From assembly GCF_963682185.1 (NCBI RefSeq), contig NZ_OY821667.1, positions 2,492,501-2,556,500 on the forward strand: 64,000 nucleotides of DNA. Reading direction: 5' to 3'. Positions within the stretch are counted from its first letter, which is position 1, and every line of letters begins with the position of its first letter. This document shows, in pieces, positions 1-64,000 of this stretch. The notes under the pieces were generated by a model. It made no database searches and was not told the DNA's origin. It was given only the letters and a program-made list of their open reading frames with translations. The stretch comes from an uncultured Cohaesibacter sp. (GTDB taxonomy: Bacteria > Pseudomonadota > Alphaproteobacteria > Rhizobiales > Cohaesibacteraceae). Position numbers and translations under genes: made by a program.

Positions 1-165
1 GTCACTGTGAATGGTCGCCATGTGGACCCGATGCGCATTCGCCTGCCGCGTGGCCGCACCTTGAGTGGCGACATGCTCGCCAGCTTCACCCAGGAACGAG
101 AACGCATCAACGATCTTCTGGGCAAACCAAGCGAAGTGCAGGTAGCCCAGAACGATACGGACTAA
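1..165 (+). CDS. M23-family metallopeptidase, C-terminal end only
   Basis: The frame is open from base 1 to a TAA at 163-165 and gives 54 residues ending a larger protein whose beginning lies outside the window. The segment with VDPMRIRLPRGR followed by a charged helix ending in a short acidic tail resembles the extreme C-terminus of alphaproteobacterial LysM/M23 peptidoglycan endopeptidases, just after the peptidase fold. No catalytic residues are inside the window, so the family call rests on tail resemblance only. It is followed by a strong hairpin shared with convergent clpB. Confidence 0.55.
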   Translation, partial: VTVNGRHVDPMRIRLPRGRTLSGDMLASFTQERERINDLLGKPSEVQVAQNDTD

Positions 166-190
166 GAACACAGCAATAGTGTGTGAATCA

Positions 191-224
191 AAAAGCCCCG
201 ACAGCCAGTCTGCCGGGGCTTTCT
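191..224. terminator. bidirectional rho-independent terminator
   Basis: Arms AAAGCCCCG (192-200) and CGGGGCTTT (214-222) form a GC-rich stem. A T-rich tract follows on the + strand and A-tracts precede it, so it can end both the peptidase transcript and convergent clpB. Confidence 0.8.
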
Positions 225-265
225 TTATCTGCTTTGCTTGCCTTAAGGCGAAAGAAGAGACTTGT

Positions 266-2851
266 TTATTCTTCCACGCCGAAGGTCAAAGCATCATCCT
301 TGACCACCACATGCACGCGTGACCCATCCAGAATACCGCCCGAGAGCAGTTCTTCAGCAAGAGGGTCCTGAATATAGCGCTGGATCACCCGCTTCAGTGG
401 ACGAGCACCATAAGCCGGATCATATCCCTTGTTGGCCACCCATTGGGTTGCTTCATCATCCAGCACCAGCTCGATCTTGCGATCGGCCAGAAGGTTGGCC
501 AGATGCTTCATCTGAATGGCCACGATGGAAGCCATATGCTCGCGCATCAGGCGATGGAAGATAATGATCTCATCGATCCTGTTGAGGAACTCAGGCCGGA
601 AGGCAGCCCGGACAACGTCCAGAACCCGCTCCCTGTCGGCCTCGCTAAGATCCGTTTCTTCCTTGCCAAGCAGGAATTCAGCCCCAAGGTTCGAGGTCAT
701 GATGATCAGGGTATTGCGGAAATCCACCGTACGCCCCTGCCCGTCAGTCAACCGGCCATCATCCAGCACCTGCAGCAGAACGTTGAAGACATCCGGATGC
801 GCCTTTTCGATCTCGTCGAACAGGATCACCTGATAAGGACGCCGCCGAACCGCTTCGGTCAACACGCCGCCTTCTTCATAGCCCACATAGCCCGGAGGCG
901 CACCGATGAGTCGCGCCACCGAATGCTTCTCCATGAACTCGGACATATCGAGCCGGACCATGGCATGTTCATCATCGAACAGGAAATCCGCCAGCGATTT
1001 GGTCAACTCGGTTTTGCCGACACCGGTTGGCCCAAGGAACATGAACGACCCGATCGGACGGTTCGGATCCTGCAGACCGGCCCGTGCACGACGCACCGCC
1101 TTGGAAACGGCAGCAACCGCGTCCGCCTGCCCGATGACCCGCTCGCCAAGCTCGGCTTCCATGCGCAACAGCTTGTCCCGCTCGCCTTCAAGCATCTTGT
1201 CAACCGGAATACCGGTCCAGCGCGAGATGACATGGGCGATATGGTCAGACTGAACAGACCGGTCAACCATGGCCCCGCTCTGCTGGGTGCGTTCTTCCAC
1301 TTCGGCAATCAAGGCTTCAAGGCGCGGAATTTCGCCATAGGCCAATTCGCCAGCCTTGGCCAAGTCGCCCCGACGCTGAGCCTGTTCAAGTTGAACACGG
1401 GCTTCGTCGAGCTGTTCCTTCAGCTTGGTCGCATCGGAAAGCTTGTTCTTTTCCGCCTGCCAGCGCTGCGTCAGCCCTGCCGATTCTTCTTCAAGTCCGG
1501 CCAGTTCCTCTTCCAGCTTTTCAAGCCGATCCCGTGAGGCATCATCGTCCTCTTTCTTGAGGGCTTCGCGCTCGATCTTGAGCTGAATGATACGACGATC
1601 CAATTCGTCCAGCTCTTCAGGCTTGGAATCCACCTGCATACGCAGCCTTGAAGCGGCTTCGTCCATCAGGTCGATGGCCTTGTCGGGCAAAAAGCGATCG
1701 GTGATATAGCGATCCGAAAGAGTGGCGGCCGAAACCAGCGCGTTATCACTGATTCGCACCCCGTGGTGGAGTTCATACTTCTCCTTGAGGCCACGCAGAA
1801 TGGACACCGTATCAGCCACAGTCGGTTCATTGACCATAACAGGCTGGAACCGGCGAGCCAGCGCCGCATCCTTCTCGACATATTTGCGATACTCATCCAG
1901 CGTGGTTGCACCAACGCAGTGCAGCTCGCCCCGTGCCAAGGCTGGCTTGAGCAGGTTGGACGCGTCCATGGCGCCATCAGACTTGCCAGCTCCCACCAGC
2001 GTATGCATTTCGTCGATGAAGAGGATCAGTTCGCCACTGGCCGCTTCCACTTCGCTGAGCACAGCTTTGAGGCGCTCCTCAAACTCACCACGATATTTCG
2101 CACCAGCAATCAAGGCCCCCATATCCAGCGCCAAAAGACGCTTTTCCTTAAGGGATTCGGGCACATCACCATTGATGATGCGAAGAGCCAGCCCTTCTGC
2201 GATGGCGGTTTTACCCACGCCAGGTTCGCCAATCAGAACCGGGTTGTTCTTGGTACGACGAGACAGCACCTGAATGGTACGGCGAATCTCGTCATCACGC
2301 CCGATCACCGGATCAAGCTTGCCATCGCGCGCATCCTGCGTCAGATCGCGGGCATATTTCTTGAGCGCATCATAGCCCTCTTCTGCCGAAGCGGAATCAG
2401 CGGTACGCCCTTTGCGAATTTCTTCAATTGCCCGATTGAGATTCTGCGGCGAAACGCCCGCCTTGTTCAGGATCTTGCCAGCATCACTGTCTGTGAGCAT
2501 GCTGATAGCCAACAGCAACCGTTCAACAGTGACGTAGGAATCACCGGCCTTCTTGGCAATTTCTTCGGCTTTTTCGAACAGTTTGGCCATATGTGGCGAC
2601 AGATAAAGCTGTCCCGCACCCGCGCCGGAAACGGACGGGATGGATTTGAGATGATCTTCCAGAAGCAGGCGCACCTGCGCCGACTGGCCACCAGACCGGT
2701 CAATCAGACCAGAAGCCATACCTTCCTTGTCATCCATTAAAACCTTGAGAATATGCTCCGGCAAGAAGGCCTGATGCCCCTGCCCGATCGCATAGGTTTG
2801 CGCAGACTGCATGAAGCCGCGCGCACGCTCCGTGTAGCGTTCCAAATTCAT
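266..2851 (-). CDS. clpB: ATP-dependent chaperone ClpB
   Basis: Hexameric Hsp100 disaggregase that works with DnaK/DnaJ/GrpE to pull polypeptides out of aggregates in the cytoplasm. Visible in order: Clp N-terminal repeats (about residues 1-145), first AAA+ module with Walker A GEPGVGKT near 205, a long charged middle coiled coil (about 410-520), and a second AAA+ module with GPTGVGKT near 605. The length of about 861 residues is normal for the family. I start at the ATG at 2851 because AAGGAGA sits 6-7 bases upstream; an in-frame GTG two codons earlier would overlap that site. Heat-shock control is expected for this gene, but the promoter is not certain. Confidence 0.97.
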
Positions 2852-3011
2852 AGTCACTCTCCTTGTGCACAGTCCTGATCATCCAGCCTCGGCATGATCG
2901 AGATGCCACCCTTGAATTTGACTATCGCACAAGCTCCTGATCTGTTCCAGCGAGCAGGACGATAAGCCAGCCAGCCTCCCTGCTATCCTAGCCAGAGAGG
3001 TCTCCCCCTCA

Positions 3012-3036
3012 ATATGGTGTTGCATTTGCGCAACAA
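3012..3036 (-). promoter_or_regulatory. possible RpoH-like promoter of clpB
   Basis: On the - strand TTGTTG (3036-3031), a 13-base spacer and CCATAT (3017-3012) loosely resemble a heat-shock sigma-32 promoter upstream of clpB. The -35 match is poor, and the stretch also forms a small TGTTGC/GCAACA palindrome, so this is tentative. Confidence 0.25.
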
Positions 3037-3126
3037 AAGAGGCAAGTATGAATTAATTTCCAGCTGAGACTACCTCCTCCTCCTTGCCCCAACATTGCGG
3101 GCCTTTTCCCAAAGGAAGCGCCTCCC

Positions 3127-3894
3127 ATGAGCATTTCTCTCAAAGCCATATATCGCTACCCAATCAAGGGCTTTACCCCGCAGCTTCTGTCGCAGGTCGA
3201 GATTTCAGAAGGCAAGCCGCTGCCATGGGACCGCGCCTTTGCCATTGAGAATGGAGCCAGCGGCTTTGACGCCGAAGCGCCTGCCCATCTTCCCAAGATT
3301 CATTTCCTGATGCTGATGAAGCAGCCAGAGTTGGCAGCCCTCAAAACCGCGTTTGATCCGGAAACCGGCGCATTGACCATCAGCAAAGAGGGAGAAAGAG
3401 TGGCCGAAGGCAACCTATTCAACCCCGAATCCATGCAAACCGCGCTCGACTATCTATCCAGCTATTGTGCCAAACCTTTGCGCGGCACGCCAAGCCTGCT
3501 GCATGCTGAGGATTTCGCCTTCACCGATTCCAAAACGCAGGATATCACGCTCATCAATCTGGCATCTGTCGACGCCATCAGCGAAAAGGCTGGCAGCGCG
3601 CTTGATCCGTTACGTTTCCGCGGTAATTTCTATATTGAAGGGGCCAAGCCGTGGCAGGAGCATGACTGGGTCGGCAAGGATGTAACTATCGGCGGCCTTC
3701 GCTTCCATGTTCGCAAGCGCACGCAACGATGCGCGGCCACCAACGCCAACCCCACTACCGGTGAACGCGACCAGAATATCCCGAAATTGCTGATGACGCA
3801 TTTCGACCATTGTGATTGCGGTATTCATCTGATGCCCTTGCAAAGCGGGTCTCTCCAGCCCGGCGCTGAGCTGGACTCCCCGCTGGAGGAATAA
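3127..3894 (+). CDS. MOSC domain-containing protein
   Basis: Protein of 255 residues related to the C-terminal domain of molybdenum-cofactor sulfurase. It has an N-terminal MOSC beta-barrel portion (starting ISLKAIYRYPIKGF) and a MOSC domain in the second half, with the motif RTQRCAATNANPTTGERD near residues 197-214 containing the conserved Cys. Members bind or transfer sulfur, or reduce N-hydroxylated substrates with Moco; the exact substrate cannot be told. AAAGGAAGCGCCTCCC precedes the ATG. It is transcribed away from clpB and converges on the glp operon. Confidence 0.85.
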   Translation: MSISLKAIYRYPIKGFTPQLLSQVEISEGKPLPWDRAFAIENGASGFDAEAPAHLPKIHFLMLMKQPELAALKTAFDPETGALTISKEGERVAEGNLFNPESMQTALDYLSSYCAKPLRGTPSLLHAEDFAFTDSKTQDITLINLASVDAISEKAGSALDPLRFRGNFYIEGAKPWQEHDWVGKDVTIGGLRFHVRKRTQRCAATNANPTTGERDQNIPKLLMTHFDHCDCGIHLMPLQSGSLQPGAELDSPLEE

Positions 3895-3943
3895 GGCACC
3901 CGTTTTTCTTTTTACTTTTGCCCGCTAGAGAGCAACAGACAAT

Positions 3944-3974
3944 AAAAAGTGGGGCACCGTTGCGGGCGCCCCAT
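3944..3974 (-). terminator. terminator of the glpD-glpF-glpK operon
   Basis: Read on the - strand, GGGGC/GCCCC arms with an inner CCG/CGG stem are followed by ACTTTTTATT, about 50 bases after the glpK stop codon. Confidence 0.75.
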
Positions 3975-4019
3975 CAGTTCAGTCAAGGTAGAGGGTACAT
4001 TTTATTAGAGGGGAGAGCC

Positions 4020-5534
<1,515 letters not shown>

Positions 5535-5586
5535 CTATGAGGCAGACGCCTTCCGGCGCCCGCAAATTATGTTTTTCACTTGCAAA

Positions 5587-6294
5587 TCAGGCGAAAAGAA
5601 CCTGATAAAGCGCGGCGCCGCAAATACCGCCACAGATCGGACCGAGCACTGGAATCCAGGCATAACCCCAGTTGCTACCACCCTTGCCGGGAATAGGCAG
5701 AAGTGCATGAGCGATGCGTGGGCCCAGATCACGAGCCGGGTTGATGGCGTATCCCGTTGTGCCACCCAGAGACAAACCGATAGCAACAATCAGGAAGCCG
5801 ACAATCAGCGGGTTGACCCCATCTGCAAACTGATTGGCGCCGATGCCTTGCAGGCAGAAGAGCAGCACGGCCGTTCCGATGAACTCACTGATAAAGTTGG
5901 CAACAGGGCTCTTGATGGCAGGACCTGTCGAAAAGACACCGAGCTTGGTGCCTTCATCTTTGGTTTCAGCCCAGTGAGGACCATACATCAGCACGATTAT
6001 GGCAGCACCAAGGAAACCACCAACCATCTGACCAGCAATATATTCTGGCACCAAAGCCCAGGGGAATGCCCCGACGGCGGCCAGACCGATGGTTACGGCA
6101 GGGTTGATGTGCGCACCGGTGAATTTTCCGGTGACATAGACCGCCATGGCAACCGCAAACCCCCAACCAAAGGCAATCACGACCCAACCAGCGCCCTTGC
6201 CATAAGATTTTTCCAGAGATGTGTTTGCACACACACCAGCCCCGAAAATGATCAGCAGCATGGTGCCAATCAATTCACCAATAAAGTTTTCCAA
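5587..6294 (-). CDS. glpF: glycerol uptake facilitator (aquaglyceroporin)
   Basis: Inner-membrane MIP-family channel for facilitated diffusion of glycerol. Both pore NPA motifs are present (HINPAVTIG and AINPARDLGPR); the Asp after NPAR marks a glycerol-type rather than a water-only channel. Six hydrophobic spans are recognisable. I choose the TTG at 6294 as start, giving 235 residues beginning (M)ENFIGELIGTML, because GGAGGA lies four bases upstream; a GTG 12 bases earlier overlaps that ribosome site. It sits between glpD and glpK in the operon. Confidence 0.94.
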   Translation of the reverse strand: MENFIGELIGTMLLIIFGAGVCANTSLEKSYGKGAGWVVIAFGWGFAVAMAVYVTGKFTGAHINPAVTIGLAAVGAFPWALVPEYIAGQMVGGFLGAAIIVLMYGPHWAETKDEGTKLGVFSTGPAIKSPVANFISEFIGTAVLLFCLQGIGANQFADGVNPLIVGFLIVAIGLSLGGTTGYAINPARDLGPRIAHALLPIPGKGGSNWGYAWIPVLGPICGGICGAALYQVLFA

Positions 6295-6560
6295 TTTTTC
6301 CTCCACATATTATTCTGCAAACTGTCAGGAGCACAAAATGTCACTCCCATCCTTCCCCCCCGGCAGGCTGGCTGGCATCGTCCTCCCAAACGATACCTAA
6401 GCACAGACGAAGGATTTCTTTCCTTGGTCGGAGCGGCGCAGGTGTTTCCAAAATCCATGCGCGGCCCCGGAACTCCAAAGAAAGAGAACAGCAAACGGCT
6501 CAACCCTATTCAGAGGCACATTTAGTCGTGTGCTGAAACTTCTCTTGAAAACCGCTACAA

Positions 6561-8177
6561 TCAGAACGCAACCTCAATGCGTTTCATGACGGCTTGAGTT
6601 TCATTCGTGATACGGGCTTCATCCCATCCCAAAATCTCGGCCATAAGAGTCACAACCCTCGGAACAGCAGACGCAGCCGCATTTTTATCGATCAAGGTAA
6701 GAGTGATACGCCCGCAGACAAAATCAGAGGCGGAAACGACAGCTTCCTTTTCAATGGCATAGGGCACCTCAGCCTCGATAAAGGCATAGTCAGGATGCAA
6801 ACGCTGATGAAGACCCTGCTCTTTGGCTATACGGGCAACTTGCTCAGCCTGATCGCCATAGGCCTCATTCAGATGTTTGGCGACGGCCTCATCCAGATCA
6901 TAGTTTTTGGCGATCACGCCAGCCTGATCAGGAGAGTAGGCCTCACCGCCAATCACTTTCATGTCATGTGTGCGGCTCCCGCCCACAGATCCGAAAACAC
7001 CACTCTTAACGATAGTATCCACGGCCTGCTCGGCCATCAGACGATAGGTCGTCCATTTGCCGCCCGAAATAGTCACAAGACCGGAATTGTCTTCGATGAT
7101 CACATGGTCACGCGCCAGCTGCGAGGTATCCTTTGCATTTGGATTAAAGACCAGCGGACGAATGCCACTCCAGGCAGACTTCACGTCTTTTTCGGTCACA
7201 TCGATATCGAAATAGCGACGGACATAACTCAACAGATAGCTGATATCTTCCGGTGACACTTCCGGATGGGATTCCACCTTGCATTCATTGTCTGTCGTGC
7301 CCACAAGTGCCTGCCCTTGCCATGGCAAAATGAACAACACGCGACCGTCATCGGTTTTCGGGATCAGCAAGCCGCCATCCGGAGGCACGAAGTTGGCGTC
7401 GAGTATCATGTGAATGCCAGAGCTGACCTTCAAGATCGGCTTGGCCGCCGTGTCATCCATCTTGCGAATGCCATCGGCAAATGGACCCGTTGCGTTGATC
7501 ACCTTCTTGGCTTTGACATCCCATTCTTCGCCCGTATAGGCATCACGCACACGGGCACCCGCCACATTCTTTGCCTCATCATGCAGAAGAGAAACAACTT
7601 CCACATGGTTGGCCAGAACGGCACCGGCACGCTCGGCAGTCATGGCAATGGAAATCGCCATACGAATATCAACAAACTGGCCATCATAATACAGAATACA
7701 GGCTTTCAGACCCTTGGCATGCAGCATCGGAAAGCGCCGGATCGCTTCTTTGGCGCTGATGATCTTGCTGTGGCCGATATTCATCTTGCCAGACAGGATG
7801 TCATACATCTTGAGACCGGCATAAAGATAAGGAACCTGCCACCAGGAATAGACCGGGGTAATCAACGGCAGCCGGTTGGACAGATGCGGCGCATTGCGCA
7901 GAAAAGCACCGCGTTCATGCAGCGCTTCACGCACCAGATTATACTGTTCCTTATCAAGCCGTTTAACTGCGGCTTCCAAATAGCGCACACCACCATGCAC
8001 CAGCTTGGTGCAGCGACTGGACGTGCCCTCGCAAAAATCATAGCGCTCAACAAGGGCCGTTCTCAGGCCACGCGTTGCCGCATCCAGTGCAATGCCACAC
8101 CCTGTCGCGCCACCACCAATCACAAGCACGTCAAATGGGGTGTCGTCATGTAATTTCTTCAGAGTTTCGGATCTCAT
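6561..8177 (-). CDS. glpD: aerobic glycerol-3-phosphate dehydrogenase
   Basis: FAD-dependent, membrane-associated enzyme that oxidises glycerol 3-phosphate to dihydroxyacetone phosphate and passes electrons to quinone. The Rossmann FAD motif DVLVIGGGATGCGIALDAATRG is near residues 17-38, followed by the family block GTSSRCTKLVHGGVRYLE, where the usual Ser-Thr pair reads Cys-Thr. The second half has the DAO C-terminal domain. At 538 residues it is slightly longer than the E. coli enzyme. AGGAAGAA precedes the ATG. It is first in glpD-glpF-glpK, and the 430-base leader carries the repeated TTCGT elements expected of a DeoR-type operator. Confidence 0.95.
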   Translation of the reverse strand: MRSETLKKLHDDTPFDVLVIGGGATGCGIALDAATRGLRTALVERYDFCEGTSSRCTKLVHGGVRYLEAAVKRLDKEQYNLVREALHERGAFLRNAPHLSNRLPLITPVYSWWQVPYLYAGLKMYDILSGKMNIGHSKIISAKEAIRRFPMLHAKGLKACILYYDGQFVDIRMAISIAMTAERAGAVLANHVEVVSLLHDEAKNVAGARVRDAYTGEEWDVKAKKVINATGPFADGIRKMDDTAAKPILKVSSGIHMILDANFVPPDGGLLIPKTDDGRVLFILPWQGQALVGTTDNECKVESHPEVSPEDISYLLSYVRRYFDIDVTEKDVKSAWSGIRPLVFNPNAKDTSQLARDHVIIEDNSGLVTISGGKWTTYRLMAEQAVDTIVKSGVFGSVGGSRTHDMKVIGGEAYSPDQAGVIAKNYDLDEAVAKHLNEAYGDQAEQVARIAKEQGLHQRLHPDYAFIEAEVPYAIEKEAVVSASDFVCGRITLTLIDKNAAASAVPRVVTLMAEILGWDEARITNETQAVMKRIEVAF

Positions 8178-8611
8178 TTCTTCCTCCCGAACAAACCGAC
8201 AAGGTCTGGTTTTCTTTAAGGCAGAACCTAAAATGTTCGTTTTTGTATCTTTTCTTTCGTTATCTATATCATTTTACGGGATAATGTTCAATTGAGTAAA
8301 TTGACCCCATTAAACGAAAGAATAAGAGCACTAACGAACGTTGTGCAGAAATGGCAAACCACGCTGGAATTTAGACGCCAAAACAGAAACTTACGAGAGA
8401 CAAGGGAGCCAGTATCCCTAGAGGAGTAAGGGCTCGAAAATAGATAGACCAAAGAAAAAGGAAATGAAGCCTCTGAGAGGCCATAAGACAAATTATTCGA
8501 AGGAGAGCGTAAAAATACTACGTCAAGAATTTTCGTTTGAATAAAAACGAAAATTCTTGCGAAACGAGGCCTTGAAGGCGGAAAAGGCAACAAAGACTCG
8601 GACCACAAACG
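8178..8611. promoter_or_regulatory. glp operon leader with TTCGT/ACGAA operator array
   Basis: This AT-rich gap between glpR and glpD holds no convincing gene. TTCGT occurs at 8236-8240 and 8256-8260, and its complement ACGAA at 8314-8318 and 8334-8338. Each pair is spaced exactly 20 bases, two helical turns, and the two pairs face each other. Because the neighbouring regulator is of the DeoR/GlpR family, whose operators often contain TTCG elements, I infer cooperative GlpR binding over the glpD promoter. A separate perfect hairpin with the same core lies at 8524-8559. Confidence 0.5.
8524..8559. repeat. perfect 15-bp inverted repeat after glpR
   Basis: Arms at 8524-8538 and 8545-8559 are perfectly complementary (15 bp, 6-base loop) and each contains TTTTCGTTT or its complement, the same core as the glp operator array. 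It lies about 50 bases downstream of the glpR stop codon. It may be a terminator-like hairpin for glpR, a strong regulator site, or both. A T-tract directly after the stem is weak, which favours an operator. Confidence 0.6.
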
Positions 8612-9412
8612 TTAGCTGTCTGACACCAGATGCGCCGTAACAGTGGACGATTTGATCAATTCGTCATAGGGCGATGGTGGCATACAATCCAGAAACAGGC
8701 CATCAAGCTCCATTATGTTGCCCAGTTTGACCATCGCACGCCGCCCGAACTTTGTGTGATCGGTTGCCAGAAAGGTGGTGCGGGAATTCTCTATGATTGT
8801 CTGGGCGACCCGAACCTCCCGATAGTCGAAATCCAGCAACGTGCCATCTTCATCTATTCCGGAAATTCCGATTACGCCGAAATCAACCTTGAACTGCTTG
8901 ATGAAATCGATGGTTGCTTCACCAATTACAGCCAGATCGCGCGGGCGCACATGCCCAGGCGCAATGGAGACATCGAAGCTTTCTTGTTGGCTCAGCTTGG
9001 CAGCGACGTTGATATTGTTGGTCACCACATTCAGATTCTTGTGGTTGAGCAGAGCGTCAGCCACAGCTTCGGTGGTCGTACCGATATTGAGAAAAAGAGA
9101 CGCCCCATCAGGAATATGAGCGGCAACCATTTGGCCGATTCGGGCTTTTTCATCCTTCATCACTTCGCGCCGCTCAGTGTAATCGACATTGCGTGTGTTG
9201 GATATCAGGCTTGCCCCTCCATGATACCGACGCAAAATGCCTTGGTCACACAAGAGCGCAATATCGCGTCGAATGGTCTGAGGCGTGATATCAAAAAGAG
9301 ACGCCAGCTTTTCAATACCAACAAAGCCCTCAGAGCGCGCAATCTCAACGATCTTTTCCTGTCTCTGATTGAGCCCCTTCTGGGTTACGCTGGCATTCTG
9401 GCCGGTTACCAT
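8612..9412 (-). CDS. glpR: DeoR/GlpR-family transcriptional regulator
   Basis: Cytoplasmic DNA-binding repressor, probably of the adjacent glp operon with glycerol 3-phosphate as inducer (inference from position). An N-terminal DeoR winged HTH (about residues 15-65, with FDITPQTIRRDIALL as recognition region) is followed by a DeoRC sugar-phosphate sensor with FLNIGTTTEAVADAL. I start at the ATG at 9412 (266 residues) because GGAGAAG lies just upstream; the frame is open for 20 further codons but that extension has no comparable ribosome site. It is transcribed in the same direction as glpD, which begins about 435 bases downstream. Confidence 0.88.
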   Translation of the reverse strand: MVTGQNASVTQKGLNQRQEKIVEIARSEGFVGIEKLASLFDITPQTIRRDIALLCDQGILRRYHGGASLISNTRNVDYTERREVMKDEKARIGQMVAAHIPDGASLFLNIGTTTEAVADALLNHKNLNVVTNNINVAAKLSQQESFDVSIAPGHVRPRDLAVIGEATIDFIKQFKVDFGVIGISGIDEDGTLLDFDYREVRVAQTIIENSRTTFLATDHTKFGRRAMVKLGNIMELDGLFLDCMPPSPYDELIKSSTVTAHLVSDS

Positions 9413-9889
9413 TATTCTTCTCCACTTTGATAAAGCCCGATGACTCCAAACATATCTGCCTTCCTTATACACTGGATAAGCAAAACCGTTCCACCGGTAA
9501 AGGGTAGCAATACGGGGTTTGGCCTCGCGGTGCTATCGCTGGCAGCATACAAAGCCCGCTGCTTTTTCGCACCTCACCGGTGAGCGTCCATCTGACGCAT
9601 CCCCAATTTTGATCCATTTGCCCCGCGCCACCACTGTGGATGCCTATTCAGAAGCACACGGAATTCTCTCTTGAAAAGTCCATCAACTGTATGCCTGCCA
9701 TTTTCAAAGTCTATTGAACCTGCTAGTCGTCCAACAAACAAAAAGAGTATCGCATGCAAAAAGTGCTTTTATCGGTTTGCCTTTAAATCACAGCAACCAA
9801 GATGATGGCCAGGACAGAATAGAAGCGATATACAGTTCTGGCATCGCATTCAATTCGAGCGCAAACCAAAAACAGTATTCCAGAGTCAT
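9413..9889. other. intergenic, no gene recognised
   Basis: Spacer between divergent glpR and the DUF707-like gene. It must hold both promoters, but no clear -35/-10 pair stands out. A perfect TCACCGGTGA palindrome is at 9574-9583. Short frames here lack ribosome sites. Confidence 0.5.
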
Positions 9890-10801
9890 ATGAAAACAAT
9901 CATTATCATGCGCTGCGCTCCCGATCTGGAGCACGAATTCTCTGGCGTCACGTCAGATGATATTTGTTTTCTGCCATCCTTCTATGGAGACGCCGCACCG
10001 CAAAAGACTCCGGACAGCCTCTATTTTCACTATTTCAAGGGTGGCAAATGGTCGGGCATTTATGATCTGTTTCAAACATACCCAGACCTTATCGACAGTT
10101 TCGACTATTTCTGGTTCGTGGATGACGACATCCGTGCTTCCTGCCAAACGGCGGCGGATTTCATCAAGATTGTCAAAGAAAACAGCTTCCAGCTGGCCCA
10201 ACCAGCGCTGACGGCGGATAGTTATTGGGCCCACCGAATCACGCTGGAAAACAGAGGGCTGCTTTACCGCCACACCAATCTGGTCGAACTCATGATGCCG
10301 ATCATGCATCGAGATGTCGTACGACGTGCCCTCCCCCTGTTTAAGGGCCGCGACGCTGCCATGGGTATCGATTTCATGTGGCATCAGCTGACCAATGATC
10401 CAGCGAGAGATGTCGCCATCATCGATGCCACCCCCATGCAGCATTCTCGCCCACGACAGAAGCTTCTCAACAATGCAATGAAGAAATGCAACAAGGACAT
10501 TTTCAAGGAGCGAGACGACACAATCCGGCAGTTTTCGATTAAAAGGCAAATGCCTGTCGTGCTTGGTGCAAAGACCCGGAATAACCAAGAAATCAAACGG
10601 AATGCCATGCTGCTGCTGCGCCTTGCGATGGAACTGGGACGGTTGCGCACTGACATGAGAATGCAAAAATTGAGGATACGGGATTTCCGAAATCTGATTA
10701 TTCATCAGCTATTTGGTAAAACCGATTCGGAAACCTTCGACCAGCAATCACTTGCAGCCATTCTCGATTTGCCTACGGCCAAAAAGAAGCCCGATCAATA
10801 A
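9890..10801 (+). CDS. DUF707-like protein (possible glycosyltransferase)
   Basis: Protein of 303 residues. The central part resembles DUF707: KGGKWSGIYDLF near residue 51, FWFVDDDIR near 82 (a DDD cluster like the metal-binding DxD of glycosyltransferases), then AQPALTADSYWAHRITL near 103 and a GIDFMWHQL block near 162. The last 90 residues are basic and helical. DUF707 has no firmly established activity that I know of; a sugar-transfer role is inference from the acidic motif. No signal peptide or membrane span is seen. The neighbours (glpR, aldo/keto reductase) give no functional hint. Confidence 0.6.
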   Translation: MKTIIIMRCAPDLEHEFSGVTSDDICFLPSFYGDAAPQKTPDSLYFHYFKGGKWSGIYDLFQTYPDLIDSFDYFWFVDDDIRASCQTAADFIKIVKENSFQLAQPALTADSYWAHRITLENRGLLYRHTNLVELMMPIMHRDVVRRALPLFKGRDAAMGIDFMWHQLTNDPARDVAIIDATPMQHSRPRQKLLNNAMKKCNKDIFKERDDTIRQFSIKRQMPVVLGAKTRNNQEIKRNAMLLLRLAMELGRLRTDMRMQKLRIRDFRNLIIHQLFGKTDSETFDQQSLAAILDLPTAKKKPDQ

Positions 10802-10851
10802 CTCTTGGCTACTGCCGCAAGCTTGATGAAGCGAAAGCATAGCCTACATAG

Positions 10852-11946
<1,095 letters not shown>

Positions 11947-12080
11947 CCCAAAGGCAAACAAACAGGCTGCCGGTGCCCTTCAAATCAAACCTGAAGCCAT
12001 CGGCAGCAAACAAAACCGCACGCAAAAACCCAACGCCGCTTTACTCAAGCGATTAACCGCACAGATTGTTCAAAAGAAGA

Positions 12081-12099
12081 AATGGTGCCGCTGATAGGA
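12081..12099. repeat. distal attachment site of the tRNA-Thr island (attR-like)
   Basis: These 19 bases are identical to 23407-23425, which cover the 3' end of tRNA-Thr including its encoded CCA and three bases beyond. A tRNA 3'-end copy about 11.3 kb away, with integrase remains next to the tRNA, is the classic mark of tyrosine-recombinase integration. Confidence 0.85.
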
Positions 12100-12193
12100 A
12101 AATAAAATTTAGCGACAAAAACCCATGTAATACAACAACTTGCTAGAGGTGGCCACAAGCATACTATTTCATAGTTGTATTCCAAATGAAAGC

Positions 12194-13099
12194 CTATTCT
12201 TTCTTTAGATGATGGACATTCAAAATACCGATTTCATCGAGATACGAGGGCCAATGGCCCCAAATTTGCTCCGGGTTCCACCAGTCGACAGGATGTTCCT
12301 TAAGCCAACTTCTATATTTTGTCCGCTTTTCAATGGGCAGTATCTTCAATGCGGCAGGGAGTGACCTTCTAGAGACAGAATCCATAAACAGCTCCCAGAT
12401 ATAGGGTTTAGGCTCAAATTCGGGAGATGGCGGATCCGATATAACCAGCTGAAGACTCGTGAACGGGTTAGCTATCGTAGGCAGGTCTGACAAAGGCTTT
12501 TTAAGAGATCTTTGGATCCTTTCAATCCGTGTTCCTTCAAACTCTTTGCTAAATTGGTTCTTGTTTTTTCTCTTGGCCCAACGGTCATAGATACGAGTTT
12601 GATTGCCAGTCCTCTTTCCGAGGTAAAGCGTTTCAAGCTTACCTCCCTTCCCCCAAGTTTGCACTGATGTCACTTGCTGGGGCAAAACATGGAAGCTTCC
12701 AATATCAATCTTGGGAATATCGACGCTGACCTCAAACATCGAGACCTTGCCATAGAACTTAACCGTTTCCCATCCATTCGGCAGCAACTTCATGATGCAA
12801 GTGTGCAGCTTCTCCATTCCCTTCAAACCAATCGCTGCAGGAGAAAACTCTAATCGGATCTTTGCCGCCTGCTTCTTATAGTGTTTGAATGAGATATGAG
12901 GAAGCTGTTCATCCTTAGTTTCGGAGAGAAGAATTATCCGTTTTGCAACTTTGTATTCGCTTCCCTTTTTGGTGGCGTTAGCAAAAAGAGTATTATTATC
13001 TATGTTATCGGAGAACTTTTCATAAATTTGGTGAGCCGTCTCGCCTTCAGGGATGTCTGCAACGATACTGATCCGATCTATGAATGGCTTTATTTGACT
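12194..13099 (-). CDS. Rep_trans-like replication initiation protein, start unresolved
   Basis: The C-terminal part resembles the replication initiation factor family (Rep_trans; rolling-circle type): SMFEVSVDIPKI, then TLYLGKRTGNQTRIYDRW and GTRIERIQRSL. The first usable conventional start in this frame is a TTG at 12826 (210 residues), but the same frame stays open to 13249 and encodes protein-like sequence (IKPFIDRISIVADIP at about 13090; KIRLEFSPAAIG just before 12826). No ATG, GTG or TTG occurs in frame between 12827 and 13249, so either the 5' end has shifted frame or the gene is broken. A 13-codon ATG frame at about 13182-13144 in another phase could be the lost beginning. The coordinates give the part I believe is coding. 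Confidence 0.5.
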   Translation of the reverse strand, partial: SQIKPFIDRISIVADIPEGETAHQIYEKFSDNIDNNTLFANATKKGSEYKVAKRIILLSETKDEQLPHISFKHYKKQAAKIRLEFSPAAIGLKGMEKLHTCIMKLLPNGWETVKFYGKVSMFEVSVDIPKIDIGSFHVLPQQVTSVQTWGKGGKLETLYLGKRTGNQTRIYDRWAKRKNKNQFSKEFEGTRIERIQRSLKKPLSDLPTIANPFTSLQLVISDPPSPEFEPKPYIWELFMDSVSRRSLPAALKILPIEKRTKYRSWLKEHPVDWWNPEQIWGHWPSYLDEIGILNVHHLKKE

Positions 13100-13310
13100 A
13101 CTATCTGGGTGAACTTGCTCCTGTGTCTCGTGATTATCCCCTAGGGTTTGGGCCTTGTTAGAGAGTGCATCTGCACTTCCATATTTGGGATGATGTGACG
13201 ATGGGAAGTTCTGCGAACCGGATTTGTTTTTTGGTCGGAATCTTGATTTTTATACTCATCCACCCGTCCCCTCCTTGGGATGGTCTTTGTTTCCAACAGA
13301 TCCGCTCTCA

Positions 13311-13604
13311 TCACAAAAGATCTTTATACTTGAGGGGCCGCCGTGCAGACCGGTAGACGCGCAGGATATAGACTGTATCGCGCCAAACATGATAAGGGAC
13401 GACATATCCGTATTTCGGAACTACAATCTCGCGAACATCTTCATGCGGGGTCGCCCTCCCGATATCGACATTGTCAGCGATTTGCCTGATGCTTCGTTCC
13501 AATTCCGATAAAACATTCCTTAGGCCCGCAGGAGATCTGGAAGCCAGATATTCCCGCAATTCCTCCAAGTCACCAATAGCGCCGGATGTGAATTCAATCT
13601 TCAT
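13311..13604 (-). CDS. ParE/RelE-family toxin
   Basis: Type II toxin of 97 residues, the size of ParE/RelE proteins. Family features: N-terminal MKIEFTSGAIGDLEELREYL helix-turn region, a central R-rich part, and a C-terminal VVPYHVWRDTVYILRVYRSAR strand block. ParE members poison DNA gyrase and RelE members cleave mRNA; the sequence leans to ParE but does not settle it. Its ATG overlaps the antitoxin stop by four bases (ATGA), so the pair is translationally coupled. On an island such pairs usually stabilise inheritance. Confidence 0.88.
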   Translation of the reverse strand: MKIEFTSGAIGDLEELREYLASRSPAGLRNVLSELERSIRQIADNVDIGRATPHEDVREIVVPKYGYVVPYHVWRDTVYILRVYRSARRPLKYKDLL

Positions 13605-13891
13605 AGGGCTTTCTTAATCTCATCGAGATGCCCATCGAACGATGTTTCTTCATCTGTGCCCCAGCCCTTTATCCAATCGAAGACCTGGTCAGCAGGATAG
13701 GTTGGATCACTGCGAATTGAAGCCACCGCTTCATCGAGCTCTGCATAATAGCGCTCATAATCGGAAATGTAGCGTTCAACAGCTCTATCGATCAATTGCG
13801 ACCGCGATCGCTTGGTTCGCACTGCCAGATCTTCTAGCTTCCGCTGATTTTCTTCCTGCAGACGAATTGTAGTAGGCTTTGCCAGTCCCAT
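13601..13891 (-). CDS. ribbon-helix-helix antitoxin (CopG/ParD-like)
   Basis: Protein of 96 residues from the ATG at 13891; an in-frame TTG eight codons earlier is less likely because GGAG lies 9 bases before the ATG. The N-terminus KPTTIRLQEENQRKLEDLA followed by SRSQLIDRAVERYI is a ribbon-helix-helix DNA-binding fold, and the acidic C-terminal half (DWIKGWGTDEET) should wrap and neutralise the toxin. It lies directly upstream of the toxin and behind a promoter overlapped by a perfect palindrome, consistent with autoregulation. Confidence 0.88.
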   Translation of the reverse strand: MGLAKPTTIRLQEENQRKLEDLAVRTKRSRSQLIDRAVERYISDYERYYAELDEAVASIRSDPTYPADQVFDWIKGWGTDEETSFDGHLDEIKKAL

Positions 13892-13915
13892 TATTTCGAC
13901 TCCGTTCAAAGACAA

Positions 13916-13951
13916 GTGAATACATTGTATTCACCTAACATAAAGAGTCAA
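13916..13951 (-). promoter_or_regulatory. toxin-antitoxin promoter and operator
   Basis: On the - strand TTGACT (13951-13946), a 16-base spacer and TACAAT (13929-13924) make a near-consensus sigma-70 promoter. The -10 lies inside a perfect palindrome at 13916-13934 (8-bp arms GTGAATAC/GTATTCAC, 3-base centre), the natural operator for the ribbon-helix-helix antitoxin. Confidence 0.8.
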
Positions 13952-14790
13952 ATAATTCGGCCTTTCGACGGCCAAATTTAGCTGATTTATAACCCATGAT
14001 AAGGGTGTGTTATCCCAACTGAGATGGGGGCTTGCTCGGAACACTCAAGGCAAAATTCAAAGCAAGTTTTTCAGAAAGCTACTACCTACTGCTACCCAGA
14101 TCTGCCTTTGCCGGTCAACGTCATCGAGCACGTAGCGATTGGCAAGCATTTCAACGTCTCTATCAGCAAAAAGCTGCTAGAAAGTTCCAACGGAGCTCTC
14201 TATAGCCAATATGTTGACCTCTAAGCTGGCCCCCTTTCTAATGGTACATTCGGCGTTTCCAGTGACAAAGCCTTGGGGTATCGGGAAGTGAACGTTCGCT
14301 GCTCTTTTCACGAATTCACACACTGCGGACAAAAGCTGTCGTCAGGAGCAAAGTTTCCTACTGCTGCCCTGTGCAGATAGCATTTGACTTGTCATGCCGA
14401 AAACGCAGATGGGAGGCTGCAGCAGTTAGGGCCACAGCTCTCCCTCCGATGGTGGATATGAAAGGAAAACGAAAAATCTAAGTCGAAGGACTGTATGTTG
14501 CTAAATATCAGCACGATTAAGAACAAATCTTCAATGCACTGCAAATCTGTTCATTCGTTCGGATGCCCGCTTCGTCTTGATCCTGCGGAGACAGCTTGTG
14601 TTCAGAGGGCAGGTCAACGAACAGAGACTATTGTGACAAGGCAGGTCCTACTTTGGTTCCTCAAAGTGAAGGAAACAATGGAGATCTGACAGTCGCCATG
14701 CCATGACACATCTGTGTCAGTAATTTGTTTGTTTATCGCGAAGCCGATGCCTGTTCCCACGGTTGCTCCCGGCCAAGAATTGTTGCAAGT
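13952..14790. other. long gap upstream of the cargo cassette
   Basis: Roughly 840 bases with no gene I can support. Frames at 14024-14224 and 14495-14689 lack ribosome sites and resemble no family. The one clear element is a perfect palindrome at 14704-14719. The stretch looks like decayed or spacer DNA carrying the cassette's upstream control region. Confidence 0.5.
14704..14719. promoter_or_regulatory. perfect palindrome TGACACA-TC-TGTGTCA
   Basis: Seven-base perfect arms with a two-base centre, about 110 bases before the first cassette gene. A size and symmetry typical of a dimeric repressor site; no regulator gene for it is recognisable on the island. Confidence 0.5.
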
Positions 14791-14810
14791 TGTAAAACTG
14801 ATATTTTACA
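14791..14810. promoter_or_regulatory. inverted repeat TGTAAAA-N6-TTTTACA before the cassette
   Basis: Perfect 7-bp arms immediately upstream of the AGGAGGAG ribosome site (14817-14824) of the small-protein gene. A weak promoter (TTGTTG at about 14780, TATTTT at 14802-14807) would overlap it, so it may be an operator; a short RNA hairpin is the alternative. Confidence 0.5.
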
Positions 14811-14827
14811 TCTTTTAGGAGGAGTTA

Positions 14828-15190
14828 ATGGGAAGTACCGGATCCGGCATTTTTTCAGATTGTTCGGGCTCGCGGAACAATGACGGAACAGGAGGAACCA
14901 GCGGGGTCGATCGTTGTCGACAGGCTTTCTCATGTTCTCTTGAAGAGATAGAGCTGTGTGATTACTTCAAAACGCGTGCTGCCTTGCCCCCTGTTGGAAC
15001 TGAGTTGGTGATCGTACACCAAAAGCGTCTTTTTGCTGCCACTCAGCAGGGTGTAAAAGTTGGAGCATTACCTACCAGCTTTAATTATCTCGCAGCCTGC
15101 ATGAAGGACGGTCTTTCCTATGTAGGCGTCGTTACGGCTTCCACGATATTGCCAATACCATTGGTATCTGCGGACTTCACAGCTCAGTGA
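14828..15190 (+). CDS. small protein with MGSTGSG N-terminus, candidate modification substrate
   Basis: A protein of 120 residues with an excellent ribosome site (AGGAGGAG, 3 bases before the ATG). Residues 1-28 are Gly/Ser/Asn-rich and probably disordered, beginning MGSTGSG, so methionine removal would expose an N-terminal Gly. Residues 29-115 look folded: DRCRQAFSCSLEEIELCDYF, PPVGTELVIVHQKRLFA, then VGALPTSFNYLAACMKDGLSYVG. I do not recognise a named family. It is first in a four-gene run with a kinase/deoxyribosyltransferase, a QueC-like enzyme and a DNA-glycosylase-like protein. QatB, partner of QueC-like QatC in the Qat system, also has a short Gly/Ser-rich start, so this protein may be what the QueC-like enzyme modifies; that is inference. 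Confidence 0.75.
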   Translation: MGSTGSGIFSDCSGSRNNDGTGGTSGVDRCRQAFSCSLEEIELCDYFKTRAALPPVGTELVIVHQKRLFAATQQGVKVGALPTSFNYLAACMKDGLSYVGVVTASTILPIPLVSADFTAQ

Positions 15191-15199
15191 GTATCTTAC

Positions 15200-16522
15200 A
15201 TGTTACCCCTATTGCTCGTCGGCGAGATCATTGTCGACTTCACTGCAGCCCGCCCCGGCGCCGAATGTAAGTTACGACTGGGTGGTATAGTTCACGCAGC
15301 TCGTGGGTTATGGGCAAGCAGCATTGATTATGCTGTTGCGGCTGTTTGCCCACATTATGTTGTTGATCAGGCAGAACGGTATCTCAACGCCCACGGGTGT
15401 CATGAATTTGTCTGGCTTGGAGAAGTAACCGGGGCTCCTGGTGTCATGGTGATAATTGACCCGACGGAAGTCGCTGATCAAGGATATGAGGATTTGCTCC
15501 GTGGTGAGAAAGAAATCACTATTCACGAAGTCGGGAATTCGCTAGATGCGTATCGAGAGGTTCTGATTTTTCCAGGAGACTTCGATCTCGCGCAGCTTCG
15601 AAGCGTCTTTTCTAGTCAGGCACGCTTCAGTTTCGATATAGCATATGACACGGAGGATCTGTCCGTTCTGGCGCCGTTTGAGGGCAGTATCAATTCAATC
15701 GTGATTTCTACGTCGTCTCCGCTCTTCATGCGCGTCGGATCAGAAAATATTGATGGTATGTTGCCTCTTATCGAAAAACTGGGTGCTGACGTTTTCCTCC
15801 TTAAAGAAAACCGGGGTGGGAGTCGTCTCTTCAACCTTTCAAACAGTTCTGTCGAAGCAATACCCGCTCAGTTGTCCGTCACGGTTAATTCCGTAGGAGT
15901 TGGCGATGTCTATACCGCCGTCATGGTTGGGTTGTCAGGGAGCTCATGGGAAGACGCCGCATGGAGGGGGGCCAGTGCTGCGACAGCCTATTCACAAACC
16001 ACCTATCCGGATGATTTCAAGCGGGAAGTAGAACGATCGTTCAGACTGTCAATAGATGAGCTACGCGATCTCGGAGGCACGATCTTGCCGTGGCACACAA
16101 GGCGACAGACTTCCATTTATCTGGCCGCTCCAGATTTTTCGTATATTGACAAACCTGAAATCGATCGGGCAATTGAAGCCCTGAGATACCACAATTTTGA
16201 TGTGAGACGCCCCATCAAGGAGAATGGCGAGCTTCCACTCGATAGCTCGGACGCTGTTTTAAGACAGACATTCTCTAAAGATCTTCGTATTCTTGACGAG
16301 TGTGCGGTCGTGTTTGCTGTTCCACTGGGTAGAGATCCGGGAACCTTGGTTGAGATGGGCTACGCCGTTGCAAGGAAGCTGCCAGTTATTACGTTCGATC
16401 CACGCGGTGAAAACCATAACACAATGGTCGTCGGCGGAAGCGTTTGCTATTCTGATAACCTGGATCAATGCTTGAACGGCCTGTTCGAAGCCGTTTCCAA
16501 ACTCTGGATGGCACAGCAATGA
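15200..16522 (+). CDS. PfkB-type kinase / nucleoside 2-deoxyribosyltransferase fusion
   Basis: Protein of 440 residues with two parts. Residues 1-285 resemble a PfkB/ribokinase domain: VGEIIVDF at the start, PGDFDL near 125, and the GVGD anion-hole/catalytic motif at 233-236 (usually GAGD). Residues 300-440 resemble nucleoside 2-deoxyribosyltransferase: IYLAAPDF at 306-313, DEC at 366-368, and GRDPGTLVEMGYA at 378-390 with the candidate nucleophile Glu385. Known activities of the two families are nucleoside or sugar phosphorylation and exchange of bases on deoxyribosides; together they suggest processing of a (deoxy)nucleoside or modified base. Its stop overlaps the next start (ATGA), so the two are co-translated. 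Confidence 0.82.
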   Translation: MLPLLLVGEIIVDFTAARPGAECKLRLGGIVHAARGLWASSIDYAVAAVCPHYVVDQAERYLNAHGCHEFVWLGEVTGAPGVMVIIDPTEVADQGYEDLLRGEKEITIHEVGNSLDAYREVLIFPGDFDLAQLRSVFSSQARFSFDIAYDTEDLSVLAPFEGSINSIVISTSSPLFMRVGSENIDGMLPLIEKLGADVFLLKENRGGSRLFNLSNSSVEAIPAQLSVTVNSVGVGDVYTAVMVGLSGSSWEDAAWRGASAATAYSQTTYPDDFKREVERSFRLSIDELRDLGGTILPWHTRRQTSIYLAAPDFSYIDKPEIDRAIEALRYHNFDVRRPIKENGELPLDSSDAVLRQTFSKDLRILDECAVVFAVPLGRDPGTLVEMGYAVARKLPVITFDPRGENHNTMVVGGSVCYSDNLDQCLNGLFEAVSKLWMAQQ

Positions 16523-17160
16523 AAAAAGCGGTTCTTCTTGCTTCGGGCGGCCTTGACTCAACTACCGTCGCTTATGGTCTATTCGCAGATGGTATCGATG
16601 TGTTTCCTCTATTCTTTGACTACGGCCAGCACTGTGTCGAGACGGAATGGGGCAGGGTCAACGAAGTTCTACCGCGCGACATGAGAAGCCCCGAACGCTG
16701 TGATATTTCTGATATTTTCAAAGGATCTACATCTCGCCTTATAAAGGAAGCAAACCTTTGGGAAGACAATGTCGCTGACGACGATTTGTACGTGCCATAT
16801 CGGACGCTGCTATTCTTCGCGGCGGCGGCGGCTCGGGCCCAGACGCTGGGTATTTTTGATGTTTATACGGGTTTCATTAATAGTAACCACGCCAAGGAAA
16901 TTGACTGCACAGCCGAGTTCATGAATCAAATGGACGGCTTGATCGATAATATCGGTCCTGTCCGTTTCACCTCTCCATTCCGCTTTTCATCAAAAACCAC
17001 TGTTGTCGAGGAGGCGCTGCGTCGCGGTGTTCCTATCGGCCGCACATTTTCGTGCCAAGCTGCAAGCGATTTCCCCTGTGGGGCCTGCCCGAATTGCGTT
17101 GAGCGCCTTCATGCGTTAAAGGATGCTGCTGTCGTAATCTCTAAAGCTCAGGTCGACTAA
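16519..17160 (+). CDS. QueC-like 7-deazaguanine PP-loop enzyme
   Basis: Protein of 213 residues starting at the ATG that overlaps the upstream stop. PP-loop SGGLDS at 9-14, the YVPYRT block at 91-96 (canonical YVPFRN) and four zinc-ligand cysteines at 179, 187, 190 and 193 (SC...PCGACPNC) match QueC, which converts carboxy-deazaguanine to the cyano form through an amide in queuosine synthesis. The usual YPDCRPEF block is replaced by EIDCTAEF, and no queD, queE or queF is nearby, so housekeeping queuosine synthesis is unlikely. QueC-like proteins serve as Cap9 in type IV CBASS and QatC in Qat. I infer a specialised deazaguanine-conjugating or base-modifying role here. Confidence 0.85.
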   Translation: MKKAVLLASGGLDSTTVAYGLFADGIDVFPLFFDYGQHCVETEWGRVNEVLPRDMRSPERCDISDIFKGSTSRLIKEANLWEDNVADDDLYVPYRTLLFFAAAAARAQTLGIFDVYTGFINSNHAKEIDCTAEFMNQMDGLIDNIGPVRFTSPFRFSSKTTVVEEALRRGVPIGRTFSCQAASDFPCGACPNCVERLHALKDAAVVISKAQVD

Positions 17161-17161
17161 A

Positions 17162-17812
17162 ATGCATTCTTCTGCGATACATATGCTAGTTTCTGCTCGT
17201 CGCGTGGCGAATTACGCCCTTGAGGTCGGAGCCGATATCAACGGAGAGGCGATTCGCCCCTCTTGCCAGCATATGGGTGCCATCGTAGCGGACTGCATTC
17301 TGCAGGCGGGCCTAAATTACAGGTCCGTCGTTCTTCCTCGCGTCTCGGCTATTCTAGAGGACTTTCCCGGTCTTGATTGTACTTCCGAACTTGTAGCTCT
17401 CGTTGGGCGAGGAGAAACCGATCGCTTCCTAAACTGGGGCCATCACGAAAAAATCGATCGCTTCAACGCGCTTGTCGGCTTCCTGAGCGAGCGCTCTGTA
17501 GAGAATGCGGCTACTTTAAAGGATCATTTGCAAGAGGCATCCTTCGTAGACGCCTTGCTTGGCGTGAGGGGAGTAGGTCCGAAAACTATTGACTATATGC
17601 AATGCTTGGTTGGCATCGACTCTATTGCGGTAGACAGGCACGTGCGAACCTTTGCTAAACGTGTCGGCGTCGTTGAGGAAGATTACGATTTCCTAAAATC
17701 GGTCTTCTGCTATGCCGCCGACCTGCTGTCTGTATCCCGTCGTGAATTCGATGCTTGGGTTTGGCGATGGGAGACATCGGCAACCAACCCACAGCTAGGG
17801 TTTTCCTTCTAA
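17162..17812 (+). CDS. helix-hairpin-helix DNA glycosylase-like protein (OGG/EndoIII fold)
   Basis: Protein of 216 residues beginning one base after the QueC-like stop codon. The HhH motif GVRGVGPKTIDYM (134-146) has Lys141 where OGG1 keeps its Schiff-base lysine, and AVDRHVRTF supplies Asp158 at the conserved GPD aspartate. No iron-sulfur cysteine cluster follows, unlike EndoIII/MutY. The N-terminal half (DINGEAIRPSCQHMGAIVAD) is peculiar to this group. The family excises damaged or modified bases; an OGG-like protein also accompanies QueC in type IV CBASS (Cap11). It could act on a modified nucleobase made by its neighbours, or on phage DNA. Last gene of the + strand cassette. Confidence 0.82.
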   Translation: MHSSAIHMLVSARRVANYALEVGADINGEAIRPSCQHMGAIVADCILQAGLNYRSVVLPRVSAILEDFPGLDCTSELVALVGRGETDRFLNWGHHEKIDRFNALVGFLSERSVENAATLKDHLQEASFVDALLGVRGVGPKTIDYMQCLVGIDSIAVDRHVRTFAKRVGVVEEDYDFLKSVFCYAADLLSVSRREFDAWVWRWETSATNPQLGFSF

Positions 17813-17920
17813 CCGAAATCCGAGATGTCTTCCATTTGTTCTGTCATGCTGACGTATGGCACTTCCTCTAGTGCCTATGATCGCAAAGTGGAGTGTTTCT
17901 ATGCTGACCTGTGTAGAGGA

Positions 17921-19393
17921 TTAGATCGGCTTGAACATGCTCTCTGCAGAATCGGATCGGAGCCTCGCCCAAAACTCCACAGCATACCTATCCGTCATAC
18001 CAGCCACGAAATCGCAAATATGGCGCGCCTTCAGAGCCTCGTCACCTGCGTCTTGTACCTGTTTGCGCACGTCATCGGGCATAAGCAAATAACCATTTTC
18101 TTTTTGAAGAGCATCGAAAATGTCGCTAACGAGCTCGGTTCCGCGATACTCGCCGAGCTTGACACGGTTCGAGTGAATGGTTGACAAATAGGTATATTGT
18201 TTGAGAATTTCGACCTTAACCCTCGTCTCTTGGTCCAGCTTTGCAATTGACAGCGCCGGAAACTCGGCATTGATTGACAAAGTGACGTCATTGATAAACT
18301 CATGGACCAATTCCGATGATAGCTGCATCCTTTTGCCGGCATCCATATTGAGATCGCGAGAAGCTCTCATCGCATGTATAAAGTTTGCGATGTGCTGCTG
18401 CTGGCGCTCGTCGTCGTTGTCATCATGCGAAGTCTTTTGTTTGACATCGACGACTTGGGGTTCATCACCCAATTGCTTTGATTCCTCTGTTGCAAATATG
18501 TCGCTGAAGATGGCAACAAACGTGGCCTGAACATCGTCCTTGTCTACGGTTCTATCTATCCCTGCCTTATTCAGCTCCTTGTTCACGTCCGCCGCAACCA
18601 ATGCCGCCATTTCATCGTCGGTCGATAATATAGAAGCTGGCGTGAGAAAGCCTGCCTTGAGGCTGTCCTCTAGATCGTAAACCGAGTAAGCGATATCGTC
18701 CGCGATATCCATGATCGCGCATTCGACTGTCTTGAACTTGCTCCCTTTAGGTGGCTCCTGTACTCCAAGCACTTTGCATTTTATTTCATCCACGATCTCA
18801 GCTTCGGAGGCGTAGTACCCTTTTTGTAGTTTTGCGCCCGCTGGCCGACTGATAGCTATCTCCTCGTCATATTTCAAAATAGCAGCCAATGTCCGAAAGC
18901 AAAGATTCATGCCTGCGCGCAAATCGCCACCTTTTGGCGTTTTGTATTGAGCCTTTTTCTCAAGGCGGCTCAGAATACGAAGTGTCTGGGCGTTGCCTTC
19001 GAACCCTCCATACTTCTTCATTTTTTCGTCGAGAGCGCGTTCGCCGTTGTGGCCGAACGGTGGATGACCGATATCGTGAACGAGGCCTGCCGCCGCGCAA
19101 AGCCTGCTGTCAATTTTTTTCTCGCCTAGCTGCTCTTCGTAGATATGATTTAGACGGTCTGCGATTCCTTCAGCGATTTGCGCAACTTCAAGCGAGTGTG
19201 TAAGTCGATTACGGAAGAAGTCTGACTCATGTCCTGGGAAGACTTGGGTTTTTCCTTGCAGCCGCCTGAAGCTTGCACTGTGAATAATTCGACCGTAATC
19301 ACGAACAAAAGCGGGCCGCCAGGGATCAGGCTCCTCAATCTCTCCGTTCTGACGGTGAAAATCTTGTTTGCTGTACATCTTTTTGGACATCAT
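17921..19393 (-). CDS. HD-domain deoxynucleoside triphosphate triphosphohydrolase (dGTPase family)
   Basis: Protein of 490 residues that should hydrolyse dNTPs to deoxynucleoside and tripolyphosphate. Visible: YGRIIHSASFRRLQGKTQVF (33-52), RNRLTHSLEV with metal-ligand His66, and VHDIGHPPFGHNGE with the HD pair at 106-107 and His115. Lengths of 440-500 are normal. Such enzymes are known antiviral effectors that deplete dNTPs during phage infection, and SAMHD1 is the human analogue. It converges on the QueC-like cassette and follows a 48-residue gene by eight bases without a good ribosome site of its own, implying coupled translation. Starts at 19393, 19390 or 19378 are all possible. Confidence 0.9.
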   Translation of the reverse strand: MMSKKMYSKQDFHRQNGEIEEPDPWRPAFVRDYGRIIHSASFRRLQGKTQVFPGHESDFFRNRLTHSLEVAQIAEGIADRLNHIYEEQLGEKKIDSRLCAAAGLVHDIGHPPFGHNGERALDEKMKKYGGFEGNAQTLRILSRLEKKAQYKTPKGGDLRAGMNLCFRTLAAILKYDEEIAISRPAGAKLQKGYYASEAEIVDEIKCKVLGVQEPPKGSKFKTVECAIMDIADDIAYSVYDLEDSLKAGFLTPASILSTDDEMAALVAADVNKELNKAGIDRTVDKDDVQATFVAIFSDIFATEESKQLGDEPQVVDVKQKTSHDDNDDERQQQHIANFIHAMRASRDLNMDAGKRMQLSSELVHEFINDVTLSINAEFPALSIAKLDQETRVKVEILKQYTYLSTIHSNRVKLGEYRGTELVSDIFDALQKENGYLLMPDDVRKQVQDAGDEALKARHICDFVAGMTDRYAVEFWARLRSDSAESMFKPI

Positions 19394-19401
19394 TAGAGGA
19401 C

Positions 19402-19548
19402 CTAGGACCGCACCAGAGCTATTTTTTGTGCTTCCTTTTTAACTTCCGCCGCGCGCTTAAGCTCTAGCCCGAGCCGCACTGCTTTGATAACACTCTCCTG
19501 CTTCGCTTCGGCCGCCTTACGGGCTGCGATTACTGCTTTGTATGCCAT
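19402..19548 (-). CDS. 48-residue lysine/alanine-rich helical peptide
   Basis: Very short gene with a strong ribosome site (AGGAGCAGAAA before the ATG). The product, beginning MAYKAVIAARKAAEAK, is Ala/Lys/Glu-rich, predicted wholly helical and basic, with no membrane span. It resembles no family I know. Its stop lies eight bases before the dNTPase start, so it probably sets translation of that enzyme, or regulates it as a small binding partner. The frame can be extended upstream by 12 codons, but the ribosome site picks this ATG. Confidence 0.6.
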   Translation of the reverse strand: MAYKAVIAARKAAEAKQESVIKAVRLGLELKRAAEVKKEAQKIALVRS

Positions 19549-19639
19549 TTTCTGCTCCTGCTTAGCTCCTAGAATGAGGTACAAAGAACCTGCGCTTTAT
19601 TGATTAACGTTTGGTTTACTATATTTGTCTTTGTAAAGA

Positions 19640-21043
19640 CTATCGTTCGTTGACACGAGCTGGGACACCCGCCTTACGCAAAACATCTGCAAGATGGCTA
19701 GTCAGCCCGATTTTACGATCGAGGACAATGCCCGTGTTTGGTTTCAAATTGGCGGAAAGCAACCTTAGAGCTTCCAGTCCCTGAGACACGTCGAAGCCCA
19801 CCCATTCACTTGCATCTCCTGGCACAATGGTATCGCCGTTCGATACGCTAGCTCCACTATGCAGCTGGACGATCCAAAGTTCAGTCCCGTCAAAGACCCA
19901 TTCAAACCTCGTCGCGCCAAGAATTCCGCGTAGTCGGCCATGAACTTCACGCACGCGCGAAAGAACGCGTTCGGGAACCGGTTCGGGGTTCGCCAGTCCA
20001 ACCATGAAGCGGTCCCCGGTCCCTTTGATGCCCTCGACCACGAGGTCTCCACTTGACGTCTCGATAGCAGCGCCTGACCATTGAGCCGCTACGCCTTTCT
20101 GGGCAAGTACTGAAGAAATTGCGGTACCGTCTGGATCCTCGCGCTGCAGTAAGGCGAACGGATCTTGCCACCCCCGCGCAGTGGTGAACTTTCCGGGTAC
20201 CTGCTCACGCGGGCTCGTTCGTATCCAAATTTCCTCAAGGCCAGTTCCATGTCCAAATGAGAATGGCGCAACACGCCGGCCTATAACGGTTGTTTTGGGA
20301 ACGGAAAAGCCGCTCATATCGGCGATCAACAGCCCATAAGCTTTATCTCCGATCATACGACTGAAATCGTTTGGCCACTCTACCTTGATAGATCCAGTAG
20401 GAAAAAAGTCGTCGGAATGCTCCCAGAAGATCACATTATCCTGCTTCCAACCCCTAGGCCTAGGGTGCAGACTAAATTCAAGTCGTCCTTTTCGGCCTCC
20501 GGAGAAATCGACATCAATTCCATACACTGTCTTGAAAAGATGAATGGCCCACTCTGTCGGAAGTCGTGCGAAGCCAGGCTTTTCGACACCACGGGGTGTC
20601 ATGTCAGGCCGGAATTCGACAACGTCGCCCATCACAACACCTGATACACCTCCATCCGAAACATCGATCGTCTCGTTGACGATCGTGAACGCCCCTTCGT
20701 CAGTGAAGCGCTTAACCGCGTCGACAGCAGCATCGACATTGTCGATGCCATAGAGGAACTCCCTGCTTTGGGATTGATGAGCGCTGAAGCTGCGAACGTT
20801 AACCGTACCTTCGGAACTGCGCTCGAAAAGAGTCTGTATTGCCTCGGCAACTGATTCGAACTGATGATTCGCTTCGATATCAGCGATGCGGCAGAATTGC
20901 TGTACTGGCCCCTCTTCCGCCGGGGCAAAGCTGACGAACTGAGCGACGTTGAACGTTTCCGCCAACCTATCCAACGTTTTGTCTTTTCTGAAAGCCCATA
21001 CGTCTGGTTGATTAAATTTCTTGTGCGAACTGTTCAAAGTCAC
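19640..21043 (-). CDS. PEP-synthase-like protein with ATP-binding and phosphohistidine regions
   Basis: Protein of 467 residues. The first two thirds resemble the PEP/pyruvate-binding (ATP-grasp) domain of phosphoenolpyruvate synthase: a VRSFSAHQSQSREF block near 83-96, GVSGVVMGDVVEF near 133-145, and RFEWVFDGTELWIVQLHSG near 375-393 (compare EW..DG.L.ILQ). The last 50 residues contain GLTSHLADVLRKAGVPARV, like the TSH phosphohistidine motif of the PEP-utiliser swivelling domain. The usual C-terminal TIM barrel is absent, so another acceptor is phosphorylated or activated. The start is uncertain: GTG at 21043 abuts the AAGGAAG ribosome site, while the TTG two codons later (21037) has better spacing. 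Confidence 0.65.
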   Translation of the reverse strand: MTLNSSHKKFNQPDVWAFRKDKTLDRLAETFNVAQFVSFAPAEEGPVQQFCRIADIEANHQFESVAEAIQTLFERSSEGTVNVRSFSAHQSQSREFLYGIDNVDAAVDAVKRFTDEGAFTIVNETIDVSDGGVSGVVMGDVVEFRPDMTPRGVEKPGFARLPTEWAIHLFKTVYGIDVDFSGGRKGRLEFSLHPRPRGWKQDNVIFWEHSDDFFPTGSIKVEWPNDFSRMIGDKAYGLLIADMSGFSVPKTTVIGRRVAPFSFGHGTGLEEIWIRTSPREQVPGKFTTARGWQDPFALLQREDPDGTAISSVLAQKGVAAQWSGAAIETSSGDLVVEGIKGTGDRFMVGLANPEPVPERVLSRVREVHGRLRGILGATRFEWVFDGTELWIVQLHSGASVSNGDTIVPGDASEWVGFDVSQGLEALRLLSANLKPNTGIVLDRKIGLTSHLADVLRKAGVPARVNER

Positions 21044-21604
21044 TTCCTTTGATTCTACGATACATCAACACTTTGTTCGTGCCTGTCAGGTGCATCCTAT
21101 TCGTCCGTTTCGAAATGGCCAAATGACATTGGGTTACATCTTAAGAGTCTCCCCAGCTTTATAAATAGGTCTAGCCTGTTCCGATGTGCAACAATGGTAC
21201 TGGCGTGCACTCAGCAAGAGCAAGCACTTTTCCGCCTACCGGTCGCAAAAATGGTACAACAAGGTCACGTGTAAATGTTTTACAGTTTGCGTGCCATTTA
21301 CTGTTTCCTCTCGCTGGATTAATCTTGAGTGCCTTCATCAGTACAGTTGGTAACATCTGCTTTCGAGAACGCTATGAATGAAAGAATGACGCGAAGTGTT
21401 CACTATTGCTCGCAAATTGAATGGCAACTACGGGGGGAGTGACCATTCCGTAGTTGTGTATGAACAACGGCTCTGGGCCGTTTTACCCCTCGATAATGGG
21501 GACTTATCCCAACAGAAAAATCATTTGCGGCCATTCATGCCAAGTGCAGCGAATTCAACAAATGAGCCCAGATTGTCGGATGCTGCAGAGAGGTCGAAAG
21601 TCCG
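21044..21604. other. gap of about 560 bases, no gene recognised
   Basis: Between the PEP-synthase-like gene and the 3' end of the broken methyltransferase. Several short overlapping frames exist, none with a ribosome site or family resemblance. Probably island spacer holding the promoter of the PEP-synthase-like gene. Confidence 0.5.
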
Positions 21605-22345
21605 CTAAGCAACTTTCTTCAAGCACACGATTATCTCCGGGCTGTCACGCATCAAAGGTTCTCGATTCCAGTTTCCGAAGGTCTCCGTCACCATCAGCCC
21701 ATTTTTGACTGCGAGCTTCTCGATCCCGTCAAGATCTAGAAATCGCAGAGTGCTTTGTGATGTCAAAGTCTCGCAGTCATCGTTAAAGTAGTAGCGCTCT
21801 TCAAACGTCACACAATCATCGTCGACGCGCAAAACGTCGTTGATGACTTTAACGGTTCGACCGCTACCAAGCTCGAAAGGAGGCGCTGCATGGTCTGGCA
21901 TCCAGCGAAGCCATGGTCTAGATGCGCGATTGCGGGTCTCGAACCAAAATGTTCCAGCGTGATGCAGGCGCTGCGCCACGGCTTCGAAAAGCGCTGAAAT
22001 CTGAGTGTCTTCCAGAAGACACTGAAACGCGTGGCCCGTCATGATGGCGGCGTCTACTCTCAGATTATTAGCAAGATCGGTTGCAGTCCCCGAAACCCAG
22101 TTTACTGATAGAGCCGTATCTTTTTACCCAGCTAAAGCAATCATCTGTGGCGCGGGATCGACCGCTGTAACCTTATATCCGCGGCCTGCAAGTTCGAGGG
22201 CGAAGGTTCCGGTGCCGCATCCAATATCCAAAAGCGCGGCGGGTGGTTCCGGAAGTTCCGCCAAGTAAAAAACAACGTTCTCGCGCGACAGATTTATCGC
22301 ATCATAAACTTCAACGAGTTTTCGATCTTGATAGAGAGCGTCCAT
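21605..22345 (-). pseudogene. class I SAM-dependent methyltransferase with an internal stop
   Basis: One reading frame runs from MDALYQDRKL (22345) to 21605 but is cut by a TAA at 22126-22124. Before the stop lies the SAM-binding motif LLDIGCGTGTFALELAGRG and VTAVDPAPQMIAL; after it, in the same frame, the protein continues as DTALSVNWVSGTATDL, then MTGHAFQCLL and a complete C-terminal domain ending at 21605. The codon at the break (TAA) would be CAA (Gln) by a single C-to-T change. Intact length would be about 246 residues, normal for small-molecule methyltransferases of this type. Read-through or an assembly error are the alternatives to true inactivation. Confidence 0.8.
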
Positions 22346-22524
22346 GGGCAAAAGCTTACAAATTTGGCGGCTGCTACGCAAGCCGTCGTTCGACTTTAAA
22401 GCCTAAATGTCTCTTTCGTCCGCATAGTCCGCATCCCCCCCCAGCATGCGCTGAATGCCCGCATTTTCCCATCGGGTTTCCACGAGAACTGCTACCTTCT
22501 GCTACTCATTGGCGGGTTCTGCGC

Positions 22525-23109
22525 TTACAGCAGCCGTCCTGCGGCTGCGTCGGTGAAGAGATCAGTGCTGCGGATATAGCGGTTGAGCGTGGTATCAGAC
22601 TTGTGGCCGGTGACTTGCCGGATCTTGAGGTTGGAGGCTCTTGCTGAGGTGGCAAAGCCCGCTCGGAGGGAATGGCCTGAGAAGGGCGTGGGATCATAGC
22701 CTGCATCTCTGAGGCGGACCTTGAGCATCTGTCTGACCGCTTCCCCCGAGATGCGGAGGTTGGAGATCTGACCATGCTTGTTGATGGCCGTGAAGATCGG
22801 GCCTTGGCTGATCCCCGCGAAGGTGAGCCAATCTTTGAGAGCGGTGACAGGACAATGGCGTGTGCGCCCGAAAGGAATGGCGACAGTGCGGCCCTGTCCT
22901 TCCTGATCAGTCTTGGATCTGCGGATAGTGATGAGAAGGCCCTTGTCGACGGCCTCTATGTCTTCTGCATTGAGTGCCACGATCTCGGAACGACGCATGC
23001 CCGCCGAGAAGCCAATGAGCAGGATGGCTCTGTCCCTGATATCCTTGGGTCTGTCTTTGAGAGGATCGAGAAGGACGAAGAGGTCATCTCTCAGGAGCGG
23101 CTTCTCCAT
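22525..23109 (-). pseudogene. tyrosine recombinase/integrase, catalytic half only
   Basis: The 194 residues contain the whole catalytic domain of a phage-type tyrosine recombinase: Arg in AGMRRSEI, the HSLRAG box, His in GHKS and the nucleophile Tyr in LNRYIRS. The N-terminal core-binding (SAM-like) domain of about 100 residues is missing. Upstream in the same frame is a DUF488 fragment, so the gene was joined to unrelated sequence at about 23110. It lies about 300 bases from tRNA-Thr, the standard position of an island integrase. It is unlikely to be active, so the island is probably fixed. Confidence 0.85.
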
Positions 23110-23334
23110 CTTGCGGTAATCCGTAACAGGATCATCAGAAAGCCCTTCAAGCTTGTCCCCGAGGAAGACACAGGAGATCCCGCAAGCCTCAAGGCGCTTT
23201 GCCAGTTCTTTCTGCAGGAAGTGAGGTTGGCGTGACTATAGCTTCGATCTGACATCCACGAGGGTTTGTACGCCCGCTCCTTTAATCAGGCTGAGGAAGG
23301 TCAGCCAGTCATGGTTCGAGTGTTTATAAACCAC
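23110..23334 (-). pseudogene. DUF488 N-terminal remnant with a stop, fused to the integrase fragment
   Basis: In the frame running into the recombinase fragment, the translation reads VVYKHSNHDWLTFLSLIKGAG, VQTLVDVRSKL, a TAG at 23238-23236, then SRQPHFLQKELAKRLEACGI and SCVFLGDKLEGLSDDP. This is the N-terminal part of a DUF488 protein (HSN, VDVRS, F-LG-LG--SDDP blocks) interrupted once by a stop and ended abruptly where integrase sequence begins. The arrangement records a recombination scar. A possible GTG start is at 23334. Confidence 0.75.
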
Positions 23335-23408
23335 ATTTGTGACCAACAAGCTGTTAACAACCGCAGAAATCCCTAAGTTTGAGGGATTGTAAGGATTTAC
23401 GAGGGGAA

Positions 23409-23484
<76 letters not shown>

Positions 23485-23698
23485 TTACCAGTGTCCGGTC
23501 ATGAGACCGATCCGTTTCTGGCCCCCGAAGCCTGCCTGCATCAAAAGCGTAATTCAACGCAAAGCCACTGATCAAACGATCAAAAACGGGGTGGCCTCTC
23601 TTAGCCAATTCCATGAACGAGAGCAAGAGGCAAAATCGCTTTGTGGTGGAAATTCCAAAAGGCGTGAACAGATCTGGTTAGAAAATCCTTCCAGACGA

Positions 23699-23733
23699 AA
23701 AAGGGCCCGGTTTGCCAACGGGGCCCTTTTGCA
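23699..23733 (-). terminator. terminator of the hemC-hemD-hemY gene run
   Basis: Perfect arms AAAAGGGCCC (23699-23708) and GGGCCCTTTT (23721-23730) with a 12-base loop, followed on the - strand by Ts, just after the hemY stop. Confidence 0.85.
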
Positions 23734-23751
23734 TTCTTGAGCTGTACAGAA

Positions 23752-25557
23752 TCAGAAAAGTTTGAACCGCTTTTCCGGTTTGTGTGCCGCACCATCCTTC
23801 TTCGGTCCGGGATCGTCAGGAGGAAATGGCATCGGAAACTCGACTTCTTTCGGTTTCTCGATTGCGACCTTGTCAGCGGATTTCTCCACGCGCTCTGCTT
23901 TTGGCTCTTCCGCTTTGGCATCCTTGGTTTCAGCCTCAGGCTTTTCCTCTTCTGCGCTTAGCGTATCCTTGGTCACTTCCGGCTCTTCGGGCTCAGCAGG
24001 AGGTGTTGAACCAGCCTCTTCTGCTGCGGCCTCTACAACAGCGGGTTCAGATGCGGCTTCGCTCTTCTCTTCCGTTTCGGCCTCGACGACAGGCTCTTTC
24101 TCTTGAGGCTCTTCAGGGGTGATTTCCTCAACAATATCTTCAGAAACAGCGAAGGCCTTTCCCTTCTCTTGCGAACCATCAGACGGAATGAGGACCATCT
24201 TCTCTTCAGAGGTTCGTTGCAGCTCGCTGCTATCCAGAACAGGCTGTTCAGCATGAGCCGCTTCTCGTACAGGCACTTTCCACTCATAGGCATCAATCTT
24301 GCCCGTTACAGGGGAAATCGGCTGCCAGACCTCGCTGACCTGCCCATCGGCCGTCCATGCAGGGTCGCGATGGGCCCCCACGGCGCGGGCCAACCACTGG
24401 CGAACCAGACCGAAGTCATTCTTCTCGCCTTCTTCGAGCTCGGCCATCAACATGCAGATACGCGGTGTCAGATGACTTTCAGCCATAGGCTCGAGCAAAC
24501 TGCGGGCTTCTGCCCATTCACGTGCATCAATAAAAGCACGTGCCATGGCAAGCTTGGATTCGACATGGTCTGGCATCAGACCAAACAGAACCCGCATGCG
24601 CTTGAGCCGGTCCAGAGCGGTGTCCCCGTCTTTGATATAGACATAGGCTTGGGCCAGATCCGGATGCGGCTCAATACGCCAAGCCGCTTCAACGAGCTTG
24701 GAAGCTTTGCGATAATCCCGTGCGTCATTCAGAATGCGTGCTTGCATCGTGACAGCCGGAACAAGCCCTGGCGCCAGTTTGCATGCTTCGCTGAGCAATG
24801 GCCGCATGGAAAGATCCGCATTGTCTTCCCCTTCCAGCTCCACGGCCTGAGCGGTTAGGATCACAGCGCGCTGACGGCGGAAGTCCGCTTTTTCTATATG
24901 CTTGTTGGCGTAATTCTGTGAGAGCGTCACCAGAGCGCCCTGCCAATCTTCACCGGCAGTCTGCATATCGAACAGGGCAGCACCAGCCCAACCCGGCGCC
25001 TTTTTGCTCTCGTCCGTTGCAGCTTTGGCCATTTGCAGAGCCTCTTCCATATCGCCGCGTCGCTGCGCCTCGATATAGAGCCCACGCCGACCAAGCGCAC
25101 GGGTTTCATCGGTGTCGAGCATGGCTTCAAAGCTCTGACGTGCCTTGGTGGGCTCGCCTGCCAGCTGCGCTGTCTGAGCTTCCAGCATCAGGGTCATTGG
25201 TTCCTGCCCGATCAGCTTGCGTGCCTTGGCGGCCTGCTTGCGTGCCAGAGCCAGATCACCAACGCCCACGGCAATCATGCCCGTTGAGAGCGCCTTATAG
25301 CCCTTGTCACGACGACGGGAGGAAAAGAAGCCAGTCACCGAGCGCGGCGAATTCCAGATGCTTTTGATAACGATCCACAACACGACGGCAACGCCCATCG
25401 CAGCCACAATGAGCAGAAAGCCCATCAGCAAAGAAACCTCGAAGCCCATATCGAGCCAAGGCCAGTTGATGATGATTTCCCCGGGGCGATCAGCCAGCCA
25501 GGCACCGCCAAACGCGATGGCCAGCAAGACAGCAAAAAAGATGAGTGCTTTAATCAT
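23752..25557 (-). CDS. hemY: HemY-like TPR membrane protein
   Basis: Inner-membrane protein of 601 residues linked to haem biosynthesis by genome context. Two N-terminal membrane spans (about residues 3-20 and 40-65, ending ILWIVIKS-like) are followed by tetratricopeptide helices to about residue 400, then a long Glu/Ala/Pro-rich acidic tail (about 440-590) that is probably disordered. The enzyme role of bacterial HemY_N-type proteins is not settled; this is not protoporphyrinogen oxidase HemY. It lies 18 bases after the mitofilin-like gene, downstream of hemD and hemC, so it is likely co-transcribed with them. Confidence 0.85.
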   Translation of the reverse strand: MIKALIFFAVLLAIAFGGAWLADRPGEIIINWPWLDMGFEVSLLMGFLLIVAAMGVAVVLWIVIKSIWNSPRSVTGFFSSRRRDKGYKALSTGMIAVGVGDLALARKQAAKARKLIGQEPMTLMLEAQTAQLAGEPTKARQSFEAMLDTDETRALGRRGLYIEAQRRGDMEEALQMAKAATDESKKAPGWAGAALFDMQTAGEDWQGALVTLSQNYANKHIEKADFRRQRAVILTAQAVELEGEDNADLSMRPLLSEACKLAPGLVPAVTMQARILNDARDYRKASKLVEAAWRIEPHPDLAQAYVYIKDGDTALDRLKRMRVLFGLMPDHVESKLAMARAFIDAREWAEARSLLEPMAESHLTPRICMLMAELEEGEKNDFGLVRQWLARAVGAHRDPAWTADGQVSEVWQPISPVTGKIDAYEWKVPVREAAHAEQPVLDSSELQRTSEEKMVLIPSDGSQEKGKAFAVSEDIVEEITPEEPQEKEPVVEAETEEKSEAASEPAVVEAAAEEAGSTPPAEPEEPEVTKDTLSAEEEKPEAETKDAKAEEPKAERVEKSADKVAIEKPKEVEFPMPFPPDDPGPKKDGAAHKPEKRFKLF

Positions 25558-25575
25558 AACGTTCCGTTCCCCACC

Positions 25576-27243
25576 TTAACTCGCTTTATCGCTGGCGCCA
25601 GTGCCGAACTCAGCGCGAATGGTGTCCATCGCCGCATTCACTGCAATGCGAGCCTTCAATCCTTCAATCCAGTCGGCACCCGCTTTTGAAGTGCGGGCCG
25701 CTTCAGGCAAGGCGTCCCATTCTTCTGCGGCTTTCACCAGATCACCTTGTTTGACATGAAATTCGATAACACCAAGCCTGCTCGTCAGGCTATCGCCTTT
25801 CTGTTCGCCATTGAGGGAGCGAACCTTGACCATGCTCTGAGCACTGATCAGGAATTTATCGAGCAATGTCGTAGCCCCTGCACCTTCCGCTTCGCGCAGG
25901 ATATCGTCATATCTGGCGCGGAAGCCTGCAGCCAGCTGTTGCGCTGTTGGTGCGCCGGTTGCCGCATAGTCCTTAAGCGCCGCAACCGCTTCATGATCGC
26001 CAACCACATTGGCAAAGGTCTTGAGCGCCAATTCATAATTGGCGCCAGATGCAACAGCATTCTCCAAACCAGCCAAAGCAATCGTGCGAGCCGAGCTCTG
26101 CATCCGCTCGGACAGGTTATTCTCTTCAAGAGCTGTGACCCGCTCGCGCAAGGATGACGTTTCGGTGGTCATCTTTTCCGAGAAATTGGTAAGATCCACA
26201 ACCACATCATTGATGCGACGATCGGCGGACGACAAAATGTCATCCCTTGCCGCCTGGAGATCTGCTTCAAGTTTGGCGGCCTGCTCGGCAGCCTTGCTTT
26301 CGATCAACGCGCCCTGCTCTGCGGTCTGGGACTGCAAGGTCGCCAATTGAGCCTTGGCGTCAAGCAGCTCTGTCTGCAGGGAATCAATGGCCGTAACACT
26401 TTCCTTCAACTCATCAATGCGACCGGCAAGCGCTTCCAGCTGCAAGCCGACCGGGCTGTTGCTATCCACCGGAGCAGCCTCTTCATCGCTGGCCCCTTCT
26501 TCAGATGCCGTTGCACCATCCCCAGCGCCGCCCAAAGCAGCAAGCTTGGTTTCAAGGGCCTCAATGCGCGCGCTCACGTCAGCAAGGTCCGCGGTTGGAA
26601 TCTCTGAAAGACTGCTCTTGACGCTGGCCAATTCCGACTGCACCGCATCAATCTTGCCAGTGTTGGCCTCAAGCTGAGCATCGACATTGGGCAGGGAAAC
26701 CCAGCCCTGCTGCAAACCCACATAGCCCAGAGCGATAATCGCGACGCCACCGAGCAGACCACCCACAAAGCCACCGCCAAAGCCGCCGCTTTTCGGCGCT
26801 TCATCAGATCGGGGGGTTGAAGCCGGAGGCGCACCACTGTCTCCGCCGCTGCCAGCGCCCTGATCCGTGGACCCCTTGTCGCCAGTCACCTCTTCAGAGG
26901 CCTCGCTCTCGCCAATCCCCGTATCATCGGCAGAGGTCTCATCATCCGAAGCCGCGCTATCTTCAACAGCGCTGCGGGCCTCTTCATCCACCGGGTCCTT
27001 GGCAGGAGTCTTTTCATCTGGGCCGTCTGAAGCAACAGTCGTTTCTGAGGTCTTATCCCCCTCAGCACTGGCCTGTTCAGCCTTGGCAGCCTCTTCAGTT
27101 TCAGACTTTGTTTTCTCTGCTTCTGTAGATGGCTTTTCAGCCGCAGGGGCTTCAGATTTGGTCACCTCTTCTGCGGTCAGATCAATGGTTTTGACCGGCT
27201 TGCCTTTAGCCTCGGTCCTATTATTGGATTTGCGAGTTGTCAT
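25576..27243 (-). CDS. mitofilin-family membrane protein (COG4223)
   Basis: Protein of 555 residues, alphaproteobacterial relative of mitochondrial Mic60/mitofilin. An acidic, Ala/Glu/Ser-rich disordered N-terminus (1-150), one membrane span in a glycine-rich segment (GGFGGGFVGGLLGGVAIIAL, about 155-175), then a long coiled coil and a C-terminal mitofilin-like helical domain. The family shapes inner-membrane structure; its tie to haem genes is conserved in this group. I use the ATG at 27243, preceded by GAGGAATGGT; the frame extends 21 codons upstream without a better site. Confidence 0.85.
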   Translation of the reverse strand: MTTRKSNNRTEAKGKPVKTIDLTAEEVTKSEAPAAEKPSTEAEKTKSETEEAAKAEQASAEGDKTSETTVASDGPDEKTPAKDPVDEEARSAVEDSAASDDETSADDTGIGESEASEEVTGDKGSTDQGAGSGGDSGAPPASTPRSDEAPKSGGFGGGFVGGLLGGVAIIALGYVGLQQGWVSLPNVDAQLEANTGKIDAVQSELASVKSSLSEIPTADLADVSARIEALETKLAALGGAGDGATASEEGASDEEAAPVDSNSPVGLQLEALAGRIDELKESVTAIDSLQTELLDAKAQLATLQSQTAEQGALIESKAAEQAAKLEADLQAARDDILSSADRRINDVVVDLTNFSEKMTTETSSLRERVTALEENNLSERMQSSARTIALAGLENAVASGANYELALKTFANVVGDHEAVAALKDYAATGAPTAQQLAAGFRARYDDILREAEGAGATTLLDKFLISAQSMVKVRSLNGEQKGDSLTSRLGVIEFHVKQGDLVKAAEEWDALPEAARTSKAGADWIEGLKARIAVNAAMDTIRAEFGTGASDKAS

Positions 27244-27522
27244 ACCATTCCTCAATTCCCGCGAGACGGGACGATCACTTCTCAGCTCTGCCCTCTTGGT
27301 CTTCACTAAGGGCCAGATTCAATAAATCTTCATATGCAGCATCGATCTGCCATTTGGATCGGGCCAGGGCACAAATATGCGCCGAACCAGACCTCAAGCC
27401 TCCAACCTTAAGGCGATCTGATGTCATTTTTGCGGCCACAAAAGCCACAAAGCCTGCATAGTTTACAATCTTGTGCCTTCCGGCAACATAGCTGCCACAA
27501 AAAATAAGCACTATTAGATTAA

Positions 27523-28236
27523 TTAGTTATGGCCATTTTGCACGCATGCAAGCAAAGATCGCTCATTTGGTGCCTCGGCCACAACCAAAGGATAGCCCAA
27601 GCCCTCCAATGGAAGCGCAACAGCAGGGGAAAGGCAATAGAAAATAGCCTTGTGTAAGTGTTCAGACAGACCCATTTGTTCAATTAATGAAAGAAATAAC
27701 CGACAGCTACGCTGCGAATAGAGCAAAATTCCATCCAACTGCTCGGTCCGGATCGCCTCGCAAACCTCATCGCTCAAGCATGCAAGAGCTTGGCTTTCAT
27801 ACACCTCACACAAGTTGACTGAAAAACCGTGAGCCGACAGGGCCTCAGCAAGGCGCCCCGAGCGCACCTTGCCCGCCAGATAGAGAATTTCCCCATTTTG
27901 TGGATCAAGCGCGCTCAGAAGCTGCTTTTCCAATTCCGCTCCATTGGGAGCTACAAAGGCTACTTTTGTAAATCCGAGCGCAGCAGCCAGATCTGCCGTG
28001 CGCTTGCCGACACAATAGAGAGGAAGGCTTTTGAACGGCTCAAGCTGATCGCCAGACACCATGCGCAGCCCGTTGCGAGAGGTCACAACAAGCGCCTGCC
28101 ATGATGCATCAGGAAAAGAAAGAGAGAGCGGCACGATCGCCATAACCGGAGAGGCGAGCACCTCCACACCGAGTGTTTCGAGCGCCTTGATGGTCTGGTG
28201 CTGATCGATTTCAGGTCGCGTGACCAGAATTTTCAA
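27523..28236 (-). CDS. hemD: uroporphyrinogen-III synthase
   Basis: Cyclises hydroxymethylbilane to uroporphyrinogen III with inversion of ring D, in the cytoplasm. The 237 residues fit the family, which is poorly conserved: LVTRPEIDQHQT at the N-terminus, VVTSRNGLRM near 50, YCVGKRTADLA near 75 and a LYSQRSCRLFLSL block near 175 are the typical HEM4 landmarks. It follows hemC by about 40 bases, so its substrate-producing partner is in the same operon. The 3' gap to the mitofilin-like gene (about 280 bases) may hold a second promoter. Confidence 0.9.
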   Translation of the reverse strand: MKILVTRPEIDQHQTIKALETLGVEVLASPVMAIVPLSLSFPDASWQALVVTSRNGLRMVSGDQLEPFKSLPLYCVGKRTADLAAALGFTKVAFVAPNGAELEKQLLSALDPQNGEILYLAGKVRSGRLAEALSAHGFSVNLCEVYESQALACLSDEVCEAIRTEQLDGILLYSQRSCRLFLSLIEQMGLSEHLHKAIFYCLSPAVALPLEGLGYPLVVAEAPNERSLLACVQNGHN

Positions 28237-28277
28237 CAGCCTCTCCTTCCATGGCTTAAGTCTTGTGGGCCTTGGCT

Positions 28278-29219
28278 CTATTGACAGGCCGCCAACACGG
28301 CAGCGAAGAAAGCTTCCCCGGCCTTTTCCTTGAGCCTGTTGGCCGCATTCACGCCAACCATTTCAGCTTCATCGGCTGAGCCCGCAACGATGATATCATA
28401 ATGCTCGCTGCCATCGGGCAAAAGCACCAAGCCCGAAAAGGTCAACCGGTCACCATCCACTTGAGCAAGACCTGCGATCGGGGTGCGGCAGGACCCATCC
28501 AGCACACGCAGAAAGGCACGTTCGCAAGCAAGCTCCTTGGCGGTACTCTCATGATGGATACCAGCCAGCAAACCGAAGATCATTTCGTCTCCGATACGGG
28601 ATTCAATGGTAATAGCCCCCTGCCCGACAGCGGGCAAAAATTGTTCCACCTCGATGGGAGCCGTGATCACATCTTCATCCCCAAGCCGCTTCAAGCCCGC
28701 ACACGCCAGAAGGGTCGCATCGGCTACCCCTTCATCAAGTTTTTGCAGGCGGCGCTGAACATTGCCCCGATAGGTGATCACCTTAAGATCCGGACGCAGC
28801 TTTTTTACCAAAGCCTGACGACGCAGAGAGGATGTCCCCACCACTGCCCCTTCGGGCATATCCGTAAGGCAGGTATATTTGCGTGAAATAAAGGCGTCTC
28901 GCACATCTTCACGGGGCAAGAAGCAACTAAGCTCCAGCCCATCCGGCAACCATGTGGGCATGTCTTTGGAAGAATGCACCGCCATATCGATTCGCCCATC
29001 GAGCAGAGCGTCCTCGATCTCTTTGGTAAAAAGCCCCTTGCCCCCAGCTTCAGAAAGCGGACGATCCAGAATGCGATCACCGGTGGTCTTGATCACAACG
29101 ATCTCGAAGTCATCCTCGCCCATGCCATGGGTAGCCATCAGCCGGTTGCGCGTCTCATAGGCCTGTGCCAATGCAAGTTTACTGCCTCGAGTGCCGATTT
29201 TGATGAGTTTGGATTGCAT
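28278..29219 (-). CDS. hemC: hydroxymethylbilane synthase (porphobilinogen deaminase)
   Basis: Joins four porphobilinogen molecules to hydroxymethylbilane for tetrapyrrole synthesis. From the ATG at 29219 the protein has 313 residues and starts [19 protein letters not shown], the normal beginning. The dipyrromethane cofactor cysteine is in [11 protein letters not shown], and the substrate-binding Arg regions [15 protein letters not shown] and [13 protein letters not shown] are present. The frame is open 53 codons upstream, but that stretch overlaps the divergent tsaD leader and is not family-like; the ATG at 29234 is the alternative start. Confidence 0.95.
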
Positions 29220-29405
29220 CGAACGGGCCTTCATGCTCTTGTTGCGGTGTTCATCCCCGTCTCGCGTAAAGCGAGGCCCCGCAAACAGGGCCAAAAAAAG
29301 GGGATGCCAATGATCTCTCTTTGCTCTAAAAGTCAGGCCATGCGGCATGTCGCTGCAAGCATCGCCTTTGAGGGGCACAATAAAGGCAATAAAGTAGTCC
29401 GCGCA

Positions 29406-30506
29406 ATGATCGTTTTAGGCATAGAAACAAGTTGTGACGAAACCGCCGCCGCGGTGGTTAGACGATATGATAACGCATCAGGTGATGAGCGCAGCGGTCA
29501 GGGCGAAATTCTTTCCAATGTGGTGCTCAGCCAGATAGAAGATCACGCAGCCTATGGCGGTGTCGTTCCGGAAATCGCGGCCCGTGCCCATGTGGAAGCC
29601 CTCGACGGCATCATCAAGACGGCCATGGCAGAAGCCGGCATGAGCTTTGATCAACTCGATGCTGTGGCAGCGACCTCTGGCCCGGGACTTATTGGCGGCG
29701 TGCTGATCGGCCTGATGAGCGCCAAGGCCATTGCCGCCGCACATGATTTGCCCCTTATTGCTGTCAATCATCTAGAAGGCCACGCACTCACCGCGCGCCT
29801 GACCAACAATGCCCCCTTCCCCCATCTCATTTTGCTGGTCTCTGGCGGGCACAGCCAAATCCTGCTGGTCAAGGGTGTCGGCGACTATGAACGCTGGGGC
29901 ACCACCATCGACGATGCACTGGGTGAAGCCTTCGATAAAACGGCGAAGCTGCTCGGTCTGCCCTATCCCGGTGGACCGGAAGTGGAAAAGGCGGCCCTTC
30001 ATGGCGATAACAAACGCTTTGCGCTGCCCCGCTCCATGAAGGGGCGCGATGGCTATGATTTTTCCTTCTCTGGCCTCAAAAGCGCGGTACGGCGGGAAGC
30101 CGAGAAGATCGCCCCGCTAAGTGATCAGGATATCGCCGATCTGTGCGCCTCTTTCCAGGCCGCCATTTGCGATATTCTCGCCGACCGCATCGACAAGGCC
30201 CTTGTTACCTTCTCCGAGCGCTTCCCTGAGAAGAAAGAACCCCAGTTGGTTGTCGCCGGCGGCGTTGCCTCCAACAAGGCCATCCGGGCAACGCTCGACA
30301 CCGTTCTGGCCAAGCGAGGCGCAGAGCTGGTCGCGCCACCGATCAAACTGTGCACCGACAATGGCGTCATGATCGCATGGGCCGGTGCCGAACGCTTCGC
30401 GCTAGGCATGAGCGATCCGCTCAATGCACCGGCACGCCCGCGCTGGCCACTGGACAAGGATGCCCAAGCCAAGATTGGCGCAGGCAGAAAGGGAGCCAAA
30501 GCATGA
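29406..30506 (+). CDS. tsaD: tRNA N6-adenosine threonylcarbamoyltransferase
   Basis: Transfers threonylcarbamoyl to A37 of ANN-decoding tRNAs, with TsaB and TsaE. From the ATG at 29406 it has 366 residues starting [18 protein letters not shown]. The metal-binding histidines in [12 protein letters not shown] and the nucleotide-binding ASKH motifs ([32 protein letters not shown]) are intact. A longer frame begins at 28974 but overlaps hemC coding sequence. Its stop overlaps the gpsA start by ATGA, and it is divergent from hemC, a gene order usual in Hyphomicrobiales. Confidence 0.96.
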
Positions 30507-31555
30507 GCAAGCCGGTAGCAACGTTACCCGCATCAAATGTCTTCCAGCGTATTTCGGTGCTCGGGGCCGGTGCGTGGGGCACCGCTCTGGCGCTCAATGC
30601 AGCCCGGGCAGGACGCGATGTCGTGCTTTGGGGCCGCAACGCAGAAAGCCTTGATTCCATCAGTACAAAGCGCCAGTTGCCCACCTATCTGCCAGGCATC
30701 ACCTTTGATCAACCGCTGGAAACCACCACGGATATCACCGAGGCCGCTGACGCAGACTGCATCCTGCTGGTCGCACCTGCCCAGATGACCGCAAGCATCG
30801 CGGAAACCATCGGGCTTTATGTGCGCAAAGGCACGCCGGTGGTGTTGGCCGCCAAGGGCCTTGAAAAAGGCACCCAGCGCATGATGAGCGAAGTATTGGC
30901 CGACTATCTACCGCAAGCGATCCCGGCCATTCTGTCCGGTCCGTCCTTTGCCGCCGATGTCGCCCGCGGGCTGCCCACCGCTGTAACCATAGCAGCCCCT
31001 TCCGCGCCGTTGGCAGACAAGCTATGCGCAACCCTTTCAAGCCAGTCATTCCGCCCCTATGCCAGTACAGACATGATCGGTGTCCAACTGGGTGGAGCGC
31101 TCAAGAATATTCTCGCCATCGCCTGTGGCATCGTGCTTGGCAAGCAGCTTGGCGCCAGTGCCCACGCGGCTCTCATGACCCGTGGTTTTGCTGAAATGCA
31201 GCGCCTTGCCCTCAAGCTTGGAGCTCGACCGGATACCCTGATGGGCCTTTCAGGCTTTGGCGATGTAGCGCTTTCCTGCTCCAATCATCAGAGCCGCAAC
31301 TTTGCCTTCGGCTTCGCCCTTGGTGAAGGCAAGGCCTTGTCCGACCTCATGGCTCCGGGCGCCAAGCTTTCCGAAGGGGCCTATAGCGCCCGCGTAGCCT
31401 GTGAGTTGGCCAGCGCTCATGGTGTTGAACTGCCCGTCGCTCAGGCCGTAGCCGACGTACTGGAGCAGAAAGACAGCATCGACGAAGCCGTAACCAAGCT
31501 GATGAGCAGACCGCTACGCGCCGAGAGCGAAGTCCCTTCCAAACCGAATTCTTAA
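30503..31555 (+). CDS. gpsA: NAD(P)H-dependent glycerol-3-phosphate dehydrogenase
   Basis: Reduces dihydroxyacetone phosphate to sn-glycerol 3-phosphate for phospholipid synthesis, opposite in direction to GlpD. The 350 residues show the Rossmann motif [19 protein letters not shown] (near 20), [16 protein letters not shown] near 118, [17 protein letters not shown] and the catalytic-Lys region [14 protein letters not shown], with [12 protein letters not shown] later. A 12-residue N-terminal extension before the fold is unremarkable. The start overlaps the tsaD stop, so translation is coupled. Confidence 0.96.
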
Positions 31556-31577
31556 AGTCAAGAACAGGAGAACTCCC

Positions 31578-31862
31578 ATGTATTTCATCGTAAACTGCAC
31601 CGATAAAAAAGGCGCCCTGGACATTCGCAAGGCAAACCGCGATGCGCATCTCGAATTTGCTCATGCCAATGCCGACACCATCAAGGTGGGTGGCCCTGTC
31701 CTGTCTGACGAAGGCGAAATGATCGGCTCTTGCCTCATTTGCGAAGTAGAAGACAAGGCAGCCCTTGATGCCTTCCTCGCTCAGGACCCTTATGCAAAAG
31801 CAGGCTTGTTCGAATCCGTCACCTCCCAGCCTTGGAAATGGGTTCTGGGCAAACCGGAATAA
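31578..31862 (+). CDS. YciI family protein
   Basis: Ferredoxin-like small protein of 94 residues. Typical YciI landmarks: FIVNCTDKKG at the start, an R...HLEFAH helix with the conserved His, and DPYAKAGLFESVTSQPW at the C-terminus with the conserved Asp. The enzymatic role of the family is mostly unknown; some members are dehydrochlorinase- or hydrolase-like. AGGAGAACTCCC precedes the ATG. It lies 22 bases after gpsA and before the EVE-domain gene, and the four genes are likely one operon. Confidence 0.9.
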   Translation: MYFIVNCTDKKGALDIRKANRDAHLEFAHANADTIKVGGPVLSDEGEMIGSCLICEVEDKAALDAFLAQDPYAKAGLFESVTSQPWKWVLGKPE

Positions 31863-31895
31863 CAACAACCGCAATCAGATCAACCGGAGAGGCAT

Positions 31896-32315
31896 ATGGC
31901 TTACTGGCTTTTCAAATCCGAGCCCAACACCTGGGGCTGGGACCAGCAAATGGCAAAAGGCGAGGAAGGTGAACAATGGGACGGCGTGCGCAACTATCAG
32001 GCACGCAACAACATGCGCAAAATGAAACTCGGCGAAAAAGGCTTTTTCTATCACTCGGTGAATGAAAAGCAGATCGTCGGCATTGTTGAAGTGTGCGCTG
32101 AAGTTCATCCAGACACGACCGATGACACCGGCAAATGGGAATGCGTTGACATCAAGGCCGTCAAACCGGTCAAGACACCCGTCACCTTGGAAGATTGCAA
32201 GAATCATCCCGAGCTTGGCAACATGATTCTCGTCAATAATTCCCGCCTCTCCGTTCAGCCCGTATCAGACGAGGAATGGAAAATCGTCTGCGAAATGGCT
32301 GGCGTTGATCCTTGA
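31896..32315 (+). CDS. EVE domain-containing protein
   Basis: Protein of 139 residues made of one EVE domain, a PUA/YTH-like fold that recognises modified bases in DNA or RNA. Landmarks: YWLFKSEPNTWGWDQQ, WDGVRNYQARNNMRKMK, GFFYHSVNEKQIVGIVEV and a C-terminal LSVQPVSDEEW block. The human homologue is THYN1. The ribosome site is CCGGAGAGGCAT. It is the last gene of the tsaD-gpsA-yciI run and is followed at once by a strong terminator. The exact ligand is not known from the sequence. Confidence 0.92.
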   Translation: MAYWLFKSEPNTWGWDQQMAKGEEGEQWDGVRNYQARNNMRKMKLGEKGFFYHSVNEKQIVGIVEVCAEVHPDTTDDTGKWECVDIKAVKPVKTPVTLEDCKNHPELGNMILVNNSRLSVQPVSDEEWKIVCEMAGVDP

Positions 32316-32331
32316 GCGAGCAATAGATCAC

Positions 32332-32369
32332 AAAAAAGGGGAAGCCGGTCCATCCAGCTTCCCCTTTTT
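32332..32369 (+). terminator. terminator after the EVE gene
   Basis: Arms GGGGAAGC (32338-32345) and GCTTCCCC (32357-32364) with a flanking A-run upstream and TTTTTC downstream. Confidence 0.9.
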
Positions 32370-32437
32370 CTTATCCTTTATTCACTTCCGCGCTTTTGAC
32401 AAGAAGGACTGGTCACCACACACCAGTTCCCCCTCAT

Positions 32438-32668
32438 TCATGCCCTGACTGTAATCAAGGCCTGCATCCGTTGCTGAATGAACGGGATGATGAGATACAC
32501 CATGGCGATCACCACGAGCGGCACCATGATCATCGCCCGTTGCCAAAGCTGCCATTGCGGTGTCATCGCCGCTATCCCATAAAGCAATACTGTGACCAGT
32601 GGATAGACAAACAACAGAATCATCAGCGCAAAACGGGCGCGGGACGGTTTACGTGCGGTCATATTCAT
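32438..32668 (-). CDS. small two-span membrane protein
   Basis: Hypothetical inner-membrane protein of 76 residues. Two hydrophobic spans (FALMILLFVYPLVTVLLYGIA and MIMVPLVVIAMVYLIIPFI, each about 20 residues) are separated by a short Trp/Gln-rich loop, and the N-terminus is basic. AAGGAAGATCGC precedes the ATG. It is divergent from a TetR-type regulator over an intergenic region with repeated operator-like elements, so it is probably the regulator's target. Function unknown. Confidence 0.7.
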   Translation of the reverse strand: MNMTARKPSRARFALMILLFVYPLVTVLLYGIAAMTPQWQLWQRAMIMVPLVVIAMVYLIIPFIQQRMQALITVRA

Positions 32669-32686
32669 GCGATCTTCCTTTCGAGA

Positions 32687-32740
32687 CGATCCGTTCCGTT
32701 TAACAGACCCTTATATGAACGATACGTTCCGTTTCGTCAA
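32687..32740. promoter_or_regulatory. tetR/membrane-protein intergenic operator repeats
   Basis: CGATCCGTTCCGTTT (32687-32701) and CGATACGTTCCGTTT (32720-32734) are direct repeats with one difference, 33 bases apart, flanking a TATATG element. The second overlaps a palindrome AACG-ATA-CGTT (32718-32728). A -35-like TTGACG is on the - strand at 32740-32735. This fits TetR-family autoregulation of both divergent genes. Confidence 0.55.
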
Positions 32741-32750
32741 GAGGAAAATC

Positions 32751-33356
32751 ATGACTGCCGACACAAAAGACCTTGATCACAAAGAAAACAAGAAAACACG
32801 CCACTCGATAGGGGCCAGAAAAAACCCCGATACCGAGATCGCTATTCTGGATGCGGCAGCTGACATCATTGCAGCAAAAGGCATCGGAGGCCTGCGCATG
32901 GAAGCGGTTGCTCGCAAAGCCAAGGCTGGCAAGGCGACGCTTTACAGATGGTGGCCCAGCCGTGGCGCCCTCCTGCTTGCGGTCTACCAGCGTAAAAAGC
33001 CATCTATCTGTTATAACGATACAGGCTCGCTCTATGAGGATTTCCTGCATTTTGCAAAGGATCTTATAGAGATTTGGCAGGGAGAGAATGGGCTGTTTTT
33101 TAAAGCCATCATCGCTGAATCCCAATCAGACCCGGATGTCGCAGAAAAACTGAAAGACTATCACGCCGAAAGGCTTGAAGCGCTGGCCGCAGTGGTCACG
33201 CGCGCTCAGCAGCGGGGCGAGATTCCCCCAAAAGAAGATCCCACCACAAGAGCCGAGCTTGTCATCGGCCTGTTGTGGCAAAGACTGCTCAACAACCGGC
33301 TGGATGAGTCAATTGACGAGCATATCAGAATGCTCGCCAATAGTGATGAAACATAA
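32751..33356 (+). CDS. TetR/AcrR family transcriptional regulator
   Basis: Protein of 201 residues from the ATG at 32751, which follows AGGAAAATC. The N-terminal HTH is clear: TEIAILDAAADIIAAKGIGG, RMEAVARKAKAGKATLYRWW (about 24-63). The ligand-binding half resembles the TetR_C_11/YxaF-type domain with LVIGLLWQRLLNNRLDES near the end. Probably represses itself and the divergent small membrane protein gene; the ligand is unknown. Confidence 0.9.
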   Translation: MTADTKDLDHKENKKTRHSIGARKNPDTEIAILDAAADIIAAKGIGGLRMEAVARKAKAGKATLYRWWPSRGALLLAVYQRKKPSICYNDTGSLYEDFLHFAKDLIEIWQGENGLFFKAIIAESQSDPDVAEKLKDYHAERLEALAAVVTRAQQRGEIPPKEDPTTRAELVIGLLWQRLLNNRLDESIDEHIRMLANSDET

Positions 33357-33383
33357 ACCCATAAGAATAAAGGGTCATGCCGG

Positions 33384-33851
33384 TTATTGCACCTTGGTAT
33401 GTTCTTCGTGAATGCCAATGCTGAGGCGAATCGATGCTGTCGTGGAAAGTTGGGAAATTTCCGCAATCTTTTCCTGTTGCACCGCATTGGGGTCATTCCA
33501 CTGCAACTCGAGCCAGTTGCGCTCATAGCCGATTTTCACCAGGGCCTCGATGACGGACTTGGTCACACCAATGCCCCGCGCATCATAATCAACATACAGA
33601 ATATCAACATGCCCGACGCGTTTGCCGGAGATGGTTTCAGGCAAATCAAAGAAGGTACAGAAAGCACTCAATTTGCCATTCACATAAGCGCCTATAACCT
33701 CTGCGGTCCGATCGGTCAGCAAGGTTTCCGCATAAAACATATCTGGCTGGCGAGGCGCCCCGCGTTTACGCTCCTGTGCGTAAGCCGAAATCAAAGGAGC
33801 CAACTCGAGGGCTGAATCCAGTTCCAGGATCTTGGTCAAAAACTCGCTCAT
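33384..33851 (-). CDS. GNAT family N-acetyltransferase
   Basis: Acyl-CoA-dependent acetyltransferase of 155 residues. The central strand VGHVDILYVDYDARGIGVTKSVIEAL carries the acetyl-CoA pyrophosphate-binding loop (R-G-x-G-V) and the start of helix 3; WLELQWNDPNA and a C-terminal strand complete the fold. The ATG at 33851 is chosen because GGGAG is 6 bases upstream; a GTG two codons earlier overlaps that site. Substrate unknown. It converges with the TetR-type gene. Confidence 0.85.
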   Translation of the reverse strand: MSEFLTKILELDSALELAPLISAYAQERKRGAPRQPDMFYAETLLTDRTAEVIGAYVNGKLSAFCTFFDLPETISGKRVGHVDILYVDYDARGIGVTKSVIEALVKIGYERNWLELQWNDPNAVQQEKIAEISQLSTTASIRLSIGIHEEHTKVQ

Positions 33852-34035
33852 TCTCACTCCCGTATCGATTTAAGGCCACTAAAAATCTTGGCTGGCAAAA
33901 CATGCCGGTTGCCTTCTATCCAGCAGCGATCAATTCATTAGACTATCTCTATGGTAAATAGTGCAGCAAATTACACAATCCATTGTGCAGCACCTTCCCC
34001 ATTTATCCAACCCGTAGCAAACAAAAAGCATAGGA

Positions 34036-34068
34036 ACAAAAAAAGCCGGATCGCGCGACCCGGCCTTT
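34036..34068 (-). terminator. leuC terminator
   Basis: On the - strand GGCCGGG...CCGGC forms a GC-rich stem (34044-34065) followed by eight Ts (34043-34036), about 65 bases after the leuC stop. Confidence 0.88.
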
Positions 34069-34132
34069 CGTCCATGCAAAAAGGCTATAATCCGGCAGAC
34101 GGGACAAGATGACACAGTCCGCCAGCAGCCAA

Positions 34133-35548
34133 TTAGTCCAGATCACGCACATCAACAAAATGACCCGCAACAGCAGCCGCGGCAGCCATCGCCGGAGAGA
34201 CCAGATGGGTGCGGCCCTTGAAGCCCTGACGACCTTCGAAGTTGCGGTTGGATGTTGATGCACACCGTTCGCCCGGAGCCAGCTTGTCAGCATTCATGGC
34301 AAGGCACATGGAGCAACCCGGCTCACGCCATTCGCAACCAGCTTCGATGAAGATCTTGTCCAGACCTTCTTCTTCGGCCTGCACCTTGACCAGGCCCGAG
34401 CCCGGCACGATCATCGCATTGATGCCTTCCTTGACCTTGCGTCCCTTGAAGATATCGGCAGCAGCGCGCAAATCTTCAATGCGACCATTGGTGCAGGAGC
34501 CGATGAAGATACGATCAACGGCAATGTCGGTCATCTTCGTGTTTGGCTCAAGACCCATATAGTCAAGCGCCCGCAGAACAGCATTGCGGCGGCCTTCATC
34601 TTCAATCTTTTCCGGATCCGGTGTGGAACCATCAATGGTCGTCACATTCTCAGGGCTCGTGCCCCATGAAACGATTGGCGGCAACGATGCAGCATCCAGC
34701 GTAACAACCGTATCGAATGCGGCATCCTCATCCGTATAGAGGGTTTTCCAGAATTCCAGTGCCTTGTCCCAATCAGCTCCTTTCGGTGCTTTCGGGCGGC
34801 CCTTGATATAGTTGAAGGTCGTTTCGTCCGGAGCAATCAACCCAGCACGAGCCCCGCCCTCAATGGCCATGTTGCACACGGTCATACGGCCTTCCATGGA
34901 TAAACCGCGAATGGCTTCACCACAAAATTCAATCACATGGCCGGTACCGCCTGCGGTGCCGATCTTGCCGATAATGGCCAGAACGATGTCTTTAGCTGTT
35001 ACGCCTTCGCCCAGCTTGCCATTGACTTCGACCTTCATATTCTTGGCTTTTTTCTGAACCAGAGTCTGGGTAGCCAGAACATGCTCGACCTCCGAAGTGC
35101 CGATGCCGTGGGCCAGAGAGCCAAAAGCGCCATGGGTGGACGTGTGCGAGTCACCGCAAACGATGGTCATGCCCGGCAGCGTAAAGCCCTGTTCCGGGCC
35201 AACGATGTGAACAACGCCCTGTCGGTTATCCAGCTCGTCATAATATTCCACACCAAACTCAGCAGCGTTTGCTGCCAGCGTTTCTACCTGCAGCTTGGAC
35301 TGCGGATCATCAATACCCTTGGTGCGGTCAGTCGTCGGCACATTGTGGTCAACAACGGCCAGTGTACGCTGTGGCGCGCGCACCTTGCGCTTTGCCATAC
35401 GCAAGCCTTCAAAGGCCTGCGGCGAGGTTACTTCATGAACGAGATGGCGATCGATATAAAGAAGACATGTACCGTCTTCCTGTTGATCAGCCACATGGGA
35501 GTCCCAGATTTTGTCATAAAGGGTCTTAGGTGCAGACATGCTCGTCAT
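34133..35548 (-). CDS. leuC: 3-isopropylmalate dehydratase large subunit
   Basis: Aconitase-family enzyme that isomerises 2- to 3-isopropylmalate in leucine synthesis, with small subunit LeuD encoded elsewhere. About 471 residues. The [4Fe-4S] ligands lie in [12 protein letters not shown] and [22 protein letters not shown] is the substrate region. I start at the ATG at 35548, behind AAGAGGACTG; the ATG at 35539 ([12 protein letters not shown]) is an equally reasonable alternative. A long AT-rich leader separates it from rplS, so it has its own promoter. Confidence 0.95.
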
Positions 35549-35758
35549 CAGTCCTCTTAACAAACGATTTCGAAAATGGGCTGCATCTGTAACCTGACTT
35601 TTCGGTCAAAAGACTGGTGGCAAATGGCTCTCTTTAGCGAGATAGACCCGTCTTGCCAGACACGCCCAAATGTGGATTGTGTTTGTATTGCGATAGATCG
35701 GTGGTCTAGGTCAAGCAATATTCTAATGAAAAATTCCGATCAGGCGCAATTTCGATAC

Positions 35759-35793
35759 AAAAAAGCCCGACACTAACATGGTATCGGGCTTCA
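35759..35793 (-). terminator. rplS terminator
   Basis: Arms GCCCGA/TCGGGC enclose a 15-base loop and, on the - strand, are followed by six Ts, about 35 bases after the rplS stop. Confidence 0.88.
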
Positions 35794-35826
35794 TCGTAAA
35801 GGAACAGTCAAACCAGACTGCGGGGC

Positions 35827-36285
35827 TTATTCAGCCTCAGTCTTGGCTGCAGCAGCTTGTGCTTTCTTGGCAGCACGCGCTTCGGCAACCTTTGCCTTGG
35901 CAACATCGTTCAGCTTGCGAGCGCGAGCATTGGTTGCTTCAACGATACGAGCAGACTTACCGCGACGGCCGCGTAGATAGTAGAGCTTCGCACGACGGAC
36001 TTTACCGCGGCGAACAACTTCAACGCCTTCAAGCATCGGGCTGAAAACCGGAAATACGCGCTCAACACCTTCGCCGTAAGAAATCTTGCGAACAGTGAAG
36101 CTTTCGTTCAGGCCGCCACCGGTACGAGCGATGCAAACGCCTTCATAGGCCTGCACACGGGTACGGGTACCTTCGGTCACGCGCACGTTTACGCGAACAG
36201 TGTCGCCAACGGAGAATTCCGGGATTTCGCGTTTTGCAGCGATTTCGGCCATTTGCTCTTTTTCGAGCTCTTCAATGATATTCAT
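35827..36285 (-). CDS. rplS: 50S ribosomal protein L19
   Basis: Ribosomal large-subunit protein at the 30S-50S interface. The 152 residues include [29 protein letters not shown] near 25-52 and the C-terminal [23 protein letters not shown]. An Ala/Lys-rich tail of about 40 residues is usual in alphaproteobacteria. I start at the ATG at 36285, with AAGAG eight bases upstream; a GTG three codons earlier is less likely. Usually rplS follows trmD directly; here a metallo-hydrolase gene lies between them. Confidence 0.97.
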
Positions 36286-36562
36286 GATGTTCACTCTTGT
36301 TGTATCACTACGACCAGAGCGTCCTAAGCAGTCTCGCTGGGCTCATTGATGCCCGACTTGCCACAAAGGCCCGTTTCGCCGTACTTGTTGGAAATCAGAT
36401 TTGGGGGTCTATACCCAATGCAGCCCCGTTTGTCACCCCCAAAAGTGACTCAAAACGGCGGTTTTCGGCACTAATTGCACTAGAAGCGACAATGCACCCG
36501 CTTTTGCCTCAATAAGAGCCTGTTTTCGGCTCCCACCGGCGCAAAAACTCCTTACAAACCCT

Positions 36563-37537
36563 TTACAGAGAGCGGGTTTCACCGATCTTCAGGATCAAGG
36601 CATTTTCCTCGCCAAAGCCCTGATCGATCGCGGCTTGACGAAAGCGAACCGGCGCCTCGAACGGATCCTCTGGCGTTAGCATGATCGTGCCCCAATGCAT
36701 ACCGATGGCCTTTTTGGCCCCCACCGCACGAGCAATAGAGATGGCCTCTTCCGGCGTTGCATGCACCTCTACCATGATGGAAGGCGGTTCATAAGCGCCA
36801 ATGCCAACAATAGCATAGTCAAACGGCCCGGCCTTCTCTCCCACATCTTGGAAAATCTCTCCGGCAGCCGTATCACCGGAAAACCAGATTTTCCCATCGG
36901 GTGTTTCAATTGCGAAGCTCGCCCACAGGGTCTTCTTGCGATCAAACAAGCCGCGACCGGAAAAATGCACGGCTGGCAGCGTCTTGATCGACAAGCCCGG
37001 CATCATCCATTCATCCCACCAGTCCTGCTCGACCACTTTTTTATAACCACGACGGGTGAAAAACGAGCCCAGTCCGAGCGGAACGATCACCTGCGTCTCC
37101 TCTTTATAAGGATAGGCATCGATAGTCTTTTCATCCAGATGATCATAATGATTGTGGCTCATCAGCAGAATATCGACCTTGGGCAATTGCTCCACGCCCA
37201 GGGCTGCCGGCACGAACCGCTTCGGACCCAGTCCCATTTTGCCAGCCCTCTCCTCCAAAAAAGGATCGGTGAGGAGAATTTTGCCACCGGTTCTAATGAG
37301 AAAGGACGCATGGCCCAACCATGTTACGCTGGGATTGCTGGCCGATGAAAGCTGCGCTTCCGTCTCGCCATGGTCCAACACATGCCAATCAGGCACCTCC
37401 GGCGCCTTGGTCTTGAAAGTCTGCTGATACAGGAAACGGGCAAAATCGCCAAATGTCGCACCACCTTTGGGGCTTCCCGGCGGATTTTGAAATCTGCCAT
37501 TCACATAATTGGATGTTTTTGCGTTCTTTTCTGCCAT
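36563..37537 (-). CDS. metallo-beta-lactamase fold hydrolase (NAPE-PLD/UlaG-like)
   Basis: Zinc-dependent hydrolase of 324 residues. VTWLGHASFLIRTGGKILLTDPFLEER (about 70-96) is followed by the metal motif MSHNHYDHLD, VHFSGRGLFDRKKTLWASFAIE, WFSGDTAAG and a late GMHWGT His. This is the pattern of the cytoplasmic NAPE-PLD-like/UlaG-like branch acting on phosphodiesters or lactones. The substrate is unknown. It lies between trmD and rplS on the same strand, with about 230-280 bases on each side, so it is probably a separately transcribed insertion into the usual ribosomal gene order. Confidence 0.88.
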   Translation of the reverse strand: MAEKNAKTSNYVNGRFQNPPGSPKGGATFGDFARFLYQQTFKTKAPEVPDWHVLDHGETEAQLSSASNPSVTWLGHASFLIRTGGKILLTDPFLEERAGKMGLGPKRFVPAALGVEQLPKVDILLMSHNHYDHLDEKTIDAYPYKEETQVIVPLGLGSFFTRRGYKKVVEQDWWDEWMMPGLSIKTLPAVHFSGRGLFDRKKTLWASFAIETPDGKIWFSGDTAAGEIFQDVGEKAGPFDYAIVGIGAYEPPSIMVEVHATPEEAISIARAVGAKKAIGMHWGTIMLTPEDPFEAPVRFRQAAIDQGFGEENALILKIGETRSL

Positions 37538-37764
37538 GAATCCATTGCCTTGGAGTTGCTTTGCTCGATCAAAATCACGGCAGCTCTTAAGAGAAAGATG
37601 CAGCCAGACACAGACCTTCTATGCTTGATGAGGTATGCATGCTTTTGAAAAATGCAAGCAGAACAAAGCCACGAGCAACAGAGATGCCCAGATCACGCAG
37701 CCAGATTACGCAGGTGAAATCACACAGGCGGATTGCACAACGGCAGGGGCTGGCGAGAGAGCGC

Positions 37765-38517
37765 TTAGCTCTCTTTCTTCTCTAGCCAAGTTTCATAGAG
37801 ATCAGGCCGGCGCTCTTTCGTCAACTCGATGGCCTTTTCCTGCCGCCATTCGGCAATCTTGCCATGATGGCCAGAGGTTAGAATTTCGGGGATTTCCCGT
37901 CCTTCCCATTCAGTCGGGCGGGTGTAATGGGGATATTCCAGCAAACCGCTCTCGAAGCTTTCCTCTTCTCCTGAAGCGATCTTGCCCATGACACCGGGCA
38001 GAAGACGCACAACGGCATCCATCAGCACCATCGCGCCCAACTCGCCGCCGGAAAGGATATAGTCGCCGATGGAAATCTCTTCCAGCTCGCGCCCGTCAAT
38101 CACCCGCTGATCAACCCCTTCAAACCGACCACAAAGCAGAATTACACCCCCGGCCTCTTTAAGCTGGTGAACCTTTTCCTGTGTCAGGGCTTTGCCACGG
38201 GGAGACAAAAGAATACGCGGGCGGGTATCTCCCTCACCCGTTACATGATCAATCGCGCGGGAAACCACATCAGGTCGCAACACCATGCCGGCACCGCCGC
38301 CAGCGGGCGTGTCATCCACGTTGCGATGTTTGCCTTCGGCAAAGTCGCGGATATGCACCGCCTCCAGCGACCAGATTTCATTCTCCAGCGCCCGTCCGGC
38401 AAGAGACGTGCCCAGAGGTCCGGGAAACATATCGGGATAAAGGGTCAGAACACTGGCACGCCAAGGCGTTACCAAGCCTTCCGGCTCATCCTGTTCAAAT
38501 GGATTCGCTTCCGACAT
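37765..38517 (-). CDS. trmD: tRNA (guanine-N1-)-methyltransferase
   Basis: SPOUT-class methyltransferase forming m1G37 in tRNAs, preventing frameshifts. The 250 residues are normal length. The knot region is clear: [32 protein letters not shown] and [20 protein letters not shown]-terminal [15 protein letters not shown] segment completes the family pattern. It begins 14 bases after the rimM stop and is in the ffh-rpsP-rimM-trmD operon. Confidence 0.97.
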
Positions 38518-38531
38518 GATCCTTGGAATTC

Positions 38532-39143
38532 CTATTCTTTCTTGAGGCCATCCAGCAATTCAGGCGTCTTGGAAAAATCGACCCCCTCGCCTTCCTGCGC
38601 CTTCTCGTCTTCGTCCGGCTCGTCCAGCAAGCCTTCAGGCGGCGTGACCAGAACATAGCCTTGCGAGACCTTCACTTCGGGCACAACCTCCCGAGTGAAA
38701 GGAATATAGTAGCCTTTCCCACGCTTGGGCATGACATCGAGCATATCGCCCGCACCAAAATCATGGATCGCCACGATAGAGCCAATTGAAGAGCCATCTT
38801 CAAGCCGCGCATCCAGCCCGATGAGATCGGAATGATAGAATTCCTCCTCTTCAAGCTCGGGCAGCTGCTCTCGATCGACATAGAGCCGTGTACCGGTGAG
38901 AGCCTCGACATCATTACGATTGTTGAGCCCTTTCACGCGGCAGACAAAAACGGTCTTGGATTCTCGCGCTGACACAAATTCGAACTTGCGCGCACCGTCC
39001 GCCGTTTCCAGAGGTCCATAGGCGAACAAGGCATCGGGATCATCAGCAAACAGCTTGACCCGCACCTCACCTCGTATTCCGTGCGCAGCTCCAAACTGGG
39101 CAATACAAACCTTGCCCTCAGGATCGGTAGGACCCTTGGCCAT
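38532..39143 (-). CDS. rimM: ribosome maturation factor RimM
   Basis: Helps 30S head assembly by binding S19. The 203 residues have an N-terminal RimM beta-barrel ([20 protein letters not shown], about 12-31) and a C-terminal PRC-barrel with [11 protein letters not shown] and [21 protein letters not shown]. The last 35 residues are acidic and probably disordered. It lies between rpsP and trmD, the usual order. Confidence 0.96.
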
Positions 39144-39189
39144 GACACTACTCCTTGCCGACTGCCGGATTACAAGAATCCGGAATCAA

Positions 39190-39230
39190 AAAGGGAGTCC
39201 GACCACAGCGGGCCGCACTCCCTCAAAAAA
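39190..39230 (-). terminator. hairpin between rpsP and rimM
   Basis: GGGAGT (39193-39198) and ACTCCC (39217-39222) arms with A-runs outside both, so the - strand transcript ends in Ts after rpsP. Probably a partial terminator setting more S16 than RimM/TrmD. Confidence 0.65.
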
Positions 39231-39237
39231 GCGAAGA

Positions 39238-39645
39238 TTACTCAGCGCTTGCTTCTTCAGCCGGAGCTTCTGCTTCAGCAGCAGCCTCGGCAGCTGCAGC
39301 AGCAGCTTCTTCTTCTTTCATGCGCTGTTCTTCAAGACGTTCCTGAGCTTTCGCACCCGGCAGAGCTTTTTTCGGGTTGTTGCGAGCAGGACGGGTTGCC
39401 AGACCAGCAGCATCCAGGAAGCGCAGAACACGGTCAGTCGGCTTTGCGCCCTTTTCAATCCAGTGCTGGATGCGCTCTACGTCGAGCTGAACGCGCTGTT
39501 CGGAATCTTTTGGAAGCAGCGGGTTGTAAGACCCAACCTTGTCGATGAAGCGGCCATCACGAGGAGAGCGCACATCAGCGATAACGATGCGGTAGTAAGG
39601 ACGTTTTTTGGAGCCGCCGCGGGCCAGACGAATTTTCAGTGCCAT
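39238..39645 (-). CDS. rpsP: 30S ribosomal protein S16
   Basis: Small-subunit ribosomal protein of 135 residues from the ATG at 39645 ([18 protein letters not shown]), preceded by [27 protein letters not shown] is the core signature. An Ala/Glu-rich tail of about 30 residues is typical of alphaproteobacterial S16. The frame is open 30 codons further upstream, but that part is not family-like. It follows ffh by about 115 bases and precedes rimM and trmD. Confidence 0.97.
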
Positions 39646-39759
39646 GGAGTTTCCTTTCCAAATTCGGCATATTCTTGTTTCATTGGCCAACTTTTTAGCG
39701 ACTGCCAGCAGTCCTTGGCCTTGTATTGGATGCAAACGGGATCTTGAAACAGATCCGGC

Positions 39760-41316
39760 TTAGCGTTTCTTCTTACCTTTGCCGGGCATACCGCCCAGAC
39801 CGGGAAATTTCGGGCCGCCCAGACCGGGAAGACCTGGCATACCGCCGGGCAATCCTCCTGGAAGACCTCCGGGGAGACCGCCACCAGGCAGGCCACCACC
39901 CATTCCTTTGGCCATATCGCCCATACTGGGCATCTGACCGGATTTCTGCATTTCTTCAAGCTGGGCAGGATCTACCTGGGGCATGCCGCCACCGAACAGG
40001 CCGCCAAGGCCGCCCTTTTTCTTGCCCAGCATCTTCATCATGTCCGCCATCTGGCGATGCATTTTGAGAAGCTTGTTGATTTCGGACACCTGCACGCCAG
40101 CACCAGCGGCAACGCGCTTCTTGCGGCTTGCATTGAGCAGCTTGGGATTGCGCCGCTCGGCCCGGGTCATGGAATTGATGATCGCCACCTGACGGTTGAC
40201 GACGGAATCATCAAGATTGGCAGCAGACATCTGCTTTTTCAATTTGCCGATGCCCGGCATCAACCCCATGATGCCGCTCATACCGCCCAGCTTGGCCATC
40301 TGGCCCAACTGATCCTTGAGATCCTCAAGATCGAATTTGCCTTTGCGGAGCTTTTCAGCGGCGGCGGCAGCCTTTTCGGCATCGATATTTTCGGCTGCTT
40401 TTTCAACCAGCGAAACAATATCGCCCATGCCCAGAATACGGCCGGCAATACGTTCGGGATGGAATTCTTCCAGCGCATCGGCTTTTTCGCCGGTACCCAT
40501 CAGTTTGATCGGCTTGCCGGTAACAGCGCGCATGGAAAGAGCCGCACCACCGCGTCCGTCACCATCAACACGGGTCAGTACGATGCCGGTGACATCGCAG
40601 CGCTCGTCAAAGCTTTTGGCCACATTGACGGCGTCCTGACCGGTCAGGCTATCGGCAACCAGCAGAATTTCATGCGGGTTGGTAACCTTGCGGATTTCTT
40701 CCATCTCAACCATGAGAGGTTCATCCACATGGGTCCGGCCTGCGGTATCGAGCATGACCACATCAAAACCACCGAGCTTGGCAGCGTTAATGGCGCGTTC
40801 TGCGATCTGTGTCGGCGTCTGGCCAGCCACGATCGGCAGCGTCGCGATGTCATTCTGTTCACCCAGCACCCGCAGCTGTTCTTGCGCGGCAGGACGGCGG
40901 GTATCGAGCGAGGCCATCAAAACCTTCTTGCGATCACGGGTCTGCAAGCGCAGTGCGATCTTGGCCGTCGAGGTGGTTTTACCAGACCCCTGAAGACCAA
41001 CCATCATGATGGGCACAGGCGATGGAGCGTTTAGATCAATAACCTTTGCGTCGGCGCCGAGCATTTCGACCATCTGGTCATGCACCAGCTTGATCACCAT
41101 CTGCCCCGGGCTAACCGACTTGATCACTTCAACGCCAACCGCCTTCTGTTTCACCTGCTCGGTGAACTGGCGCACGACATCCAGAGCAACGTCCGCTTCG
41201 ATCAGGGCGCGACGAACTTCGCGCAGGGCAGCATTGACATCGGACTCGCTAAGCGCACCGCGCTTGGAGAGCTTGTCAAAAATGCCGCTTAGGCGATCTG
41301 ATAGCGATTCAAACAT
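39760..41316 (-). CDS. ffh: signal recognition particle protein Ffh
   Basis: GTPase that, with 4.5S RNA and FtsY, brings membrane proteins to the translocon. The 518 residues contain the N domain, the G domain (GLQGSGKTTST near 107, DTAGRTHVDE near 191, TRVDGDGRGGAAL near 248) and the methionine-rich M domain after 300. The tail after about 450 is a GLPGG/GMPG repeat ending GKGKKKR, longer and more repetitive than usual. Upstream member of the rpsP-rimM-trmD gene run. Confidence 0.97.
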   Translation of the reverse strand: MFESLSDRLSGIFDKLSKRGALSESDVNAALREVRRALIEADVALDVVRQFTEQVKQKAVGVEVIKSVSPGQMVIKLVHDQMVEMLGADAKVIDLNAPSPVPIMMVGLQGSGKTTSTAKIALRLQTRDRKKVLMASLDTRRPAAQEQLRVLGEQNDIATLPIVAGQTPTQIAERAINAAKLGGFDVVMLDTAGRTHVDEPLMVEMEEIRKVTNPHEILLVADSLTGQDAVNVAKSFDERCDVTGIVLTRVDGDGRGGAALSMRAVTGKPIKLMGTGEKADALEEFHPERIAGRILGMGDIVSLVEKAAENIDAEKAAAAAEKLRKGKFDLEDLKDQLGQMAKLGGMSGIMGLMPGIGKLKKQMSAANLDDSVVNRQVAIINSMTRAERRNPKLLNASRKKRVAAGAGVQVSEINKLLKMHRQMADMMKMLGKKKGGLGGLFGGGMPQVDPAQLEEMQKSGQMPSMGDMAKGMGGGLPGGGLPGGLPGGLPGGMPGLPGLGGPKFPGLGGMPGKGKKKR

Positions 41317-41585
41317 GCATTGCTCCTTCGTTGCTTCCCATCAGTAAGACGTCTTTCCAATTTGGGCCTTTCCGCCCCATCTGCCAAGCAGATCCCCTAA
41401 AGAAAACCGCATAGCAAAAATACATCCGAGGGCGCAACGCGCTGTCGGATGTGGACTTCCCGGTTCTCTTTACACCTTTGCGGGACCGGGTCAGTGGCTC
41501 AAATTGTCTTGTCTCGTGATGAGAATGGGCGGTTTCTACGCAATATTGCTCTCTGCGTCAACTGGATTCAGCGCTGAATGCAATG

Positions 41586-41610
41586 AAAAGGCCAGATTTC
41601 GGGCCTTTTT
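41586..41610. terminator. hairpin at the end of the phosphatase gene
   Basis: Perfect AAAAGGCC/GGCCTTTT arms with an 8-base loop, overlapping the stop codon of the - strand phosphatase gene. Confidence 0.7.
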
Positions 41611-42238
41611 ACAAAAGTTCAGCACGCAATTCATCAATGGTGGCGACAATCTTGTCTGTTCCCGCCGTTTCAAACTCTTCTCTGGACCCATAGCCCCAAA
41701 GCAGGGAAACGGTCTTCATGCCATTGGCCTTGCCACCCAGAATATCATGTTTGCGGTCTCCTATCATCACCGAGCTTGACGCATTGGCCCCTGTCTTTTC
41801 CAGCGCATAGGTCAGAAGATCGGCCTTGTTGCCCCGTGTTCCGTCCAGTTCGGCCCCGAACACGGCATCAAAATAGGAGGCCAATTCAAAGCGCTCGAGA
41901 ATCGGATTGGCAAAAACATGCGGCTTGGAGGTTGCCACATAAAGAGGATGCCCGGCAGCCTTCAACTCAGTCAGCAGCTCCGGGATGCCCGCATAGACCT
42001 CATTTTCAAACAGGCCCGTCACCGAGTAATGCTCGCGATAGGCAAGGACCCCCTCTTCTGCGCGTTCGGGACCAACCATCACAGCAAAGCTTTCCTGCAA
42101 TGGAGGGCCAATGACCCAGTCGAGATCGTCCGGAATCTCGGAAATCCCGAGTTTGTCGAGAGCATAATGGGTAGAACTGATGATTCCTGCCTTTGGATCG
42201 GTCAGGGTTCCATCGAGGTCAAAGAAAAGAGAAGTCAT
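41609..42238 (-). CDS. HAD-superfamily phosphatase (phosphoglycolate phosphatase-like)
   Basis: Protein of 209 residues. Motif I FFDLDGTLTDPKAG (residues 5-18) carries the nucleophile and acid Asp pair; motif II VATSKPHVFAN, motif III Lys and motif IV MIGDRKHDILGGKANG follow, with a helical C1 cap between I and II. This is the Gph/PpaX pattern, which often removes phosphate from phosphoglycolate or similar metabolites; the true substrate cannot be set from sequence. It lies about 40 bases downstream of the diguanylate cyclase gene, on the same strand. Confidence 0.9.
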   Translation of the reverse strand: MTSLFFDLDGTLTDPKAGIISSTHYALDKLGISEIPDDLDWVIGPPLQESFAVMVGPERAEEGVLAYREHYSVTGLFENEVYAGIPELLTELKAAGHPLYVATSKPHVFANPILERFELASYFDAVFGAELDGTRGNKADLLTYALEKTGANASSSVMIGDRKHDILGGKANGMKTVSLLWGYGSREEFETAGTDKIVATIDELRAELL

Positions 42239-42278
42239 AAAAACACTGTCTTTGTCTGGTTGCGTTTGCGAAAAAAGG

Positions 42279-43514
42279 TTAGACAGCCTTGCTGATCATC
42301 GTCGGCGCAGAGAAAACACCGCCCGTCATGAGGTCGTCATCCATCACTTCGCGAATGCGCATGGAAGGTTTGTAGGCCAGAACGCGATTGCGCCCGTCTT
42401 GCTTAGCTCGATACATAGCACAATCTGCCGCAGCGAAAAGATGATCAAAGCTCCTCCCGACTGTTTCCACCGAAGCGAAACCAATACTCAAGGTAAAACT
42501 GATCGACGATCCGCCATAATCGAAAGAAGTCTGCTCGACCTTCCTGCGTACGCGCTCGAAGATGGCCGTGTGATCATATCCTTCACCACTCAAATAGATC
42601 GCAAATTCCTCACCGCCCATGCGCCCCATCAGGGCAGAAGTTGGCAACTCTAGTTTGGTTGTCTTCACAAAATCGATGAGAACCTTATCTCCGGCATCAT
42701 GCCCATAGGTGTCATTGATCGTCTTGAAATGATCAATGTCCAGAATAGCCATGATTGCATCCTTTCCACTATCCGGCAGTGCATTATGGATGCCTTTGAC
42801 AAAGGCACGGCGATTGGAGATACCCGTCAAATCATCTGTCTCGGATGCGATACGGTGTCTCATTTCAGCCTTGTCCTTAATGAGAATCACCGTTGATATC
42901 GCCATCATTGTCGTGTTGAAGAAAATCTCCAGCAGGAACAGCTTCCACCAGCCCGCTTCCATGCGTCCATTGATCACAGGGGCTGGCTGGGTCAGTGTGA
43001 AGAAGATGACGAAGCCACGAATGATGCCATGAACCACCAGCACGATAGACGTTGGCACGGCCATTGGCAAAGCCCGATTGCCAGTGCCGGTAAGGATAAG
43101 ATGGGCATTGCTAAAGGCGATGCCTATGACAAACAGGGACTGCACCAAGGCATTCATATTGGGATCGGAATAGAGCCAGGGTGCAGCACCTGCTAAAACC
43201 AGATAGACAAGAGGCGCACCAAAGAAAGGCCAGGTCGGCGTTTTATACCCGTTAAAGGCCCGAAAACCGGCAATCATGCCCAAATTGGCTGCAATCACCA
43301 CAGCGGTGCTTAGCGCAGGGGCGAAGGGGCCCAGCACTTCCTGCAATGCCAGCAAGGCAGCAGTCACCACCCCCAGGACAAAGGCCAACATCCAATATCC
43401 AGCGGCCGGTTCATTGGTATTGGACCGCCAAACCACTGCCATCGTGGATGCTGAAACAAGCAAAGATAAAAATAGACAAGCATAAATAGACGCAATATCA
43501 AGCGCATGAAGCAT
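42279..43514 (-). CDS. membrane-bound diguanylate cyclase (GGDEF)
   Basis: Protein of 411 residues that should make cyclic di-GMP from two GTP. About seven hydrophobic spans fill residues 8-220 as a membrane sensor, followed by a GGDEF domain: DDLTGISNRRAF, AILDIDHFKTINDTYGHDAGD and the active site RMGGEEFAIYL. The RxxD inhibitory site expected five residues before GGEEF is absent (PTSALMGRM there), so product feedback at that site is unlikely. No EAL domain. The ligand sensed is unknown. Confidence 0.92.
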   Translation of the reverse strand: MLHALDIASIYACLFLSLLVSASTMAVVWRSNTNEPAAGYWMLAFVLGVVTAALLALQEVLGPFAPALSTAVVIAANLGMIAGFRAFNGYKTPTWPFFGAPLVYLVLAGAAPWLYSDPNMNALVQSLFVIGIAFSNAHLILTGTGNRALPMAVPTSIVLVVHGIIRGFVIFFTLTQPAPVINGRMEAGWWKLFLLEIFFNTTMMAISTVILIKDKAEMRHRIASETDDLTGISNRRAFVKGIHNALPDSGKDAIMAILDIDHFKTINDTYGHDAGDKVLIDFVKTTKLELPTSALMGRMGGEEFAIYLSGEGYDHTAIFERVRRKVEQTSFDYGGSSISFTLSIGFASVETVGRSFDHLFAAADCAMYRAKQDGRNRVLAYKPSMRIREVMDDDLMTGGVFSAPTMISKAV

Positions 43515-43838
43515 AGATAGACGAGCCCCCAGTTGCGTGCAGCCTAATCCAAAACTCTAAAAATAATCATAATCGTTACGATGAAATCGATTGCATTTTG
43601 GCGAAAGGCAAAGTCTGCACAGGCGCCATCAATGGCCGTTCCTACCCGGCTTTTCCATCCAGGAGCGATCCAACCCGCGAACAGAATGCCAAGGGGGCAC
43701 ACACAAATGATTTTTCCTCACAAGCCCACCTCTATCATTTTCCACCAAAAGCGGTACATTGTCGCCAACAACAAACGCAGTTTCCTTGAGCCACAAAATA
43801 AAGGCTTTCGGAGATGATAAAGCCTACGGAGACCACCC
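43515..43838. other. intergenic, no gene recognised
   Basis: Between divergent cyclase and saccharopine dehydrogenase genes. Overlapping short frames at 43581-43817 have no ribosome site or family resemblance; both promoters must be here. Confidence 0.5.
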
Positions 43839-44933
43839 ATGTCACCTACACCTTCAGATCAGAAAGCCCATATCTGGCTACGTGACGAAGATCGCAGCAC
43901 CGAACGCCGCACGGCATTGACACCTAAAAACGCCAAAACATTGATCGAAAACGGATTTTCCGTAACAGTCGAGAAAAGCGAAAAACGGGTCTGCACCAAT
44001 GAGGAGTATGAAGCCGTCGGCTGCGCCCTCGCCGAGCCACGTTCATGGGTGGATGCGCCGAAGGATACGGTTATTCTTGGTCTCAAGGAACTGGCGGAGA
44101 CACCAGACAAACTGCCTCATCGCATGATCCATTTTGCCCATATCTACAAGGACCAGACCGGATGGGAAAAGGAGATGGCACGCTTCGTCAATGGCGATGG
44201 CCTGCTCTATGACATCGAGTTCCTGACCAACGAAAACGGACGCCGCGTTGCCGCCTTTGGCTATTGGGCCGGATGGATGGGAGCCGCTCTGGGCGCATTC
44301 CGCCTCTTGGAACGCCGTGCTGGCCGCGATGAGATCACCAAGGGAGTTTCCCCCTTCGAAAGCCAGCAGGAGATCATCGACAAGCTGAAAGCGTTGGCCG
44401 ATGAAGGCGAAGGCGATTTGCCAACTGCCATCGTCATTGGCGCCAAAGGTCGTTCCGGCACAGGGGCCAGCGAATGCCTGGAAGCCATCGGCATGACAGT
44501 AACCAAGTGGGACATCGAGGAAACCCGCATCCTTGATCGACAAACCCTGCTCTCTCACGACATGATGGTCAATTGCGTGCTCATGTTTGGCCCGGGTCTG
44601 TTGCTCGCCAATAAAACCCATCTGGCGGCAGAAGGCGCAAAGATGAAGGTCATCTCAGACGTATCCTGCGATCCATTCTCCGATTTCAATCCCCTGCCAA
44701 TTTATGACGCCCCAACCAGTTGGGATGCACCGGTTATCGAAGTGGCAAAGAATGGATCAGGCGATGCTGTCGAAGTCACCTCCATCGACAATTTGCCTTC
44801 CCTGCTGCCAGCCCAGGCAGCGGAAGAATTTTCAGACCAATTCATCACCTCGCTGCTGCGTTTTGATGATGGCATCGAATGGAAAAATGCCAAGAAAAAA
44901 TTTGAGGAAGTCCGCGCAAAAGCGGATCTCTAG
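43839..44933 (+). CDS. saccharopine dehydrogenase (NAD+, L-lysine-forming type)
   Basis: Protein of 364 residues resembling LYS1-type saccharopine dehydrogenase. The N-terminal AlaDh/PNT-like domain has IWLRDEDRSTERRTALTPKNAKTLIENGF; FAHIYKDQTGWEKEMARF and LYDIEFLTNENGRRVAAFGYWAG are characteristic, and VIGAKGRSGTGASECLEAIG is the nucleotide-binding Rossmann loop. The reaction interconverts saccharopine with lysine and 2-oxoglutarate; in bacteria the direction and role vary. It stands alone, ended by a strong terminator. Confidence 0.9.
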   Translation: MSPTPSDQKAHIWLRDEDRSTERRTALTPKNAKTLIENGFSVTVEKSEKRVCTNEEYEAVGCALAEPRSWVDAPKDTVILGLKELAETPDKLPHRMIHFAHIYKDQTGWEKEMARFVNGDGLLYDIEFLTNENGRRVAAFGYWAGWMGAALGAFRLLERRAGRDEITKGVSPFESQQEIIDKLKALADEGEGDLPTAIVIGAKGRSGTGASECLEAIGMTVTKWDIEETRILDRQTLLSHDMMVNCVLMFGPGLLLANKTHLAAEGAKMKVISDVSCDPFSDFNPLPIYDAPTSWDAPVIEVAKNGSGDAVEVTSIDNLPSLLPAQAAEEFSDQFITSLLRFDDGIEWKNAKKKFEEVRAKADL

Positions 44934-44977
44934 CACGCCTTCTAAGGCCAAAGAGCAACAATTCTCAGACTTGTTTC

Positions 44978-45008
44978 AAGGGTGCGAGCAATTATCGCAC
45001 CCTTTTTC
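44978..45008 (+). terminator. terminator after saccharopine dehydrogenase
   Basis: Perfect 10-bp arms AAGGGTGCGA (44978-44987) and TCGCACCCTT (44995-45004), 7-base loop, then TTTCTTT. Confidence 0.9.
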
Positions 45009-45129
45009 TTTGAAGAATCGCGTTAGACCAACTTATTGCCAATCGAAAATTGATGAATTTTCACAAAACTATAACCAAGACCGTCTCTACTTGCGCACTC
45101 ACTTTTGTGAACCCTCACGGAAAGTTCAT

Positions 45130-45158
45130 TGATTGAATGCAATTAAACCATTCAATCA
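45130..45158. promoter_or_regulatory. inverted repeat upstream of the cytochrome c' gene
   Basis: Perfect 10-bp arms TGATTGAATG (45130-45139) and CATTCAATCA (45149-45158), 9-base spacer, about 85 bases before the start codon. A regulator site is plausible; it lacks the TTGAT-N4-ATCAA form of FNR/NNR sites. Confidence 0.45.
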
Positions 45159-45243
45159 GTAGAAAGCCTGATTATATAATCTGAAGGCCATAAACTTTTG
45201 GCGAATCTGACCGGATTACTTAATGCAATAATGAGGACCAACC

Positions 45244-45687
45244 ATGCATAAAATCGCTCTCGCTACGATCGCTTTGTCTTTGATTGCTGCGCCAGCCCTC
45301 GCTGGCCCAAAAGAAGACGCTGTTGCCGAACGCCAGGCCTACTTCAAGAAACTTGGTGGCAATATGGGCCCGCTGGCCAAACTGCTCAAAGGCGACTATG
45401 ACGCCGCAACCGCTCAGCAGCATGCAGATGCACTAGCAGACCTCACGACACAGGATATCAGTGGCCTGTTTGTTGAAGGCACTTCCACCCAAGACATGCC
45501 CGGCAAAACCGAAGCGCTTCCGGTTATTTGGGAAGACATGGACGGCTTTGCCGCCAAATATGAAGCATTGGCGACGGCAGCGGCCAACCTGAAGGCTGAA
45601 GCCGGCAAAGGCAAAGCCCAGCTGGCCGCCGCTTTTGGCCCGGTTGGCGCCTCTTGCAAAAGTTGCCACGATGGCTTCCGAGACTAA
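45244..45687 (+). CDS. cytochrome c' (class II c-type cytochrome)
   Basis: Periplasmic four-helix-bundle haem protein of 147 residues. A signal peptide (MHKIALATIALSLIAAPALA, cleavage after about residue 20) is followed by the mature bundle beginning with a RQAYFKKLGGNMGPLAKLLKG helix and ending with the haem-binding SCKSCHDGFRD (CxxCH). Class II cytochromes c' bind NO and CO and are linked to NO protection. TGAGGACCAACC precedes the ATG. A cytochrome b561 gene follows at once, separated by a terminator-like hairpin, and could exchange electrons with it. Confidence 0.92.
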   Translation: MHKIALATIALSLIAAPALAGPKEDAVAERQAYFKKLGGNMGPLAKLLKGDYDAATAQQHADALADLTTQDISGLFVEGTSTQDMPGKTEALPVIWEDMDGFAAKYEALATAAANLKAEAGKGKAQLAAAFGPVGASCKSCHDGFRD

Positions 45688-45698
45688 TCAACAAAGGA

Positions 45699-45731
45699 GC
45701 CGGGTATTGGTTGATACCCGGCCCCGCTTTA
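45699..45731 (+). terminator. hairpin between cytochrome c' and b561 genes
   Basis: Perfect 9-bp arms GCCGGGTAT (45699-45707) and ATACCCGGC (45713-45721) followed by CCCGCTTTATTT. Likely partial terminator keeping cytochrome c' mRNA in excess. Confidence 0.6.
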
Positions 45732-45765
45732 TTTGATATTCATTTGCAGCACGAAACAGCAGGCT

Positions 45766-46380
45766 ATGACAATGAACGAACAGCCAGAACAAGACCCGAA
45801 TCTGGAACGCATCCGTCTTTGGGATCCAGCCATCCGCCTATTTCACTGGACCTTGCTCATTTGCGTTGTCGCCGCCTGGGGCTTGGGCGAATTTGGCCCA
45901 GATATCATGACCCTGCATTTCTATTTCGGCTATGCTGTTGCCGCGCTGCTGGGCTTTCGTCTGATCTGGGGACTGGTGGGGCCAAAAGTGGTGCGCTTTG
46001 CCCATTTTATCTATAGCCCGAAAACAACGCTCTCCTATGCCTCCAAAATCATGGAGCGCAAACCCAGCTACTGGCGCGGCCACAATCCGGTCGGCGCTTT
46101 GGCAGTCTTTGCCCTGATGGGTATTCTGATCGCTCAGGTCGCAACAGGTCTGATGGGAGATCCCGACGATTATATCAATGTCGGTCCGCTGGCCAGTTAT
46201 GTTGGCTATGACACCGCAACGTTGGCCATCGAGATCCACGAAACACTGGCACCTATCCTGCTCTTGCTGGTGCTCGTTCATGTCGCCGCTATTGCCTTTT
46301 ACAAGGTCTGGAAACGCGAAGACCTAATCAAGCCCATGATCACCGGCTGGAAATGGGTCAAAAAGGCAGAAACCGACTGA
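45766..46380 (+). CDS. cytochrome b561 family protein
   Basis: Membrane di-haem cytochrome of about 204 residues. Four spans are visible, with candidate haem histidines in RLFHWTLLICVVAAWG, FYFGYAVAALLG to LIWGLVGP, YWRGHNPVGALAVFALMG and IHETLAPILLLLVLVHVAAIAF. The family passes electrons between quinol and periplasmic acceptors, often beside a soluble c-type cytochrome as here. The start is ATG 45766 or 45772; neither has a strong ribosome site. Confidence 0.88.
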   Translation: MTMNEQPEQDPNLERIRLWDPAIRLFHWTLLICVVAAWGLGEFGPDIMTLHFYFGYAVAALLGFRLIWGLVGPKVVRFAHFIYSPKTTLSYASKIMERKPSYWRGHNPVGALAVFALMGILIAQVATGLMGDPDDYINVGPLASYVGYDTATLAIEIHETLAPILLLLVLVHVAAIAFYKVWKREDLIKPMITGWKWVKKAETD

Positions 46381-46402
46381 TTTCAAACACCGCTATCAGT
46401 GA

Positions 46403-46846
46403 TCAGATTGTGCTGAGCAGGATGCTTGTCTCACTGTTCAGCACCCCCTCGATCAAGCGCACCTCGCGCAGAACCCGGTCGAAATCCGACAGGGACGCTG
46501 TCTGGATTTCCGCTACAAGATCCCACGCCCCATTCGTCGTATGCAATGTGTGAAGCTCCGGCATGCCACGCAATTTCCTAATGACTTGCGACGTCGATTT
46601 CCCTACCACCTCGATCAGCATGATTGCGCGAATGCCATCCAGCTCATAATCTTCGCGCACACGCACCGTATAGCCAAGAATCGCACCTGACTCCATCAGA
46701 CGATCAAGCCTGTTCTGCACTGTCCCACGCGAGACTTGCAGAATATCGGCCAGTTTGGAGAGCGGCGCCCGCCCGTCATGGCGCAAAAGCGAGATGAGAT
46801 CCCGATCCAGCTGATCGAAAATATGCTTGGCCTGTTGCGTCACCAT
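46403..46846 (-). CDS. Lrp/AsnC family transcriptional regulator
   Basis: Amino-acid-sensing DNA-binding protein of 147 residues. HTH: LDRDLISLLRHDGRAPLSKL, ADILQVSRGTVQNRLDRLM (about 12-50), followed by the RAM domain with GIRAIMLIEV and GAWDLVAEIQT. It is divergent from an ornithine cyclodeaminase gene, the standard arrangement for a local regulator of amino-acid catabolism, so that gene is the likely target. Confidence 0.92.
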   Translation of the reverse strand: MVTQQAKHIFDQLDRDLISLLRHDGRAPLSKLADILQVSRGTVQNRLDRLMESGAILGYTVRVREDYELDGIRAIMLIEVVGKSTSQVIRKLRGMPELHTLHTTNGAWDLVAEIQTASLSDFDRVLREVRLIEGVLNSETSILLSTI

Positions 46847-47096
46847 GTGGTTTGTCCTCTCTCCCCTCGGAATATCTGATCAATTCTGACGAATTGCACA
46901 ATTTTCACTTTAAATTTGTACAATCACTTATCATTTATTGAAGGGTTTTGCCATTTTTTCTGAAAATTTGTCTCGCTATTCTTATGGGACAATCATGATC
47001 CATCCGCCGCGCCGACCATCATCATGTCATGTGCCCACAGAATGGATCCAAAGGCCTTCAGAGCCGCCTTCATACAGATTTTCAGGAACGCATACC

Positions 47097-48167
47097 ATGC
47101 CAGCACCACAGAAAGACACTCTCAATCTTGTTCCCTTTGTCAGCGTCGACAACATGATGAAGCTGATCCTGTCCATCGGCGTAGAAGAAGCGATCGAAGG
47201 GATTGCTGCCCAGATTGAAGCCGATTTCAAACGCTGGGAAAGCTTTGACAAGACACCCCGCATCGCATCCCATTCCAAGGAAGGTGTCATCGAGCTGATG
47301 CCGACCAGCGATGGCGAAGTCTATGGCTTCAAATATGTCAACGGCCACCCGAAAAACACCAAGGAAGGCCTGCAGACCGTCACCGCTTTCGGACTTCTGG
47401 CCGATGTCTATACCGGTTATCCGGTGCTGCTGACGGAAATGACCATTCTCACTGCGCTCAGAACCGCAGCCACCTCCGCCGTTGCCGCCAAATATCTTGC
47501 ACCAAAGAATGCAAAGATCATGGCGATGATCGGCAACGGGGCACAATGTGAATTTCAGGCGCTGGCCTTCAAGCGCATTTGTGGCATCGATACCGTGCGC
47601 CTGTTTGACATTGACCCGATTGCCACCGACAAGGCGGAATTCAACCTGAAAGAGTCCGGCCTCAAGGTTGTGCGCACATCAAGCCATCAGGAATGCGTCT
47701 CTGGCGCGGATATCATCACCACCTGCACCGCTGACAAACAGTGCGCCACCATCCTGACCGACAACATGGTCGGCTCCGGCCAGCATATCAACGCCATCGG
47801 CGGCGACTGTCCGGGCAAGACGGAGCTGCATGGTGACATTCTGCGCCGTTCGGATATTTTCGTTGAGTATCCGCCACAAACCCGCATTGAAGGCGAAATC
47901 CAGCAGCTGGATCCGGACCATCCGGTCAAGGAACTCTGGAAAGTGATGACCGGACAGGAAGAAGGCCGCACCTCCGAAGGTCAGATCACCCTGTTTGATT
48001 CCGTCGGCTTTGCCATCGAGGATTTCTCCGCCCTGCGCTACATCCATGATGTCATCAAGGGCACGCCCTTCTACGACAATCTCGACATGCTGGCAGACCC
48101 CGACGAGCCACGCGATCTCTACGGCATGATCCGCCGCGCAGAAAAGTCTCTGGCCGCTGCCGAATAG
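47097..48167 (+). CDS. ornithine cyclodeaminase family protein
   Basis: Converts ornithine to proline and ammonia, or acts on a related amino acid. From the ATG at 47097 (AGGAACGCATACC upstream) it has 356 residues. NAD-binding MIGNGAQCEFQALAF (about 143-157), LTEMTILTALRTAATSAVA near 104, GADIITTCTADKQCA and HINAIGGDCPGKTELH near 230 are the mu-crystallin/OCD pattern of the longer alphaproteobacterial group. The frame opens 53 codons earlier, but the upstream part is not family-like. Divergent from its presumed Lrp-type regulator. Confidence 0.9.
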   Translation: MPAPQKDTLNLVPFVSVDNMMKLILSIGVEEAIEGIAAQIEADFKRWESFDKTPRIASHSKEGVIELMPTSDGEVYGFKYVNGHPKNTKEGLQTVTAFGLLADVYTGYPVLLTEMTILTALRTAATSAVAAKYLAPKNAKIMAMIGNGAQCEFQALAFKRICGIDTVRLFDIDPIATDKAEFNLKESGLKVVRTSSHQECVSGADIITTCTADKQCATILTDNMVGSGQHINAIGGDCPGKTELHGDILRRSDIFVEYPPQTRIEGEIQQLDPDHPVKELWKVMTGQEEGRTSEGQITLFDSVGFAIEDFSALRYIHDVIKGTPFYDNLDMLADPDEPRDLYGMIRRAEKSLAAAE

Positions 48168-48208
48168 GCCAGGCATCCGGGCTTCAAGCAAACAAATAAA
48201 TTGCTATT

Positions 48209-48245
48209 AAAAAGGCCTCTGCGCACTGTGAGGGGGCCTTTTCTT
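48209..48245 (+). terminator. terminator after the cyclodeaminase gene
   Basis: AAAAGGCC/GGCCTTTT arms around a GC-rich loop, followed by TTCTTAT. Confidence 0.85.
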
Positions 48246-48627
48246 ATATCCTCGGCTAATATCCGGTTTTTCCCTTATACGAAAGAATGAACAGGTGCAA
48301 GTTGGGTATATTCCAAGTTTTTATTTGCCTACTGGTCAAGGATATTCAGAAAATACAAGAATAAAGTGACAAAATTTTCCTAATTGTTTAGCGAAACCCT
48401 TTTGCCTTCATGATCCTCTAGGCAATTGGTGGAATATTTTCTGTCCTACCCCCAGATATCATACGATTATACCTCCATATTACATACCAAAGAGCAATAC
48501 CGCACACGTAGACGCTCTGCTATCGCCTAAGCATAATAGTCTGAACAACAAACCGAGCATCACCGCACCAAACACGCTCAAAAGGGGATGGTGCACAATT
48601 TCAATAGACGAGTTCTGGGAGGAACGC
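48246..48627. other. acs leader region
   Basis: About 380 AT-rich bases with no gene. It must hold the acs promoter; no clear consensus pair or operator stands out. TGGGAGGAACGC at the end is the acs ribosome site. Confidence 0.5.
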
Positions 48628-50568
48628 ATGTCGGAGAACGTCTATCCTGTACCGACGGATGTGGCATCACATGCCCTGATCGATAACGATGCCTATTTGT
48701 CCATGTACAAGCAGTCAGTGGAAGATCCGGAAGCCTTCTGGGGAGAACACGGCAAACGCCTTGATTGGATCAAACCCTTTACCAAGGTGAAGAACACATC
48801 CTTCGATTATCACAATGTTTCCATCAAATGGTTCGAAGATGGCACGCTTAATGTCTCTGCCAACTGCATCGACCGTCATCTGGAAAAGCGTGGCGATCAG
48901 ACCGCGATCATCTGGGAGGGAGATGATCCGGCTGACGACGAGCATATCACCTATAGTCAGCTCCATGAGCGGGTCAGCAAACTGGCCAACGCCTATAAGG
49001 AAATGGGCGTCGGCAAGGGTGATCGTATCATTCTTTATCTGCCAATGATCCCGGAAGCAGCCTATGCCATGCTGGCTTCGGCCCGCATCGGCGCCATTCA
49101 TTCCATCGTCTTTGGCGGCTTTTCGCCTGATGCTCTGGCTGACCGTATCAATGGCTGCGAAGCCAAGCTTGTGGTTACAGCCGACCAGGGCTTACGCGGC
49201 GGCCGGACCGTTCCGCTAAAAACCAACGTGGACACCGCGCTTGAAAAGGTCGATCACGACGTCAAAACGCTTGTCGTCAAGCGCACTGGCGGCGACGTGC
49301 CCATGACCAGTGGCCGCGATTTCTGGTATGAATATATGGTGGCCAAGGCCTCTGCCGATTGCCCGCCAGAACCGATGAATGCGGAAGATCCGCTCTTCAT
49401 TCTCTATACGTCCGGCTCCACCGGCAAGCCGAAGGGCGTGGTGCACACCACTGGCGGCTATCTGGTTTACGCCTCCATGACCCATCAATATGTCTTTGAC
49501 TATCATGAGGGCGATATCTACTGGTGCACCGCAGATGTGGGCTGGGTCACCGGCCATTCCTACATCGTCTATGGTCCGCTCGCCAATGGCGCAACCACGC
49601 TGATGTTCGAGGGCGTGCCCAACTATCCATCGCCTTCCCGCTTCTGGGATGTCTGCGACAAGCATAAGGTCAATATTTTCTACACGGCACCAACCGCCAT
49701 TCGCTCACTGATGGGCGCTGGATCTGAACATGTTGAAAAAGCGGATCTTTCTTCTCTGCGCATTCTTGGCTCAGTGGGGGAACCCATCAATCCTGAAGCC
49801 TGGAAATGGTATTATGAAGTGGTCGGTAAAGAGAGATGCCCGATTGTCGATACATGGTGGCAGACGGAAACCGGCGGCATTCTGATCACGCCACTGCCCG
49901 GCGCCACCGATCTCAAACCCGGTTCGGCCACGCGTCCCTTCTTTGGTGTTCAGCCGGTCATGCTCGATAATATGGGCAATGAAATCAGGGAAACCGCATG
50001 CGAAGGCGTGCTCTGCATTGCCGACAGCTGGCCGGGCCAGATGCGTACGGTCTATGGCGACCATGACCGCTTTGTCTCGACCTATTTCGAAACCTTCAAG
50101 GGCTACTATTTCACCGGTGATGGCGCCCGCCGCGATGCAGATGGCTATTACTGGATCACCGGCCGCGTTGATGATGTGATCAACGTTTCCGGCCACCGGA
50201 TGGGCACGGCAGAAGTGGAAAGCGCTCTGGTGGCTCATGAAAAGGTATCCGAAGCCGCTGTGGTGGGCTATCCGCACGACATCAAGGGTCAGGGCATCTA
50301 TGTCTATGTCACCCTGATGGAAGGTGAAGAGGAAAGCGAAGAACTGCGCAAAGAACTGCGCAACTGGGTCCGCCATGAAATCGGCCCGATCGCTTCGCCG
50401 GACCTCATCCAGTTCGCTCCGGGCCTGCCGAAAACCCGTTCTGGCAAGATCATGCGTCGCATTCTGCGCAAGATCGCCGAAGACGATTTCGGCTCACTGG
50501 GCGATACCTCGACACTGGCCGATCCGACCGTGGTGGAAGATCTCATTGATAACCGCCAGAATCGGTAA
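48628..50568 (+). CDS. acs: acetate-CoA ligase (acetyl-CoA synthetase)
   Basis: Activates acetate to acetyl-CoA by way of acetyl-AMP. The 646 residues are the normal length. The P-loop [21 protein letters not shown] is near residue 260, [10 protein letters not shown] near 409, [31 protein letters not shown] near 492, and the regulatory acetylation lysine is in [15 protein letters not shown] near 605. Strong terminator downstream; single-gene transcript. Confidence 0.97.
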
Positions 50569-50590
50569 CATCCTGCCAATAGAGCAAAAG

Positions 50591-50627
50591 AAAAACCCCG
50601 TCGGCCAATCCGGCGGGGTTTCTTTTT
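50591..50627 (+). terminator. acs terminator
   Basis: AAACCCCG(TC)/(GG)CGGGGTTT stem with T-rich tail TTCTTTTT. It can also serve the convergent acetyltransferase gene. Confidence 0.9.
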
Positions 50628-50631
50628 GCCT

Positions 50632-51144
50632 TCAACGGTCTGCAGGTCGATGATAACGCATCAAACAGGTGGGAAAGACGATCCCATTTGGCAGCTTGAC
50701 CTCATCTTCACACACCGCTTCAAACCCAAGCGAATGGTAAAAGGACATCCCGCTCAAGGATGCCTGACAATCAAACTGGACAATATCGGGCGCTGCATTG
50801 AGACAACGATCAAAAAGCGCCCGACCGATGCCATGGCGCATCCAATCGGGATGCACGACGAACTGGCGGATATGACCAACGCCAGTGACGCTCGGCAGGC
50901 CATGATAATCACGGCTCCAGCCCCCTGCCCCAACCAACACATCGTCATCAGCCTCAGCCACATAAAGCTGGCCGGACTGAATAAGAGGTTTGGAAACCTG
51001 AGAAATAAAGGGAACGGATTGTTCAATCAAATCAGGAGCATAAGCACCAGACAGTCCGCTTGAAAAAGACAAGACGCTCAGATGAACAAGAGCTTCAAAA
51101 TCAGAAAGTGTGGCTGATCGCAGACGGTATGACATCCCAGACAC
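50632..51144 (-). CDS. GNAT family N-acetyltransferase
   Basis: Acetyltransferase of 170 residues. RLRSATLSDFEALVHLSVLSF is the N-terminal GNAT strand-helix; IRQFVVHPDWMRHGIGRALFDRC holds the acetyl-CoA loop (R-H-G-I-G-R-A), and SGMSFYHSLGFEAV the C-terminal motif. Substrate unknown. The first or fourth codon may be the start. It is followed by acs on the opposite strand. Confidence 0.88.
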   Translation of the reverse strand: MSGMSYRLRSATLSDFEALVHLSVLSFSSGLSGAYAPDLIEQSVPFISQVSKPLIQSGQLYVAEADDDVLVGAGGWSRDYHGLPSVTGVGHIRQFVVHPDWMRHGIGRALFDRCLNAAPDIVQFDCQASLSGMSFYHSLGFEAVCEDEVKLPNGIVFPTCLMRYHRPADR

Positions 51145-51158
51145 CCATTTTGCGCGCC

Positions 51159-51668
51159 TTATCCGCGTTTGACAAAGGCCTCGGCCTCTTCAAGGGACAT
51201 CTCTTCCTCAGCCTCATGCCCGAGTTTTGAGCGTACCTTTTCAAGATCATCCACCAAACCAGCCAGACGCCCTGCAACGCGATCATGAATGATGGCGGCA
51301 AGCTCGGGATATTCATCCATCACACGCCGGAAAGTCACGCGTCTGATCTGGATGACTTTAACATCCTCAATCGCCGTAGCCATCGCTGAGCGGCGCGTTT
51401 CTGCCATCAAAGCCATTTCACCAATCAGGCTGCCCGGCCCGAGCACCTGGCTTTGGAGATCAAAGCCATTCTCGGAAATCGTCATGCGGATTTGGCCTTC
51501 GGTGATGACAAAACCGGAATCGGCCAGATCACCCTGCCGGAAAATCACCTGCTTGGCCCGATAGGCACGCATTTCGGCACCAAAGGCCAACAGACGCAGT
51601 TGGTCATTGTCGAAATTGTCAAAGAAAGGGACCTGCTTGAGCAGGTCGATATCACTTGTCAGGCTCAT
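51159..51668 (-). CDS. cyclic nucleotide-binding domain protein
   Basis: Protein of 169 residues made mainly of one Crp/cNMP-binding domain: LLKQVPFFDNFDNDQLRLLAF, VIFRQGDLADSGFVITEGQI and LGPGSLIGEMALMAETRRSAMATAIED, in which GEMALM and the R-R-S-A segment match the phosphate-binding cassette. A short helical region ending in an acidic tail replaces the HTH of Crp/Fnr, so it is a stand-alone sensor rather than a transcription factor. The partner is unknown; a response-regulator gene lies just upstream. Confidence 0.88.
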   Translation of the reverse strand: MSLTSDIDLLKQVPFFDNFDNDQLRLLAFGAEMRAYRAKQVIFRQGDLADSGFVITEGQIRMTISENGFDLQSQVLGPGSLIGEMALMAETRRSAMATAIEDVKVIQIRRVTFRRVMDEYPELAAIIHDRVAGRLAGLVDDLEKVRSKLGHEAEEEMSLEEAEAFVKRG

Positions 51669-51777
51669 TGATTCTTTTCAACCCGATGAAATCCGAAAAA
51701 CACCCCACTATAGGCGCGTCTCATCATTGCCTGTCAAGCAGCATCACCAAGCTCTGCCGCAGAAAGATCAATCATCT

Positions 51778-52461
51778 TCAGGGAACAAGCTTGTAGCCGC
51801 CAGACTCGGTGATCAACAGCTCCGCATTGGAAGGGTTTTTCTCGATTTTTTGCCGGAGACGATAAATGTGGGTTTCGAGCGTATGGGTCGTAACGCCTGA
51901 ATTATAGCCCCAGACTTCATGCAGCAAAACATCGCGGCTAACCGGCTTGTCACCCGAGCGATAGAGATATCTCAAAATCGAGGTTTCTTTTTCGGTGAGC
52001 CGCACCTTGCCGCCGGATTCATCTGCCAGAATTTTAGCCGCCGGCTTGAAGGTATATTGCCCAACAGTAAAGGTGGCATCCTCGCTATTTTCGTGCTGAC
52101 GAAGCTGCGCTCTTATACGCGCCAGAAGCACAGCAAAGCGAAAAGGCTTGGTGACATAGTCATTTGCCCCCGCCTCAAGACCAAGAATCGTGTCTGAATC
52201 AGTGTCATGACCGGTGAGCATGATGATCGGAGCCCGGAAATCGCCTTTCCGCAGCAATTTCACCGCTTCGCGCCCATCCATATCAGGCAAGCCAACATCC
52301 ATGATCAGCAAGTCAAAATGATCCCCACGGGCAGCCTTTACGGCGCCAGCAGCACAATCGGCCTGAGTGATGTCGAATTCCTCATAGAGAGACAACTGTT
52401 CGATCAATGCTTCACGCAGCTCGGTGTCATCATCGACCAACAAAATCTTTCTCGCTGTCAT
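51778..52461 (-). CDS. OmpR/PhoB-family response regulator
   Basis: Two-component transcription factor of 227 residues. Receiver domain with the acidic pair in ILLVDDDTELREALIEQL, phospho-acceptor Asp in LLIMDVGLPDMDG (about residue 55), Thr in IMLTGHD and Lys in YVTKPFRF. The C-terminal winged helix (RLTEKETSILRYLYRSG, then VTTHTLETHIYRLRQKIE) binds DNA. No histidine kinase gene is adjacent, so its sensor is elsewhere. Confidence 0.93.
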   Translation of the reverse strand: MTARKILLVDDDTELREALIEQLSLYEEFDITQADCAAGAVKAARGDHFDLLIMDVGLPDMDGREAVKLLRKGDFRAPIIMLTGHDTDSDTILGLEAGANDYVTKPFRFAVLLARIRAQLRQHENSEDATFTVGQYTFKPAAKILADESGGKVRLTEKETSILRYLYRSGDKPVSRDVLLHEVWGYNSGVTTHTLETHIYRLRQKIEKNPSNAELLITESGGYKLVP

Positions 52462-52648
52462 CTCATGCTCCTGGCGTTGTCTTAGTCAGAAAATCACAAT
52501 GGCCTGATTCAAGTCACACTTCGTATTCTATAGATAGAAACACTCACCGACCAGACAAGACCTAGCTCCACTTAAGGACAGCCTAAAGGAAATTCAATTC
52601 ACAGCCAATCACGTCAGCGTCATGAACGCGTTATCCTTTTGCCATTGC

Positions 52649-52954
52649 TTAACAACACTCGATCTCGACCTTCTCCAGAAGAGCCATAGCCTCCTCGTCA
52701 TCATACTCTTCAAACAGGTCCCGTATCAGGTTGATATGGGAGTGAACCAGAAACAAGGCATCTCCCGTTGCAGTATCGCCAGAGCGACTCTTTTCGATCT
52801 TTTCAAGAAAGGCTTGCCAATAAGCATTGTCGCTCGCAGGCCCCTTGGCCAACCGCTCGATGAAACCGACGATCCGTTCCGCATTCCTATCGCATTCAAT
52901 GCCGATGAAACTGACATATCGATCCGTTGCTGTGTTGTCTTGGTCTTGTGACAT
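52649..52954 (-). CDS. cowN: N2-fixation sustaining protein CowN
   Basis: Small protein of 101 residues matching CowN in length and pattern: DRYVSFIGIECDRNAERIV at the N-terminus, NAYWQAFLEKIEKSR in the middle, then LFLVHSHINLIRDLFEEYDDEEAMALL and a terminal Glu-Cys-Cys. CowN protects nitrogenase from carbon monoxide. The good ribosome site AAGGTGAAAG precedes the ATG. No nif gene is in the window, so whether the organism fixes nitrogen is not shown here. Recognition is from memory of the family. Confidence 0.8.
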   Translation of the reverse strand: MSQDQDNTATDRYVSFIGIECDRNAERIVGFIERLAKGPASDNAYWQAFLEKIEKSRSGDTATGDALFLVHSHINLIRDLFEEYDDEEAMALLEKVEIECC

Positions 52955-53293
52955 CTTTCACCTTTGCCATCCACGGCAAATATTCCGCCGTCGCTTTTAT
53001 ATCTCGTTTTCACTAGCAGATCCGCTTTGAGACGCGGTAGCCCACCTAACTCCGATGCTAATGCAAGATGAATGCCGCTCAGTGGGCAGACGAATAAAAA
53101 TTTCAAAGACATAGATTTCTTTTCACAATCGGCAGAAAAGCACCAAAAACAAGGAAAGATCCATCTAGAGACACATATTCCAATTGTTGCATTATCTTCC
53201 TGCCACTGACAAAGAGCAGACAAAACGCGCCTTTCGTTCTCTTTGCGACAATGCTACAGGCTTATAAGGAAAGACGGGTAAGAGGGAATAGAA
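52955..53293. other. intergenic, no gene recognised
   Basis: About 340 bases between divergent cowN and the transpeptidase gene. A long frame at 52726-53223 overlaps cowN in another phase and is not family-like. No sigma-54 or other consensus promoter is obvious. Confidence 0.45.
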
Positions 53294-53824
53294 ATGGCAG
53301 GAATTCTAAGCGGGATTACCGTTCGCCAGAAACCGGGTCATGACAGCAAAGGCCTGCTCACATTTGGCAATCAGACCGTGCCTTGTGCCCTTGGTCGCAG
53401 CGGTATGGGGCCCATCAAACTTGAAGGCAATGGCGTCACCCCGATTCTGACAACCCGCATGCTTTATGGCTTCTATCGTCCGGACAGAGAAAAGCGCCCT
53501 CTCTCCGCTATCCCCTTTTATCCCATGCAAACAGACATGGGCTGGTGCGACGAAGCAGAGCACAGATGCTATAACCGATTGGTTTCTTTGCCCTTTGAAG
53601 CTTCACACGAGACCATGTGGCGCGAGGATCCACTTTATGATCTGGTGGTCGTGCTCGATATCAACATCGCCCCGCGCGCCAAAAGACGCGGCAGCGCGAT
53701 TTTCATGCATGTGGCAAGAGAAGGCTATACGCCAACCGAAGGCTGTATCGCCTTGAAGAAAGGCGATCTGCGGCGCTTGCTTGGCTGCATGTCTCCTGAA
53801 ACCAGAATTGATATCGCCCGTTAG
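53294..53824 (+). CDS. L,D-transpeptidase (YkuD-like) family protein
   Basis: Protein of 176 residues. GPIKLEGNGVTPILTTRMLYGFYR, WREDPLYDLVVVLDIN and SAIFMHVAREGYTPTEGCIAL match the YkuD fold, with His in FMHVAR and the catalytic Cys in EGCIAL. No signal peptide is apparent, which is common in this DUF-like alphaproteobacterial branch and leaves the place of action uncertain. AAGAGGGAATAGAA precedes the ATG. Members cross-link or modify peptidoglycan peptides. It converges on the YggS gene. Confidence 0.88.
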   Translation: MAGILSGITVRQKPGHDSKGLLTFGNQTVPCALGRSGMGPIKLEGNGVTPILTTRMLYGFYRPDREKRPLSAIPFYPMQTDMGWCDEAEHRCYNRLVSLPFEASHETMWREDPLYDLVVVLDINIAPRAKRRGSAIFMHVAREGYTPTEGCIALKKGDLRRLLGCMSPETRIDIAR

Positions 53825-53863
53825 ATCTTGGATCTGGCAAAAGAACGGAGGCTTGATGCCTCC

Positions 53864-54538
53864 TTAATCCTTCTTTTGCTTACGATGACCAAAGATGGCA
53901 CTGCCAACGCGAACATAGGTGGCGCCCTGTTTGATGGCTTCGGTGTAATCCGAACTCATCCCCATGGACAGTTCTTTGATATCATTGCGTTTGGCAATTT
54001 TACGCAGCATCTTGAAGTGAGGCTTCGGATCTTCATCAAACGGCGGGATGCACATCAAACCGCGGATGCTAAGGCCGAGCTCAACCTGACAAAAACCAAT
54101 GAAATCATCAGCTTCATCTGGCAGGATACCGGCTTTCTGTGGCTCTGCACCGGTGTTGATCTGGATGAACAGATCCAGTTCCCGGCTCTGCTTTTCCATT
54201 TCCACGCGAATGGAGCGCGCGATTTTCTTGCGATCGATGGTATGAATGACGTCAAACAGCGCAACGGCGTCCTTGGCCTTATTGGACTGCAGCGGCCCGA
54301 TAAGGTGCAATTCGACACCCTCATAGGCTTCGCGCAATTGAGGCCACTTGGCCTTGGCTTCCTGAACCTTGTTTTCGCCAAAGACCCTTTGACCGGTCTT
54401 CAAGGCCTTTTCGATCACGTCAGCATCGAAGGTTTTTGAAACAGCGATGAGTGTTACGCTCCCATCCTCCCGTCCGGCTTCCTTTTCGCACTCCGTTATG
54501 GCTTGTTGAACCTCTGCCAAATGGGACGATATACTCAT
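53864..54538 (-). CDS. YggS family PLP homeostasis protein
   Basis: Pyridoxal-phosphate-binding TIM-barrel protein of 224 residues (PLPBP). The PLP lysine is in TLIAVSKTFDADVIEKAL (near residue 35), followed by FGENKVQEAKAKWPQL, LHLIGPLQSNKAKDAV and the C-terminal LSMGMSSDYTEAIKQGATYVRVGSAIFG. The family keeps free PLP in balance and has no known catalysis. It stands alone here, divergent from leuS. Confidence 0.94.
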   Translation of the reverse strand: MSISSHLAEVQQAITECEKEAGREDGSVTLIAVSKTFDADVIEKALKTGQRVFGENKVQEAKAKWPQLREAYEGVELHLIGPLQSNKAKDAVALFDVIHTIDRKKIARSIRVEMEKQSRELDLFIQINTGAEPQKAGILPDEADDFIGFCQVELGLSIRGLMCIPPFDEDPKPHFKMLRKIAKRNDIKELSMGMSSDYTEAIKQGATYVRVGSAIFGHRKQKKD

Positions 54539-54953
54539 CTTGATTTTTTATACCTCTTGAAAGCACTTTCGGCGATTTGATTGATTGATCTAGCTCGAAA
54601 ATGCGCCTAACTGATGCAGAATGTGATAATTCCAGCGTCCACATCATATGGATGAGTTGTTCACTGGTCCAGACACTTTATGCGTTGATATGCCTGCATT
54701 ATGCACGATAAATTAGCCTCAACGCGCTCTCATCGCAAGATTGAACCGCATCAGGGCCAGATCTCACCTTAAAGGACTTGACGGAAGGTATGAATTCTGT
54801 TGATGGTCGGGCCTGAAAGTGACTTGGAGCGCATCCCCGGAAAGTCGCTCGACTTTTTGCATTGGGATTCGCGTAAATACAGATGAATAGAGCATTTTCG
54901 CTGATTTCTGAATTACCGAAAATGCTCTAGAGACGAGGCATTGGCGACGATCC
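54539..54953. other. gap upstream of leuS with palindromic repeat
   Basis: About 415 bases without a gene. It includes AAAGTCG-CT-CGACTTT (54841-54856) and the long inverted repeat at 54888-54929, which together look like an intergenic repeat unit. Confidence 0.5.
54888..54929. repeat. REP-like palindrome before leuS
   Basis: Perfect 13-bp arms TAGAGCATTTTCG (54888-54900) and CGAAAATGCTCTA (54917-54929), 16-base loop. TAGAGCATTTT...AAAATGCTCTA palindromes are a familiar dispersed intergenic repeat in Hyphomicrobiales; I see only one copy here. Confidence 0.7.
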
Positions 54954-57572
54954 ATGGCTAATGAACGCTACAACGCACGCGAAGCGGAAGTTCGCTGGCA
55001 AAAGACCTGGGATACCCAGAAAATCTTCCAAACCACGAATGAAGACCCACGACCAAAATATTACGTGTTGGAGATGTTCCCCTATCCATCCGGTCGCATT
55101 CATATCGGCCATGTGCGCAACTATACCATGGGTGACGTCGTCGCCCGTTATAAACGCGCCAAGGGCTTTAATGTTCTGCACCCGATGGGATGGGATGCAT
55201 TCGGCATGCCGGCGGAAAATGCCGCCATGCAGAACAAGATCCACCCCAAAGACTGGACCTACGAAAATATCGCAACCATGCGCGCCCAGCTGAAGCTGAT
55301 GGGCCTGTCGCTGGATTGGGAACGCGAATTTGCAACCTGCGACGTGGATTACTATCACCGTCAGCAGATGCTCTTCCTCGACTTTGTCGAAAAGGGCCTC
55401 GCCTATCGCAAAAACGCCAAGGTCAACTGGGACCCGGTAGACCAGACGGTTCTGGCCAACGAACAGGTCATTGACGGCAAGGGCTGGCGTTCCGGCGCTG
55501 AAGTTGAACAGCGCGAACTGACACAGTGGTTCTTCAAAATCACCGATTTCGCTGACGATTTGCTCTCTGAAATCGACAATCTGACCCGCTGGCCTGACAA
55601 GGTGCGCCTCATGCAGCGCAACTGGATCGGTAAATCCGAGGGCCTGCAGGTCCGCTTCCAGCTGAGCGAAGAAGTGCATGGCCATAGTGAAGTGGAAATC
55701 TTTACTACCCGCCCTGACACGCTGTTTGGTGCATCCTTCATGGGCCTGTCGGCAGACCATCCACTGACCAAGGAACTGGCCAAGGACAATGCCGAGCTGG
55801 CAGCCTTTGTTGAAGAATGCCACAAGATGGGCACCTCCGCTGCAGAGTTGGAAACAGCCGAGAAATTTGGTTTTGATACCGGTCTAAAAGTTGTCCATCC
55901 TCTTGATTCTTCAATTGAATTGCCGATCTACGTCGCCAACTTCATCTTGATGGATTACGGTACCGGCGCTATCTTTGGCTGTCCGGCCCATGACCAGCGC
56001 GACCTTGATTTCGCCCGCAAATATGGGCTGACGGTTACCCCTGTTGTGCTGCCGAAAGACGCAGATCCGGCAAGCTTCACAGTCGCTGATGAAGCCTATA
56101 CCGGAGAAGGTACCATCTTCAATTCCGAGTTCCTCGATGGCATGAGCATTGACGCTGCCAAAGATGCGGTTGCTTCCAAACTGGAAGCCATCACGATCGG
56201 CGACAAGCCTCAGGCCCTGCGCAAGACCCAATATCGTCTGCGTGACTGGGGTATTTCCCGTCAGCGCTATTGGGGCTGCCCGATTCCGATGGTCCATTGC
56301 CCCGATTGTGGCGTGGTTCCGGAGAAAAAAGAAAATCTGCCAATCAAGCTGCCGGACGACATCAATTTTGACAAGCCGGGCAACCCGCTTGACCGTCATC
56401 CGACCTGGCGGGATTGCACCTGCCCCAAATGCGGCAAGCCAGCCAAACGCGAAACCGACACCATGGACACCTTCGTGGATAGTTCCTGGTATTTCGCGCG
56501 TTTTACTGCGCCTTTGGAAACCAGCCCGACCGACAAGAAGGCTGTCGATGAATGGCTGCCGGTTGACCAATATATCGGCGGTATCGAGCATGCCATTCTG
56601 CATCTGCTCTATTCCCGCTTCTTTGCCCGCGCCATGTGCGAAACCGGCCATATGACGGTCAAAGAGCCCTTCCAGGGCCTCTTCACCCAGGGCATGGTCG
56701 TACATGAAACCTATAAAGGTGAAGATGGTCGCTGGGTATCGCCAGCAGAGATCACCGTTTCTGAAAAAGACGGCAAACGCAGCGCTGTCCATAAAGAAAC
56801 CGGCGAAACCATCACCATCGGCTCCATTGAGAAGATGTCGAAATCCAAGAAGAATACCGTGGATCCGACCGACATTATCGAAACCTACGGTGCCGACACC
56901 GCCCGTTGGTTCATGCTCTCTGACAGCCCTCCGGAACGCGACGTCATCTGGACTGAAGCAGGTGCAGAAGGCGCCCATCGCTTCATTCAGCGCATCTGGC
57001 GTCTGACACTTGATGTATCTGAATTCCTTGACTTTTCTGCGCTCTCCAAGCCGGAAGCCCTGTCTGGTGAAGCCCTCGCCCTGCGCAAGCTGACCCACAA
57101 GACACTGGCAACCGTGGAAAGCACCATCGAGCAACTCGGCTTCAACCGTGCCGTTGCCCAGATCTATCAGCTGGTCAATGCCATTGCATCCGCAGCCAAA
57201 AAAGAAAAACTGGACAAGGATGCATCCCTTTGTTGGGTTGTTGACGAATCCATGCAGCTTCTGTTGCTGATGTGCTCCCCGATGATGCCGCATCTGGCCG
57301 AGGAATGTTGGTCTCAGCTTGGCAAGGATGGGCTCGTTTCCACGCAGAGCTGGCCGCAAGCGGACAGCGCCATGTTGACGGAAGATGAAATAACACTGCC
57401 AATCCAGATCAACGGTAAAAAGCGCGGTGAATTAACCGTTGCCGCGGACGCAGATAAAGATACAATCGAGAAGGCTGTACTCGCATCTGAACCCGTACTC
57501 AAAGCACTGGATGGCAAAGCTCCGCGCAAGGTCATTGTCGTGCCCAAAAGGATCGTCAATGTTGTTATCTGA
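54954..57572 (+). CDS. leuS: leucyl-tRNA synthetase
   Basis: Class I aminoacyl-tRNA synthetase of 872 residues charging tRNA-Leu. The HIGH region [19 protein letters not shown] is near 43-61; a long CP1 editing domain (about 225-420, with [13 protein letters not shown] and the Asp-rich PAHDQRD) hydrolyses mischarged t[18 protein letters not shown] near 624 is the KMSKS loop. A ribosome site is weak before the ATG. lptE overlaps its end by 14 bases and holA follows, the usual order in alphaproteobacteria. Confidence 0.97.
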
Positions 57573-58095
57573 CAATCATAACAAGACGAAAATTCTGACC
57601 CTGGCCCTCTTTGTAGGCCTGGGTCTTGGCCTTTCTGCCTGTCAGGTTCGTCCACTTTATTCATCGACCACGGCAACCGGCCAAACACTTGCATCCGAGC
57701 TTTCTTCAGTGGAAATTGCCCCTGCTGACAATCGAATCGAGCAGGAAATTCGCAACAATCTGATCTTCGCCTTCACCGGTGGTGGATCGCCAGAAGCACC
57801 GGCTTACAAGCTGGTTCTGGATACCAAAACCACCAGCGATGACCTGACGATCGAAAGCGGAACTGGTCTTGCAAAAACCACCCGCGTCGGCATGACTGCC
57901 ACATATACGCTCATCAAGCTCTCTGACAAATCTACGGCAACCAAGGGTTCCAGCTATTTTACGGCTGAATTTTCGCGAAGCACCCAGCGTTTTGCCAACG
58001 ATCGCGCCAAGCTTGACGCTGAAAATCGTGCCGCTGAACAAATTGCCAATGATATTCAGCTGCGCCTGTCTGCCTTCTTTGCGGCAGGTACATAA
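57559..58095 (+). CDS. lptE: LPS assembly lipoprotein LptE
   Basis: Outer-membrane lipoprotein that plugs LptD for lipopolysaccharide export. From the ATG at 57559 (AAGGATCG upstream) it has 178 residues. A signal peptide ends in the lipobox LSAC (Cys near residue 27), then VRPLYSS, a family landmark, and [13 protein letters not shown]. Low sequence conservation is normal for LptE. It overlaps the leuS end and is followed by a hairpin before holA. Confidence 0.88.
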
Positions 58096-58104
58096 TATCG
58101 GATT

Positions 58105-58140
58105 AAGGCCGTCTGTTTTTAAGGAGCAGACGGCCTTTAT
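58105..58140 (+). terminator. hairpin between lptE and holA
   Basis: Perfect 11-bp arms AAGGCCGTCTG (58105-58115) and CAGACGGCCTT (58127-58137) followed by TATCCTGTTTT; likely a terminator or attenuator. Confidence 0.7.
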
Positions 58141-58181
58141 CCTGTTTTCCGACTGCAAAACCCGTTTTTCAAAGGCAAACA

Positions 58182-59216
58182 ATGGCGCAAATCAAGACCA
58201 ATATGGTCGATAGCTATCTGGTCAAACCCAATTATGCCCACAAGGTCATTCTGATTTATGGCCAGGATACGGGTCTTGTTACAGAACGCGCCGAACGCCT
58301 TGCAAAAACCTATCTCAAGGACAATTCAGATCCCTTTGCTGTGATCCGTCTGGATTCTGCGGATATCGCATCTGATCCCCTGCGTCTGGCCGATGAAGCC
58401 AATACCATTTCGATGTTTGGCGGCAACCGCGTCATCACCGTTCAGATGAGCGGCAGCAAATCGATCATGCCAGCGCTGGAACCCGTTTTGTCCACCCCGC
58501 CTCAAGATGCCTTCATCATCATCAAGGCGGCTGACCTTAAAAAATCGGCTCCCTTGCGCAAGGCCTTAGAAAAGGCACTGAGCGCAGTCACCCTGCCCTG
58601 CTATATGGACGCCAGAGAAGCCCTCAACGGCATCATAGACGAAGAATTAGCCCTCTCACGCCTCTCCATCACAAAGAATGCCCGAACGATGCTTCTGGAC
58701 AATCTGGGCGCCGACAGAATGGCCTCCCGTGCCGAGGTTCAAAAGCTCTGCCTCTTTGCCATGGATGATGGGGAAATCACCGAGCAGCATATCGAAGATA
58801 TCGTCGGCGATGCTTCCAACCAACAGATTGATATGATTGTTGATTCTGCCGCTCTTGGAAGAACTGGCGAGTTGGACAGACGCCTTGAACAAATTCTCGG
58901 CTCCGGCAATCATCCCGCCGTCATTGGTTCAGCAGCTTTGCGTCATTTTCAGATGCTCGAACGCGCCCTAAGCCTGATGGACAAAGGCACTCCGCCCGCC
59001 TCAGCGCTTGATAAGGCCGCCCCAATGCTTCATTTCAAGCGCAAACCGCTTATTCAGAGCCAATTGCGTATATGGGACAGCAAAAAGGCATCCCGCGCCT
59101 GTGAATTGCTCTCCCAGAGCCTGGCAAACAGCCGCAAGCATTATCAATTGGCGCCCACAGTGATCTCCGAGACCCTTCTGATGATCTCGGCAACGGCACA
59201 ACGCAGTAACCGCTAA
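58182..59216 (+). CDS. holA: DNA polymerase III subunit delta
   Basis: Clamp-loader delta subunit that opens the sliding clamp; 344 residues. VILIYGQDTGLVTERAERLAK near 23-43, the IRLDSADIASDPLRLADEANTISMFG region and NARTMLLDNLGADRMASRAEVQKLCLFA match the family. It is downstream of leuS-lptE. Its 3' side is an intergenic region with two parS-like sites. Confidence 0.93.
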   Translation: MAQIKTNMVDSYLVKPNYAHKVILIYGQDTGLVTERAERLAKTYLKDNSDPFAVIRLDSADIASDPLRLADEANTISMFGGNRVITVQMSGSKSIMPALEPVLSTPPQDAFIIIKAADLKKSAPLRKALEKALSAVTLPCYMDAREALNGIIDEELALSRLSITKNARTMLLDNLGADRMASRAEVQKLCLFAMDDGEITEQHIEDIVGDASNQQIDMIVDSAALGRTGELDRRLEQILGSGNHPAVIGSAALRHFQMLERALSLMDKGTPPASALDKAAPMLHFKRKPLIQSQLRIWDSKKASRACELLSQSLANSRKHYQLAPTVISETLLMISATAQRSNR

Positions 59217-59240
59217 GCCATATTATTCCCATCTGGATAT

Positions 59241-59256
59241 TGTTTCACGTGAATCG
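59241..59256. promoter_or_regulatory. parS-like centromere site 1
   Basis: TGTTTCACGTGAATCG matches the ParB consensus TGTTTCACGTGAAACA at 14 of 16 positions. parB and parA lie 1.7-3.5 kb away. Confidence 0.7.
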
Positions 59257-59391
59257 TTTTTTGAATCAGTAAGTTGCTTTTCCGATCTCTCTTTGTGTGA
59301 AAACAAATAGGGATTGCTCCCTCTGTGCTCTCCTGATCAGCATTTCAATAAATCACTAAGCCACAGCAAAGCCAGCATCCCAAGCCAAAGT

Positions 59392-59407
59392 CGTTTCACG
59401 TGAATCA
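59392..59407. promoter_or_regulatory. parS-like centromere site 2
   Basis: CGTTTCACGTGAATCA matches the parS consensus at 14 of 16, 151 bases after site 1. Confidence 0.7.
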
Positions 59408-59598
59408 ACCCTATTGGTCCATGCACCCTCTAGGTCCTAAACACGCGCCCACAATATAGCCCGAATAACTCTCTCCACTGCCTTTTCACTGCCCAAGATT
59501 GACTTTAATTTTTAATCATTTGAACCTGTTGCGACGTACAGAAGCATAAAGCGGATCGGGTAAGATTTGCAAAACGGCCCCAACGTCTGGAAAGCATA

Positions 59599-60828
59599 AT
59601 GACACTCAACAGAATCCGGAAGAATGGGTCTCACGCAGCCTATTTTGCCATGATTACCGTCTTCTTGGACGCTTTCGGAATTGCCTTTATTTCTCCAGTT
59701 CTACCGGATCTTCTGGAGCAAATAACGGGAAGCAGCTTGGGCAACGCAGCAATCTTTGGCGGCTACCTGACATTCATCTACGCTTTCATGCAATTCATTG
59801 TCTCCCCCATTTTGGGAAATCTCTCCGATAGCTTCGGCCGCAGACCTATCCTCGTCGTCTCTCTTGGCGCCTTGGGCATTGACTATCTGATCATGGGCTT
59901 TGCCAATTCCCTTTGGCTGCTGTTTTTTGGCCGCTTTATTGCTGGAATTTTTGGCGCAACCCACGCCACGGCTTCTGCCTTCATTTCAGATATTTCGAAC
60001 GGAAAGCAGCGCACACGCAATTTCGGCCTGTTGGGTGCCAGCTTTGGTGCCGGATTTGTGGCTGGCCCCTTGATTGGTGGCATGCTCACAGACTATGGCG
60101 TACGCGTACCCTTTTTTGCGGCTTTCTTCTTGATATTACTCAATTTTATCTACGGGCTACTCATATTCCCCGAGAGCCTGCCCAAGGAGAAAAGACGAAA
60201 GTTTACGCTGACCGGCATCAATCCCTTCAAGGGACTTGCCGAATGCACACGCTTTCCATCCATAATGCCCCTATTTCTGGCGCTCTTTCTCTTTCTCGTC
60301 GCGGACCATGTTTATGTGTCTGTGTGGCCCTATTATACGCGCGAAGCCTTCGAATGGAGCAGCCGCCAGGTCGGACTAACCTTGGCCATCTTTGGCTTTT
60401 TTCATGCCCTTACGCAGGCTTTTCTGGTCGGTGCTCTTCTCAAAAAACATGATGAGTTGACCATTGCCTTGATTGGTATTGTCAGCAGCGCGGCGATCAT
60501 GGCAATACTGCTCTTCATCACACAGGGATGGGTCATCTATGCCTTCTTGCCTTTCACCGCGCTTGGTGGCTTGGCAACACCCGGTCTGCAATCTCTCATG
60601 ACCCAGAGAGTGCCGGAAACCCATCAGGGACAATTGCAAGGTGGAATTGGCAGTCTCACCAGTCTCACGACAATTCTGAGCCCGCTGATTATGACCCGCA
60701 CCTTTTATTTCTTCACTCAAGACCACACTGCCTACTATCACCCCGCAGGCGTATTCGGCCTTTCTGCCTTTGTATGTCTGTTGGCAATGATCCCTCTGGC
60801 CTGCTTTTACAAACGCCATCGACACTGA
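59599..60828 (+). CDS. MFS transporter, TetA-like drug efflux family
   Basis: Inner-membrane transporter of 409 residues with about 12 spans. Motif A between spans 2 and 3 reads GNLSDSFGRRPILV; DAFGIAFISPVLPDLLEQIT in the first span and GAATHATASAFISDISNGKQRTRNFGLLGASFGAGFVAGPLIGG around spans 4-5 are typical of the TCR/Tet branch of MFS exporters. The substrate cannot be set; it is outside any resistance cassette and looks like a core gene. Confidence 0.92.
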   Translation: MTLNRIRKNGSHAAYFAMITVFLDAFGIAFISPVLPDLLEQITGSSLGNAAIFGGYLTFIYAFMQFIVSPILGNLSDSFGRRPILVVSLGALGIDYLIMGFANSLWLLFFGRFIAGIFGATHATASAFISDISNGKQRTRNFGLLGASFGAGFVAGPLIGGMLTDYGVRVPFFAAFFLILLNFIYGLLIFPESLPKEKRRKFTLTGINPFKGLAECTRFPSIMPLFLALFLFLVADHVYVSVWPYYTREAFEWSSRQVGLTLAIFGFFHALTQAFLVGALLKKHDELTIALIGIVSSAAIMAILLFITQGWVIYAFLPFTALGGLATPGLQSLMTQRVPETHQGQLQGGIGSLTSLTTILSPLIMTRTFYFFTQDHTAYYHPAGVFGLSAFVCLLAMIPLACFYKRHRH

Positions 60829-60889
60829 AACCAACGTTGAGCACCAAACGCTCTCAACTCAAAACGCGCATTTCAGTAAGGTAAGCAAC

Positions 60890-60921
60890 AAAAAAGGGAG
60901 CCAAAATGGCTCCCTTTTCTA
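60890..60921. terminator. bidirectional terminator between MFS gene and parB
   Basis: Perfect AAAAGGGAGCC (60892-60902)/GGCTCCCTTTT (60908-60918) stem, 5-base loop, with Ts on either strand. Confidence 0.9.
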
Positions 60922-60944
60922 CAATATCTATCATTGAACGCGGA

Positions 60945-61814
60945 TTATTGCTTTTCCAGAATGGCAATAATCGCATCGAGCTGCTCAAGCGATTTATACT
61001 GAATCTTGAGCTCCCCACCCTTTTTCTTGGGTGCGATAAAAACATTCCAGCCGAGACGATCCGTCAAACGCTTTTCCAAGGCCACCGTATCCGCATCTTT
61101 TTCCTTTTTCGGCTTTGGTTCCTTGACCTTTTCCTTTTCCTGACCAGCTTTTTCAGCATCGCGTACGGTCATACCGTCTTCAACGATACGCCGCGCCAGC
61201 TCCTCAGGATTCTCTGCCGTGATCAAGGCGCGTGCATGGCCAGCGGTCAATTCGCCCTTTTTGAGATAATCCTTGATGCTTTCCGGAAGCTTCAACAGCC
61301 GCAAGGTGTTGGCCACATGAGAGCGGCTTTTGCCAATAACGTCAGCGAGTTCAGCCTGCGTATAATCAAACTCGGCGATCAACTGATCATAGCCAAGTGC
61401 TTCCTCCAGTGCATTCAGATCCGCACGCTGAACGTTTTCGATGATCGCAAGTTCGAGGGCTTCCTTGTCATTCACATCATGAATAAGAACGGGGACCTCG
61501 TGCAAGCCAGCTGCCTGGGCAGCACGCCAACGACGTTCACCAGCAATGATCTCGTAGGAATCTTCCTCATCTTTTACCGCACGACAAAGAATAGGGTTCA
61601 TGATCCCCTTTTCCTTGACTGATCTGGTCAGATCATCGAGATCCTTTTCAACGAAATCCTGACGTGGGTTCCGCGGGTTTGGCCGTAAAAACTCGATAGG
61701 AATACGCCGTTGAGAGCGAGCGCGCTCAATCGCCTGCGCTTCATTATCCATATCTCCGATCAGAGCCGCCAATCCACGCCCCAAACGTTTGCCTTCAGCT
61801 GGTTTTTTTGCCAT
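60945..61814 (-). CDS. parB: chromosome partitioning protein ParB
   Basis: Binds parS and loads onto DNA as a CTP-dependent sliding clamp to segregate the origin. The 289 residues start MAKKPAEGKRLGRGLAALIGD; the N-domain has IAGERRWRAAQAAGL (CTP-binding GERRxR), the HTH VIGKSRSHVANTLRLLKLPES follows, and the C-terminal dimer domain ends in AIIAILEKQ. It is directly downstream of parA on the - strand, with three parS-like sites within 3 kb. Confidence 0.97.
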   Translation of the reverse strand: MAKKPAEGKRLGRGLAALIGDMDNEAQAIERARSQRRIPIEFLRPNPRNPRQDFVEKDLDDLTRSVKEKGIMNPILCRAVKDEEDSYEIIAGERRWRAAQAAGLHEVPVLIHDVNDKEALELAIIENVQRADLNALEEALGYDQLIAEFDYTQAELADVIGKSRSHVANTLRLLKLPESIKDYLKKGELTAGHARALITAENPEELARRIVEDGMTVRDAEKAGQEKEKVKEPKPKKEKDADTVALEKRLTDRLGWNVFIAPKKKGGELKIQYKSLEQLDAIIAILEKQ

Positions 61815-61897
61815 TTTTCCGCATTCCCATCAAACCCGTATAGCCCCTAAGCAATCGGGCCAGACTTCCCTTTGTCACAGTTATGCTGACCCGACAA

Positions 61898-62728
61898 TCA
61901 GGCAGCCTTGTTACGCAATTTCTTCTCGCGCTGGATAATCTCAGATGCGAGTTTCAAATAAGCCTGACTGCCCGAGCATTTCAGATCGTAAAGCAAAGCC
62001 GGTTTACCATAGGATGGTGCTTCAGAAACGCGCACATTGCGTGGGATAATCGTCTCATAAACTTTATCCCCCATATGCTCACGCACATCTTCAACCACCT
62101 GATTGGACAGATTATTCCGACTATCATACATGGTCATCACAATACCATGGATAGAAAGTTCAGGGTTCAGGGCACCTTTGACCTGATTCACAGTCTGAAT
62201 GAGCTGGGTCAAACCTTCAAGCGCGAAAAACTCGCATTGCAGCGGAACAAGAATGGAATGCGCTGCCGCCATCGCATTGATGGTCAAAAGGTTTAGAGAC
62301 GGAGGACAATCGATCAACACATAGGTGAAGCGCTTTTCCTCTGGAATTTCATCACCCATTTTTCCGTGCGTTTCGATGGCCTTGCGCAAACGGAAAGCGC
62401 GATCCTTATCACCCGAAATTTCTTGTTCAAGCCCAAGAAGATCCATTGTCGAAGCCGCAACAGACAGACGCGGCACGGCAGTCGGGATGGCAGCTTCCAT
62501 CAGCGTTGCTTCATTGAGAAGCAATTCCGCGGTAGAAACCTGACGCGCCTTACGATCAATGCCCAATCCGGTACTGGCGTTGCCCTGAGGATCGACATCC
62601 ACGATGAGAACCGTTTCTCCAATCGCCGCCAAAGCGGTACCCAAATTGATTGCAGTTGTTGTTTTCCCTACGCCGCCCTTCTGATTAGCAAGAGTCAGAA
62701 CGCGGGGAGATTCAGGTAGTGAACTCAT
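61898..62728 (-). CDS. parA: chromosome partitioning ATPase ParA
   Basis: Deviant Walker ATPase of 276 residues that moves ParB-parS complexes. LANQKGGVGKTTTAINLGTALAA (near 13-35) has the signature Lys, DVDPQGNASTGLGID follows, and VLIDCPPSLNLLTINAMAAA is Walker B. It is co-oriented with rsmG upstream and parB downstream (gap about 80 bases). Confidence 0.97.
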   Translation of the reverse strand: MSSLPESPRVLTLANQKGGVGKTTTAINLGTALAAIGETVLIVDVDPQGNASTGLGIDRKARQVSTAELLLNEATLMEAAIPTAVPRLSVAASTMDLLGLEQEISGDKDRAFRLRKAIETHGKMGDEIPEEKRFTYVLIDCPPSLNLLTINAMAAAHSILVPLQCEFFALEGLTQLIQTVNQVKGALNPELSIHGIVMTMYDSRNNLSNQVVEDVREHMGDKVYETIIPRNVRVSEAPSYGKPALLYDLKCSGSQAYLKLASEIIQREKKLRNKAA

Positions 62729-62756
62729 AAAGTGGCCTCACTTCGCATTTGTTTCA

Positions 62757-63404
62757 CTATGCGTTTTTGGGTGATAAGCGGCGCAGAATAACGATCCGCG
62801 CTTCGGGATCCGTTCTGCTCACTTGTTGTACCAGATCTATATTCCAGCTAACACTGGCCTCTCGCAATTCTCGATCAAAGTCCCGACCTTTGTGGAAAAC
62901 ACCCACACAAGTTTCACAAATGTGGGGATGAACAAAAGAACAGAGTTTATCGAGAGAAGCGAGGGCTCGAGCACTAAAGGCATCCACCGGACCGGACCAA
63001 TCTTTCAACACCGATTCGATCCTGTCTCCATGCACAACAACATTGAGCCCCAACTCGCGAGCAACTGTCTTGAGAAACGCACCTTTCCGGCCATTGCTTT
63101 CGATCATATGGACCGAGTAATCCTCACCCGTATCATCCAGCAGAATAGCAGTCACCAGCCCCGGAAATCCGGCGCCAGACCCAAGATCAATCCAGTGGCG
63201 AGCTTGCGGATAAGCCGCATAGATCTGCACGCTGTCCGCTATGTGGCGCACCCAGATTTCATCAAGGGTTTTCGGAGCTACAAGATTCTGCGCTGGCTGC
63301 CACTTACGCACCAGAGCCTCGTAGCGTCCCAGCTTTTCCAGTGATTCACGTGAAACCGGAAGCATTGAATTGATCAACTCAATGCCACGTTCCTTAGCGT
63401 CCAT
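62757..63404 (-). CDS. rsmG: 16S rRNA (guanine527-N7)-methyltransferase RsmG
   Basis: SAM-dependent rRNA methyltransferase of 215 residues. WIDLGSGAGFPGLVTAILL is the SAM site (near 80), VVHGDRIESV and VDAFSARALASLDKLC follow, and the N-terminal part has PVSRESLEKLGRYEALVRKWQPAQNLV. Located between mnmG and parA, the ancestral origin-proximal order. A parS-like element lies inside its coding sequence. Confidence 0.97.
   Translation of the reverse strand: MDAKERGIELINSMLPVSRESLEKLGRYEALVRKWQPAQNLVAPKTLDEIWVRHIADSVQIYAAYPQARHWIDLGSGAGFPGLVTAILLDDTGEDYSVHMIESNGRKGAFLKTVARELGLNVVVHGDRIESVLKDWSGPVDAFSARALASLDKLCSFVHPHICETCVGVFHKGRDFDRELREASVSWNIDLVQQVSRTDPEARIVILRRLSPKNA
63342..63357. promoter_or_regulatory. 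parS-like site 3, inside rsmG
   Basis: TGATTCACGTGAAACC matches the parS consensus at 14 of 16. A parS in or near rsmG/parAB is common. Confidence 0.65.
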
Positions 63405-63480
63405 ATGATCTTTCCATTCCCTTCAAACCGTCTGTAGGAGCGCAGCACCCTGCCCGCCTGAAAGCCGGTATCTATCAATA

Positions 63481-64000
63481 TTACATACGCTTGCTATGTG
63501 CCAAAACAAGCGTCAAAGCCGCTGGCGTCATTCCATCGATACGCGAGGCCTGCCCAAGAGTCTGCGGACGGACATGATTAAGCTTCTGCTTTAATTCGTT
63601 GGACAGTCCGTTGATATCTTCAAAGACAAGACTAGATGGAATCACCAAGGCCTCATCCTTCTTGAAGGTCTCGATATCATCAGTCTGCTTTTTCATATAG
63701 ACCTGATAGAGCGCTTCGATCTCAAGCTGCTTGCGCACCTTGGGCGAAAAATTCCCAAATTCGGACCACACTTCGGTCAAGCGATCGAGGGTTAAATCCG
63801 GATAAGCCAGAAGCTCATAGGCTGTGCGGCGCTGACCGTCCTTGTTGATTTTAAGACCCACCCGTTCCGCTTCATTTGGCGTCAAACTCTTTTCCTGGGC
63901 CAGAGCTGTAATGGCCCGAAGCTCTTCCTTCTTCTGCCCGAAAGCCTTACGCCGCTCTTCGCCGATCAGACCCCATCCATCAGCCTTATCCGTCAAGCGC
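63481..64000 (-). CDS. mnmG: tRNA uridine-5-carboxymethylaminomethyl modification protein MnmG, C-terminal part
   Basis: FAD-dependent tRNA wobble-uridine modifying enzyme, partner of MnmE. Only the last 173 residues are in the window; the frame runs off the end at base 64000 and continues beyond it. RLTDKADGWGLIGEERRKAF and the C-terminal helical domain (SRIDGMTPAALTLVLAHSK) are the family end. FAD-binding portions are outside. Confidence 0.95.
   Translation of the reverse strand, partial: RLTDKADGWGLIGEERRKAFGQKKEELRAITALAQEKSLTPNEAERVGLKINKDGQRRTAYELLAYPDLTLDRLTEVWSEFGNFSPKVRKQLEIEALYQVYMKKQTDDIETFKKDEALVIPSSLVFEDINGLSNELKQKLNHVRPQTLGQASRIDGMTPAALTLVLAHSKRM

Follow-up and report, generated by a model that had tools for sequence, protein, structure and literature searches.

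The Cap11 component of type IV CBASS is OGG-like. The QueC-like Cap9 tags a CD-NTase at Gly2, and defence by qatABCD requires Gly2 of QatB (PMC13279940); QueC-mediated tagging of an immune protein is also described in a 2025 preprint (PMC11996544). In another group of QueC proteins, "Cluster 4", the neighbouring gene is PfkB/PF05014 and a role in purine salvage has been proposed (PMC13329287). The pairing of QueC with a PfkB-like kinase fused to nucleoside 2-deoxyribosyltransferase (PfkB-DRT) has already been printed under this name; it was missing from the first-pass annotation of the locus considered here.

The window, that is, the whole stretch analysed, comprises 64,000 nucleotides from an uncultured Cohaesibacter sp. 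Four ORFs on its plus strand encode a small protein (14828–15190, 120 aa), PfkB-DRT (15200–16522, 440 aa), a QueC-like PP-loop enzyme (16519–17160, 213 aa) and a candidate OGG-like HhH-GPD DNA glycosylase (17162–17812). They are spaced by a gap of 9 bases, an ATGA overlap at 16519–16522 and a gap of 1 base, the start of the QueC-like gene being an internal ATG within the longer ORF 16468–17160. The cassette sits on an 11.3-kb island at tRNA-Thr (CGT; 23409–23484, minus strand), which is the integration site. Two perfectly matching att-like 19-bp repeats, the distal one at 12081–12099 and the proximal one at 23407–23425 (both on the plus strand), belong to the island, the latter lying at the 3' end of the tRNA gene; looking for the att site by tRNA motifs gave no result, and the pair emerged from repeat comparison. 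A phage-integrase-family protein of 194 aa is encoded at 22525–23109 on the minus strand (PF00589, E = 8e-17). Among the seven other island proteins, Pfam revealed neither a CD-NTase or TGT nor a Qat ATPase or TatD nuclease, and PADLOC matched only a dGTPase. Thus the first-pass annotation was right about the co-directional quartet with its gaps and overlap (ORF coordinates), the tRNA-borne island (the repeat and the integrase) and the absence of these four components (both scans).

Relatives of this cassette are called A-type below, and more distant QueC-containing relatives B-type and C-type. All four genes, with order and strand kept, are present in 61 out of 68 relatives fetched, a number that is not deduplicated (the small proteins of L045, L046 and L085 are identical) and takes in L110, where the contig end truncates the small gene and PfkB is split over two frames, L060, with OGG split over two frames, and L057, where no in-frame ATG was found for the small gene. 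Four of the remaining loci (L087, L091, L104, L106) stop at or near a contig end, and three (L095, L101, L102), partial within the contig, are remnants only. Such a four-gene match shows that the arrangement is not due to chance. The set is a distinct module, as had been claimed, and the contrary outcome considered in the first-pass annotation, that the genes never co-occur elsewhere, is excluded. Judging by record titles, the A-type carriers are Alpha-, Beta- and Gammaproteobacteria, one deltaproteobacterial MAG and Bacteroidota. PfkB-DRT of the A-type is also found in nine putatively viral IMG/VR contigs, seven of which have all four genes; A-type DNA from Proteus had no match in the E. coli genomes. 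Searches of the open-licence PMC literature gave no paper that, by title or beginning of the abstract, describes the four-gene set or the C-type.

In 18 genomes the cassette flanks match 258 PADLOC families, compared to 32 around canonical queC of the same genomes, these being counts of models (the best 25 families listed per scan), many overlapping on one gene, and not gene numbers. The scan covered 138 of 140 flank proteins, two being left out, and L057 contributed one flank only. Co-occurrence near defence genes, a check proposed in the first-pass annotation, is supported by comparison with the controls, and the enrichment in models could be passive island company. Judged by sequence context, the cassette looks like a phage-defence system on mobile DNA. 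Its convergent neighbour at 17921–19393 (minus strand) encodes an HD-domain dGTPase (PADLOC dGTPase, E = 1e-123). This gene is the cassette's neighbour in six out of 35 sequence clusters, including that of the window, and is present in 6 of 18 cassette loci versus none of 18 control loci. It is an optional but recurrent companion, missing from the first-pass annotation.

The small protein has a Gly/Ser-rich tail starting with MGSTGSG, followed by a predicted HIRAN-like domain. The likely ribosome-binding site AGGAGG at 14817–14822 (plus strand), just upstream of the ATG, supports the MG start. The latter is present in all 60 distinct full-length A-type small proteins, and 51 of them start with MGS[ST]GSG; L110 was omitted from the count as cut off, and L057 and L092 for want of an ATG. 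The L092 protein reads VGSSGSG. The tail is likely disordered, as its pLDDT in the predicted model is low, and that of the domain is about 90. There is no Pfam match, and no fold match in the PDB reaches E = 0.001. The 16 top-ranking ones are HIRAN chains of HLTF as well as lp_0118, with E about 1e-3 to 8e-3, probability 1.00 and TM about 0.58, so the model suggests a domain resembling a DNA-end binder. The HIRAN-like fold was not mentioned in the first-pass annotation.

An invariant MG tail next to Cap9-type QueC motifs would be expected if the N-terminus of the partner is modified, and we predict that the small protein is the substrate of the QueC-like enzyme. In favour of this, a TIR protein starting with MGGG is located beside QueC in four of four C-type operons. 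Against it, the B-type tails start with MS and not MG (ten MSG and one MSS in the eleven read). We read all three types as QueC-based systems modifying a partner's N-terminus.

The QueC-like enzyme matches Pfam QueC (E = 3.5e-28), and in profile comparison with the PDB, Cap9 comes first (E = 2.7e-16), with QueC of E. coli almost level (3.8e-16). Motifs were counted in 69 A-type sequences, 63 of them distinct. SGGxDS and YxQ(x)5E are present in all 69, C(x)7CxxCxxC in 68 and PF(x)4K in 66; the last three were counted as the Cap9 motifs printed in PMC13329287, with the qualification that in 68 A-type sequences Q follows the first Cys, as opposed to E in the printed CE(x)6CxxCxxC. In the window, RN of Cap9 is replaced by RT, and ExDC takes the place of YxDC. 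At that, YxDC is found in none of the 69, the base-stacking Tyr of QueC and Cap9 being aligned to Glu in every case, while the base-pocket Asp (D129) is always kept. A canonical queuosine gene was considered and rejected: the score against TIGR00364 is 83 bits, the cut-off being 150, and YxQxHxxE, VPxRN and YPDC are each absent from all 69 sequences, as compared with 17, 18 and 18 occurrences in 18 canonical QueC controls.

The first-pass annotation supposed that the module makes or uses a deazaguanine, and in this form the claim is not supported. In the window's own genome, QueE is undetected and no QueC scores above the cut-off. QueC, QueD and QueE searches covered 50 of 59 genome loci, G000 and G002, 52 carriers in total (left out were L046, L083, L084, L085, L087, L091, L095, L101 and L102), and 15 to 20 of these lack both a detectable QueE and a canonical QueC, 15 being the number if weak QueE matches count. 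Such carriers, and an enzyme that has lost the stacking Tyr, speak against the base being CDG. The remainder of the earlier interpretation agrees with the distinct recurrent module, the defence-rich flanks and the MG tail with Cap9-type motifs. The retention of D129 in carriers without both genes could also point to a sensor of phage-made deazaguanine. In hosts having no CDG pathway, CDG would then appear only during infection by a phage that builds 7-deazaguanine DNA; the QueC-like enzyme would load it onto the small protein, with the OGG-like protein attacking modified DNA. Some phages do make deazaguanine DNA (PMC6884629). However, 29 of the 52 carriers have a canonical QueC and 30 a QueE match, so a constant supply of CDG is expected there, and the CDG-stacking Tyr is absent from the A-type enzyme. 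Hence we regard this sensor as unlikely.

PfkB-DRT contains Nuc_deoxyrib_tr (PF05014, E = 2e-14) and a weak PfkB match (E = 0.14). Its motif residues D236 (GxGD) and D379, G381, T382 and E385 (DxGTxxE) are conserved in no less than 97% of the A-type sequences (64 in all) and 85% of the B- and C-type sequences (16 in all). This conservation would suit purine or deoxynucleoside salvage, in which a small molecule would be made or recycled by the QueC-like enzyme together with PfkB-DRT, the small protein serving for regulation or as a carrier, and salvage is the proposal printed for the PfkB partner in Cluster 4, that is, for the B-type pair (PMC13329287). We find it improbable for the A-type, as it leaves unexplained the invariant MG start, OGG, the HIRAN-like fold, the dGTPase, the C-type TIR, carriage on islands and plasmids, and the defence models in the flanks.

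The OGG-like protein has no Pfam match, but matches PADLOC OGG (E = 6e-4) and, by profile, PDB OGG chains (E = 2.5e-4). Its predicted structure resembles the MagIII and MjOgg folds, and K141 and D158, which we take to be the catalytic Lys and Asp of HhH-GPD glycosylases, are invariant in 25 aligned sequences. The protein thus appears to have the features of this family, the modelled fold included. A glycosylase in the company of QueC-like and base-exchange families might suggest that the four genes put a modified base into host DNA by DRT/OGG exchange, marking self in a dpd-like manner. On the other hand, DRT acts on free nucleosides, PADLOC found no dpd or restriction model among the seven other island proteins, and the MG start is left unexplained, which makes such DNA modification highly unlikely.

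With moderate confidence, we favour an anti-phage system that is mobile and has a QueC-family ligase at its centre. In this system, Met would be removed from the HIRAN-like small protein, exposing the N-terminal glycine, and the QueC-like enzyme with ATP would join to it a guanine-like nucleobase, not necessarily CDG. DRT and the kinase could then add deoxyribose, perhaps phosphate, to the protein-linked base, or prepare the precursor, the neighbouring dGTPase possibly providing deoxyguanosine. The HIRAN-like domain would take the tagged protein to DNA ends, where the OGG-like glycosylase may break or exchange an N-glycosidic bond in DNA, halting phage replication. The sequences themselves give the co-occurrence, domain families, motif residues, invariant MG start and mobile defence-rich context, and the folds are predicted. 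From these we infer the conjugation with all the chemistry that follows it, as well as the defence phenotype; ligation onto the small protein is proposed by analogy, and the roles of DRT, the kinase, OGG and dGTPase are guessed from the chemistry of their families.

More broadly, it is possible, although doubtful, that type IV CBASS, Qat, the HIRAN-type (A and B) and the TIR-type (C) form one immunity superfamily, where a QueC ligase tags the N-terminus of an interchangeable sensor (CD-NTase, QatB, HIRAN or TIR) with a nucleobase, accompanied by a base-exchange enzyme that is likewise interchangeable, either TGT or deoxyribosyltransferase. The latter might turn the tag, whose base in the window's branch would not be CDG, into a nucleoside or nucleotide linked to the protein, which nucleic acid could be joined to or read against, OGG acting as the eraser or exchanger. 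The presence of the four-gene set in genomes with no detectable CDG pathway would mean that the tagging chemistry extends beyond CDG. It also suggests that TGT and deoxyribosyltransferase may stand in for each other in a common scheme, and that a family printed as purine salvage may be a defence system. The four-gene set, with its predicted substrate of 120 residues, is a small test case, and the presence of the B-type in E. coli makes testing in a laboratory strain easy.

Compared with type IV CBASS, the cassette shares the three Cap9-type motifs listed above, an OGG-like gene and a partner with a Gly-start tail. Unlike it, the island has no detected CD-NTase or TGT, the latter being replaced by the DRT-kinase, the partner is HIRAN-like, and the base-pocket Tyr is Glu. 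Membership was rejected, as Pfam and PADLOC gave neither an N-Gly CD-NTase nor a Cap10 TGT-like protein among the island proteins scanned and YxDC is absent. With qatABCD, as presented in PMC13279940, the cassette has in common a QueC-family enzyme and a disordered-tail partner with a conserved MG start. However, its enzyme, at 213 aa, lacks the QatC extensions, and QatB is all-helical there, whereas our partner is predicted to be HIRAN-like. Membership was rejected here as well: NCBIfam QatC gives 17.5 bits at a cut-off of 280, and the island scans contain no QatA ATPase or QatD TatD nuclease.

The B-type fits Cluster 4 as published in PMC13329287, whose main text does not contain the word "glycosylase". 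As in the A-type, PfkB-DRT adjoins the QueC-like gene. All 15 B-type loci fetched match a Gly/Ser-tailed small protein, nine of them being profile seeds, and 12 of 15 match an OGG within the fetched stretch. The differences are the Cluster 4 motif CH(x)5CxxCxGCxK, which fits the four B-type sequences read and is absent from the window's enzyme, the A-type having CQ(x)6CxxCxxC; the PfkB-DRT identity of 25–29% where the window query reached the B-type; and a varying gene order and extras. Among 5426 E. coli genomes, B-type DNA has a match in 22, and in 18 of these the match spans 80% or more of the query; tblastn of B-type PfkB-DRT against phage records gave 12 partial DRT matches, none covering 80%.

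The anti-phage dGTPases and Clover (PMC12265719) share with the locus an HD dGTPase in a defence setting, but here it is an optional neighbour and not the core. The pfkB of PMC11676413 belongs to an unrelated kinase system. The C-type, found in plasmid operons of Rhizobium, Agrobacterium and Neorhizobium (L123, L142–L144), likewise combines PfkB, OGG and QueC with a Gly-start protein. It differs in having a TIR-TGT fusion and, in place of the HIRAN-like protein, a ThsB-like TIR that begins with MGGG; scans of three of its PfkB proteins found no DRT domain.

In the window, which comes from a 5.39-Mb single-contig genome, the four cassette genes follow each other on the forward strand: the small-protein gene (14828-15190), PfkB-DRT, a kinase fused to a deoxyribosyltransferase (15200-16522), the QueC-like gene (16519-17160) and the OGG-like gene (17162-17812). 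The first two genes are separated by 9 bases, the second and third overlap by ATGA, and a single base lies between the third and fourth. The cassette is carried by an 11.3-kb island delimited by a perfect 19-bp repeat (distal copy at 12081-12099, second copy at 23407-23425, at the 3' end of tRNA-Thr) and containing an integrase gene (22525-23109) and an HD dGTPase gene, convergent with the cassette and 109 bases past its end. A ParE-like toxin and a ribbon-helix-helix partner are encoded on the same island (13311-13915, minus strand). The 467-aa island protein encoded at 19640-21043 (minus strand) has no Pfam or PADLOC matches; by eye we take it to be slightly similar to the N-terminal part of PEP synthase. 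Among named organisms, the closest relative identified is Cohaesibacter celericrescens (locus L044), with a 96% identical PfkB-DRT protein.

An alignment of five window-like (A-type) PfkB-DRT proteins was used as the query against 84,980 species genomes and IMG/VR, yielding 59 and 9 loci, respectively. With profiles made from five seeds, the complete four-gene set was recognised in 61 of the 68 loci (54 genome, 7 IMG/VR), a count that takes in L110 and L060, each with a split frame, the small gene of L110 being also cut. Gene order and strand are identical in all 61, with no exceptions. Among the seven other loci, L087, L091, L104 and L106 stop at or close to a contig end, and L095, L101 and L102 are partial though contig-internal. 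Judging by record titles, we take the hosts to be Alpha-, Beta- and Gammaproteobacteria, Bacteroidota and one deltaproteobacterial MAG. Four plasmid-collection records matched both PfkB-DRT and the small protein, and the three inspected contain the complete set. The cassette is a real unit. The first-pass annotation had proposed a distinct set, in agreement with this co-occurrence and with the tested features, on which membership in type IV CBASS, Qat or Cluster 4 was rejected.

All 60 distinct full-length small proteins with an ATG start begin with MG, and 51 with MGS[ST]GSG. An alignment of 52 sequences shows no variation at M1, G2, D11, C30 and several positions of the domain, and a Gly/Ser-rich linker of varying length. 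In the AlphaFold2 model (mean 80.0) the domain is confident (about 90) and the tail is not (blocks 1-30 at 47-55), which we take as predicted disorder. When the predicted fold was compared with the PDB by Foldseek, the 16 best matches all came from lp_0118 or the HIRAN domain of human HLTF (probability 1.00, TM about 0.58; E values from 1e-3 to 8e-3, with no match at 0.001 or better); several of the HLTF entries name DNA in the title. HIRAN binds 3' DNA ends.

The QueC-like motifs were counted in 69 A-type sequences, 63 of them distinct. SGGxDS and the Cap9-variant YxQ(x)5E are present in all 69, C(x)7CxxCxxC in 68 and PF(x)4K in 66, while YxQxHxxE, VPxRN, C(x)8CxxCxxC and YxDC are each found in none; for comparison, in canonical QueC, taken from 18 carriers, YPDC and VPxRN occur in 18/18 and YxQxHxxE in 17/18. 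The position equivalent to Cap9 Y115, described as the tyrosine stacking on the deazaguanine (PMC13279940), is Glu in 69/69, and the Asp recognising the guanine edge is retained in all. Cap9 leads the PDB profile matches (E 2.7e-16), with E. coli QueC almost level (E 3.8e-16). The DRT and kinase motif residues of PfkB-DRT (D236; D379, G381, T382, E385), which have catalytic roles, are conserved in at least 97% of 64 A-type sequences and 85% of 16 sequences of the B- and C-types described below; in this alignment the DRT motif is absent from L123, a C-type locus. In the OGG-like protein K141 and D158 are invariant (25 aligned sequences), and the fold of the predicted model (mean pLDDT 89.8) matches MagIII, MjOgg and further HhH-GPD glycosylases.

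The flanks were compared in 18 genomes carrying both the cassette and canonical queC (PADLOC at 1e-10). The cassette neighbours (138 proteins) matched 258 families and the queC neighbours (144 proteins) 32, these being figures for models, not genes, since the models overlap. The best 25 of the 258 include types I, III and IV restriction, Kiwa, Septu and PDC models; of the best 25 of the 32, 18 are Dpd models, one member each. Among the matches listed, mads and RtcR models are common to both. The first-pass annotation had called for a co-occurrence search, and the set does recur, in the same order and strand, with PADLOC defence models in its flanks. dGTPase is found in 6/18 cassette loci vs 0/18 control stretches, and in 13 of the 73 A-type loci searched, whose flanks are often shortened by contig ends. 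In these 13, which belong to 6 of 35 clusters (75% PfkB identity), the window's included, it lies at most 0.9 kb away from the cassette, with no fixed side or strand. Chance is an unlikely cause of this repeated adjacency, since dGTPase matches number from one to three per genome in nine genomes checked, some of them pieces or weak.

The B-type comprises 15 plasmid loci, with PfkB-DRT 25–29% identical to that of the window where the window query reached them. The small protein is matched ahead of PfkB-DRT in all 15, nine of these proteins being profile seeds and that of L120 part of a longer protein; of 11 tails read, ten start with MSG and one with MSS. An OGG is matched nearby in 12/15, in varying order. 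The companions include dGTPase (4/15), an Mrr-type endonuclease, an adenine methylase and a nitroreductase-like protein (above the Pfam cut-off in 1/3 scanned), the gene of the latter immediately following QueC in L114 (6789-7478), L118 (6762-7433) and L119 (6827-7453). Multiubiquitin, ThiF adenylyltransferase and DUF6527 genes adjoin the cassettes of L116 (7681-9978) and L119 (1471-4279), from Rhizobium and Synechocystis. Among 5426 E. coli genomes, 22 contain matches to B-type DNA; in the two loci examined, L145 (14001-20069) and L146 (14001-20068), the cassette and dGTPase are in an integrase-triplet island beside ssb1/uvrA. The neighbouring cargo differs, being response-regulator genes in one and a helicase/nuclease pair, perhaps Gabija-like, in the other. 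The four B-type QueC sequences read all fit the motif printed for QueC 'Cluster 4', for which the main text of PMC13329287 proposes purine salvage; the word 'glycosylase' is absent from that main text.

The C-type is formed by four plasmid loci of Rhizobium, Agrobacterium and Neorhizobium, in two near-identical pairs. The operon is PfkB, TIR-TGT fusion, OGG, QueC, TIR (L123, 4953-9364; L143, 6001-10401; also L142 and L144). DRT was not found in the three PfkB proteins scanned, TGT is above the Pfam cut-off in two of three fusions scanned, the L142 fusion has a broken frame, and the TIR protein starts with MGGG in 4/4 loci. The parts list is close to type IV CBASS, with TIR replacing the CD-NTase. 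The literature searched (titles and abstract starts of open-licence papers) yielded no description of this operon.

Supply of the deazaguanine base CDG was assessed in 52 carrier genomes: the window's own, G002 and 50 from the 59 genome loci. QueE (TIGR04322, E 1e-3 or better) was matched in 30 and canonical QueC above cut-off in 29; neither was detected in 20. The second QueE model, TIGR03365, has weak partial matches in five of the 20 (G498, G500, G506, G516, G531); they resemble other radical-SAM proteins, and counting them as QueE leaves 15. The two QueE models match 8 and 10 of 14 control genomes, QueE not being required in all controls, and some carriers are MAGs, where missing sequence may explain part of the absence. 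The window's genome, 99.84% complete, encodes one QueD-family PTPS and a TGT; no QueC exceeded the TIGR00364 cut-off, and QueE was not found by TIGR04322, TIGR03365 or one protein query lacking a positive control. Because QueE and canonical QueC are undetected in 15–20 of the 52 carriers, this genome included, CDG is unlikely as the general substrate, and the deazaguanine claim of the first-pass annotation was overconfident; salvaged or phage-made CDG could still serve.

In type IV CBASS a QueC-family enzyme is described together with a partner whose disordered tail starts with Gly (PMC13279940; PMC11996544), and the same logic is suggested for Qat (PMC13279940). Since the parts of the cassette repeat this logic, we think by analogy that the QueC-like enzyme tags the small HIRAN-like protein as its partner; the earlier proposal of a protein partner appears right in this respect. 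The identity of the base, the action of the DRT, kinase and OGG on it and the mode of phage arrest are what we infer. If the model is right, the cassette would work like type IV CBASS and Qat, with a QueC-family enzyme and a partner bearing a disordered Gly-start tail.
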